In this document: positions 1 through 41,034 of the stretch, piece by piece
Layout of the letters: the number at the start of each line of letters is the position of its first letter
Position numbering within the stretch: the stretch's first letter is position 1
NCBI GenBank assembly: GCA_944384105.1
Contig: CALWSC010000006.1
Span: 1 to 41,034 of the forward strand
Origin: an uncultured Lachnospiraceae bacterium
GTDB taxonomy: Bacteria; Bacillota; Clostridia; Lachnospirales; Lachnospiraceae
Length of the DNA stretch: 41,034 bases
Direction: 5' to 3'
The notes under the pieces: generated by a model
What the model was told of the DNA's origin: nothing
The model's input: only the letters and a program-made list of their open reading frames with translations
The model's database searches: none
Program-made: the position numbers and the translations under genes

Positions 1-14
1 GAAAGGAGCCCAAT

Positions 15-1522
15 ATGGACATTATCAGAGAAGATTGTATTTACGCAAGACAGTCAGTAGACCGAAAGGACAGTATCAGCATTGAAAGCCAGATTGACTT
101 TTGCAAGTACGAACTGAAAGGCGGGAGTTGTAAGGTATTCAAGGATAAAGGCTATTCCGGGAAAAACACGGACAGGCCGGAGTTTCAAAAGTTGCTGGGA
201 GAAATCCGAAAAGGCAGGGTGCGGCGGGTAATCGTCTATAAGCTGGACCGGATCAGCCGCTCCATTCTGGATTTTGCGAACATGATGGAGCTGTTTCAAG
301 AGTACGATGTAGAGTTTGTTTCCTCCACTGAGAAATTCGACACCTCGACCCCGATGGGCCGGGCCATGCTGAATATATGTATCGTATTCGCACAGCTTGA
401 ACGTGAGACAATCCAGAAGCGCGTGACGGACGCCTACTATTCCCGGTGCCTGAAAGGCTTTCACATGAGCGGGCAAGCCCCATACGGTTATCAGTTGGAG
501 CCGACAGTGGTTGAAGGTATCCGTACAAAAAAGATGGTTGCCGACCCCGAAACCGCTCAATATGTGAAACTGATGTTTGAGATGTATTCCGAGCCGGAAA
601 CGTCCTTCGGGGATATTACCCGTTACTTTGAAGAACAGAATATCAAGGTTTACGGGAAATCCCTATTCCGCACTTTCCTCTCCCAGCTTTTGAGAAATCC
701 GGTCTATGCACAGGCAGACTTGGAACTCTATGAGTTTTTCAAAAGCCAGGGCGCAGCCATTGTCAATGACGCTTCTGATTTTGCCGGAACCAACGGCTGT
801 TATCTCTATCAGGGGCGGGATGTAAAGGAGGATAAGGACAGGTGCTTGAAAGACCAGATACTTGTGATTGCCCCGCACGAAGCACTCATACCGTCTGACG
901 TTTGGCTGAAATGCCGGAAGAAGTTAATGATGAATAAGACCTTCCAGCAAGGCCGCAAACCGAAAAATACATGGCTTGCCGGAAAAGTCAAATGTGGGTG
1001 TTGCGGATATGCCTTGAAAGCAACCCATGTTCCGAACAGTCCGGGATATTTCCGCTGTACAAAACGGGCAGAAAATAAGGGCTGTCCAGGATGTGGGAAA
1101 ATCCGCAGAACCGAATTTGAAGAATTTATCTTCAATGCCATGAAGGCAAGATTTAAGAACTTTCAAGTCCGCCATGACAGAGAAGAAAAAGTAAATCCGA
1201 AACTGACCGCCCATCAGATCGAGCTTGCACAGGTCGAGACTGAAATTGAAAAACTGCTTGATACACTGACCGGAGCCAATGCGACACTGCTTGCCTACGC
1301 CAACAAAAAATTGAAGAACTGGACACTCGTCACCAGACTATTTCAAAGGCGATTGCTGAATTGTCCGTTGAAACAATGTCACCCCAAAAGGAACAGGAGC
1401 TTTCCTATTTCCTTGACCACTGGGACAGCATTGACTTTGAGGACAAGAGAAAAGCCGCTGACGGCCTGATTATTTCAATCAGCGCAACCAGCGACCACGT
1501 TCAAGTAGAGTGGAAAATCTGA
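15..1522 (+). CDS. Large serine recombinase (integrase) of a mobile element, frameshifted near its 3' end
   Basis: This is a large serine recombinase that would integrate and excise the element lying to the left of the window. The N-terminal resolvase domain (about residues 8-150) carries the catalytic motif Y-A-R-Q-S with Ser14, and the R-I-S-R motif of the family. A recombinase domain follows, then a zinc ribbon (C-x-C-C near residue 333 and C-P-G-C near 360). The start has a good Shine-Dalgarno (AAAGGAGC, 2-9). In frame 0 the protein ends at 1469 (484 aa) with about 52 unlikely residues. Moving back one base at the A6 run (1305-1310) restores a normal coiled-coil and C-terminal tail ending V-E-W-K-I at 1522 (502 aa). 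So the gene is either mutated by loss of one A, mis-sequenced, or uses -1 ribosomal frameshifting at C-AAA-AAA. Confidence 0.85.
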
Positions 1523-1610
1523 ACACTCTTGATTTCGCCACTCTACTTACTTTCAAATCTAACATTTCTTTTTAATCTTGTTTGTACCCCTTGTACACCG
1601 ATGCTTGGCA
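1523..1610. other. Probable right boundary (attachment junction) of the serine-recombinase element
   Basis: The recombinase restored stop is at 1522, and M56-peptidase-like coding sequence is recognisable from about 1605 with no room for its normal N-terminal membrane helices. The element/chromosome junction should therefore lie in this interval. A short repeated TTGTAC (1579-1584 and 1590-1595) sits at the junction. No att core can be proven without the other end of the element. Confidence 0.35.
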
Positions 1611-2405
1611 GCGCATAAATTTCATCACTTTATGCAGACACACGGAAAATCAGTTGACCCTAACGATATCAGGCAGTTTACTCTGAACCGGATTTTAAAA
1701 GAGGAGCCTGGGAAAAGATGTATCTCCCTGCTTTCTCTTTCTGGGCTCCAGACGCCGATGGTATACCGTCGCGGATTGCAGTATTGGATCGTCTTGCCGG
1801 AAAATCTGGATGTTTCAGAAAGAGACCTCTTCTTTATTTTAAAGCACGAGCTCTCCCATATCCGTCATCATGATTTGACATTAAAGACTGTAATCAGCGT
1901 GCTGTGCATGTTCTACTGGTGGAATCCGCTGAATTATTTTCTGAAAAGGAACACCAGCCTTCTTCTGGAACTGCGTATAGACCGCGTGCTTGCCTCTTCA
2001 CCGGATGCAACTGCCGCATATCTGAAATGTCTTCTAAAAGTGGCACAGCAAAGTACATTGTCGACTGCTTCTCCGAATACAATAGCTTTTTGCTCCAGCA
2101 ATCATTCTCTGCTTACCAGACGTTTTGAACTACTGATGCAGCAAAACCAGAGAAGCGTGCGGAGCAGCCTGAAAAAAATGTTTCCTGTTTTGATCAGTGC
2201 GGCGCTTTACGTAGGTTCTTTCTTTTTTATTCTGGAACCACACTATATCTCTCCAGAAGATGAAGAGTATACATTCCAGCTAACTTCTAAAAATTCTTAT
2301 GCTATCAAAAATGCAGATGGTACCTATGACATTTACTTATTTGATAACTATCTGGAAACTGTTAATTCTCTGGAATACTATCCAGAGGATCTCCCTATTT
2401 ATTAA
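1578..2405 (+). pseudogene. 5'-truncated BlaR1-like M56 family metallopeptidase / antirepressor
   Basis: The protein resembles the C-terminal part of BlaR1/MecR1-type membrane metallopeptidases, which sense a signal outside the cell and cleave a BlaI-type repressor. The zinc-binding H-E-L-S-H motif lies near residue 90, followed by a hydrophobic segment with W-W-N-P-L. A second hydrophobic segment lies near residues 200-217, and a short extracytoplasmic tail follows. The usual two to three N-terminal membrane helices are missing. The open frame begins with a TTG at 1578 without a convincing ribosome binding site, and a stop lies in frame at 1560-1562. The most likely reading is that the serine-recombinase element inserted in the gene, leaving the 5' part at its other end outside the window. 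Any translation from here would give a protein without the sensor/anchor portion. Confidence 0.6.
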
Positions 2406-2467
2406 CGGAAGATTACGATATTTTTATTCAGTGCGATTATTCTTAAGGAAGGACATGGTTCATAAAA

Positions 2468-2719
2468 ATGCATTTTAAAAATTCTATTAAAAAAGTAGTT
2501 TTTTCAGTTTTATTCCTGCTATCACTTTTGAGTACTGCATTGCCAGTTAGTGCATTTGCTAAGGAAGATTCGCATATTCTTTTTTCTGATGATTTTGGAG
2601 CATCTTCTAAAACTGAAGATATACAATGGCGTTTTAAAATCGAAAATGGAAAGTTATATAAACGGCTCTATAATTACAGTACTCATACCTGGATTGGTGA
2701 CCGGATTCTTGTAGGCTAG
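2468..2719 (+). CDS. Small secreted protein of unknown function
   Basis: This is an 83-residue protein with a clear signal peptide: a charged N-terminus (K-N-S-I-K-K), a hydrophobic core (about 10-25) and an A-F-A cleavage site near residue 31. The mature part is about 50 residues. It contains two acidic stretches and a C-terminal aromatic segment with the pattern L-Y-K-R-L-Y-N-Y-S-T-H-T-W-I-G-D. A ribosome binding site (AAGGAAGGAC, about 2447-2456) precedes it. It lies 62 bp after the truncated M56 gene on the same strand and was probably co-transcribed with it, so it may be an output or substrate of that sensor system. I do not recognise a named family, and the function is unknown. Confidence 0.6.
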   Translation: MHFKNSIKKVVFSVLFLLSLLSTALPVSAFAKEDSHILFSDDFGASSKTEDIQWRFKIENGKLYKRLYNYSTHTWIGDRILVG

Positions 2720-2746
2720 GCTTTTCTTTTATAACCGCCAGATATG

Positions 2747-2787
2747 AGCACCCCTGCCCGGCGCGTATGGCGCCGGGCAGGGGTGCT
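2747..2787. terminator. Strong hairpin between convergent genes
   Basis: Perfect 18-bp stem (2747-2764 with 2770-2787) and a 5-nt loop, very GC rich, between the small secreted gene (+) and glgP (-). The U-tracts on either side are weak, so it probably acts as a bidirectional terminator by stem strength. Confidence 0.7.
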
Positions 2788-2834
2788 TTGTCAAAGGTTG
2801 ATATAAACTTTTTAATAGAATCTCTTATCCGGCA

Positions 2835-5099
2835 TTATCTCAGGTGCCAGATATCCTGATTATACTGCTCGATGGTTCTGTCTGAAGAGAAGAATCCCGC
2901 CTTCGCGATATTGGTCAGAGCCATGCGATTCCACTTCTCTCTGTTCTCATAGTCCTCGAACATTTTCTCTTTTGTCGCGATGTACTCCTTCACGTCAAGC
3001 AGCGTCATGAACCAGTCCTTGGAGATCAGTTCCTTGTAGAGTCTTCCCAGGTTTACCGGATCTCCGAGCTTCATCAGTTCCTTGCTCACGATGAAGTCCA
3101 CGAGCTCCATGATCTGCGGGTCATTCTCGTAATAGTTTCTGGCGGAATATCCGTTTGTCGCGTACAGATCAATGACCTCATCCGGCTTCTTTCCGAAGAT
3201 ATAGATATTGTCGTCCCCTACGAGATCGCGGATCTCCACGTTTGCTCCGTCCTCAGTTCCGAGCGTCACGGCTCCGTTCAGCATAAACTTCATATTTCCT
3301 GTTCCGGAAGCCTCCTTGGAAGCCAGAGAAATCTGCTCGGACACATCGCATGCCGGGATCAGCTTCTCAGCCTTGGAGACGTTATAGTTCTCCACCATCA
3401 CAATGCGCAGATACGGGCTGACTTCCGGGTCCTTATTCACCAGCTCGCTCAGGCAGAGAATCAGGTGAATAATATCCTTCGCAATTGTGTACGCCGGAGC
3501 TGCCTTTGCTCCGAAGATCATTGTGATCGGAGTCTTTGGCAGATTGCCCTTCTTGATCTCCAGATACTTGTAAATCGCATACAGCGCGTTCATCTGCTGG
3601 CGTTTATACTCATGCAGACGCTTGATCTGGATGTCGAAGATGGAATTCGCGTTGATGTCCAGCCCCTGTGTCTCATACAGGTAGCGTTTCAGCTTTCTCT
3701 TGTTATGCGTCTTGATCTCTTCCAGGCGACGGAGTACTCCCTTATCGTCCTGATATTTTAAGAGCTCTTCCAACTTGGACGCGTCCTTCTTAAATCCATC
3801 TCCGATCAGGCTCTCGATATATTTGGAGAGCTGATGGTTGCAGTGAAGCAGCCAGCGGCGGAAGGTGATACCGTTCGTCTTATTATTGAATTTCTCCGGA
3901 TAAATATCATAGAAACACTTCAGTTCGGAATTCTTCAGAATCTCGGTGTGCAGCGCGGCAACGCCGTTTACAGAGAAGCCGTAGTGGATATCAATGTGCG
4001 CCATGTGTACGCGGTTATCCTTATCAATAATATATACCCTCTCGTCGGAATACTTCTCTCTCACCCGGCGATCCAGCTCGCGTATGATCGGCAGCAGGTG
4101 CGGCACAACCTTCTCCAGATAATGAACCGGCCATTTCTCAAGCGCCTCTGCGAGAATCGTATGGTTGGTGTAAGCACAGGTCTTTGTCACAACATCGATC
4201 GCCTCATCCATGGAGAATCCTCTCTTCTGCGTCAGAAGACGGATCAGCTCGGGGATTACCATCGTCGGATGTGTATCGTTGATCTGAATCACTGCATGAT
4301 CATACAGTCTATGCAGGTCATATCCCTTCTCATCCATCTCCTTTAAGATAAGCTGTGCGCCGTTTGAAACCATGAAGTACTGCTGGTAGATTCTAAGCAG
4401 CTGTCCCTGCTCGTCGCTGTCGTCCGGATACAGGAACAGTGTCAGATTCTTCTGCACATCATTTTTGTCGAAGGAAATGCCGTCTCTCACGATAGCGTCA
4501 TCCACACTGTCCGCGTCGAACAGATGCAGGCGGTTGCAGCCCTCTCCATAACCCGGCACATCGATATCATACATAACAGAGTGCATTGTGAAATCCTTAA
4601 ACGGCACCTCGAAGGACACACTCTGACGGTTCAGCCAGGACAGCGGAGTGATCCAAGGATTCTTCTCTTCCTTCTGCTTATTGTTCACAAACTCCTGGCG
4701 GAACAGCCCGAAGTGGTAATTCAGACCAATGCCGTCTCCCGGCAGCCCCAGATTTGCAATGGAGTCAAGGAAACATGCTGCAAGACGTCCCAGGCCGCCG
4801 TTTCCAAGAGACGGCTCCAGCTCCATTTCCTCGATCTCCGCCAGATCCTTGCCGTTCTTCTTCATGAGCTCTGCCGCCTCATCATAGAGTCCCAGATTAA
4901 TCAGGTTATTGGAGAGCAGCTTTCCGACAAGGAACTCTGCGGAAATATAGTATACCTTCTTCGGTCCCTGGTTTGCCGGGCGTCCTGCCATCGCTTCCTT
5001 CGTATACAGAAGGAGTGCCTCGTAGATCTCCTGGCGGGTGCAGTCCCTGATTGCTCTTCCGAAATGCTGCATTACGATTTCCTCTAATCTTTTCTCCAT
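2835..5099 (-). CDS. glgP: Glycogen/maltodextrin phosphorylase
   Basis: This cytosolic PLP enzyme releases glucose-1-phosphate from the non-reducing ends of glycogen or maltodextrins. It has the family landmarks in order: [13 protein letters not shown] (active-site region, about residue 93), K-R-L-H-E-Y-K-R-Q (about 490), and the PLP-lysine motif G-T-G-N-M-K with Lys604. At 754 aa it is a compact bacterial phosphorylase. The start has a good Shine-Dalgarno 10 bp after the regulator gene. It is the third gene of the malQ-lacI-glgP operon, which together breaks down alpha-1,4-glucans: MalQ rearranges chains and GlgP phosphorolyses them. Its 3' end faces the strong hairpin at 2747-2787. Confidence 0.95.
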
Positions 5100-5109
5100 A
5101 AGAATCCTC

Positions 5110-6147
5110 CTATTCTGCCGGTTCTGTCGACTCCCTGACGACCAGTTCTCCCTGGAACGTCCTTGACTCCGGCTCTTTCCCGTCTAATATCATGTCAAAT
5201 AGAATATCTGCTGTCTCTTTTGCGATCTCCTCCACCGGCTGACGGATCGTCGTGATGCTTGGACAGTAGAATTGTCCGAGCTCCAGACCGTCGTATCCGG
5301 CAACCGCGCAGTCGCGTCCAACGCGGATTCCCGCCTCATGAAGCGCCCTGCAGGCGCCGACCGCCAGCGTGTCCGCCACAGCAAACAGAGCGGTAAAATC
5401 ACAGTGCTGCGTAAGCGCCCGCTTCGTCAGCTCATAGCCGCTTGTGATGGAAAAGTGATCGCTGTCTCCCCTCAGCTTGAAAATCAAATTTTCATCCGGC
5501 TGTATGCCATGATCTCTCAGTGCTTTTAAATACCCTTCAAATCTCAGCTTTCCGACACTTAAGTCCGTGTCGGCGCTTGTGAGCATAGCAATTCTTTTAT
5601 GTCCCTGCCGGCAGAGGTAATCCACCAGCTTATAGCTCTCAGCAAAGTCATCCACCGATACGGACGCCGCCATCGGCACGCCGAAGTCCTCGGCACGCCC
5701 CGCAGTGCTCACGACAAACGGGACGCGAAGCTTTTTAAGCTTCTCCTGGTGATGCCGGAAGTTTCCGCCCAGGAATATAATTCCCTTCAGCTTCTTCTCC
5801 TGCACCATCTCCAGCGCCTTATCCAGCTCGTTTTCATGCGGCTCAACCGGCTGCAGTATGCACGCATAGGAATGCTGCTGCGCCTTCTTCTGTATGATAT
5901 CGATCATTCCGCTGAAGAACGGATTCCCGATCCCCTTTACGAGAATGGCTACCGTGTCGGATTCGGTGATCTTTAAGTTTCTCGCACTCTTGTTCGGGAT
6001 GTAGCCCGACTCCTCGATCACCCTTAAGATCATTTCCTTTGTCTCCGGATTGATATCCGGATGGTTGTTCATCGCCCTCGATACGGTGCTTACTCCCACT
6101 TTACACTTTCTGGCAATATCCCGGATGGTCATGGTTCTCATGCTCAC
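5110..6147 (-). CDS. LacI-family transcriptional regulator of the malQ-glgP operon
   Basis: This is a 345-residue LacI/GalR-type regulator. The N-terminal helix-turn-helix (about residues 7-30; [18 protein letters not shown]) is followed by the hinge helix region (N-K-S-A-R-N-L) and a periplasmic-binding-protein-like effector domain (about 65-340). It overlaps the end of malQ by 4 bp (ATGA), so the two are translationally coupled. It probably binds the palindromic operator upstream of malQ (7659-7694) and responds to a maltose-type or related sugar. The effector is inferred from neighbours only. CcpA is unlikely because of the operon context. Confidence 0.9.
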
Positions 6148-7625
6148 TCCCGGATACGTCCGTACAGCTTCGCTGCGCGGCGCATCCTCTCGGCAAGCTC
6201 ATCGGTAAATTCTCCCGGAAGCATTCTCCACTTCCAGTTATCCCCCAGCGTGGACGGCGTATTGATTCTCGCCTCGCTGCCGAGCGCCAGGTAATCCTGG
6301 ATCGGAATAATCGCCATATCCGCGACGCTGCGGAGCGCTGTACAGATGAAATCCCATGCGAGCTGCTCACCCTCAGAGCCTTCATTCCTCATGTATTCGC
6401 GTGCGTACTTCCGATCGCCGTCTGAAATCGCTTTATCCCAGCCAAGCACTGTGTCATTGTCATGTGTTCCAGTGTATACAACACAGTTATTCGTATAAAG
6501 ATGCGGCTGATAATCGCTCTCATCTCTCGAATCAAATGCAAACTGCAGCACCTTCATGCCCGGATATCCGGTATCCTTTAAAAGCTGCATCACACTGTCT
6601 GTTAAAAATCCCAGATCCTCCGCTATGATCGGCAGGTCTCCCAGCTTTTCCTTCATTGTGCGGAACAGATCATAGCCCGGACCTTCCTCCCAGTGACCGT
6701 TCTCCGCCGTCTTATCCCCATACGGAATAGAATAATATGCATCGAATCCGCGGAAATGGTCAATACGTATGATATCGTACAGCTCAAAGCAGTATTTCAC
6801 GCGTCGCATCCACCACTCATACCCCTGCTTTTTATGATATTCCCACTTATACAGCGGATTTCCCCAGAGCTGTCCTGTCGCGGAAAACGCATCCGGCGGG
6901 CAGCCCGCAACCGCTGACGGCAGGTTCTCCTCCGTGAACTGGAACATCTCCGGATTTGCCCAGGTGTCAGCTCCGTCGAACGCCACATAGATTGGAATAT
7001 CTCCGATAATCCGGATACCCTGATCGTTCGCGTAGGTCTTCAGAGCCGTCCACTGCTTCATAAATTCATACTGCTGGAAGCGATAGAACGCGATATCATC
7101 CTTTAACTCCTCTTTCGCCTTCTTCATAGCTTCCGGCTCGCGGTTTCGGATTCCCTCTTCCCACTCGATCCAGCTCTTTCCTTCATTGGCATCCTTAACT
7201 GCCATATACAGGCTGTAGTCCTCCAGCCAGTATGCGTTCTCCTCACAGAATCGGGAAAACTCCTCATCCGGCTCAAAACGCTCAAATGCTTTTCTCAAAA
7301 TCGGGAATCTTCCGAAGTAAATCTTTTCATAATCTATATACCTGTCATTATCCCCAAAATCACATGCTTCACACTCTTCCTCTGTGAGCAGCCCATCCTG
7401 AATGAGCTGCTCCAGATCGATATAATATGGGTTCCCCGCGAAGGTGGAAAAGGATTGGTACGGGGAATCCCCATATCCCGTCGGACCCAGAGGAAGAATC
7501 TGCCAGTTCTTCTGGCCGGCAGCCTTTAACTTGTCAACAAATTCATACGCTTCCCTGGAAAAGCATCCGATTCCGTACTTGGATGGCAGGGAAGTAATCG
7601 GCAGCAGCACCCCACACGTTCTCAT
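6144..7625 (-). CDS. malQ: 4-alpha-glucanotransferase (amylomaltase, disproportionating enzyme)
   Basis: This is a GH77 amylomaltase of 493 residues, the normal size for the short bacterial type. It transfers alpha-1,4-glucan segments between maltodextrins in the cytosol. Diagnostic segments include P-I-T-S-L-P-S-K-Y-G-I-G near the N-terminus, I-G-D-I-P-I-Y-V-A (about 210), the nucleophile region I-I-R-I-D-H-F-R-G-F (about 285), I-A-E-D-L-G (about 335), and Y-T-G-T-H-D-N-D-T near residue 390. The ribosome binding site AAAGGAG lies 8 nt upstream. It is the first gene of the operon with the LacI-type regulator and glgP, directly behind a promoter with a LacI-type operator. Confidence 0.95.
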   Translation of the reverse strand: MRTCGVLLPITSLPSKYGIGCFSREAYEFVDKLKAAGQKNWQILPLGPTGYGDSPYQSFSTFAGNPYYIDLEQLIQDGLLTEEECEACDFGDNDRYIDYEKIYFGRFPILRKAFERFEPDEEFSRFCEENAYWLEDYSLYMAVKDANEGKSWIEWEEGIRNREPEAMKKAKEELKDDIAFYRFQQYEFMKQWTALKTYANDQGIRIIGDIPIYVAFDGADTWANPEMFQFTEENLPSAVAGCPPDAFSATGQLWGNPLYKWEYHKKQGYEWWMRRVKYCFELYDIIRIDHFRGFDAYYSIPYGDKTAENGHWEEGPGYDLFRTMKEKLGDLPIIAEDLGFLTDSVMQLLKDTGYPGMKVLQFAFDSRDESDYQPHLYTNNCVVYTGTHDNDTVLGWDKAISDGDRKYAREYMRNEGSEGEQLAWDFICTALRSVADMAIIPIQDYLALGSEARINTPSTLGDNWKWRMLPGEFTDELAERMRRAAKLYGRIRE

Positions 7626-7658
7626 TCGTCATTCTCCTTTATTCGTTCCGTTTTTGTT

Positions 7659-7694
7659 GGAACCGTTTTCGGTAACGTTATCGGTAACGGTTCC
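7659..7694 (-). promoter_or_regulatory. LacI-type operator upstream of malQ
   Basis: This 36-bp block has perfect 9-bp outer arms (GGAACCGTT ... AACGGTTCC). Its centre is a near-palindrome around AACGTT flanked by CGGTAACG-type half sites. It lies between the -10 element and the malQ ribosome binding site, so a bound repressor would block transcription start or elongation. The cognate regulator is inferred to be the LacI-family protein encoded in the same operon. Confidence 0.75.
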
Positions 7695-7706
7695 GGCGAT
7701 GATTAA

Positions 7707-7735
7707 AGGATACCACACCATTCCGTATTTTGCAA
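7707..7735 (-). promoter_or_regulatory. Promoter of malQ-lacI-glgP
   Basis: On the minus strand there is TTGCAA (-35, 7730-7735), a 17-bp spacer and TATCCT (-10, 7707-7712), with the operator immediately downstream. Confidence 0.65.
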
Positions 7736-7783
7736 GCCTTTTTCCAAAAAATGTTTATTTTTCAATAGATTTTGCGTTTAACT

Positions 7784-7811
7784 AAAAACAGAGGCACATC
7801 GCTGTGCCTCC
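7784..7811 (-). terminator. Rho-independent terminator of the pst-pho operon
   Basis: A GAGGCACA/TGTGCCTC stem (7791-7810) is followed on the minus strand by a T-run (TGTTTTT). It lies just after the phoR stop. Confidence 0.8.
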
Positions 7812-7815
7812 GCTG

Positions 7816-9477
7816 TTATTTTTTAAATACAATCCAGATTTTGGTCCCCCTGCCCTCTTCGCTCTCTACCTTAATCTTCGCCTCATGCAGGTTCGCTCCG
7901 TGCTTTACAATGGACAACCCAAGCCCTGTGCCGCCAGTCTGTCGGGAGTGACTCTTATCCACGCGGTAAAAGCGCTCAAAAATTCGCCCCTGATCCTTTT
8001 TGGGGATTCCAATTCCGGTATCTTCCACTGTGAGTACTGCTGTATTTGCTATGGTCTCCACATGGACCCTGACGCTTCCGCCGTCTATATTATACTTGAT
8101 CGCATTATCACATAAATTATAGATCATTTCATAGATCACACGGCGAACACCATATATAATCGCAGTCTTTCCCGAAAGTTCCAGGCTGATATTCCGCTTC
8201 TGCGCCGGCATCTGCAGACTTGCGCAGACCTCCTTTGCAACTCCGTAGAGTTCTATCTCCTCTTTTTCCATCTTCTGCCCCTGCTCCTCAAGGTGCGAGA
8301 GCTTGATGATATCCTCCACGAGCGATTTCAGCCTGCTCGCCTCCTGATAGATCCTTTTAGAAAATTCCGGGATGTCCTCCTGGCGAACCAGACTGTTCAT
8401 CATAAGCTCCGCATATCCGGAGATGGACATCAGAGGTGTTTTCAGCTCGTGCGAAACATTTGCGGTAAATTCCCGGCGCATCTCTTCCGCCTTCACCTTC
8501 TGCGTCACATCGAGCACCATCAGCACCGCTCCCGTTATCTGTCCCGAAACAATCACCGGATTCATGCGGATCTGATACTTCTTCCCCGAGATATCCTCCT
8601 GAAGCTCCTGGGGGGTTCCGGCAATCACCTGCTCAAGAGCGTCTTTAATCTCTGTTTTGCGGTACACAGTCAGAATATCGTGATTAATACAGTCTTTTGC
8701 ATCTGCGGAAAAAATTTTCTGAGCCGCCTTATTAATGGCTATTACCTCACTTCTGTTCGTCACAATCAGGCCGTCTTTCATATTTTCAGTGATCGCCAGA
8801 TATTCCTCCTGGTTTTGCTTCATCTGCTCCACCTGACGGTTTATCTGCTCCTTCTGCTGCCGGATTCTGCGCATCAGAGGCGTCAGTTCCTCATATACCA
8901 CGCCGCCCGCCGGATCATCCAGATTTACCTTATTGATCGGCGCGATAATCTTATCTGTCTGGTAATATACCAGAAAGATTGCCAGGATCAAGATTCCTAT
9001 GATCAGAAGTCCCACCAGCGTAATTCCCGAAAACAGCGTTTTAAATACGCTGTCCACTGTCGCCGAAACGCGCACTACCATACCGTTATCCAGCCGCGCC
9101 GCGTAGTATACGGTCTCCGTATCAAGCGTCTGGGAATATCTCCTTGCTTCCCCGTATCCTTTCTGAAGCGCGCTGCGCACTTCCGGCCGGTTCTCCGTCT
9201 CAGAGACATCCTCCGTATCCTTTACAGAGTCAAAGAGCACCTGTTCATTCTCATCAAACAGCGTCACACGGCTGGAAGTGATATCTCCCACCTCCTGGGT
9301 CAGATAATCTACTCCGTAATTGTTCATCGCCTGCTGAATGTAGCCGCTCTCATTCTTCAGTGCCTGCTGCACCTGGTGGTATGTTCGCTGATAGAGCACC
9401 ACGCTCATGGCAATAAATGTCACGAGAACAGAAAGCGCTACCATGATGCTGGTGTTCTTAAAGATCTTCTGCTTCAT
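7816..9477 (-). CDS. phoR: Phosphate-responsive sensor histidine kinase
   Basis: This is a membrane sensor kinase of 553 residues. It has a transmembrane helix (about 11-29), an extracytoplasmic loop (about 30-148), a second helix (about 149-171), a PAS domain (about 225-325), and a HisKA domain with His343 in V-S-H-E-L-K-T-P. The ATPase domain follows, with the N-box (N-L-C-D-N-A-I-K-Y-N) and G-box (G-G-T-G-L-G-L-S). It would phosphorylate PhoB when phosphate is scarce, with PhoU and the Pst transporter passing on the signal. It starts 1 bp after the phoB stop, with GGAGGA inside the end of phoB, and is the last gene of the operon. Confidence 0.92.
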   Translation of the reverse strand: MKQKIFKNTSIMVALSVLVTFIAMSVVLYQRTYHQVQQALKNESGYIQQAMNNYGVDYLTQEVGDITSSRVTLFDENEQVLFDSVKDTEDVSETENRPEVRSALQKGYGEARRYSQTLDTETVYYAARLDNGMVVRVSATVDSVFKTLFSGITLVGLLIIGILILAIFLVYYQTDKIIAPINKVNLDDPAGGVVYEELTPLMRRIRQQKEQINRQVEQMKQNQEEYLAITENMKDGLIVTNRSEVIAINKAAQKIFSADAKDCINHDILTVYRKTEIKDALEQVIAGTPQELQEDISGKKYQIRMNPVIVSGQITGAVLMVLDVTQKVKAEEMRREFTANVSHELKTPLMSISGYAELMMNSLVRQEDIPEFSKRIYQEASRLKSLVEDIIKLSHLEEQGQKMEKEEIELYGVAKEVCASLQMPAQKRNISLELSGKTAIIYGVRRVIYEMIYNLCDNAIKYNIDGGSVRVHVETIANTAVLTVEDTGIGIPKKDQGRIFERFYRVDKSHSRQTGGTGLGLSIVKHGANLHEAKIKVESEEGRGTKIWIVFKK

Positions 9478-9478
9478 C

Positions 9479-10147
9479 TCATCCTCCGATTTTATATCCC
9501 ACGCCGCGCACCGTTTCGATATAATTGCCGCACTCGCCCAGCTTCTGGCGAAGTGTTCTCACATGGACATCCACGGTTCTCGTCTCTCCGTCAAAATCAT
9601 ATCCCCAGACCTGTCCCAGAAGACGGTCACGGGTCATCACAATGCCCTGGTTCTCCATCAGCGTCCGCAAAAGTTCAAACTCCTTAAGGGTCAGATTGAC
9701 TTTCTCCTCACCGGCAGTTACCTGATGGCGCTCCACCTCCATACTCAGATCCCGGAAAATAAGTATGTCATTTCTCTGGTTTCTGCTGCCTCTGCGCAGC
9801 ACCGCGCGCACCCGGGCGAGAAATTCCATCATGCCGAAGGGTTTGACAATATAATCATCAGCCCCGCAGTCCAGACCAATCACCTTATCATACTCGGAAC
9901 CCTTGGCTGTGACCATAATAACAGGAATATCCCTCGTGCGTTCTGAAGCTTTGAGTTTCTTCAGGATATCCATCCCGCTTTCTCCCGGAAGCATGATATC
10001 CAGCAGAATGAGTTCCGGCATCTCTTCCGAAAGCGCCTCTTCCATCGATGCGCCGTCCTCAAAGCCCTTTGCCTCAAAACCGCCTCCATTTAAGGTATAA
10101 ATTACGAGTTCCCGGATATTGCGCTCATCTTCTACACAGTAAATCAT
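9479..10147 (-). CDS. phoB: PhoB/PhoP-type response regulator
   Basis: This is an OmpR-type response regulator of 222 residues. The receiver domain has the acidic pair (E-D near residue 6), the phospho-acceptor Asp in L-I-L-L-D-I-M-L-P (about 49) and the K-P-F motif. The C-terminal winged helix has T-R-T-V-D-V-H-V-R-T-L-R. A longer frame exists upstream, but the start at 10147 is chosen: it overlaps the phoU stop (ATGA) and has GGAGAGGT at proper spacing, and the protein then begins directly with the receiver strand M-I-Y-C-V-E-D. It is the likely activator of the pst promoter through the Pho-box repeats at 14296-14334. Confidence 0.92.
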   Translation of the reverse strand: MIYCVEDERNIRELVIYTLNGGGFEAKGFEDGASMEEALSEEMPELILLDIMLPGESGMDILKKLKASERTRDIPVIMVTAKGSEYDKVIGLDCGADDYIVKPFGMMEFLARVRAVLRRGSRNQRNDILIFRDLSMEVERHQVTAGEEKVNLTLKEFELLRTLMENQGIVMTRDRLLGQVWGYDFDGETRTVDVHVRTLRQKLGECGNYIETVRGVGYKIGG

Positions 10148-10797
10148 AACTGTACCTCTCCTCTGTGCTGTCCTGTGATCGAGAATTCCACCCACTCCGC
10201 AATATTTGTAGCATGATCCCCGATCCTCTCATAATATTTCGCAATCATCAGCAGATCCAGAGATGCCACTCCGGAAGCCTCACCTGTGCCAATACCGTAT
10301 ACGAGCTGCTCGCGGATCTCATCAAACAGCTTATCCACTACATCATCGTACTCTATAACATCCTGCGCGATCTTCAGATCCTGCTTTACATACGCATCCA
10401 CGCTTGCGGTCACCATCTTGATGGTCGCCTTTGCCATCTCTCCGATGGGGAATCTGCGCGCCGTGCCTCCCAGTTCACCGGTCAGAATGATCTCCGCAAT
10501 ATCTGATGCCTGATCTCCGATACGCTCCATATCCGTGATCATCTTAAGCGCTGCGGAAATCTTGCGCAGGTCTCCTGCCACCGGCTGCTGCTGCAGCAGC
10601 AGCTTCAGGCAGATGCTCTCGATCTCCCGTTCTTTCATGTCAATCGCAGAGTCCTTCTGCATGACCTCCCGAGCCGCATTTCTGTCTCCCGTCTCCAGAA
10701 GCTGATATGTGCGTTCGATCACCTGCTCGCAGAGCGCTCCCATCTCAATCATCTCCGTGTGCAGATTCTCTAACTGTCTGTCAAATCGATTTCTCAT
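10144..10797 (-). CDS. phoU: Phosphate transport/signalling regulator PhoU
   Basis: PhoU is a cytosolic all-helical protein of two three-helix-bundle repeats that damps Pst transport and PhoR signalling. The 217-residue length is standard. The metal-binding repeat motifs are visible: E-x-x-x-D-x-x-x-x-x-x-x-E in A-M-Q-K-D-S-A-I-D-M-K-E-R-E form (about residues 46-57), M-E-R-I-G-D-Q-A-S-D-I-A-E (about 90) and Y-E-R-I-G-D-H-A-T-N-I-A-E (about 190). It starts immediately after pstB, with GGGAGG overlapping the end of pstB. Confidence 0.95.
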   Translation of the reverse strand: MRNRFDRQLENLHTEMIEMGALCEQVIERTYQLLETGDRNAAREVMQKDSAIDMKEREIESICLKLLLQQQPVAGDLRKISAALKMITDMERIGDQASDIAEIILTGELGGTARRFPIGEMAKATIKMVTASVDAYVKQDLKIAQDVIEYDDVVDKLFDEIREQLVYGIGTGEASGVASLDLLMIAKYYERIGDHATNIAEWVEFSITGQHRGEVQL

Positions 10798-10798
10798 A

Positions 10799-11551
10799 TT
10801 AACCGAACCTCCCTGTGATGTAATCTTCTGTGCGCTTGTCTCTGGGCATGGAGAACATCTGCTCCGTGTCTCCGTATTCCACCATTTCTCCCATCAGGAA
10901 AAATGCCGTATTATCTGAAATTCGCGCCGCCTGCTGCATGTTGTGCGTAACCATAACAATAGTATATTCTTTTTTCAATTCCTCCGCAAGATCTTCGATC
11001 TTGGAGGTGGAGATCGGATCCAGAGCCGACGTCGGTTCGTCCATAAGAAGCACCTCCGGCTGAACTGCGAGCGCACGGGCAATACAGAGTCTCTGCTGCT
11101 GTCCTCCTGACATGCCCAGTGCGCTCTTTTTCAGACGGTCTTTCACCTCATCCCAGATCGCTGCCTGCCGCAGAGACCGTTCTACAATCTCATCCAGTTT
11201 CGTGCGGCTGCGAATCCCATGGGTTCTCGGTCCGTAGGCAATGTTGTCATAAATACTCATCGGAAACGGATTCGGCTTCTGGAACACCATGCCCACACGT
11301 TTTCTCAGCTCATTCACATCCATGCGCTTATCATAGATATTTTCTCCGTCCAGGCAGATCTCTCCGTCAATCCGACAGCCGTCTACCAGGTCATTCATAC
11401 GATTCAGCGATTTCAGCAGCGTAGATTTTCCGCAGCCGCTGGGACCGATGAATGCCGTGATCTTCTTCTCCTCCATATTCAGGTTTATGTTCTTCAGCGC
11501 ATGAAACTCACCATAGTGAAGATTCATGTTCTTTACTGTGATCTTATCCAT
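10799..11551 (-). CDS. pstB: Phosphate ABC transporter ATP-binding protein
   Basis: This is the ATPase subunit of the high-affinity phosphate importer. At 250 residues it shows Walker A (G-P-S-G-C-G-K-S-T), the Q-loop ([12 protein letters not shown], typical of PstB), the signature [10 protein letters not shown], Walker B ([13 protein letters not shown]) and the H-loop (M-V-T-H-N-M). It lies 11 bp after pstA and abuts phoU. Confidence 0.97.
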
Positions 11552-11562
11552 GTTTATTCCTC

Positions 11563-12462
11563 TCAGTTTTTCGCAATCTTTTTCGCCAGCAGTCCGGAAA
11601 GCCCGTTGATTACAAATACCATCACCAGAAGCACTACCGCTGTGGCATATGCCTTGTCAATGTGAAGTCCCTCGCTCGAAAGCACGTACATGTGTACTGC
11701 CAGGGTACGGCCGGAGTCCATGATCCCGGCGTATTTTGCTACCGTTCCCGCGGTGAACATCAGCGCCGCCGTCTCTCCGACCACTCGTCCCACAGCCAGG
11801 ATCACACCGGAGAGAATTCCGGGAACGGCTGCGGGAAGTACGATCTTAAAAATAGTTCTCAGCTTGCCGGCTCCCAGCCCGAAGCTTGCCTCTCTATAGG
11901 AAAGCGGTACGGATACCAGCGCCTCCTCCGCTGTACGCATGATCAGCGGCAAAATCATAATTGCCAGCGTGAACGCTCCTGACAGCATCGAATATCCCCA
12001 TTTAAGCGCTGTGGAAAAGAAGAGCATACCGAACAAACCGTATACGATCGACGGGATACCGGAAAGCGTCTCCGCGGTAATGCGGATGACTCCCACAACT
12101 TTGCCCTGGTGATTGGCGTATTCCACAAGAAAGATCGCTGCAAAGATTCCCAGGGGGGCTGCAACCAGAAGTGCGATGCAGGTCATAGTCAGTGTATTGA
12201 CTGCTGCCGGAAGCAGCGATACATTCTCACTTGTGTATTCCACAGAGAACAGATCCCCTGACAGATTCGCCACACCCCTGATCACGATAAACAGGATCAG
12301 GAATATCAGCACGCCCACTGCAATTCCCGCTGCTGTCCATGTAATTCCGGTCAGGAACTTGGAAAACCAGCTTTTCTTATATGTGACCTCGATGGGGCGC
12401 TTTGAGTTTTCATTCTCGGATATTTTCATATTTGTATTTGCCAATTCTGCTGTATTACGCAT
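11563..12462 (-). CDS. pstA: Phosphate ABC transporter permease PstA
   Basis: This is an integral membrane subunit of the phosphate importer with 299 residues. It has a cytosolic N-terminal stretch of about 35 residues, six predicted membrane helices, and the permease coupling loop [19 protein letters not shown] (about 185-203). The start overlaps the end of pstC by 8 bp and uses AGGAGG inside pstC, so expression is probably coupled. The paralogous coupling loop in PstC confirms the pair. Confidence 0.95.
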
Positions 12463-13318
12463 GAGATGCCCTCCTGTTTAACAGAGATACGGTCATATTG
12501 ATCAGCAGGATAAACACGAAGAGCACTACGCCTGTCGCGATCAGCGCCTCTCTGTGCAGACCCGCCGCATATCCCATTTCCATAACAATGTTGGATGTCA
12601 GAGTACGCACGCCGGCAAGAATACCCTCGGGCATACGCGTCTGATTTCCCGCTACCATGATTACTGCCATTGTCTCTCCGATTGCGCGCCCGATTCCCAG
12701 CACGACGCCGGCGACCACACCGGATTTAGCTGCCGGCAGAATCGTAAAGAAAACACTGTGCGAATGGGTGGCTCCCAGCGCAAGCGCTCCCTCATAATAG
12801 CTCTTTGGTACGCTCTGAAGAGACGCCTCTGTGACGCCCACTACGGTCGGCAGGATCATAATTGCCAGCAGTATAGACGCAGTAAGCATTGTGCTTCCGC
12901 TCTTGAGAATGAAGATATCCTTCATCACCGGAACCAGGACGATCATTCCGAAGAAACCGTATACAACGGACGGAACACCTGCCATAAGATTAATACCTGC
13001 CTTGCAGATTCCATACAGTCTCTTCGGACAGTAATACGCAAGAAACACAGATGTCAGAAGCGCGATCGGGACTCCTATCACAATTGCCCCTGCCGTCACG
13101 TAAATACTTCCCAGAATCATCGGAAGAATGCCGTACATATCATTTCCCGGCTTCCATGTCTGCCCCAGCAGAAAATCAAAGACGCCGATTTTTCCCATGG
13201 CAGGCAGTCCGTTTGCGAACAGAAATACGCAGATCAGCAGTACCGCCAGCACAGACGCACACGCCGCCAGGAAAAATATCACTTTCATAATCAGTTCTTT
13301 TGCAGCTCTCGCTCTCAT
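12455..13318 (-). CDS. pstC: Phosphate ABC transporter permease PstC
   Basis: This is the second permease subunit, 287 residues with six predicted membrane helices. The coupling loop is E-A-S-L-Q-S-V-P-K-S-Y-Y-E-G-A-L-A-L-G-A (about 163-182). The start has a strong AGGAGG 5 nt upstream. A small stem (GTCCC/GGGAC) in the 31-bp pstS-pstC gap may lower expression of downstream genes relative to the binding protein, as is common in ABC operons; this is inference. Confidence 0.95.
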   Translation of the reverse strand: MRARAAKELIMKVIFFLAACASVLAVLLICVFLFANGLPAMGKIGVFDFLLGQTWKPGNDMYGILPMILGSIYVTAGAIVIGVPIALLTSVFLAYYCPKRLYGICKAGINLMAGVPSVVYGFFGMIVLVPVMKDIFILKSGSTMLTASILLAIMILPTVVGVTEASLQSVPKSYYEGALALGATHSHSVFFTILPAAKSGVVAGVVLGIGRAIGETMAVIMVAGNQTRMPEGILAGVRTLTSNIVMEMGYAAGLHREALIATGVVLFVFILLINMTVSLLNRRASHA

Positions 13319-13349
13319 AATTTCCTCCTGTCCCCGTCAGGGACGCTGT

Positions 13350-14231
13350 TTACTCTGTAAGGTCTGACCATTTTGTGACCTCTCCGGTATAAATCTCTCT
13401 TACCTGTTCGGAGGTCAGATCAGATATCTCATTATCCTTATTTAGAATCACCGCGATTCCGTCCGTGGCGATCACTGTGGAAACAAGTCCCAGCTCCTGC
13501 TCGGATTCTTCCAGGTTACGGGATGCCATCCCGATATCACATAATCCTTCATCTGCGGAGTTAATTCCCGTTGTGGAGTCCGACTGCTGCACTTCGACTT
13601 CTGCAGCCGGATTCAGCTCCATATATGCCTCGCTTAGCTTCTCCATGACAGGAGCAACGGAAGATGATCCTGCCACGACTACTTTGCCCTCAGGCTTGCT
13701 CCCTGCGTATGCACTAGCGCCGTCGATCGGTATATATCCTTCCTCCTCGACAACCTGCTGTCCCTCGGTACTCATAATAAAATCCACGAAATCCTGCGCC
13801 GCATCACTCATTTTCTCTTTTGTCACAATATTGAACGGCCTGCTCACCTTATACGCGCCGCTCTTTACATTCTCCGGAGTTGCATCGCTTCCGTCAATCT
13901 TCGCGGACTTGACCGTGTCATTCATGGAACCAAGAGAGATATATCCGATTGCGGAAATATCCTGGGATACGGTTGTCATCATAACCGCCGTGCTGTTTGT
14001 TACCTGTGCTCCGTCCGTGGTCAGATCCATCTTTCTGCCGTCCGCGTTCTTCTGCTCTATGCCAAACAGCTCGATAAATGCGGTTCGTGTTCCGGATCCG
14101 TCCTCTCTGGAGAGCACGTTGATACCGTTTCCTGCGCCGTCTCCTCTGGCGGAGTTGCTTCCGGCACAGCCCGTCAGAAGACTTCCGGCAAGCACAGATG
14201 CCAGCACAACTGACAACACTCTCTTTTTCAT
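13350..14231 (-). CDS. pstS: Phosphate-binding lipoprotein PstS, apparently circularly permuted
   Basis: This is the extracellular phosphate-binding lipoprotein of the Pst importer. The start at 14231 is preferred because AGGAGA lies 10 nt upstream; an ATG at 14261 has a ribosome site only 2 nt away. The signal peptide ends in the lipobox L-L-T-G-C (Cys22). The mature domain order is unusual. The phosphate-contact segment S-R-E-D-G-S-G-T-R, normally in the second half of PstS, is at residues 41-49. The segment A-G-S-S-S-V-A-P, normally at the N-terminus, is at 187-194. Both binding loops are intact, so phosphate binding is expected. The family and role are firm from the operon; the permutation is read from motif order. 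Confidence 0.93.
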   Translation of the reverse strand: MKKRVLSVVLASVLAGSLLTGCAGSNSARGDGAGNGINVLSREDGSGTRTAFIELFGIEQKNADGRKMDLTTDGAQVTNSTAVMMTTVSQDISAIGYISLGSMNDTVKSAKIDGSDATPENVKSGAYKVSRPFNIVTKEKMSDAAQDFVDFIMSTEGQQVVEEEGYIPIDGASAYAGSKPEGKVVVAGSSSVAPVMEKLSEAYMELNPAAEVEVQQSDSTTGINSADEGLCDIGMASRNLEESEQELGLVSTVIATDGIAVILNKDNEISDLTSEQVREIYTGEVTKWSDLTE

Positions 14232-14281
14232 AACTTTATGTCTCCTTTTTCTGATTATCATTTCCTTTCAGCAAAACCAAT

Positions 14282-14334
14282 ATTATCAATTTTTTGTAAA
14301 ATCCAAAATCAGTCTTTTGTTAAAACTATGTAAA
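14282..14334 (-). promoter_or_regulatory. pst operon promoter with 11-bp-phased Pho-box-like repeats
   Basis: On the minus strand TTTACA (14329-14334) and TTAACA (14318-14323) are spaced exactly 11 bp apart, followed at the same phase by CTGATT (14307-14312) and TTTTAC (14296-14301). A -10-like GATAAT lies at 14282-14287. Gram-positive PhoP boxes are TTAACA-type direct repeats with 11-bp phasing. A classical -35 is absent, as expected for an activated promoter. Confidence 0.6.
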
Positions 14335-14342
14335 TACAGCAA

Positions 14343-14380
14343 GGCGGCGCCGCACTGCTTCTTTACAATGCGGCGCCGCC
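14343..14380. terminator. GC-rich hairpin downstream of the lysophospholipase gene
   Basis: A perfect 12-bp stem (14343-14354 with 14369-14380) with a 14-nt loop separates the lysophospholipase 3' end from the pst promoter. The U-tract is poor, so termination is inferred from position and stem strength. Confidence 0.6.
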
Positions 14381-14414
14381 TCTGAAACCGTCAATTTCCT
14401 GCACAAGCACGAAA

Positions 14415-15335
14415 TTACAGAACGGCACGCTCAATAAAATGAAGGATATCCCCATATACCTTCCCGCGCTCTGTCTCCAGAAGTATCTCATGGCGCATTC
14501 CCGGATAGAGCTTTGCCTTAACATGATTATAACCTGCCCTTCTCATACATTGAACAGCCTGAGCAAATCTGCGGCGTCCCCCGATGCATGGATCCTCCGC
14601 ACCTCCCAGGAAGAGTATCGGCAGCTTTGGATTCGCACAGAGCCACCCGTCCCTGGCGTATGTCTCTCTCATCAGCTCAAAGAGCGTCAGATACCCGTCA
14701 GCAGTAAACGTAAAACCACAGAGAATGGATTCCTCATATCTGCGCACTACATCCGAATCCGAACAGCCCCAGGCAAATTTGCTCTTCTCTTTTCGAAATT
14801 TTGCTGCATAGGATCCGAAGGAGAGCACCTCCAGGAGCTTACATCTGTGGCGTTCTCCCAGAATACGCTTCTGTAAAGACGCTATGGCAATTCCCAACAG
14901 CAGAAGCGGATTCTTCGACGGAGAGCCGCACACAATCAGAGCCTCCATATCTCTGTCATACTTTTTGGCATACACACGCACAGCAAGAGAACCCATGCTG
15001 TGTCCCAGAAGGATCAGCGGCACTCCCTCCCAGCACCGGCGCGCATAGCGCGTAATCTGGTGCAGATCTGCCACCAGTCCGTCTGCTCCCTGTCCGTACA
15101 TATATCCCAGATCATTTAAAGACTTCACACTTGCACCGTGTCCTCTGTGATCGTGAATGATACTCGCAATACCGTGCTTTGCCAGGAAGCGCATAAAATC
15201 CAGATATCGTTCCTTATGCTCGCACATCCCATGGCTGATCTGGATGACAGCACGCACCTCGTCGGGTTCCACAATCAGCACCTCCAGTTCCAGGGCGTCC
15301 ACCTCAGACGCAATTTTCCGTTTCTCTTCTCTCAT
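14415..15335 (-). CDS. Alpha/beta hydrolase, lysophospholipase / monoacylglycerol lipase type
   Basis: This is a 306-residue cytosolic serine hydrolase of the Hydrolase_4 group. The N-terminal half carries I-S-H-G-M-C-E-H-K-E-R-Y and I-H-D-H-R-G-H-G (oxyanion and loop motifs of lysophospholipase L2/MGL proteins). The nucleophile elbow G-H-S-M-G-S lies near residue 112. The acid is probably in F-L-G-G-A-E-D-P-C (about 253), and the histidine in Y-P-G-M-R-H-E-I-L (about 282). It likely hydrolyses lysophospholipids or monoglycerides; the substrate is inferred from family resemblance only. It is transcribed alone, behind a roughly 180-nt leader, divergently from the aminopeptidase gene. Confidence 0.85.
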   Translation of the reverse strand: MREEKRKIASEVDALELEVLIVEPDEVRAVIQISHGMCEHKERYLDFMRFLAKHGIASIIHDHRGHGASVKSLNDLGYMYGQGADGLVADLHQITRYARRCWEGVPLILLGHSMGSLAVRVYAKKYDRDMEALIVCGSPSKNPLLLLGIAIASLQKRILGERHRCKLLEVLSFGSYAAKFRKEKSKFAWGCSDSDVVRRYEESILCGFTFTADGYLTLFELMRETYARDGWLCANPKLPILFLGGAEDPCIGGRRRFAQAVQCMRRAGYNHVKAKLYPGMRHEILLETERGKVYGDILHFIERAVL

Positions 15336-15546
15336 TGTCCTTCTCTCCCAAAAGACTGCGGGCTTTCTTCCCCGATGACTTCCCTGTGCTGCAATTTTCC
15401 CGCAGATTCCTTCCCAAATACGAAATAAACCTACGCTTTCCTTATTCCCGCGGGCAACGGATCAAGCGGACATAATTCCATGTCCATTCGGTGACCGCCG
15501 CGGGGAGCTTTTCTTTAATGATAGCAGTTTAACTTCCAAAAAGCAA
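15336..15546 (-). promoter_or_regulatory. Promoter and long structured leader of the lysophospholipase gene
   Basis: Minus-strand TTGCTT (15541-15546), a 17-bp spacer and TATCAT (15518-15523) form a good promoter, which implies a leader of about 175 nt. The leader holds a 7-bp perfect pairing CTGCGGG/CCCGCAG (15399-15405 with 15356-15362) enclosing 36 nt and ending about 20 nt before the start codon, next to the ribosome binding site. A short open frame of 18 codons begins at about 15483. No known riboswitch class is recognised. Confidence 0.45.
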
Positions 15547-15568
15547 TCAGAATTGTCCTTCCGGACAC

Positions 15569-15597
15569 TTGACATTTACCGGTTTTTGTTACAGTAT
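15569..15597 (+). promoter_or_regulatory. Promoter of the M18 aminopeptidase gene
   Basis: TTGACA (15569-15574), a 17-bp spacer and CAGTAT (15592-15597). A short dyad TGTCC-TTCC-GGACA lies just upstream (15555-15568). Confidence 0.6.
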
Positions 15598-15638
15598 TGG
15601 AATGTATTTTAGTTTTTGACATCAGGAGGTAAGTATTT

Positions 15639-16949
15639 ATGAATACATCAAGAAATGAACGTCTGTTCCATTTTATCGGCGAGAGCCCTACTGCGTTTCA
15701 TGCAGTGGAGAACGCGCGCCGTATGCTGCTCGACTCCGGCTATACAGAGCTTTCAGAGCAGGATGTCTGGGAGCTTTCTGCGGGAGGAAAATATTTCACG
15801 ACGCGCAATCATACGTCCATCGCGGCTTTTCGGATTCCGAAGGAGTCCTATACACATTTTCAGATTATTGCCAGCCACAGCGATTCCCCTTCTTTTAAGA
15901 TCAAGGACGGCGGCGTAATCACTGTGGAGAACCGCTACGCAAAGCTCAATGTTGAACGGTACGGCGGTATGATAGCATCAAGCTGGTTTGACCGTCCGCT
16001 CTCAATTGCCGGGCGCGCGCTTGTGCGTACGGAAAATGGTGTCAGAGAACGCCTTGTCAACATCGCGCGCGACCTCGCCGTAATCCCAAATCTCGCCGTT
16101 CACTTCAACCGCGAAATTAACAACGGTTACGCCTACAACTTCAGCAAAGATCTTCCTGTCCTGTTTGCAGACTGCCGCAGGGAAAATCCTCTGCGCTCCC
16201 TTGTCTGCGAGGAGCTTGCGGTCTCCCCGGACGACCTGCTCGATATGGATCTCTTTCTCTACTGCCGCCAGCCCGGCACACAGATCGGCGCTGACGGGGA
16301 ATTCATCCTCTGCCCGCGTCTTGATGACCTGCAGTGTGCGTTCTCCTCTCTCGAGGGATTTCTTTCATCCGAAACATCCAGGAGTACCGTACAGATGGCG
16401 GTCATCTTCGATAATGAGGAGGTTGGCAGCCAGACACGCCAGGGCGCGCTCTCTACATTTTTAAAGGACTGCATCGAGCGCATCCGCGACTGCTCCGGAA
16501 AATCCGTTCAGGAGCACTTAGCAGCACTTGCCAAGAGTTTCCTTCTCTCCGCGGACAATGGTCACGCCGTACATCCAAACCATCCGGAAAAATCTGACGT
16601 TACAAACCGCCCTTATGTAAATGGCGGTGTGATCTTAAAGTACAATGCCACGCAAAAGTATACCACCGACTCCTTCACTGCCTCTGTGGTCAAGGAGCTC
16701 TGCAGAAGAAATGAGATCCCGTGTCAGACCTTCTCCAACCGCCCGGATATTGCGGGAGGTTCCACGCTCGGCAACCTGTCCACCTCTCAGGTATCTGTCC
16801 CAACGGCGGACATCGGTCTGGCGCAGCTTGCGATGCACTCTGCCTGCGAGACGGGCGGCGCGGAAGATACGGAATCTCTCTGCCGCCTGATGACCGCATT
16901 CTACGACACCGACATTTGTCTGCTCCCCGGCGGCTTTACATTCGCATAA
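15639..16949 (+). CDS. apeB: M18 family aspartyl/broad-specificity aminopeptidase
   Basis: This is a cytosolic zinc aminopeptidase of the M18 family that removes N-terminal residues from peptides. The 436-residue length is typical of the bacterial ApeB/DAP type. Metal and catalytic motifs are visible: A-S-H-S-D-S-P-S-F (first His and Asp, about residue 89), D-N-E-E-V-G-S (about 262) and the C-terminal histidine in Q-L-A-M-H-S-A-C-E (about 400). The start has AGGAGG 9 nt upstream. It is a single-gene unit that converges on alr at a shared hairpin. Confidence 0.93.
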   Translation: MNTSRNERLFHFIGESPTAFHAVENARRMLLDSGYTELSEQDVWELSAGGKYFTTRNHTSIAAFRIPKESYTHFQIIASHSDSPSFKIKDGGVITVENRYAKLNVERYGGMIASSWFDRPLSIAGRALVRTENGVRERLVNIARDLAVIPNLAVHFNREINNGYAYNFSKDLPVLFADCRRENPLRSLVCEELAVSPDDLLDMDLFLYCRQPGTQIGADGEFILCPRLDDLQCAFSSLEGFLSSETSRSTVQMAVIFDNEEVGSQTRQGALSTFLKDCIERIRDCSGKSVQEHLAALAKSFLLSADNGHAVHPNHPEKSDVTNRPYVNGGVILKYNATQKYTTDSFTASVVKELCRRNEIPCQTFSNRPDIAGGSTLGNLSTSQVSVPTADIGLAQLAMHSACETGGAEDTESLCRLMTAFYDTDICLLPGGFTFA

Positions 16950-16955
16950 AATACG

Positions 16956-16998
16956 AGCTCCCCGGTATGCAGCCATTGCCGCACCGGGGAGCTTTCTT
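16956..16998. terminator. Bidirectional terminator between apeB and alr
   Basis: An 11-bp stem AGCTCCCCGGT/ACCGGGGAGCT (16956-16966 with 16983-16993) is followed on the plus strand by TTCTT. Confidence 0.7.
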
Positions 16999-18130
16999 AC
17001 TCTGTTTCTTCATATATTCTGGGAACTCTCTTTCCGTCAATTCTGCAGATCTGCTCATAGTTGAAGCTTCCTGCCAGATTCGAGAGTTCCTCTGCAGTGA
17101 TCTCATCTTCTCCGTCGCGTCCGATCAGCGTAGCCACGTCCTCGACCTTTACATCCGGAATATGACTGACGTCCACCATCATCTGATCCATACAGACTCT
17201 CCCAAGAATGGGAGCTCTCTGCCCGTGAATCAATACGCAGCCCTTGGACGAAAGTGCCCGCGGATAACCGTCCGCATATCCTACGGAGACTGTTGCAATC
17301 CTCATTTCCCTTTCCGTCACATACGTTGCGCCGTAGCTTACACCCCTACCTGCGGGGACGTCCTTGACATGGATCACATGCGCTTTCCACTCCAGAGCCG
17401 GTTTTAAATCCAACTGCTCCTTATGTACCTCATCAGACGGATACAGACCATATGTCACAATGCCGGAACGCACCATATCGTACTGCGCCTCGTCAAGCTC
17501 CATCAGACCCGCACTGTTGCCGAGATGCTTCAGCGGGATATCAACACCGCGCTCCTCTAACATGGAAATCATGCGGTCAAACTGCGCCATCTGTTCCCTC
17601 GTAAAGCTCTGGTCATACTGATCCGCACAGGAGAGATGCGTGAAGATTCCGTCCGCGCTGATATTCTCCATAGCAGCGATCTGTGCAATCCTGTCAGCCT
17701 CCGCTTCTTCCACCTGGAAACCGATGCGGGTCATCCCCGTATCTACGGCAATGTGCACCCTCCCCTTCTTTCCGAGCCGTCCTGCCGTCTCAGAAAGCCC
17801 GGCGGCGTCTTCCAGCCGATAGACACTCTGCGCGATATCATATTGAACCAGTGTCTCATGCTCGCGTGGAGATACATATCCCAGCACCAGAATCGGGTGC
17901 TCTATTCCGTTTTCCCTCAGCTCCACAGCCTCCGGAAGCGTTGCCGTGGCATAGCAGTCCGCCAGATCGGAGAGTGCCTGTGCTACGCGCACCGCTCCGT
18001 GTCCGTAACCGTCCGCCTTGACGACAGCCATGACCTTTGTGCCGTCTGTCACACGCTTTTTTACTTCCTTTATATTATGGCGAATGGCCTCCAGATCAAT
18101 TTTCACAAAACAACGAATATACTTTTCCAT
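16997..18130 (-). CDS. alr: Alanine racemase
   Basis: This PLP-dependent enzyme interconverts L- and D-alanine for peptidoglycan synthesis. At 377 residues it has normal length. The PLP lysine is Lys38 in A-V-V-K-A-D-G-Y-G-H-G, and the opposing catalytic tyrosine is Tyr266 in G-V-S-Y-G-A-T-Y. The fold type III barrel is followed by the C-terminal beta domain. The gene is 21 bp downstream of an Lrp-type regulator on the same strand, which suggests alanine-responsive control. An alanine aminotransferase lies 5 kb away. Confidence 0.95.
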   Translation of the reverse strand: MEKYIRCFVKIDLEAIRHNIKEVKKRVTDGTKVMAVVKADGYGHGAVRVAQALSDLADCYATATLPEAVELRENGIEHPILVLGYVSPREHETLVQYDIAQSVYRLEDAAGLSETAGRLGKKGRVHIAVDTGMTRIGFQVEEAEADRIAQIAAMENISADGIFTHLSCADQYDQSFTREQMAQFDRMISMLEERGVDIPLKHLGNSAGLMELDEAQYDMVRSGIVTYGLYPSDEVHKEQLDLKPALEWKAHVIHVKDVPAGRGVSYGATYVTEREMRIATVSVGYADGYPRALSSKGCVLIHGQRAPILGRVCMDQMMVDVSHIPDVKVEDVATLIGRDGEDEITAEELSNLAGSFNYEQICRIDGKRVPRIYEETE

Positions 18131-18151
18131 GCTGCCCTTCTTTCCCGCTTC

Positions 18152-18607
18152 CTACTTCTCTGCTTTCGGTATTGCGGTATAAATATTTTTTACATTTTTA
18201 AGAACTACATGCGTTCTTGTGGCGGATACTCCCTCAAAGCCCATAAGCTTTCTGTGAATCCCCTCCAGAGCCTCCGGGGAACTGCAGGAAATCTTCATCA
18301 GGAAATCAAAATCCCCGGTCTGGTAATAGCATGATACGATCTCATCAAATTCCTGAAGCTTTTCCGTAAAGGAGTCGTAATACTTCGGGTGCTCCAGACT
18401 GACCTCCATTAAAGCGGTCATATGATTCCCCGTAAGCTTGTCGTCCACAATAATGGTATAGTTCTTAATCACGCCCGTATCCTCCATCTTTCGGATGCGT
18501 TCAATAACGGCAGACACAGACAGATGAATAGACTTGCTGATATTGGATGCAGTTTCACGGGCATTCTTCTGCAATATTCTCAGTATCTTATAATCAATAT
18601 TATCCAA
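18152..18607 (-). CDS. Lrp/AsnC-family transcriptional regulator
   Basis: This is a 151-residue feast/famine regulator. It has an N-terminal helix-turn-helix (I-D-Y-K-I-L-R-I-L-Q-K-N-A-R onward, about residues 4-55) and a C-terminal RAM/AsnC ligand-binding domain (about 70-145) with G-x-x-D-F-L-M-K-I. Such proteins bind DNA as octamers and usually respond to an amino acid. Its position directly ahead of alr suggests that it senses alanine or a related amino acid and may regulate alr and itself; this is inference from linkage. Confidence 0.9.
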   Translation of the reverse strand: MDNIDYKILRILQKNARETASNISKSIHLSVSAVIERIRKMEDTGVIKNYTIIVDDKLTGNHMTALMEVSLEHPKYYDSFTEKLQEFDEIVSCYYQTGDFDFLMKISCSSPEALEGIHRKLMGFEGVSATRTHVVLKNVKNIYTAIPKAEK

Positions 18608-18689
18608 GTATAAATCCTCCGTTTCCTAATCTCATCCCCCGGGTCAGACGCAGGCGCATCTTTCCCTCATCCTGTTGCCACAATTTCTT

Positions 18690-18718
18690 ATTATACCAAG
18701 ATCTTCACAAAAGTCCAT
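18690..18718 (-). promoter_or_regulatory. Promoter of the lrp-alr unit
   Basis: Minus-strand TATAAT (18690-18695) with ATGGAC (18713-18718) as a weak -35 and a 17-bp spacer. Confidence 0.5.
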
Positions 18719-18734
18719 AAATTTTATAAAAAAA

Positions 18735-19961
18735 TCATACTTTCTCTAAAGATTTTTCGGTGCATTCTCTCTTTTCCGAAACACCCGTCCTTCTCACGCG
18801 GCTTAAAATCCCCACGCACAGAAGCAGAATCAACGGAAATATCGCCGCGCACAAAAGACCCGCCTTTAAATTGCCTCCAAACGCATCTGATACAGTCCCC
18901 ACAATAGAAGGTCCCGCGCTGCATCCCACATCCCCGGCAAGTGCCAGCAGAGCGAACATCGCCGTACCTCCCTGCGGACAGCGCGACGACGACAGGCTGA
19001 ACACGCCGGGCCACATAATGCCCACAGAGAGCCCGCAGAGACTGCAGCCCAGAAGAGACAAAAGCGGAGACGGCGCGAAAACCGCAAGCATATACGCCGC
19101 AATGCACAGCAGGCTGCTCAGCGAGATGAACTTCTTCAGGTTAATCCTCTCCCCGAAAATACCGTAAAATGCTCTCGACGCACCCATAAATACCGCAAAG
19201 GCGCATGGGCCGAGCAGATCTCCAAGCGTCTTGGAAACGCCAAGTCCCTTCTCGGCAAAGTACGAAGACCACTGGCTCATGCCCTGCTCGGATGCCCCTG
19301 AGCAGATCATAAGCACGAAAAACAGCCAAAACAGCTTCATGGAGAAGAGCTTCCGGACAGGCACGGACTCCTGCTCCTCTCCATAGGCCTTCACCGGCGC
19401 TCCGGCAAAAAGGACAACATTGCAGATCGGCACAACTGCCCATATCACCGGCAAAATCCGCCAGTTTTCAATGCCCGCTGCAACAAAGAACAGCGTCGAC
19501 AGCAGTACCACGCCCACATGTCCCCAGCAGTAGAAGGAGTGCAGCAGGCTCATCGCAGACGACTTTTCATCTGTCGGCAATGCCTCCACGATCGGGCTTA
19601 TGAGTACTTCGATCAGTCCTCCGCCCACTGCGTACAGGGCAATCGCAGCCAGGATGCCCGCATACCCATTTCCAAGGACTTCCGGTAATACGGACAGTCC
19701 TACAAGTCCCGCTGCCGCAAAGACATGCGCCGCTACGATCGCCTTCTTATATCCAATCCGCTCCACATACCGCGCGGCTGCCAAATCTATGACAATCTGC
19801 AGCAGGAAGTTAAACGTAACAAGAAACCCGATCTGTTCCAGAGAAATCGCGTATTCCCGCTGGAAGGTCACAAACAGAAGCGGCGCGAGGTTATTTACAA
19901 TCGCCTGGGTGATATAGCCGATATAACTCGCGTACAGCGTTCTCTTATACTTTCGTTCCAT
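18735..19961 (-). CDS. Major facilitator superfamily transporter
   Basis: This is a 408-residue membrane transporter with about 12 hydrophobic segments. The N-terminal half has the MFS loop R-Y-V-E-R-I-G-Y-K-K after helix 2, and the linker is a charged stretch near residue 195 (Y-G-E-E-Q-E). The architecture resembles sugar/fucose-permease-like MFS proteins rather than drug exporters, but the substrate cannot be read from sequence. It is monocistronic, with its own promoter, and lies just upstream of the lrp-alr unit on the same strand. Confidence 0.85.
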   Translation of the reverse strand: MERKYKRTLYASYIGYITQAIVNNLAPLLFVTFQREYAISLEQIGFLVTFNFLLQIVIDLAAARYVERIGYKKAIVAAHVFAAAGLVGLSVLPEVLGNGYAGILAAIALYAVGGGLIEVLISPIVEALPTDEKSSAMSLLHSFYCWGHVGVVLLSTLFFVAAGIENWRILPVIWAVVPICNVVLFAGAPVKAYGEEQESVPVRKLFSMKLFWLFFVLMICSGASEQGMSQWSSYFAEKGLGVSKTLGDLLGPCAFAVFMGASRAFYGIFGERINLKKFISLSSLLCIAAYMLAVFAPSPLLSLLGCSLCGLSVGIMWPGVFSLSSSRCPQGGTAMFALLALAGDVGCSAGPSIVGTVSDAFGGNLKAGLLCAAIFPLILLLCVGILSRVRRTGVSEKRECTEKSLEKV

Positions 19962-19994
19962 AATATTCTCCTTTATCCAACCAATTCCCTCCTA

Positions 19995-20023
19995 ATTATA
20001 AGTATCCTTTCTTTCAAAAGCAA
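19995..20023 (-). promoter_or_regulatory. Promoter of the MFS transporter gene
   Basis: Minus-strand TTGCTT (20018-20023), a 17-bp spacer and TATAAT (19995-20000). Confidence 0.65.
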
Positions 20024-20073
20024 GAGAGGATTGTCGCGAAAATCAGATTTTTAAAATTTTTTCAAAAAACCTG

Positions 20074-20102
20074 TTGACATTTTCCAGGTTCTATAGTATA
20101 GT
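20074..20102 (+). promoter_or_regulatory. Promoter of tRNA-Gly
   Basis: TTGACA (20074-20079), a 17-bp spacer and TATAGT (20097-20102), 40 bp before the tRNA. Confidence 0.75.
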
Positions 20103-20141
20103 ATCTTTTGTCAGATGGAACACCGTATGACACAGAGAAAT

Positions 20142-20214
20142 GCGCGAGTGGCTCAGTTGGTGGAGCGCGACCTTGCCAAGGTCGAGGCCGCGGGTTCGAG
20201 TCCCGTCTCGCGCT
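20142..20214 (+). tRNA. tRNA-Gly (anticodon GCC)
   Basis: Full cloverleaf in 73 nt: acceptor stem GCGCGAG/CTCGCGC, D-arm with CTCAGTTGGT-type loop, anticodon stem CGACC/GGTCG with loop TTGCCAA (anticodon GCC), and T-arm with GGTTCGAGTCCC. The 3' CCA is not encoded, so it must be added after transcription. The gene stands alone, between its own promoter and terminator. Confidence 0.97.
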
Positions 20215-20224
20215 CTTGTTTTTT

Positions 20225-20253
20225 CCCAGCAGATGATACTGCTGGGTTTTTTT
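20225..20253 (+). terminator. Terminator of tRNA-Gly
   Basis: CCCAGCAG/CTGCTGGG stem with a 6-nt loop followed by seven T. Confidence 0.9.
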
Positions 20254-20267
20254 ATGTTTTGGCACGC

Positions 20268-20286
20268 CAAAAGGCACGGCCTTTTG
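20268..20286 (-). terminator. Possible terminator after the nitroreductase gene
   Basis: Perfect 8-bp stem CAAAAGGC/GCCTTTTG with a 3-nt loop, 12 bp after the nitroreductase stop. There is no U-tract on the minus strand. Confidence 0.35.
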
Positions 20287-20297
20287 ACCATGCCCTT

Positions 20298-21062
20298 CTA
20301 TGCTCTTAATATTGCACTCAGTACATACTGACTGTTTGAAAAATTCTTCTGCGTGATCTCACCCAGCCGGATCAAATCCACATCGAGCCACAGTTCTTCC
20401 GCTGCAACCATCATATTCGCGAACATGATGCCAAAGTTAAGCTCATCCCACTTCCCAAACTTCTCCACACCATGCTTTTTGGAAAAGATATGGATACGGT
20501 TGTCATATACCACGAATCTCCATGGCTGGCTGTTCATTGTGGACGGCGCGAGTCTTGCCGCTTCGAGAAGCTGATTCATCCACTGGCGAGGAACCTCTTT
20601 GTAAACGCAAAGCTCATCAAGACTCAGCCTCTTTGCCTCGATTTTCTTTCTGACATGGCTCCCTCTGGCGCGTCCGAACGCCATCAGTCCCACGAGCTTC
20701 TTACCATTTCTGCGCTGGAACTGTCTGGCCAGCTTCATGCTGCCCAAGAAGCAGGTGCCAAGTCCCATACAGCATAGCTGCAATGCCATCTGCTGCATCT
20801 GATATCCCATATTCATCTGATACCGTTCTCCCTCTTCTGAGTAGAACGCCAGATAATACGGCGCCTTAACACCGAACATGCCAAGTCTCTTCATCTGTCC
20901 CTTTGTATTATCCAGCACGGCAATCTCAGCCCCGAACTGACCGAATAAACTGTCCACCTCACGGAAGTGATTCTCGATCTGCTCCAGCATATTTGCCGCC
21001 AGAGCCTCCATATGATAGCTCCGCACAGACTTTCTCACAAAAATCGCTTCATACAAATTCAT
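20298..21062 (-). CDS. Nitroreductase-family protein
   Basis: This is a 254-residue FMN-dependent nitroreductase-like protein. The N-terminal L-Y-E-A-I-F-V-R-K-S-V-R-S-Y matches the phosphate-binding R-R-S-x-R region of the family, and A-R-L-A-P-S-T-M-N-S-Q-P-W-R-F near residue 170 is the second FMN-binding stretch. The segment order (long N-terminal half, then the A-P-S-x-x-N-x-Q-P-W motif) fits the putative TM-nitroreductase group of Clostridia. It probably reduces an oxidised organic substrate with NAD(P)H; the substrate is unknown. The start has AAGGTGAG upstream. Confidence 0.85.
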   Translation of the reverse strand: MNLYEAIFVRKSVRSYHMEALAANMLEQIENHFREVDSLFGQFGAEIAVLDNTKGQMKRLGMFGVKAPYYLAFYSEEGERYQMNMGYQMQQMALQLCCMGLGTCFLGSMKLARQFQRRNGKKLVGLMAFGRARGSHVRKKIEAKRLSLDELCVYKEVPRQWMNQLLEAARLAPSTMNSQPWRFVVYDNRIHIFSKKHGVEKFGKWDELNFGIMFANMMVAAEELWLDVDLIRLGEITQKNFSNSQYVLSAILRA

Positions 21063-21158
21063 ACTCTCACCTTACTCCGCCTCCCGGCGGCCTGCTATTT
21101 GCTGTCATACGGCCGCTGCTCCCCAGCATACACGCCGCGTTAATTCTTTCGTAACATT

Positions 21159-21186
21159 ATTGTAACATAATTTTCCTTATTTTCAA
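21159..21186 (-). promoter_or_regulatory. Promoter of the nitroreductase gene with paired GTAACAT
   Basis: Minus-strand TTGAAA (21181-21186), a 16-bp spacer and TACAAT (21159-21164). Two GTAACAT copies on the plus strand (21151-21157 and 21162-21168) are 11 bp apart across the -10. Confidence 0.6.
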
Positions 21187-21214
21187 GGGGTGGATTACTT
21201 TTTTTAAAAACGGG

Positions 21215-21250
21215 TTGACATTTCCCCTTTTTCATTGTACTATTGTACTA
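21215..21250 (+). promoter_or_regulatory. Promoter and likely operator of the gntR-ABC operon
   Basis: TTGACA (21215-21220), a 17-bp spacer and TACTAT (21238-21243). Two tandem copies of TTGTACTA (21235-21250) cover the -10, giving a GTAC-N4-GTAC dyad. The position suggests repression by the GntR-type protein encoded first in the operon. Confidence 0.65.
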
Positions 21251-21283
21251 GGCACTTAACACAACGATACAGGAGGTGTTTAC

Positions 21284-21655
21284 ATGGCATGGAACCTGAC
21301 TTCCGACAGACCCATTTATATTCAGCTCGTCGAGAAGCTTCAGCTCGACATCATCACAGGAAGCTACCGGCTCGGCGAGAAGCTGCCCTCCGTGAGGGAT
21401 CTCGCCTCAGAGGCGGCGGTCAATCCCAATACAATGCAGAAAGCTCTCACAGAGCTGGAGCGCAGCGGTCTTGTATATACGCAGAGAACCGCAGGACGTT
21501 TTGTCACTGACGATCCGGCTCTGATCCGGAGCATACGCAGAGATCTCGCCGCATCACATATCCGCGATTTTATCCGAACCATGCGTCAATTCGATATGAG
21601 TGATGATGAGATTCTGCATCTGATAGAGGAAATTATGAAGGAGGAGATAGAATGA
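21284..21655 (+). CDS. GntR-family (YtrA subfamily) transcriptional regulator
   Basis: This is a 123-residue regulator with a winged helix (about residues 8-72) containing Y-I-Q-L-V-E-K-L, G-E-K-L-P-S-V-R-D-L-A, and V-N-P-N-T-M-Q-K-A-L-x-E-L-E. Only a short C-terminal helical dimer arm follows, which is the mark of the YtrA subfamily. It has a strong AGGAGG and overlaps the ABC ATPase gene by 4 bp. In this subfamily the regulator represses its own operon with an ABC transporter, often induced by cell-envelope antibiotics; that trigger is inferred. Confidence 0.92.
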   Translation: MAWNLTSDRPIYIQLVEKLQLDIITGSYRLGEKLPSVRDLASEAAVNPNTMQKALTELERSGLVYTQRTAGRFVTDDPALIRSIRRDLAASHIRDFIRTMRQFDMSDDEILHLIEEIMKEEIE

Positions 21656-22350
21656 AGGAACTTGTCACCTGCAAAAACCTTACCAAACAATACGGTAGCA
21701 AGCTGGCACTGAACAATATCAACCTTTCCCTGGAGCCCGGAAAGATCATCGGTCTGCTGGGTCCCAACGGAAGCGGAAAGACAACACTGATCAAGATTTT
21801 GAATCAGCTCACTTTTCCCACATCGGGCGAAGTCCTTATTGCCGGAAATCCCCTGTCTGTAACTACCAAATCGCTGATCTCGTATCTGCCGGACCGCATG
21901 TATCTCGGCAACTGGATGCACGTATCGGACGCCCTGGATTTCTTTTCGGACTTCTATACGGATTTCGACCGCAGCCGCGCACAGGATATGCTCAGCAAGC
22001 TGAATATCCGTCTCTCGGATACAATCCGCGCGATGTCAAAGGGAACGAAGGAGAAGCTGCAGCTTATTCTCGTGATGAGCCGGAGAGCGGCCCTCTACTG
22101 CCTCGACGAACCCATCGCGGGCGTAGACCCGGCGGCGCGCGATTATATTCTCTCAACAATATTAAATAACTACGCCCCGGATGCCGCAATTCTGATCTCC
22201 ACGCATCTGATCAGCGATATTGAGAATATTCTTGATGAGGTCATCTTTATCCGGGACGGAGCAATCGTCCTGCAGTCATCTGTAGACGATCTTCGCATCC
22301 AGAACGGCAAGTCCGTCGACCACGTATTCAGGGAGGTGTTCAAATGTTAG
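21652..22350 (+). CDS. ABC transporter ATP-binding protein (YtrB/BcrA type)
   Basis: This is the ATPase of an exporter-type ABC system, 232 residues. Walker A is G-P-N-G-S-G-K-T-T (about residues 37-45) and Walker B is A-L-Y-C-L-D-E-P (about 148-155) with the D-loop G-V-D-P. The signature is the degenerate M-S-K-G-T-K-E-K rather than L-S-G-G-Q, as seen in regulator-linked transporters of the YtrB kind. The switch histidine is in I-S-T-H-L-I. It overlaps the upstream regulator (4 bp) and the downstream permease (7 bp), so all three are co-translated. Confidence 0.92.
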   Translation: MKELVTCKNLTKQYGSKLALNNINLSLEPGKIIGLLGPNGSGKTTLIKILNQLTFPTSGEVLIAGNPLSVTTKSLISYLPDRMYLGNWMHVSDALDFFSDFYTDFDRSRAQDMLSKLNIRLSDTIRAMSKGTKEKLQLILVMSRRAALYCLDEPIAGVDPAARDYILSTILNNYAPDAAILISTHLISDIENILDEVIFIRDGAIVLQSSVDDLRIQNGKSVDHVFREVFKC

Positions 22351-23147
22351 GAAAATTATTGAAATATGACTGGAAGTACAGTTGGAGGCTGCTTGCCCTG
22401 TTAAACGGCGCACTGCTTATCTTCTCTCTTCTCGGGCAGCTTGGCTCCCGCGTCCTGTGGCACGGCAGTGAGATGATCTCCAGCATGCTGGCTGCCCTCT
22501 ATGTATTTATTTATGTGCTGCTTTTCTCAGGATCTCTGATTGCGACGCAGATCATTCTGGTTGTGCGGTATTATAAGAATTTCTACACCGACGAGGGCTA
22601 TCTGCTGCACACGCTTCCGGTAACAACCGGCGAGAAAATATGGGCAAAGTTCATCAACCATACACTCTGGACGATTATCAATATTGCCTGCCTGATGTTC
22701 TCTGTCTTATGCCTTTTAGGTCCGGCAGAATGGGGGAATTTCTTCAACCTGTTTCCCAAATTTTTCTCATCCCTTTCCTCCGCGCTGAATCTTCCGGCCG
22801 CCGTAGTCGTTATCGCTGCTCTTGCCGCAGTGCTGCTGTCACTTGCCTTTATGATTTACTCACTGTATTTCTGCATAAGCGTCGGAAGTCTGTTCCCGTC
22901 ACACAGGGTCATCGCTTCCATTGTCACATATGTGGTTCTCTATTGTGTCATACAGTTCGGCGCGTTCGCATACCTTATCAGCAGCACACTGTTTATTGAT
23001 CGGAGAATGTATGGCGCCCACCCCGCTTCCGCTTCCGGAACGTTCGGAATCGTATATACAGGCGGTATGCTCCTGCTTCTTGCAGGCAGCGCTCTATTCT
23101 ACGGTTTCAGCTACTATGCAGCAGATAAGAAGTTAAATTTGGACTGA
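22344..23147 (+). CDS. ABC transporter permease
   Basis: This is a 267-residue membrane protein with about six hydrophobic segments (near residues 18-34, 50-75, 105-127, 145-175, 185-210 and 230-253). It starts inside the end of the ATPase gene. No substrate-binding protein is present, so the pair is probably an exporter or an antimicrobial-peptide or envelope-stress detoxification module under the GntR-type regulator. Sequence alone does not identify the cargo. Confidence 0.85.
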   Translation: MLGKLLKYDWKYSWRLLALLNGALLIFSLLGQLGSRVLWHGSEMISSMLAALYVFIYVLLFSGSLIATQIILVVRYYKNFYTDEGYLLHTLPVTTGEKIWAKFINHTLWTIINIACLMFSVLCLLGPAEWGNFFNLFPKFFSSLSSALNLPAAVVVIAALAAVLLSLAFMIYSLYFCISVGSLFPSHRVIASIVTYVVLYCVIQFGAFAYLISSTLFIDRRMYGAHPASASGTFGIVYTGGMLLLLAGSALFYGFSYYAADKKLNLD

Positions 23148-23156
23148 TCATTATGC

Positions 23157-23195
23157 AAAAGAGATCTCCGCTCCAGGCGGCGGTCTCTTTTTGCT
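23157..23195 (+). terminator. Terminator of the gntR-ABC operon
   Basis: AAAAGAGA pairs with TCTCTTTT (23157-23164 with 23184-23191), extended by a GC-rich inner stem and ending in a T-run. Confidence 0.75.
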
Positions 23196-23200
23196 GTAAA

Positions 23201-23291
23201 ATTGAACTTTTTACTTTTTATTGAACTTCTTAATTTTAATATTGAACTTATCCAAAAGGTGTGCTATCATGTGTTTATGTAAATTGAACTT
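23201..23291 (+). repeat. Four direct repeats of ATTGAACTT around the xre-alaA promoter
   Basis: Exact 9-bp copies start at 23201, 23220, 23241 and 23283. Start-to-start spacings are 19, 21 and 42 bp, i.e. about two, two and four helical turns, so all copies face the same side of the DNA. The third overlaps the -35 and the fourth lies between the promoter and the ribosome binding site. They are likely binding sites for a regulator, probably the XRE domain encoded immediately downstream. Confidence 0.8.
23242..23270 (+). promoter_or_regulatory. Promoter of the xre-alaA fusion gene
   Basis: TTGAAC (23242-23247, inside repeat 3), a 17-bp spacer and TATCAT (23265-23270). Confidence 0.65.
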
Positions 23292-23306
23292 CCGGAGGAA
23301 ACATAG

Positions 23307-24809
23307 ATGTCAAAAGAGATTTTTGCACAGAGACTCAGGGCAGCAATGGACCGGCAGGGCAAAAAGCAGGTGGATATTATCCGCATGGCATCTGAGCAGG
23401 GCGTGAAGCTCGGCAAGAGCCATATGAGCCAGTATGTCAGCGGCAAGACCGTCCCGCGCGCGGATCTTCTGCATTTTCTCGCAGAGGCGCTGCAGGTAGA
23501 TGAGGACTGGTTAAAGGGCAGGACACCTGCTGGGGAACCGGAAGCTGCTGATCAGGAAAGCAAGAGAGAAATGATAGCTTTAGGAGGAATAAAAATGCGG
23601 GAATTTAAGAAATCTTCAAAACTGAACAATGTATTATACGACGTCAGAGGTCCGGTTGTGGATGAGGCGGAGCGAATGGAGGAAGCCGGCACTCAGATTC
23701 TGAAGCTCAATATAGGCAACCCGGCGCCTTTTGGATTTCATACGCCGGACGAGGTTATCTATGATATGCGCCGCCAGCTTACAGAGTGTGAAGGCTATTC
23801 TCCGGCAAAAGGACTCTTTGCTGCGAGAAAGGCGATTATGCAGTACGCACAGTTAAAGAAGATTCCAAATGTTACAATCGAAGACATTTATACAGGAAAC
23901 GGCGTCAGTGAACTTATTAATCTGTGTATGTCGGCGCTGCTTGACGACGGAGATGAGATTCTGATTCCGTCCCCGGATTACCCGCTGTGGACAGCGTGCG
24001 CGACACTTGCAGGCGGAAAGGCCGTCCACTACATCTGCGACGAGCAGTCTGACTGGTTCCCGGACCTCGACGATATACGCAGCAAGATTACAGACAGAAC
24101 GAAAGCGATCGTTATTATAAATCCGAATAACCCCACGGGTGCACTCTACTCCCGTGATGTGCTCCAGGGTATTGTAGATATCGCCAGGGAGCATCAGCTC
24201 ATCATTTTCTCCGATGAGATTTATGACCGGCTTGTCATGGATGGCGAAAAGCACATCTCTATCGCTTCTCTGGCGCCGGATCTGTTCTGCGTGACATACA
24301 GCGGTCTTTCCAAATCCCACATGATCGCGGGGTTCCGCATCGGATGGATGATTTTGAGCGGTAATAAGAAGATGGCAGCAGATTATATTGAAGGTCTTAA
24401 AATGCTCTCGAATATGCGTCTCTGCTCCAATGTTCCGGCACAGTCTATCGTGCAGACAGCCCTCGGCGGTTACCAGAGCGTTGAGAATTATATTGTTCCG
24501 GGAGGACGCATCTACGAACAGCGTGAGTTTATCTACAATGCTCTGACTGACATCCCGGGCATCACCTGTGTGAAGCCGAAAGCAGCCTTCTATATGTTCC
24601 CGCGGATCGATATCCAGAAGTTCAACATCACCAATGACGAGCAATTCGCTCTGGATCTGCTTCGCGATAAGAAGATCCTGCTGATCCACGGCGGCGGATT
24701 CAACTGGCATCAGCCTGATCACTTCCGCGTCGTATATCTGCCGCGTATCGAAGTACTGAAAGAATGCGCGGAGAAAATGGCTGATTTCTTCAGCTATTAC
24801 CATCAGTAA
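23307..24809 (+). CDS. XRE-type DNA-binding domain fused to AlaA-like alanine aminotransferase
   Basis: This is a 500-residue fusion. Residues about 6-72 form an XRE/Cro helix-turn-helix with K-Q-V-D-I-I-R-M-A and H-M-S-Q-Y-V-S-G-K-T-V-P-R-A-D. After a linker, residue 97 onward matches a whole E. coli AlaA-type fold I aminotransferase: S-S-K-L-N-N-V-L-Y-D-V-R-G-P, I-G-N-P-A-P-F-G-F, the PLP-site P-N-N-P-T-G, and the Schiff-base Lys336 in G-L-S-K-S. It would convert pyruvate plus glutamate to alanine plus 2-oxoglutarate. GGAGG precedes the start at 23307. Inside the gene AGGAGG (23582-23587) stands 7 nt before an in-frame ATG (23595), so a 404-residue stand-alone aminotransferase could also be made. 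The four ATTGAACTT repeats upstream suggest autoregulation. Confidence 0.9.
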   Translation: MSKEIFAQRLRAAMDRQGKKQVDIIRMASEQGVKLGKSHMSQYVSGKTVPRADLLHFLAEALQVDEDWLKGRTPAGEPEAADQESKREMIALGGIKMREFKKSSKLNNVLYDVRGPVVDEAERMEEAGTQILKLNIGNPAPFGFHTPDEVIYDMRRQLTECEGYSPAKGLFAARKAIMQYAQLKKIPNVTIEDIYTGNGVSELINLCMSALLDDGDEILIPSPDYPLWTACATLAGGKAVHYICDEQSDWFPDLDDIRSKITDRTKAIVIINPNNPTGALYSRDVLQGIVDIAREHQLIIFSDEIYDRLVMDGEKHISIASLAPDLFCVTYSGLSKSHMIAGFRIGWMILSGNKKMAADYIEGLKMLSNMRLCSNVPAQSIVQTALGGYQSVENYIVPGGRIYEQREFIYNALTDIPGITCVKPKAAFYMFPRIDIQKFNITNDEQFALDLLRDKKILLIHGGGFNWHQPDHFRVVYLPRIEVLKECAEKMADFFSYYHQ

Positions 24810-24853
24810 GCGCAATAAGAGGGATGCCGGACGGCATCCCTCTTATTGCGCTT
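24808..24853. terminator. Bidirectional terminator between alaA and the HPr-like gene
   Basis: A long near-perfect palindrome (24808-24829 with 24832-24853) starts in the stop codon of the fusion gene and ends 6 bp before the convergent HPr-like gene. A/T ends on both sides suit termination in both directions. Confidence 0.8.
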
Positions 24854-24859
24854 TGTCCT

Positions 24860-25090
24860 TTATTTTACCATAAATCTGTCAAGTCTTTCCAGAAGCTCTG
24901 AACAGTCATCCGAGTGAATCTGGACAGTCAGAGGCTGAGACAGATCCAGACTTAAAACACCCATGATGGATTTGGCGTCGATCAGGTATCTGCCCACCAC
25001 GAGATCCACCTCAATCTTATAATCATTTACTACGGTTACAAAATCCTTTACCGCGGAGATTCCCTCCAGCTTTACCTCAATTTTCTTCAT
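24860..25090 (-). CDS. HPr-like protein lacking the phosphorylatable histidine
   Basis: This is a 76-residue protein with the HPr fold signature: M-K-K-I-E-V-K-L start, a conserved A-K-S-I-M-G-V-L-S-L-D-L block around residues 39-50, and a closing Q-I-H-S-D-D strand plus helix. The His15 position of true HPr (G-L-H-A-R-P) reads G-I-S-A-V-K, so the PTS phosphate cannot be carried. The Ser of K-S-I-M-G, the HPr kinase site, is kept (Ser41). A regulatory rather than transport role is likely. The start at 25090 is chosen for its AGGAGG; a longer in-frame start at 25129 lacks support. The upstream amidase gene ends 13 bp away on the same strand. Confidence 0.75.
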   Translation of the reverse strand: MKKIEVKLEGISAVKDFVTVVNDYKIEVDLVVGRYLIDAKSIMGVLSLDLSQPLTVQIHSDDCSELLERLDRFMVK

Positions 25091-25103
25091 AATATTCCTC
25101 CTG

Positions 25104-25802
25104 TTATTCGCTGCAGCGAGCCGCAACATCTCTTAAAAATGACTCCCAGGCGTCTTCATGATCTACGAAATATTTCGGGCAGACTTTACCTGTAATATCA
25201 TAATGGCGAATAATGCCGGACGCCGGATCAATCCCAAAACGCCGGCAGAGCCATGCAGTGAGCTCCACCAGCGACCGATACGTTGCATCGGTAAACTTCC
25301 CGCTCTCATCCGGATGGCAGCACTCAATAGACAGCGTATCCCCATTTCTGTCATTTGACGCATAGGCAATCTCCGTACTCGGAATACACTGGATAATCTC
25401 TCCGTCCATACCGATCACGAAATGGCTGCTTGCCTGAGTCTCGTGACTGTCTTTCAGCCCTTCAAAGTAGTCCCTGTTGTTCTGCGCCGTAGTCCCCGGA
25501 TTCGCAGTATAATGCACAACAATCCCGTCGATCTTCTCCAGTGCAATTCCAGGCCTCGATTCCGGATTTATTGTCAGAAGCTGAACATCCAGTTCCGGGG
25601 CTCCCTCCCAATCTTCGTCAACCTGCTGCGCGCTTACAGTTTCCCGCGGCTGCGCGAAGAACAGCCGCCTGCACAGGGTTACCAGGCCTATAATACACAG
25701 AAAGGCAAAACAGATCAGTATAATTGCTCTGCGCCGAAGCTCACGCACGCGGTCCTGACGCGTTCTTCTCCTGTATTTTCTCCCGCTTCTTCTGTTCCCC
25801 AT
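25104..25802 (-). CDS. Membrane-anchored N-acetylmuramoyl-L-alanine amidase
   Basis: This is a 232-residue protein with a highly basic cytosolic N-terminus (about 25 residues rich in Arg), one transmembrane helix (about 26-44), a short linker, and an Amidase_2 domain (about 85-225). Zinc ligands are visible as the His in I-V-V-H-Y-T-A-N-P and the His/Cys pair in I-R-H-Y-D-I-T-G-K-V-C-P. The domain cleaves the bond between muramic acid and L-alanine in peptidoglycan, probably for wall turnover or sporulation. It lies behind guaB, separated by a terminator, and ahead of the HPr-like gene. Confidence 0.88.
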   Translation of the reverse strand: MGNRRSGRKYRRRTRQDRVRELRRRAIILICFAFLCIIGLVTLCRRLFFAQPRETVSAQQVDEDWEGAPELDVQLLTINPESRPGIALEKIDGIVVHYTANPGTTAQNNRDYFEGLKDSHETQASSHFVIGMDGEIIQCIPSTEIAYASNDRNGDTLSIECCHPDESGKFTDATYRSLVELTAWLCRRFGIDPASGIIRHYDITGKVCPKYFVDHEDAWESFLRDVAARCSE

Positions 25803-25812
25803 ATTTCTCCCA

Positions 25813-25842
25813 TAAAAGAGGGCTGCCCTGCGGCAGCCCTCT
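25813..25842 (-). terminator. Terminator of guaB
   Basis: AGAGGGCTGCC/GGCAGCCCTCT stem (25817-25842) with a 4-nt loop, followed on the minus strand by TTTTAT. Confidence 0.8.
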
Positions 25843-25875
25843 GTCCTTCGTGAAGGGCACTCTCTGCCCCATATC

Positions 25876-27422
<1,547 letters not shown>

Positions 27423-27440
27423 TAATTTGTTTTGTTCTAT

Positions 27441-27469
27441 AGTCTAACAAATCTTAATTGCGTTGTCAA
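27441..27469 (-). promoter_or_regulatory. Promoter of guaB
   Basis: Minus-strand TTGACA (27464-27469), a 17-bp spacer and TAGACT (27441-27446), overlapping the stop of the upstream gene. Confidence 0.65.
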
Positions 27470-27969
27470 TCGTAAAAAACTTTTCTTGGATATTTGGAGC
27501 GAAGGTCTTTTAACATTCCCTCATCCGGCTCGAAGAGCACCATCTGAAGCTCCTTGTTTTTGGGAATAATCAGAGCGTAGATTTTATGATCATCCATTCC
27601 CGAGGAAAAATCCACTCGCTTGATATTTCTGTTCTGGCGGTAGGAATCCAACTGGTGGGACTTCTCCGGAGCCAGGATCTCCATCTCGCTGAACTCGTAG
27701 CTCGCCGCACGTTTTCTCTTGATCTTGGAAAAAATGCGATCCACGTCCATAGATCCGTTGACGTATGTGTACTCAAACTCCACATCCAGTCTTGGCAGAA
27801 ACAGATAACACAGCACGCCCATTCCCACTGCAACCAGCAGGATAACCGGCAGACCCATCAATCCCAGCAGCCCTGTCACTGCTGTCACTGCAATCGCCGC
27901 AACCTTGATTACAGACTCAAGCGGCGTCTTTTTCTTCTTTACAAGTACCTCTGAATAGAAATCTCCCAT
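27466..27969 (-). CDS. Small membrane protein of unknown function (possibly DUF6106-like)
   Basis: This is a 167-residue protein. It has a short basic N-terminus (V-K-K-K-K-T-P), two closely spaced hydrophobic segments (about 20-40 and 42-60), and then a cytosolic domain of about 105 residues rich in charged residues, with E-F-E-Y-T-Y-V-N-G and K-R-K-R-A-A-S-Y-E-F near the middle. It resembles the DUF6106-type proteins of Lachnospiraceae from memory, which I could not check. It lies 4 bp after another membrane protein gene and is surely co-transcribed with it. The function is unknown. Confidence 0.7.
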   Translation of the reverse strand: MGDFYSEVLVKKKKTPLESVIKVAAIAVTAVTGLLGLMGLPVILLVAVGMGVLCYLFLPRLDVEFEYTYVNGSMDVDRIFSKIKRKRAASYEFSEMEILAPEKSHQLDSYRQNRNIKRVDFSSGMDDHKIYALIIPKNKELQMVLFEPDEGMLKDLRSKYPRKVFYD

Positions 27970-27973
27970 CTCA

Positions 27974-28633
27974 TTACTCCTCCAATAGATTCTCTAAAAG
28001 TGTTACCGCGTTATCCACATTCGGTGAATTCGCGATGACGGTGAAATACACCGGCTCATACAATACCAACCCCCATTTGTCCAGCAGTTTGCTGCCGTCG
28101 ATGCGCACGCCGTATTCTGAGACTCTGTCGCCCATCGCAGCAATCTGGTCGCTGCTTAAATACTCTGACGGCTTGAGATACATCTCCTGCTCGCTGTAAT
28201 ATTTCATTACATTTTCACTGCAGATCAGGACATCCATCGACTGCGCCGCTACCATAGTGCTGAACTTCATGATAATATTCGGGTCGGTAAGCTCCACGTC
28301 GTCGTTAAAATAATAGGAGGTATCTACCGTCGCCGTCTCATGCTTGTCCCCGGTTCCCAGCATCTCGATCAGCTCATCCGTTATCTCCGTACTGTCGGAG
28401 GTAATCGAACTGTTTGCCACTCCGAGCGTCATAAGATTGACCTTCTGGGAATTCTGGTACATTGTGACGAACAGAGAGATCAGCATAATTACCACAACCA
28501 GGACGACCAGCCAGATCCTGTAGTATTCCCACAAATATCCGATCTTCTGTCCGAACGTCATGGATTTGAGCTTCTTCATCTCCAGCTCGTGCTTCTCCTT
28601 GGAAGTCATGTCTGACTCGTACCTTTTTTCCAT
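27974..28633 (-). CDS. Single-pass membrane protein of unknown function
   Basis: This 219-residue protein has a charged cytosolic N-terminus (M-E-K-R-Y-E-S-D, rich in Lys/Glu), one transmembrane helix (about residues 40-60) and an extracytoplasmic domain of about 155 residues. The domain resembles a solute-binding or ligand-sensing fold in tone but has no motif that I recognise. The start at 28633 is preferred: AAGGAGC lies 11-17 nt upstream, whereas the longer frame from 28690 would begin inside the hairpin at 28678-28714. It pairs with the following small membrane protein gene. Confidence 0.7.
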   Translation of the reverse strand: MEKRYESDMTSKEKHELEMKKLKSMTFGQKIGYLWEYYRIWLVVLVVVIMLISLFVTMYQNSQKVNLMTLGVANSSITSDSTEITDELIEMLGTGDKHETATVDTSYYFNDDVELTDPNIIMKFSTMVAAQSMDVLICSENVMKYYSEQEMYLKPSEYLSSDQIAAMGDRVSEYGVRIDGSKLLDKWGLVLYEPVYFTVIANSPNVDNAVTLLENLLEE

Positions 28634-28677
28634 TTTTCTTTGCTGCTCCTTTATAAAGTCTACAGATATTCTAGCAC

Positions 28678-28714
28678 AAACGGGGGGCAACGTCTATGCG
28701 GTTGCCCCCCGTTT
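28678..28714. terminator. Hairpin after groEL
   Basis: A 14-bp stem (28678-28691 with 28701-28714) with a six-G/six-C core lies 30 bp past the groEL stop. The T-run is best on the plus strand (TTTTTCTT), and the minus strand continues TTTGTG. It likely terminates the groESL transcript. Confidence 0.7.
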
Positions 28715-28745
28715 TTCTTAAAAGTTTGTGAACTTTATTCCGGAA

Positions 28746-30389
<1,644 letters not shown>

Positions 30390-30422
30390 CTAACGCTTTA
30401 CTGTCAATATACCCTGCTCTTA

Positions 30423-30707
30423 TTATTTTACAACTGCAAGGATATCGTTCTGTCTTACAATAATGTACTCCTCGTCTTCCAGCTTAACCTCTGTTCCTGC
30501 ATATTTGGAATAGATGACCTGGTCGCCGACGGAAACTTCCATCTTCACTTCTTTACCGTCCACAACTCCGCCCGGTCCCACTGCAACGACTTCAGCCTGC
30601 TGCGGCTTCTCCTGAGCCTGTCCCGGCAATACGATACCGGATTTTGTTGTCTCCTCTGCTACTAACTGCTTTAATACGACTCTGTCACCTAATGGTACTA
30701 ACTTCAT
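30423..30707 (-). CDS. groES: Co-chaperonin GroES (10 kDa)
   Basis: This is the 94-residue lid of the GroEL cage. It has L-G-D-R-V-V-L-K near the N-terminus, the mobile loop with T-K-S-G-I-V-L-P, and the roof P-G loop (G-P-G-G). It is the first gene of the groESL operon, directly behind the CIRCE operator, and has AAAGGAGG before the start. Confidence 0.98.
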
Positions 30708-30752
30708 TATATATGGCCTCCTTTGATATGATAACCTTGTTTCCTCTGTTTA

Positions 30753-30779
30753 TTAGCACTCATCTTTATCGAGTGCTAA
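30753..30779 (-). promoter_or_regulatory. CIRCE operator (HrcA site) of groESL
   Basis: Perfect consensus: TTAGCACTC, 9 nt, GAGTGCTAA. This is the known HrcA repressor site, so groESL is induced by heat and protein misfolding. It lies just downstream of the -10 element. Confidence 0.97.
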
Positions 30780-30790
30780 CCGATACTCAT

Positions 30791-30819
30791 ATATTAGTGA
30801 ATTACCCTTATTTTCGCAA
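30791..30819 (-). promoter_or_regulatory. groESL promoter
   Basis: Minus-strand TTGCGA (30814-30819), a 17-bp spacer and TAATAT (30791-30796), with CIRCE 11 bp downstream. The AT-rich stretch from 30820 to 31009 behind it shows no gene or other site. Confidence 0.65.
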
Positions 30820-31009
30820 CTTTATTTTCGCCTGTTTTTTGAGGTGTTTAATGGTATTATCTCTTTTAATCTCTTATTTTCTCATTTTTTCTTATGATTT
30901 TCATTTTATAGATTTTTTTGTAACTGTTCAGAACCTTTGGGATTCTTTCTCTCTTTGTTCCGGAAGCATGAATATTGTATGACGGTATTCGGCCGATTAT
31001 AACCGCAAA

Positions 31010-31041
31010 AGAGCCGCCGCCTGTTCTTTGGCAGCGGCTCT
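31010..31041 (-). terminator. Terminator of codY
   Basis: AGAGCCGC/GCGGCTCT outer stem plus GCC/GGC inner stem (31010-31041), followed on the minus strand by TTTTGC. Confidence 0.7.
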
Positions 31042-31054
31042 GCTACAAATGAGC

Positions 31055-31861
31055 TTATGCGTTGTTCTTTTCATGTCCTTTGATATTCTTGCGGGCTTTG
31101 AGCTCCTTTAATTCATCGAAGATAACTTCATTGAGAACCTTGATATATGTTCCCTTCATACCGCTTGAGCGCGACTCAATGACACCGGCACTCTCAAACT
31201 TGCGCAGCGCATTTACAATTACAGAACGGGTGATTCCCACCCGGTCTGCGATCTTGCTCGCCACGAGGATGCCCTCATCACCGTCCAGCTCGTCAAAAAT
31301 GTGGATAATCGCTTCCAGTTCTGAGAAAGAAAGTGTATTGAATGCAGACTTTACAACCTGAATCTTCCTGTTCTCCTCTACATTCTCCTCGTTTACGGAC
31401 CGCATCATCTCAAGTCCTACTACTGTGGTGCCGTACTCACTGACGATGATATCCTCAATATCATACTGCTTGCCGCTGCGGTACATAAAGACCGTTCCCA
31501 GGCGTTCGCCGGCAATGTCGATGGGGTTGATGATCGCACAGTATTCACGGATGCCCTCTCCCTCAAATCCCAGGGTCTCCAGATTTACATTTTCCTTCGT
31601 CGATAATACGCTTAAAAAACGGTCGTTCAGAAGGGAATCCACATATCCGCCTACTTTGTCCTCTATGAGCTCCGTGATCTCTTCTACCCCAGGACACAGG
31701 CTGACTCCCAATACCTTTCCTTTCTTGCTGATTACCAAGATATTGGAGTCCAACGTTTCCATCATCACTTTACAAATATCATTGAACACTACCTTTGTTG
31801 AATTGTTATTGTGGAGCAATTTGTTGATTTTTCTGGTTTTATCCAATAATTGTACGCTCAT
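31055..31861 (-). CDS. codY: GTP- and branched-chain-amino-acid-sensing repressor CodY
   Basis: CodY is a global regulator that represses stationary-phase and nutrient-scavenging genes when GTP and isoleucine/leucine/valine are plentiful. The 268-residue protein starts at 31861 (M-S-V-Q-L-L-D-K-T-R-K-I-N), with GGAAGGAG 7-14 nt upstream; a longer in-frame start has no support. The N-terminal GAF domain (about 1-155) is followed by the winged helix with A-S-K-I-A-D-R-V-G-I-T-R-S-V-I-V-N-A-L-R (about 203-222), the hallmark CodY DNA-reading motif. The gene lies near topA-dprA, as in many Firmicutes. Confidence 0.97.
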   Translation of the reverse strand: MSVQLLDKTRKINKLLHNNNSTKVVFNDICKVMMETLDSNILVISKKGKVLGVSLCPGVEEITELIEDKVGGYVDSLLNDRFLSVLSTKENVNLETLGFEGEGIREYCAIINPIDIAGERLGTVFMYRSGKQYDIEDIIVSEYGTTVVGLEMMRSVNEENVEENRKIQVVKSAFNTLSFSELEAIIHIFDELDGDEGILVASKIADRVGITRSVIVNALRKFESAGVIESRSSGMKGTYIKVLNEVIFDELKELKARKNIKGHEKNNA

Positions 31862-31898
31862 GGTATTCTCCTTCCCTGTTTTTTTAATTTTCCGTAAC

Positions 31899-31939
31899 AT
31901 TATACCTTTTTTAGTGTAACATATAATTTTTTGAATTTC
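31899..31939 (-). promoter_or_regulatory. codY promoter region with CodY-box-like sequence
   Basis: Minus-strand TATAAT lies at 31899-31904, 38 bp before the start. AATTTTTTGAATTTC (31925-31939) partly matches the CodY box AATTTTCWGAAAATT, which would fit autoregulation. Two GTAACAT copies (31894-31900 and 31916-31922) are 22 bp apart. The -35 is poor. Confidence 0.4.
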
Positions 31940-32006
31940 AATAATATTCACTATTTTTTTTGATTTTTTTCTGATAATTTTCTACAGACTGCTCAAAGCA
32001 TGAAAT

Positions 32007-32053
32007 GGAAAAAAATACCGTGCAGCATCCGCATACAGGATACCGCACGGCAT
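32007..32053 (-). terminator. Terminator of topA
   Basis: A 16-bp stem with G-U pairs (32015-32030 with 32038-32053) and a 7-nt loop, followed on the minus strand by seven T. Confidence 0.8.
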
Positions 32054-32068
32054 CTGACGTTCTATATT

Positions 32069-34165
32069 TTATTCTTCTTCCTTCGGCTTGGCGCACACAT
32101 ATCCGCACTGTTCGTCGGCGCAGACCAGCTTATTTCCCTTTTCCAGCATATAGCCGCCGCACTGCGGACATTTCTGTTTGGAAGGTTTCTGCCAGGACAT
32201 AAAATCACACTCCGGATTGTTCTCACAACCGTAGTACTTTCTGCCCTTCTTGGTCTTCTTTAAGATGACCTCGCCGCCGCACTTCGGACACTTCACGCCG
32301 ATCTTCTCCAGATATGGCTTTGTGTTGCGGCACTCGGGGAATCCCGGACAGGCGAGGAACTTTCCATGAGGTCCGTATTTTACTACCATATTTCTGCCGC
32401 AGAGCTCGCAGATCTCATCTGTGACCTCATCCTCAATCTGCACCTGTTCAAGCTCCTTCTCCGCGGCCTTAACAGCCTCCTCAAGATCAGGATAGAAGTT
32501 TCTGACCACCGTCTTCCACTGTACAGAGCCGTCGCCGACCTTATCGAGCAGGTCCTCCATCGTCGCGGTGAAGTTCACATCCACAATACTCGGGAATGCT
32601 TTCTTCATCATGCTGTTTACCACCTCGCCCAGCTCGGTGATGTAGAGATTCTTATTCTCCTTTGCAACATAACGGCGGTTGATGATGGTCGTAATCGTCG
32701 GAGCGTACGTACTCGGACGTCCGATTCCGAGCTCCTCGAGCGTCTTCACAAGCGATGCCTCGGTATAATGTGCCGGCGGCTGCGTGAAGTGCTGCTGGCT
32801 GTCGAACTGCTCGAAGCGGAGCTCCGTGTCTTCATCGATGCCGCGCACCAGCGTCACATTCTCCTTCCTGCTGTCCTCCTCCTGCACATACACAGACATG
32901 AATCCGTCAAACTTCACTTTGGACGCCGCCACTGTGAAAATATAGTTTTCCGTCTGTTCCTTCGGCTGCGCCTTGATCTTTACGGATGTCGTCTCGTACA
33001 GCGCCGCCTGCATGCGGCTCGCCACAAAACGCTTCCAGATAAGCTGATACAGACGGTACTGATCCCTTGAGAGCGACTCCTTGATCGTCAGCGGCTCCCG
33101 CGTCACGTCGGTCGGGCGGATTGCCTCGTGAGCGTCCTGCACCTTCTTGCCCTTGTTTCCGTCTGTCTCCAGCTTCGCGGTGTACTTCTCTCCGAACTTC
33201 TCTGTGATGTAAGCACGCGCTGCAGTATCTGCCTCCTCGGAGATTCGCGTTGAATCGGTACGCAGATAGGAAATCAGACCAACCGTGCCGCTTCCCTTTA
33301 TATCCACGCCCTCGTAAAGCTGCTGAGCCAGGCGCATTGTCTTCTGCGTCGAGAAGTTAAGCACCTTCGCCGCCTCCTGCTGCAGCGTACTCGTCGTAAA
33401 CGGCAGCGGAGCCTTCTTTGTGCGCTCTCCCTTCTTCACCTCCGCAACAGAATACGCCGCGCCGTCAAGATGGGTGAGAATCTCATCGAGCTCCTCTTTG
33501 GAGTGAATCTCTATCTTTTCCTTCTCTTTTCCGTAGAACTTCGCGTTCAGCGGCTTCTTTTCGCCCGGGATCGTAAACTGTGCTTCCAGAGTCCAGTACT
33601 CCTGCGGAATAAACGCATTAATCTCCTCCTCGCGGTCAGCGATAATGCGCAGTGCCACGGATTGTACTCTTCCGGCGCTTAAACCCCTCTTGATTTTGGC
33701 CCAGAGTATCGGGCTGATGCGGTATCCCACCATGCGGTCGAGGATTCTTCTGACCTGCTGCTCATTGACCAGGTTCATATCGATATCCCTTGCAGACTTC
33801 AGGGACGCCTTCACAGCATTTTTGGTAATCTCGTTAAACGTAATTCTGCGCATCTTGCTGCTGTCCAGATTCAGCGCCTTGGATAAATGCCAGGAGATCG
33901 CCTCTCCCTCCCGGTCGGGGTCGGTCGCAAGATAAACCTTGTCCGCCTTTTTTGCCGATTTCCGCAGCCCCGCCAGAAGCTCTCCTTTTCCGCGGATTGT
34001 GATGTACTTTGGTTCGTAGTCGTTTTCTATGTCAATTCCAAGCTGGCTCTTGGGAAGGTCTCTGACATGACCATTCGATGCGGCAACCTCATAATTGGCG
34101 CCTAAAAATTTCTTAATTGTCTTCACTTTTGCCGGTGATTCCACAATTACAAGATATTTTGCCAC
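32069..34165 (-). CDS. topA: DNA topoisomerase I
   Basis: This is a type IA topoisomerase that relaxes negative supercoils. The 698-residue protein has the TOPRIM domain (about 1-130, with V-E-S-P-A-K and D-P-D-R-E-G-E), the catalytic Tyr300 in I-S-Y-L-R-T-D-S, and three C-terminal zinc-finger repeats with C-x2-C pairs (near 580, 625 and 665). It follows dprA on the same strand, the usual Firmicute order. The 130-bp gap to the dprA stop shows no other gene. Confidence 0.98.
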   Translation of the reverse strand: MAKYLVIVESPAKVKTIKKFLGANYEVAASNGHVRDLPKSQLGIDIENDYEPKYITIRGKGELLAGLRKSAKKADKVYLATDPDREGEAISWHLSKALNLDSSKMRRITFNEITKNAVKASLKSARDIDMNLVNEQQVRRILDRMVGYRISPILWAKIKRGLSAGRVQSVALRIIADREEEINAFIPQEYWTLEAQFTIPGEKKPLNAKFYGKEKEKIEIHSKEELDEILTHLDGAAYSVAEVKKGERTKKAPLPFTTSTLQQEAAKVLNFSTQKTMRLAQQLYEGVDIKGSGTVGLISYLRTDSTRISEEADTAARAYITEKFGEKYTAKLETDGNKGKKVQDAHEAIRPTDVTREPLTIKESLSRDQYRLYQLIWKRFVASRMQAALYETTSVKIKAQPKEQTENYIFTVAASKVKFDGFMSVYVQEEDSRKENVTLVRGIDEDTELRFEQFDSQQHFTQPPAHYTEASLVKTLEELGIGRPSTYAPTITTIINRRYVAKENKNLYITELGEVVNSMMKKAFPSIVDVNFTATMEDLLDKVGDGSVQWKTVVRNFYPDLEEAVKAAEKELEQVQIEDEVTDEICELCGRNMVVKYGPHGKFLACPGFPECRNTKPYLEKIGVKCPKCGGEVILKKTKKGRKYYGCENNPECDFMSWQKPSKQKCPQCGGYMLEKGNKLVCADEQCGYVCAKPKEEE

Positions 34166-34297
34166 TTCATCTGCCTCCTGTTATTCCTTCTGTTCTGCCT
34201 GATGCAGACACATATTTTTACCCAAATTACTAACAACATACACCAAAACATCCTTCCTTGCAAGTCTTAAATTCATTTTTTATGATTTCTTTATCAA

Positions 34298-34718
34298 TTA
34301 CGGAATCGTTTCCGATCCCCCGGAAAGCTCCATAAAACACTGAAATTCTCCGCCGGATACCGTGACTGTGCCGGAGAGCTGAAGCCTCGTCAGAAGGGCA
34401 TTCAGCCGCGAAAACGAAATACCGGTCGCAGCGGCAAGCGCATTGCGGGTGCGTGCGCCGCCCCGTATGGCGAGACAGACACATCGTTCCTCAGGTGTAA
34501 GCATCCCCTGTACGCCTCCCGGCTGCGTATCTACACCAGACGCCTGCTCTGTAAGCCCCAGCTCTGCGAGCACATCCGCGGGAGCGCGCGCGATCCCGGC
34601 GCCCTCGGAAATCAGCCAGTTGCAGCCCTCGCTCAGCCTGTCCGTGACGCGTCCCGGAACCGCCATCACACTCTTCCCTTGTTCCAGCGCCAGATCCGCA
34701 GTGATCAGGGAACCCGTC
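34298..34718 (-). pseudogene. dprA: dprA 3' fragment, interrupted by the downstream element
   Basis: The frame encodes the end of DprA/Smf, the protein that loads RecA on incoming single-stranded DNA during transformation. It begins at the conserved T-G-S-L-I-T-A-D-L-A-L-E-Q-G of the Rossmann core, passes through A-V-P-G-R-V-T-D and G-C-N-W-L-I-S-E-G-A, and ends with the C-terminal winged-helix-like domain. Upstream of the G-S-L-I-T segment the homology stops abruptly near 34718 and unrelated AT-rich sequence follows. About 250 N-terminal residues are missing, presumably lying at the far end of the inserted element. Unless the element excises, DprA is not made whole. An internal ATG at 34669 has no clear ribosome site. 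Confidence 0.8.
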
Positions 34719-35046
34719 TCAATGCCCGGAAGAAATCTTTTAGCGTTGGCTATTTTCCAAAAATATATGTGTCTTTTACATATCCTATGCCTTTACCCTA
34801 CGGGGGTGAAAACTTAGGGGTAAACACCCCCTTAATGGGGTGGGTGAATCTGTTTCTTCTATATAAGTAGTACTTCGATTAACTTCATATAACCACAATA
34901 TAATTTCCATAATCAAAATCCTATATGCACTTCCTTTTACGCGCAAAAGTATTATACACCTTTGTACTCTAGTGTAGTTGACTATATAATCTTATTGTGC
35001 CCGCTCCGGCGGGCTTCCCTACCCGGAATCATAAGGGGGAAAGAAG
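34719..35046. other. Left end of the dprA-inserted element: attachment region and GGGGT/ACCCC dyads
   Basis: This 328-bp stretch has no gene. Its left edge is the expected attL junction. Positions 34795-34842 carry alternating ACCC and GGGT blocks that can form mutually exclusive hairpins, e.g. 34817-34821 with 34826-34830, or 34825-34830 with 34837-34842. The rest, up to the promoter at 34962, is AT-rich with no evident feature. The GC-rich dyad GCCCGC...GCGGGC (about 34998-35013) follows the promoter. Confidence 0.5.
34962..34990 (+). promoter_or_regulatory. Promoter of the first serine recombinase of the element
   Basis: TTGTAC (34962-34967), a 17-bp spacer and TATAAT (34985-34990), 56 bp before the GTG start. 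Confidence 0.6.
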
Positions 35047-36213
35047 GTGATAAAATTGAAAGGGAATTTAGACTTACAAGCGAAGTGGACTGGATCAGCA
35101 AAAGAAGAACGGAGAAAAGCCGCCAAGAAGAAAATCAAGTCTGCATATGAGCATCAGGCCGAAGTTGAAATCATCCCAGCAATTTCTGACCTTGAGAAAG
35201 ACAAACCAAAGACTCTACGAGTTGCTGCCTATTGCCGAGTCAGTACGGATGAGGATGCTCAAGCTGGAAGCTATGAACTACAGGTGCAATACTATACTGA
35301 ACTCATCAAACGCAACCCGGACTGGGTCTTTGTTAAAGTCTATGCAGATGAAGGGATTTCAGGCACCAGTGTGTCTAAACGCATCCAATTTAAGACAATG
35401 ATCCAAGACTGTAAAGATGGCAAAATCGATCTTGTCATCACCAAGTCCATTAGCCGCTTTGCACGTAATACGCTGGACTGCATTTCTTATGTTAGACAAC
35501 TTCGTTCTTTAGATCCACCTGTAGCTGTTTATTTTGAAAATGAAAATCTTAATACACTGGATCGAAGGAATGAAGCATTTATCGCTATGTTAAGCAGCGT
35601 AGCACAAGGGGAGTCAGAAAATAAATCCGAAGCCATCAAGTGGTCAATCAAACGGAGATTTCAAAAGGGGCTGCCGCTCTGCCCCACCTGGGCACTGCTC
35701 GGATATACTACGGACGATAACGGCGATATGATCATCGTAGAAAACGAAGCCGCTATTGTCCGTTTTATTTACGAAAATTTTCTTGATGGAATGTCCGTAA
35801 AAGATATTGCGGAAGAACTCACCCGAAGGAAAATCCCAACGGTCAAGGGAAATGATCACTGGTGTGAAGGCACCATCTACAGTATGCTCCATAACGAGCG
35901 TTATTGTGGTGACGTCATTATGCAAAAGACTTACACGCCAGACTGCTTGTCACATCGTTCCGTAAAGAACCGTGGGCAAGAACGAAAGTACATTATGCGT
36001 GACCATCATCCTGCTATCATCAGCCGGACTCAGTGGGTTGCCGTACAGAGTATCATTGGCTCCGGCCGCAGGAGGCGCAAACGTAAAAAACATCAGCCGC
36101 CGCCGATTGCATGGACACAGGCTAAAAGAGGACAACTCAAAGGATTTGTCGTCATTGATCCGCATTGGAAACGTAAAAGTCTGCCAGATATACTGGCCAA
36201 ATTAAAGAAATAG
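35047..36213 (+). CDS. Serine recombinase without a zinc ribbon (member 1 of three)
   Basis: This is a 388-residue large-serine-recombinase homologue. A basic N-terminal extension of about 55 residues precedes the catalytic domain, with Ser66 in Y-C-R-V-S-T, I-T-K-S-I-S-R-F-A-R-N, and E-N-E-N-L-N-T-L. The recombinase domain runs to about residue 330. The usual zinc ribbon (two C-x2-C pairs) and coiled coil are absent; the protein ends in a very basic R-R-R-R-K-R-K-K stretch and a short tail. The start is GTG with AGGGGGA upstream. A 142-residue gene follows after 13 bp and probably acts with it. It points toward the two other recombinase genes and shares a terminator with them. Confidence 0.9.
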   Translation: MIKLKGNLDLQAKWTGSAKEERRKAAKKKIKSAYEHQAEVEIIPAISDLEKDKPKTLRVAAYCRVSTDEDAQAGSYELQVQYYTELIKRNPDWVFVKVYADEGISGTSVSKRIQFKTMIQDCKDGKIDLVITKSISRFARNTLDCISYVRQLRSLDPPVAVYFENENLNTLDRRNEAFIAMLSSVAQGESENKSEAIKWSIKRRFQKGLPLCPTWALLGYTTDDNGDMIIVENEAAIVRFIYENFLDGMSVKDIAEELTRRKIPTVKGNDHWCEGTIYSMLHNERYCGDVIMQKTYTPDCLSHRSVKNRGQERKYIMRDHHPAIISRTQWVAVQSIIGSGRRRRKRKKHQPPPIAWTQAKRGQLKGFVVIDPHWKRKSLPDILAKLKK

Positions 36214-36226
36214 GAAGGAATGTACT

Positions 36227-36655
36227 ATGTTAGAAAATTTTGAAGTCATTGAGATTAAGAAAGTTGTAGAACCAAAAGAAGCGCCATTGAATATTATTGT
36301 TGAGCCAAAACGCATCCGTTTTGTAAAAGCTGTCACAGAAACGCTAGGCTATCCGCCGTATGTCCGTTTCCTCGCCAATACAAAAGGCCAGCAGTTTGCT
36401 GTCCAGATCGGCCGTGGAAACGAAAGCAATACCTACAAATTTTCAAAACCAAAGGAAAAGCAGAAATCTGCGATCCTCATCCAGAATGAAATTATGATGG
36501 CTGTTGTCTGGGATATGATGCCGGAATGGAACCGTGAAACTAAATATATCATAACCGGTACCTATAGTAAAGAGGACAAGGCGATTATTTTCAACCTGAA
36601 GACCGCTGTCCCGTATGAAAGGAAACAGCTTATGAAGAGTACGCTTAACAAATAA
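36227..36655 (+). CDS. Small accessory protein linked to the recombinase, unknown function
   Basis: This is a 142-residue soluble protein with a mixed alpha/beta pattern. It has an acidic N-terminus (M-L-E-N-F-E-V-I-E-I), a basic middle (K-R-I-R-F-V-K-A-V) and F-A-V-Q-I-G-R-G-N near residue 57. There are no membrane segments and no cysteines at all, so it is not a detached zinc ribbon. GGAAGGAA precedes the start. Placed 13 bp after the zinc-ribbon-less recombinase in one transcript, it may be a directionality or assembly factor; this is inference. I recognise no named family. Confidence 0.7.
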   Translation: MLENFEVIEIKKVVEPKEAPLNIIVEPKRIRFVKAVTETLGYPPYVRFLANTKGQQFAVQIGRGNESNTYKFSKPKEKQKSAILIQNEIMMAVVWDMMPEWNRETKYIITGTYSKEDKAIIFNLKTAVPYERKQLMKSTLNK

Positions 36656-36664
36656 TAAGCGGGA

Positions 36665-36704
36665 GGGGCAGCCCATTTTTACTGGTAAGGGCTGCCCCAT
36701 ATTT
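36665..36704. terminator. Shared terminator of the convergent recombinase operons
   Basis: GGGGCAGCCC/GGGCTGCCCC (36665-36674 with 36689-36698), 14-nt loop, followed by ATATTTTT on the plus strand. It ends both the rightward and the leftward recombinase transcripts. Confidence 0.8.
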
Positions 36705-38102
36705 TTATGGTTCCACGCATACCTGACTTCCATCCAGAAAGTAAATGGTCAAATCTCCACCTTTTTCAAAAACGATGTGATCCAGTACGGCGCTGACCAG
36801 CGGCTTGCCTTCTTTTATCCTGCCACTTTCTGCAGTTAACCTGAGAAACTGTTCTGCACGGTATGCCTCTAACGCATTTCCCTCCGCCATCTTCTTTTTC
36901 CAGTCTTTTGCCTTGTTATCCCGTTCTTCGACAAGGTGATCCCACGCAAGCTGGAAGGCTTTGTACAGGTATTCTTCTCTGATCGTCCTCCCATCGCAGA
37001 GGTGTTCGCCCTTTTTCGCATAATGCTGTCCGCATTGCCAGACTTTGATACGTCCTTCCAATCTCGTGATGGTTCTCCTGCTGAAGGTATGTCCGCAAAT
37101 CCCGCAGATGATCCGGTGGCTCAGTGGATTCTCATCGGTATACTGTCCCATAGATGTCAAGGAATGCTTCTTCATGAATGCCTCCCGCCGATCCAGTTCT
37201 AGCTGGACTGCTTCCCAAAGCTGCTGGCTCACAATCGGTGGATGATCTTCTTTGATATAATACTGTGGAAGTTGCCCTTCATTTTTTACAGATTTATGTG
37301 TCAGATAATCCGGCGTATAAGTTTTCTGCAGAACGGCATCTCCCATGTGTTTCTCATTCCGGAGGATACTTTTGATCTGATTGCACGTCCATTTACTTTT
37401 GCCCATACAAGTAGGAACCTCTTTTTCGTTAAGAATCTTCACAATTACATCTGGATTGATTCCTTCCATAAAAGATTCGTAAATCCATTTTACCACTTTT
37501 GCCTGTTCCGGGTTTATGATCAGTTTACCGTTTTCATCAGAATCGTAGCCATAGAAACGATTTGTATTAAGGTGATGGATGCCTCTCTTAAAAAGGGATC
37601 GAATTCCCCACTGGCAGTTTTCCGAGATGCTCCGGCTCTCATCCTGTGCAAGGGAGGACAGAATCGTAAAAAGCAATTCTCCCGTAGAATCCATCGTGTT
37701 AATATTTTCTTTTTCAAACCGAATTCCAATTCCTAAGTCTTTCAGCCTCCGTGAGTACATCAGACAATCCTGCGTATTTCTGGCAAATCGGCTGATGGAC
37801 TTTGTGATCACCATATCAATCAATCCTGCCTCGCAATCCGCAATCATCCGGTTGAACTCATCTCGTCTTTTAGTGCTGGTTCCAGAAATACCTTCATCAG
37901 CGTATATCCCGGCCAATTCATAGTCCGGGTGGCTGGAAATATATTCTTTGTAGTAGCTTACCTGATTTTCAAAAGAATTCAGCTGCTCATCCTGCTCACT
38001 GGACACCCTGCAGTATGCTGCTAATCGAATTTTCTTCTCCGACATGGTGCGTGTCCCGACCACCTGTGGTCTTGCCGGAATGTGTACAACTTCTCTTGCC
38101 AT
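36705..38102 (-). CDS. Large serine recombinase (member 2 of three)
   Basis: This 465-residue recombinase starts at 38102, where AAAGGAAG lies upstream inside the end of the preceding gene; a longer in-frame extension to 38201 overlaps that gene deeply and is not supported. Catalytic Ser34 is in Y-C-R-V-S-S, with I-T-K-S-I-S-R-F-A-R-N-T and N-I-N-T-M-D-S-T-G-E. The recombinase domain is followed by a complete zinc ribbon (I-C-G-I-C-G with W-Q-C-G near residues 350-375), a helical segment, and a beta-strand tail (L-T-I-Y-F-L-D-G). Two bases separate it from the stop of member 3, so translation is coupled. Confidence 0.9.
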   Translation of the reverse strand: MAREVVHIPARPQVVGTRTMSEKKIRLAAYCRVSSEQDEQLNSFENQVSYYKEYISSHPDYELAGIYADEGISGTSTKRRDEFNRMIADCEAGLIDMVITKSISRFARNTQDCLMYSRRLKDLGIGIRFEKENINTMDSTGELLFTILSSLAQDESRSISENCQWGIRSLFKRGIHHLNTNRFYGYDSDENGKLIINPEQAKVVKWIYESFMEGINPDVIVKILNEKEVPTCMGKSKWTCNQIKSILRNEKHMGDAVLQKTYTPDYLTHKSVKNEGQLPQYYIKEDHPPIVSQQLWEAVQLELDRREAFMKKHSLTSMGQYTDENPLSHRIICGICGHTFSRRTITRLEGRIKVWQCGQHYAKKGEHLCDGRTIREEYLYKAFQLAWDHLVEERDNKAKDWKKKMAEGNALEAYRAEQFLRLTAESGRIKEGKPLVSAVLDHIVFEKGGDLTIYFLDGSQVCVEP

Positions 38103-38103
38103 C

Positions 38104-39717
38104 TCAATCTTCCTTTCTGTAAGGGCAGTCTTGTGACTGCTCATATTCTTCTTTTGGCATCGCCGTATAAAGGCGGTGTCCATATTCATTTTTATATGCA
38201 ATGACTGTTACCGGTTCCGTGATTTCACCCCAGTCTTTTGCCGCTTCTGCTGGGAAGTACATCCCCTTGCATCTCACAAAGTTCTCGGCCCGATGCTTAT
38301 TCCGATTTGTCGAGCAAACCCAATACTCCATCCCTTTATTCCATCTATGGGTGAGTACCTTTCCACAGTTCGGACAGAATAATTTCCCGCTTAAAGGATA
38401 AACATTTCGAGTATAGCGGGGAGTTTCTGGCTTCGGGGCCTTTTTATAGGAAGGTTTCTTCGGTCTTTCCGGCTTTGGCTCTGGTTTGGTAACCTCATAC
38501 GGGCAATCTTCAGAAGCCTCGTATTCCACTTTTGGAATAGCTGTGAACCGCTCCATCCCATATTCATCCGTATATTTCAGAACCGTCATTGGCTCTTTCA
38601 ATTCGCCCCAGCTGCTGGCGATCCGGTTCGGAATGCAAATCCCCGGACAAGCGTCTTTTGATACCTTCCTGTGCAGACCGCACACCCAGTTCTCATAGCG
38701 TTTTTTCCCTTCCCAGCGATGCATCAATACTCTTCCGCAATATGGACAATAGAGCATACCAGACAGGGGATAAGTGCTGTGCGTACTGAGATTTTTTTCT
38801 TCACTGATCGGCGTGACATCGTAAAGTTCCTTATTTCTTTCCAATAAAACATCCTGCACCCGATACCATTGCTCTCTGGTAACGATTGCAGGATGTGTGT
38901 CTTTCACATACCACTGATCCACTTGACCTTTATTTCTTCTTGTACGGCGGCGGCTGTCCCGATAGGTCTTTTGTAAAATTCGGTCACCCATATAGGCTTC
39001 CTGTCGGAGCATCTTTGCCACTTGTCCGTAGTTCCACTTCTCGGCTGCAATTCCGGGAATCTGTTTTTTATTGAGATAATCCGATATCTTGGTCACCCAG
39101 ATCCCTTTCTCCGCAAGATCAAAAATCAGGCGGACAATTTTCGCTTTCTCCTCATCGATGATGGGATTGCCGTCTGCGTCCTCTGTATACCCGTAGATTT
39201 TTGAAATCGGGAAGTTCAGTTCTCCCTTTTCAAATTTTCGCCGGATACTCATGCTTACATTGCCGGAATTGCTCTCACTCTCCGCCTGTGCAAATGCTGC
39301 CAGAATTGTCAGGAGCAATTCCCCTTCTCCGGAAAGCGTATTGATCTTCTGCACTTCAAAATAGATACCTACCCCAAGCCGTTTCAGTTCCCGTGAATAC
39401 TTCAAAACCGTCTCCGTATTCCTTGCAAACCGTGATACGCTTTTGACAAGAATAAGATCAATCCCGCCATTCCTTGCCTCTTGGATCATATTCAGGAAAC
39501 CGGGGCGTTTTTCCTTATAGCCGGAAATTCCCAAATCAGAGTAAATGCCGACAAAATTCCAATCAGGATTGCTTTCAATTTTGTCTTTGTAATAACGCAT
39601 CTGATTATCATAAGAATCTTCTTGTTCATCGCTATCCGTAGAAACACGTACATAAGCGCAAACTTTCTTACGCTCCAGTTCTCTTTCTGCTGATGGTTGA
39701 ATTACTTTTATCTGCAC
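38104..39717 (-). CDS. Large serine recombinase with a duplicated zinc-ribbon module (member 3 of three)
   Basis: This 537-residue recombinase begins at the GTG at 39717, which has AGGAGG (39726-39731) 8 nt upstream; the GTG at 39726 would overlap that Shine-Dalgarno. Catalytic Ser26 is in Y-V-R-V-S-T, with V-K-S-V-S-R-F-A-R-N. The recombinase domain runs to about residue 290. The C-terminus carries two copies of one module, residues 316-407 and 440-533. Each starts Y-P-L-S-G-x-L-x-C-P-x-C-G-x-V-L-x-H-R-W and ends E-Y-E-x-S-x-D-C-P-Y. A Lys/Pro-rich linker joins them. Duplicated zinc ribbons may give an extra DNA or protein contact. It is the first gene of the leftward pair. Confidence 0.9.
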   Translation of the reverse strand: MQIKVIQPSAERELERKKVCAYVRVSTDSDEQEDSYDNQMRYYKDKIESNPDWNFVGIYSDLGISGYKEKRPGFLNMIQEARNGGIDLILVKSVSRFARNTETVLKYSRELKRLGVGIYFEVQKINTLSGEGELLLTILAAFAQAESESNSGNVSMSIRRKFEKGELNFPISKIYGYTEDADGNPIIDEEKAKIVRLIFDLAEKGIWVTKISDYLNKKQIPGIAAEKWNYGQVAKMLRQEAYMGDRILQKTYRDSRRRTRRNKGQVDQWYVKDTHPAIVTREQWYRVQDVLLERNKELYDVTPISEEKNLSTHSTYPLSGMLYCPYCGRVLMHRWEGKKRYENWVCGLHRKVSKDACPGICIPNRIASSWGELKEPMTVLKYTDEYGMERFTAIPKVEYEASEDCPYEVTKPEPKPERPKKPSYKKAPKPETPRYTRNVYPLSGKLFCPNCGKVLTHRWNKGMEYWVCSTNRNKHRAENFVRCKGMYFPAEAAKDWGEITEPVTVIAYKNEYGHRLYTAMPKEEYEQSQDCPYRKED

Positions 39718-39748
39718 CCTGCGCACCTCCTTCGTTTAGGGTAGTCTA

Positions 39749-39777
39749 TATATCACTCTAAACTGCCGATTAGTCAA
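39749..39777 (-). promoter_or_regulatory. Promoter of the leftward recombinase pair
   Basis: Minus-strand TTGACT (39772-39777), a 17-bp spacer and GATATA (39749-39754). A TTTAG/CTAAA dyad brackets the -10. Confidence 0.6.
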
Positions 39778-39815
39778 GCAATAACGGCGCTATTTCTCGC
39801 AGAACTTTTTTCCGT

Positions 39816-39849
39816 AAAAAAGAGCGCCCGGTAGCTTTCGCCACCGGGC
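39816..39849 (-). terminator. Terminator of the phage lysis genes
   Basis: A 10-bp stem with one G-U pair around a GAAA tetraloop (39826-39849), followed on the minus strand by six T. Confidence 0.9.
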
Positions 39850-39855
39850 AAATCA

Positions 39856-40797
39856 TCAAAGTCTCTTAGCATAGTCAAGGGAAATCCATCCAGCGCCGCT
39901 CTTGAGTTTACCCCAACCGGCAGTAGAACCCGTGCCAGATTTTACCTCAGTAATGGTGAATACGCCTTTCCCCGTATACTTGCCGGTCTTGGCATAATTC
40001 GTGCCGGGGCCTTTGCGGATGTTCAGATCCGTTGCTGTCACCTGTACCAAGAAGGAACCGGTAGAGCTTCCAGATCCAGTCTGCTTTCCAGTGTAGACAA
40101 CTTTGCCGCTCTCATCGAATACAGAATAACCTGCATTGGAGTCAGCGCATTTCTTGGCGTTATCCAGATTGTTAAAGGCTCCCTTCTGGCTCTTGGCATC
40201 CGACCAGCTTTTGCGGACACGGTATAAAACCGAGCCTGCCGAGTCGGAGGAAGAACCTCCCAGTGCGACCGTTACCTTGGAGGCCAGATCCCCAAGGCGG
40301 GAATACAGCCAGTCTCCCGGACAGGACTTGTTCGCAAACCAGCGATGGACGGTCAGTACCATCTCATCAGACTTCGGCGAGTAATTCAGCGTCTTATTCT
40401 TATCCTCCAGCCAGAGAAGTTTCTTCTTCCCATTTCGCTTGCAGATGTCCGTGCAAAGTTTCACAAGGGAATTATAAACGGCTGTGGTCATTGCGTAGGG
40501 AGCGTTCAGATCGCTGGCGCACTCGATAGTGACCGCCCTCTGGTCGTTAGCGCTGCTGGAAGAACACCAAGAACGGTTCTTCTCCTCCACGCAAAGAGCG
40601 ATCTTCCCATCCTTTCCAATGCCATAGTTACAGCTGGCCTCTCTGGACGGGCTGGTAAAGCATCCGCAGATGCTCTCTGCCGTCAGCTGGCCGACCACGC
40701 AGTGGGGCGTGATCCGGTCAATGGAATGCGTCCTCTGTCCGGAGTGGTTCGGGCTAAGTTTTGTGTAAGATACGAGGGAACTGTTTGTGTAAGCCAT
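39856..40797 (-). CDS. Phage endolysin: N-acetylmuramoyl-L-alanine amidase with SH3 domain
   Basis: This is a 313-residue lysis enzyme without a signal peptide, as expected for a holin-dependent endolysin. The Amidase_2 domain (about 20-175) has zinc ligands in I-T-P-H-C-V-V-G, V-H-R-W-F-A-N-K and S-C-P-G. A linker with V-L-Y-R-V-R-K-S-W-S-D-A-K-S (about 190-235) resembles a SPOR-like wall-binding segment. A C-terminal bacterial SH3 domain (about 248-313) has L-N-I-R-K-G-P-G-T-N-Y. It overlaps the holin stop (TAATG) on the upstream side. Confidence 0.93.
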   Translation of the reverse strand: MAYTNSSLVSYTKLSPNHSGQRTHSIDRITPHCVVGQLTAESICGCFTSPSREASCNYGIGKDGKIALCVEEKNRSWCSSSSANDQRAVTIECASDLNAPYAMTTAVYNSLVKLCTDICKRNGKKKLLWLEDKNKTLNYSPKSDEMVLTVHRWFANKSCPGDWLYSRLGDLASKVTVALGGSSSDSAGSVLYRVRKSWSDAKSQKGAFNNLDNAKKCADSNAGYSVFDESGKVVYTGKQTGSGSSTGSFLVQVTATDLNIRKGPGTNYAKTGKYTGKGVFTITEVKSGTGSTAGWGKLKSGAGWISLDYAKRL

Positions 40798-41034
40798 TAT
40801 TCATTACCTTCCTTTCCGTTTTCTGCTCTGTCATGGAGCTGTTCTAATACCGTTTTGATCTTTTCCGGGATGGGGAGTCCCAGATGCCCTGCATTCTCCA
40901 GCAGGCTCACGCCTTCGTTGGAGATGTAGAAAAAGATGACTGCTGTCCGTAAGACCGCTCCCGTACCGATCACCTGCGCATCGATGATGTTCGCAATCCC
41001 GACAAGCAGGAAGATCAGCACTTTGCGGAAGATC
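40797..41034 (-). CDS. Phage holin (5' end outside the window)
   Basis: This is the C-terminal 78 residues of a holin of the TcdE/phage_holin_4 type, which makes membrane pores that let the endolysin out. Two hydrophobic stretches remain, L-I-F-L-L-V-G-I-A-N-I-I and T-A-V-I-F-F-Y-I-S-N-E-G. The family motif F-x-x-N-E-x-x-S-x-x-E-N-x-x-x-x-G is followed by P-I-P and a charged tail. The frame stays open to the window edge, so the gene is cut there. It overlaps the endolysin start and supports a prophage origin for the right-hand element. Confidence 0.88.
   Translation of the reverse strand, partial: IFRKVLIFLLVGIANIIDAQVIGTGAVLRTAVIFFYISNEGVSLLENAGHLGLPIPEKIKTVLEQLHDRAENGKEGNE

Follow-up and report, generated by a model that had tools for sequence, protein, structure and literature searches.

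A phage CI-type DNA-binding domain fused to the alanine aminotransferase AlaA in Lachnospiraceae, with a putative operator array at its own promoter

Trigger enzymes, such as PutA, BirA and NadR, are enzymes and transcription regulators in one chain. The evolution of enzymes into regulators has mostly been inferred from end points, such as the MocR proteins, whose aminotransferase-like domains mostly gave up catalysis. AlaA converts glutamate and pyruvate into 2-oxoglutarate and alanine, and the reverse. MocR operators are formed by direct repeats set whole helical turns apart, as described in passages of PMC5320631. In BzdR, an XRE domain is joined by a linker to a shikimate-kinase-like domain, the sensor of benzoyl-CoA (passages of PMC3602430).

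The gene described here, found in an uncultured Lachnospiraceae bacterium, has the same layout as MocR, GabR and PdxR, an N-terminal DNA-binding domain followed by a class I aminotransferase fold, and its putative operator is similarly made of direct repeats at whole helical turns. The comparison with MocR proteins made in an earlier, sequence-only reading of this DNA is a good analogy, in view of the direct repeats on a single helix face. The fusion itself is not a MocR protein: the DNA-binding domain is of the GntR type in MocR, GabR and PdxR, and of the phage CI/XRE type here. The fusion differs from MocR proteins also for its complete AlaA active site, its internal start, and because no second target was found. 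Like BzdR, it carries an XRE domain connected by a linker to an enzyme fold, but the active site is kept. Compared to PutA, BirA and NadR, both the enzyme and the DNA-binding domain are different, and the gene itself is the only putative target found. Catalytic residues and a putative operator are present. The DNA-binding domain is homologous to the N-terminal domain of the CI repressors of TP901-1 and phi13, and the site core, AGTTCA, is the same. The C-terminal dimerisation/oligomerisation part of CI is replaced by AlaA in the fusion, and CI half-sites are inverted pairs, whereas the octamers of the fusion are direct phased repeats. E. coli AlaA (4cvq) is homologous to residues 97-500 and features the same key residues, including the plug residues Tyr15, Arg18 and Pro20, but lacks a DNA-binding domain. 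No description of XRE/CI-AlaA fusions was found among the papers listed in searches of the open-access literature.

The fused gene and its enzyme part

The window, i.e. the whole stretch of 41,034 nucleotides analysed, is contig 6 of a genome assembled in 123 contigs and 78% complete. The fused gene is organized as follows.

23294-23298, plus strand: GGAGG, ribosome-binding site of the fused gene
23307-24809, plus strand: fused gene, CI-type helix-turn-helix (HTH) plus AlaA aminotransferase, 500 amino acids and stop (open reading frame, Pfam, structure-database match)
23322-23522, plus strand: phage CI-type DNA-binding domain, residues 6-72 (Pfam and profile matches)
23523-23594, plus strand: linker, residues 73-96, varying in length and sequence among relatives
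23582-23587, plus strand: internal Shine-Dalgarno (SD) sequence AGGAGG, conserved at junctions
23595-24809, plus strand: AlaA domain; the ATG at 23595 is a conserved putative internal start, for a stand-alone form of 404 amino acids
24809-24852, plus strand: hairpin resembling an intrinsic terminator, 20 pairs counted

The single frame joining a Cro/XRE HTH to a complete AlaA (500 codons without stop), and the AGGAGG placed 7 nt ahead of an in-frame ATG, had both been noted in the sequence-only reading, and are exact to the base. The terminal hairpin suggests a one-gene transcript, of which the fused gene is therefore probably the sole gene.

The Pfam model Aminotran_1_2 covers residues 130-479 (E 1.4e-54), and E. 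coli AlaA (4cvq) matches residues 97-500 over its full length (E 3.3e-175). The best NCBIfam model is PRK08363, alanine aminotransferase, with a score of 367 that is under the curated threshold of 534. HTH_31 matches residues 6-67 (E 5.9e-5) with 23.7 bits, below the 27-bit cut-off, and the HTH is therefore weak by Pfam alone. No GntR model was found among the Pfam matches of the fused protein up to E 1.

Nineteen positions of the enzyme part were checked, and none varies among the 92 fused sequences compared (14 from the family sample, 74 from named genomes and 4 from other families, five contigs being counted twice). Among them are K336 (the PLP lysine), R474 (the substrate arginine), and Y111, R114 and P116 (the plug), which bears out the earlier claim that catalytic residues are kept. 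N179, D207, S237 and R248 were labelled as enzyme positions, and the label of S237 is wrong, since AlaA likewise has Gly there. Fifteen of the 19 positions are residues named for AlaA in passages of PMC4094517; compared to the AlaA residues given there, the changes are conservative, I17V, I213L and L332F, and every catalytic residue is kept. According to the same passages, the N-terminal arm of AlaA contributes to dimer formation, and the plug (Tyr15, Ile17, Arg18) folds over the bound substrate mimic. The HTH linker attaches to this arm, and a signal might pass along the linker and the arm.

Distribution and descent of the fusion

In a family sample of 150 genomes from 149 genera, alaA-like genes at least 48% identical were found at 40 places in 39 genomes. 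At 14 of these places (14 genomes, 13 genera, own included) the gene carries in frame an HTH 47-100% identical to that of the window. Named genomes were scanned with an HTH alignment, and the best 80 of 256 coding matches were kept: 79 of these 80 loci are in-frame AlaA fusions, an association beyond chance. The sole non-fused locus of the best 80 is L096, where a frameshift breaks the frame. In this locus, from [Ruminococcus] faecis JCM 15917, the HTH starts at 4001 and the frameshift falls between HTH and AlaA; it may be a draft error or a real loss. The two sets overlap and are not independent, as L007/L040, L008/L072, L009/L051, L010/L075 and L013/L114 are, judging by length, the same contigs. 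The nearest relative found among named genomes, L039, is from an uncultured Lachnospiraceae bacterium; genera in the record names of fused loci include Blautia, Mediterraneibacter, Roseburia and Anaerostipes.

A class sample of 391 genomes gave 44 matches (own included) at E 1e-100 or better. Of the 30 loci inspected, 5 are fused (own plus four from other families) and 25 are stand-alone (one from the own family); the remaining 14 matches were judged by alignment start alone (residue 89 or later). In a phylum sample of 398 genomes, none of the 28 matches besides the own extends into the HTH.

A tree of 89 AlaA sequences (38 fused, 51 stand-alone, named loci thinned to about every third) gathers all fused sequences into a single clade with support 97/98, which arises from among the stand-alone sequences. 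The four fused sequences of other families fall inside this clade, the pattern expected of horizontal transfer. Two sequences in the same region lack the HTH, and also octamers: L019 is inside the fused clade, under a branch with support 99/98, and L021 is at the unresolved base of the clade, and may predate the fusion. The tree requires three changes; well-supported branches impose two of them.

The fusion is old and under selection, and purifying selection acts on both domains. Median dN/dS values (82 pairs, dS 0.1-0.9) are 0.07 for the HTH, pairs with an undefined ratio being omitted, and 0.02 for AlaA. HTH and AlaA distances correlate (r 0.61 over 71 loci; 0 of 2000 permutations as high), the HTH having the standard length in 71 of 74 complete loci. 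A recent accident or an assembly error is ruled out by the presence of the fusion in 14 genomes of 13 genera in the 150-genome sample, and is also countered by the 79 fusions in the best 80 of 256 matches and by the selection on the HTH. A frameshifted or missing HTH in close relatives had been regarded in the sequence-only reading as a sign against a functional fusion. In close relatives the HTH is intact and under purifying selection; it is absent in L019 and L021.

Within 4 kb on each side of the 80 loci, the neighbours of the fused gene of the window are common only to L039 and L040, one weak ABC match at L106 being the only other likeness. Just upstream of the gene, at 21284-23147 (plus strand), three overlapping genes seem to encode a GntR-type regulator, an ABC ATPase and a membrane protein. 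At 16997-18607 (minus strand), about 5 kb from the fused alanine aminotransferase, an alanine racemase-like gene is located directly downstream of an Lrp/AsnC-type regulator-like gene, as judged from translations. Free-standing proteins with HTHs 48% and 40% identical to that of the window are encoded by L165 and L166 (open frames of 129 and 159 amino acids), in genomes where alaA is not fused.

The octamer array and the CI-type domain

Neither the array described below nor the kinship of the HTH with phage CI had been mentioned in the sequence-only reading. The region upstream of the fused gene includes the following elements.

23202-23209, plus strand: octamer 1, TTGAACTT, about 40 bp upstream of the -35 copy
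23221-23228, plus strand: octamer 2, TTGAACTT, 21 bp upstream of the -35 copy
23242-23249, plus strand: octamer 3, TTGAACTT, the first six bases being the -35 hexamer
23242-23270, plus strand: sigma-70-type promoter, TTGAAC - 17 nt - TATCAT (9 of 12 consensus matches, extended -10 TG)
23284-23291, plus strand: octamer 4, TTGAACTT, 42 bp downstream of the -35 copy, just past the inferred transcription start

Four exact copies of ATTGAACTT are thus found between 23201 and 23291, and no further exact copy in the 41 kb. Single octamers are located elsewhere in the window at 9671 and 24618, both on the minus strand. Allowing one mismatch gives 17 matches in the window vs 11.9 expected, no clear enrichment. 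In the 2.93 Mb searched of the own genome, octamer pairs 4-34 nt apart occur only at the fused gene (three pairs; none in the backwards control). In 13 other genomes with the fusion 25 pairs were found, vs 5 in the control; 21 are at the fused gene, in 10 of the 13 genomes, and the other four are away from it, each in a different genome. The 25 genomes whose alaA is stand-alone gave 7 pairs, vs 6 in the control, and no pair was located at alaA.

Upstream sequences of at least 120 nt were available for 79 of the best 80 of 256 loci, the frameshifted L096 included and L045, with only 70, left out. The octamer precedes the gene in 78 of the 79, with 259 copies (250 forward, 9 reverse) vs 2.6 expected, and is the most widespread 8-mer in these regions with no prior choice of the word. 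L110 has no octamer, and L083, L087 and L112 have one each. When loci are grouped at 95% AlaA identity, the octamer is present in 42 of 42 groups, and in two or more copies in 40 of them. It was not found upstream of any of the 26 stand-alone alaA genes in the 25 genomes (for two of these genes the upstream sequence is just about 80 nt), nor of the 25 stand-alone genes of the class sample. HTH and array are both present in the four fused genes of other families. Among the genes examined, the array is confined to fused alaA genes. One genome (G028) has both a fused alaA with the array (L010) and a second, stand-alone alaA without octamers (L119). In one of the loci of other families (L131) three reverse octamers and one forward precede the fused gene, unlike the direct arrays found elsewhere.

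Successive octamers are spaced by multiples of about 10.5 bp: the vector length is 0.595 (143 spacings, 63 distinct patterns), and at most 0.356 in 5000 jittered controls. The motif TTGAAC - 17 nt - TANNNT is found upstream in 70 of the 79 loci, and in 59 of these 70 the hexamer is part of a full octamer. Counting spacers per copy, 17 nt accounts for 63 of 211, and the next best, 12 nt, for 32 of 221. Apart from the -35 copy, the octamers of relatives are concentrated about 20, 41 and 51 bp upstream of it and 41-43 bp downstream. TTGAAC resembles a -35 box, which could inflate the number of single copies, but neither copies elsewhere nor the trailing TT.

The best solved relatives of a profile of the 14 fused HTHs are four chains of the N-terminal domain of TP901-1 CI (E about 1e-18); the window HTH matches the profile with E 1.1e-18 and, taken alone, the same four chains, at best with E 1.4e-8. 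One of the chains is in a complex with DNA (passages of PMC11149083). The HTH of the early-branching L017 matched 91 phage records, all under 60% identity; the matches listed share 54-58% identity, and phi13 is among them, as are several phages of Streptococcus and Staphylococcus. A four-residue insertion of CI is retained in L016 and L017.

According to passages of PMC8516035, the half-site consensus of TP901-1 and phi13 CI is AGTTCAYR, and phi13 CI binds AGTTGAYR mutants weakly. On the other strand the octamer reads AAGTTCAA: the core AGTTCA is identical to the CI half-site, and the following YR is unmatched. The structure 3ZHI is a binding-impaired CI in which a Gln and an Asn are both changed. 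Gln42, the aligned counterpart of this Gln, does not vary among fused HTHs (14 of 14 and 54 of 54), whereas the counterpart of the Asn varies. The three genomes of the genus of G058 all have LSKSQMSQYLSGR as recognition region and [AG]TAAACTT as upstream repeats; the octamer is absent in two of the three and present in G536 as one reverse copy. Recognition region and repeats appear here to have changed together, a co-change which supports a match between the two and does not prove it, because seen in one clade only. The recognition region of L131 also has KSQ, yet the octamer is kept.

Probable autoregulation and alternative readings

It had been proposed that the fusion controls its own gene, and this is probable, given the conservation of the fusion and the putative operator array. 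Support comes from the octamers, which mark fused and not stand-alone alaA genes, and from the CI relative, because it binds AGTTCA half-sites. A point against an operator is that phage half-sites are inverted pairs, and octamers are nearly all direct. The CI-type domain, joined via the linker to the N-terminal arm of AlaA, would bind the array of TTGAACTT at its own promoter, and such binding is considered very likely. As AlaA is a dimer, two tethered DNA-binding domains could grip two octamers on the same face. Since copies lie on the -35 box and just past the inferred transcription start, binding would most likely repress the gene, and repression is preferred with good confidence to activation. 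From the same mRNA, the internal start would yield AlaA without the DNA-binding domain. On the whole, the fusion is probably an autoregulating trigger enzyme, convergent with MocR regulators.

The protein may be a plain homeostat, repressing its gene according to its amount only and keeping the enzyme level constant, AlaA providing dimerisation and catalysis and no sensing. This is quite conceivable, if somewhat short of an even chance: no second target recurs, as pure self-limitation predicts, and wide linker variation (80-155 codons from HTH start to AlaA start among fused loci) does not suit a finely tuned signal path, but the HTH sits on the AlaA arm that closes over the substrate mimic (passages of PMC4094517), an obvious path for a signal. 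A response to substrate or cofactor state, and not to protein amount alone, comes close to an even chance. The PLP or PMP form of the enzyme, and the balance of alanine/pyruvate and glutamate/2-oxoglutarate, would be the state sensed. Mixed dimers with the internally started free AlaA would have one DNA-binding domain only, and a dampening role for them is advanced tentatively. The complete version, an independent PLP-enzyme regulator with catalysis kept, in which the enzyme state sets the grip on the array and mixed dimers with free AlaA weaken it, is rather unlikely.

Synthesis of the short form would depend on the start at the junction. ATG is found there in 77 of 79 fused loci (best 80 of 256), and in 76 junctions it is accompanied by an SD-like core (GGAGG in 43, GGGGG in 17, GGAGA in 15, AGGAG in 1), at 7-8 nt from the ATG in 72 of the 76. 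By a stricter rule without GGGGG, the SD is present in 59 of 79. Among the other fused loci, ATG and its GGAGG are placed one codon earlier in L132, and the codon in L130 is GTG. SD and ATG could be an unused relic of the start of the ancestral stand-alone alaA, or merely encode Gly-Gly. The fused clade is indeed nested among stand-alone genes starting at the same place, the junctions of L110, L111 and L112 lack ATG or core, L018 and L133, of the other fused loci, have no start there, and a synonymous recoding test run per locus is below 0.05 in just 13 of 73. Other observations speak against a relic. In 73 complete loci, the mean pairing with the anti-SD is -9.6 kcal/mol, vs -6.8 for synonymous recodings, -3.4 for other HTH/linker windows and -8.4 for the 26 stand-alone alaA genes. 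In 44 representatives the mean is -10.0, beyond all 500 simulated means (lowest -8.5), and 43 of the 44 pair more strongly than the mean of their own recodings. The same SD rule is satisfied by 52 of 73 junction ATGs vs 19 of 1014 other in-frame ATGs. GGA or GGG is the codon of 107 of the 112 Gly residues at the junction, vs 986 of 1990 in AlaA. The core of six loci is read in a clearly different phase, and encodes other amino acids. The internal SD thus appears to be conserved beyond what amino acids require, and the relic is an unlikely explanation; the internal start is likely functional, and translation of the short form from it can be expected with some assurance. L112 (Blautia sp. MSJ-9, from 3998) has kept the fusion, but its junction ATG and SD are lost and only one octamer is present; it is a natural test of the need for the short form.

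Self-repression has been weighed also against activation, by which the fusion would aid RNA polymerase from the upstream copies and raise its own expression. In favour, octamers are found at least 20 bp upstream of the -35 copy in most arrays, and the -10 and the 17-nt spacer are good. In contrast, the -35 box is covered by a copy (by a full octamer in 59 of 70 loci having this promoter), further copies are concentrated in the transcribed leader, 41-43 bp downstream of the box, and the relative CI represses through promoter occupancy, all of which makes an activator improbable. That the array belongs to another regulator or is a mere promoter feature, the fused HTH binding elsewhere or being a passenger, is most improbable: TTGAAC is near the -35 consensus, and single octamers are found at -35 positions before unrelated genes, but the octamer accompanies the HTH in 78 of 79 loci (best 80 of 256) and none of 51 stand-alone alaA genes, L019 and L021 lack both and the four fused genes of other families have both, neighbouring genes differ among loci, the solved HTH relative binds AGTTCA half-sites (passages of PMC8516035), and dN/dS of the HTH is 0.07.

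A wider regulon is unsupported. Promoters with the octamer as -35 number 21 in 7 genomes with the fusion (9 in the backwards control), and 7 of these are at the fused gene; 12 of the 14 other sites (all but L193 and L199) were read, and have unrelated genes or none downstream. In both genomes of the own genus a single octamer is found as -35 before a fructokinase-like gene (L195 and L189), perhaps because of the -35 resemblance. No second target recurs in the own, other fused or stand-alone-alaA genomes searched.

Stand-alone, fused and apparently lost forms coexist in one bacterial family. With a putative operator known to the exact base and structures of CI with DNA at hand, the transition from enzyme to regulator would be directly testable. 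If the reading of an autoregulating AlaA is true, the fusion would be a compact, one-gene homeostasis device in gut bacteria.
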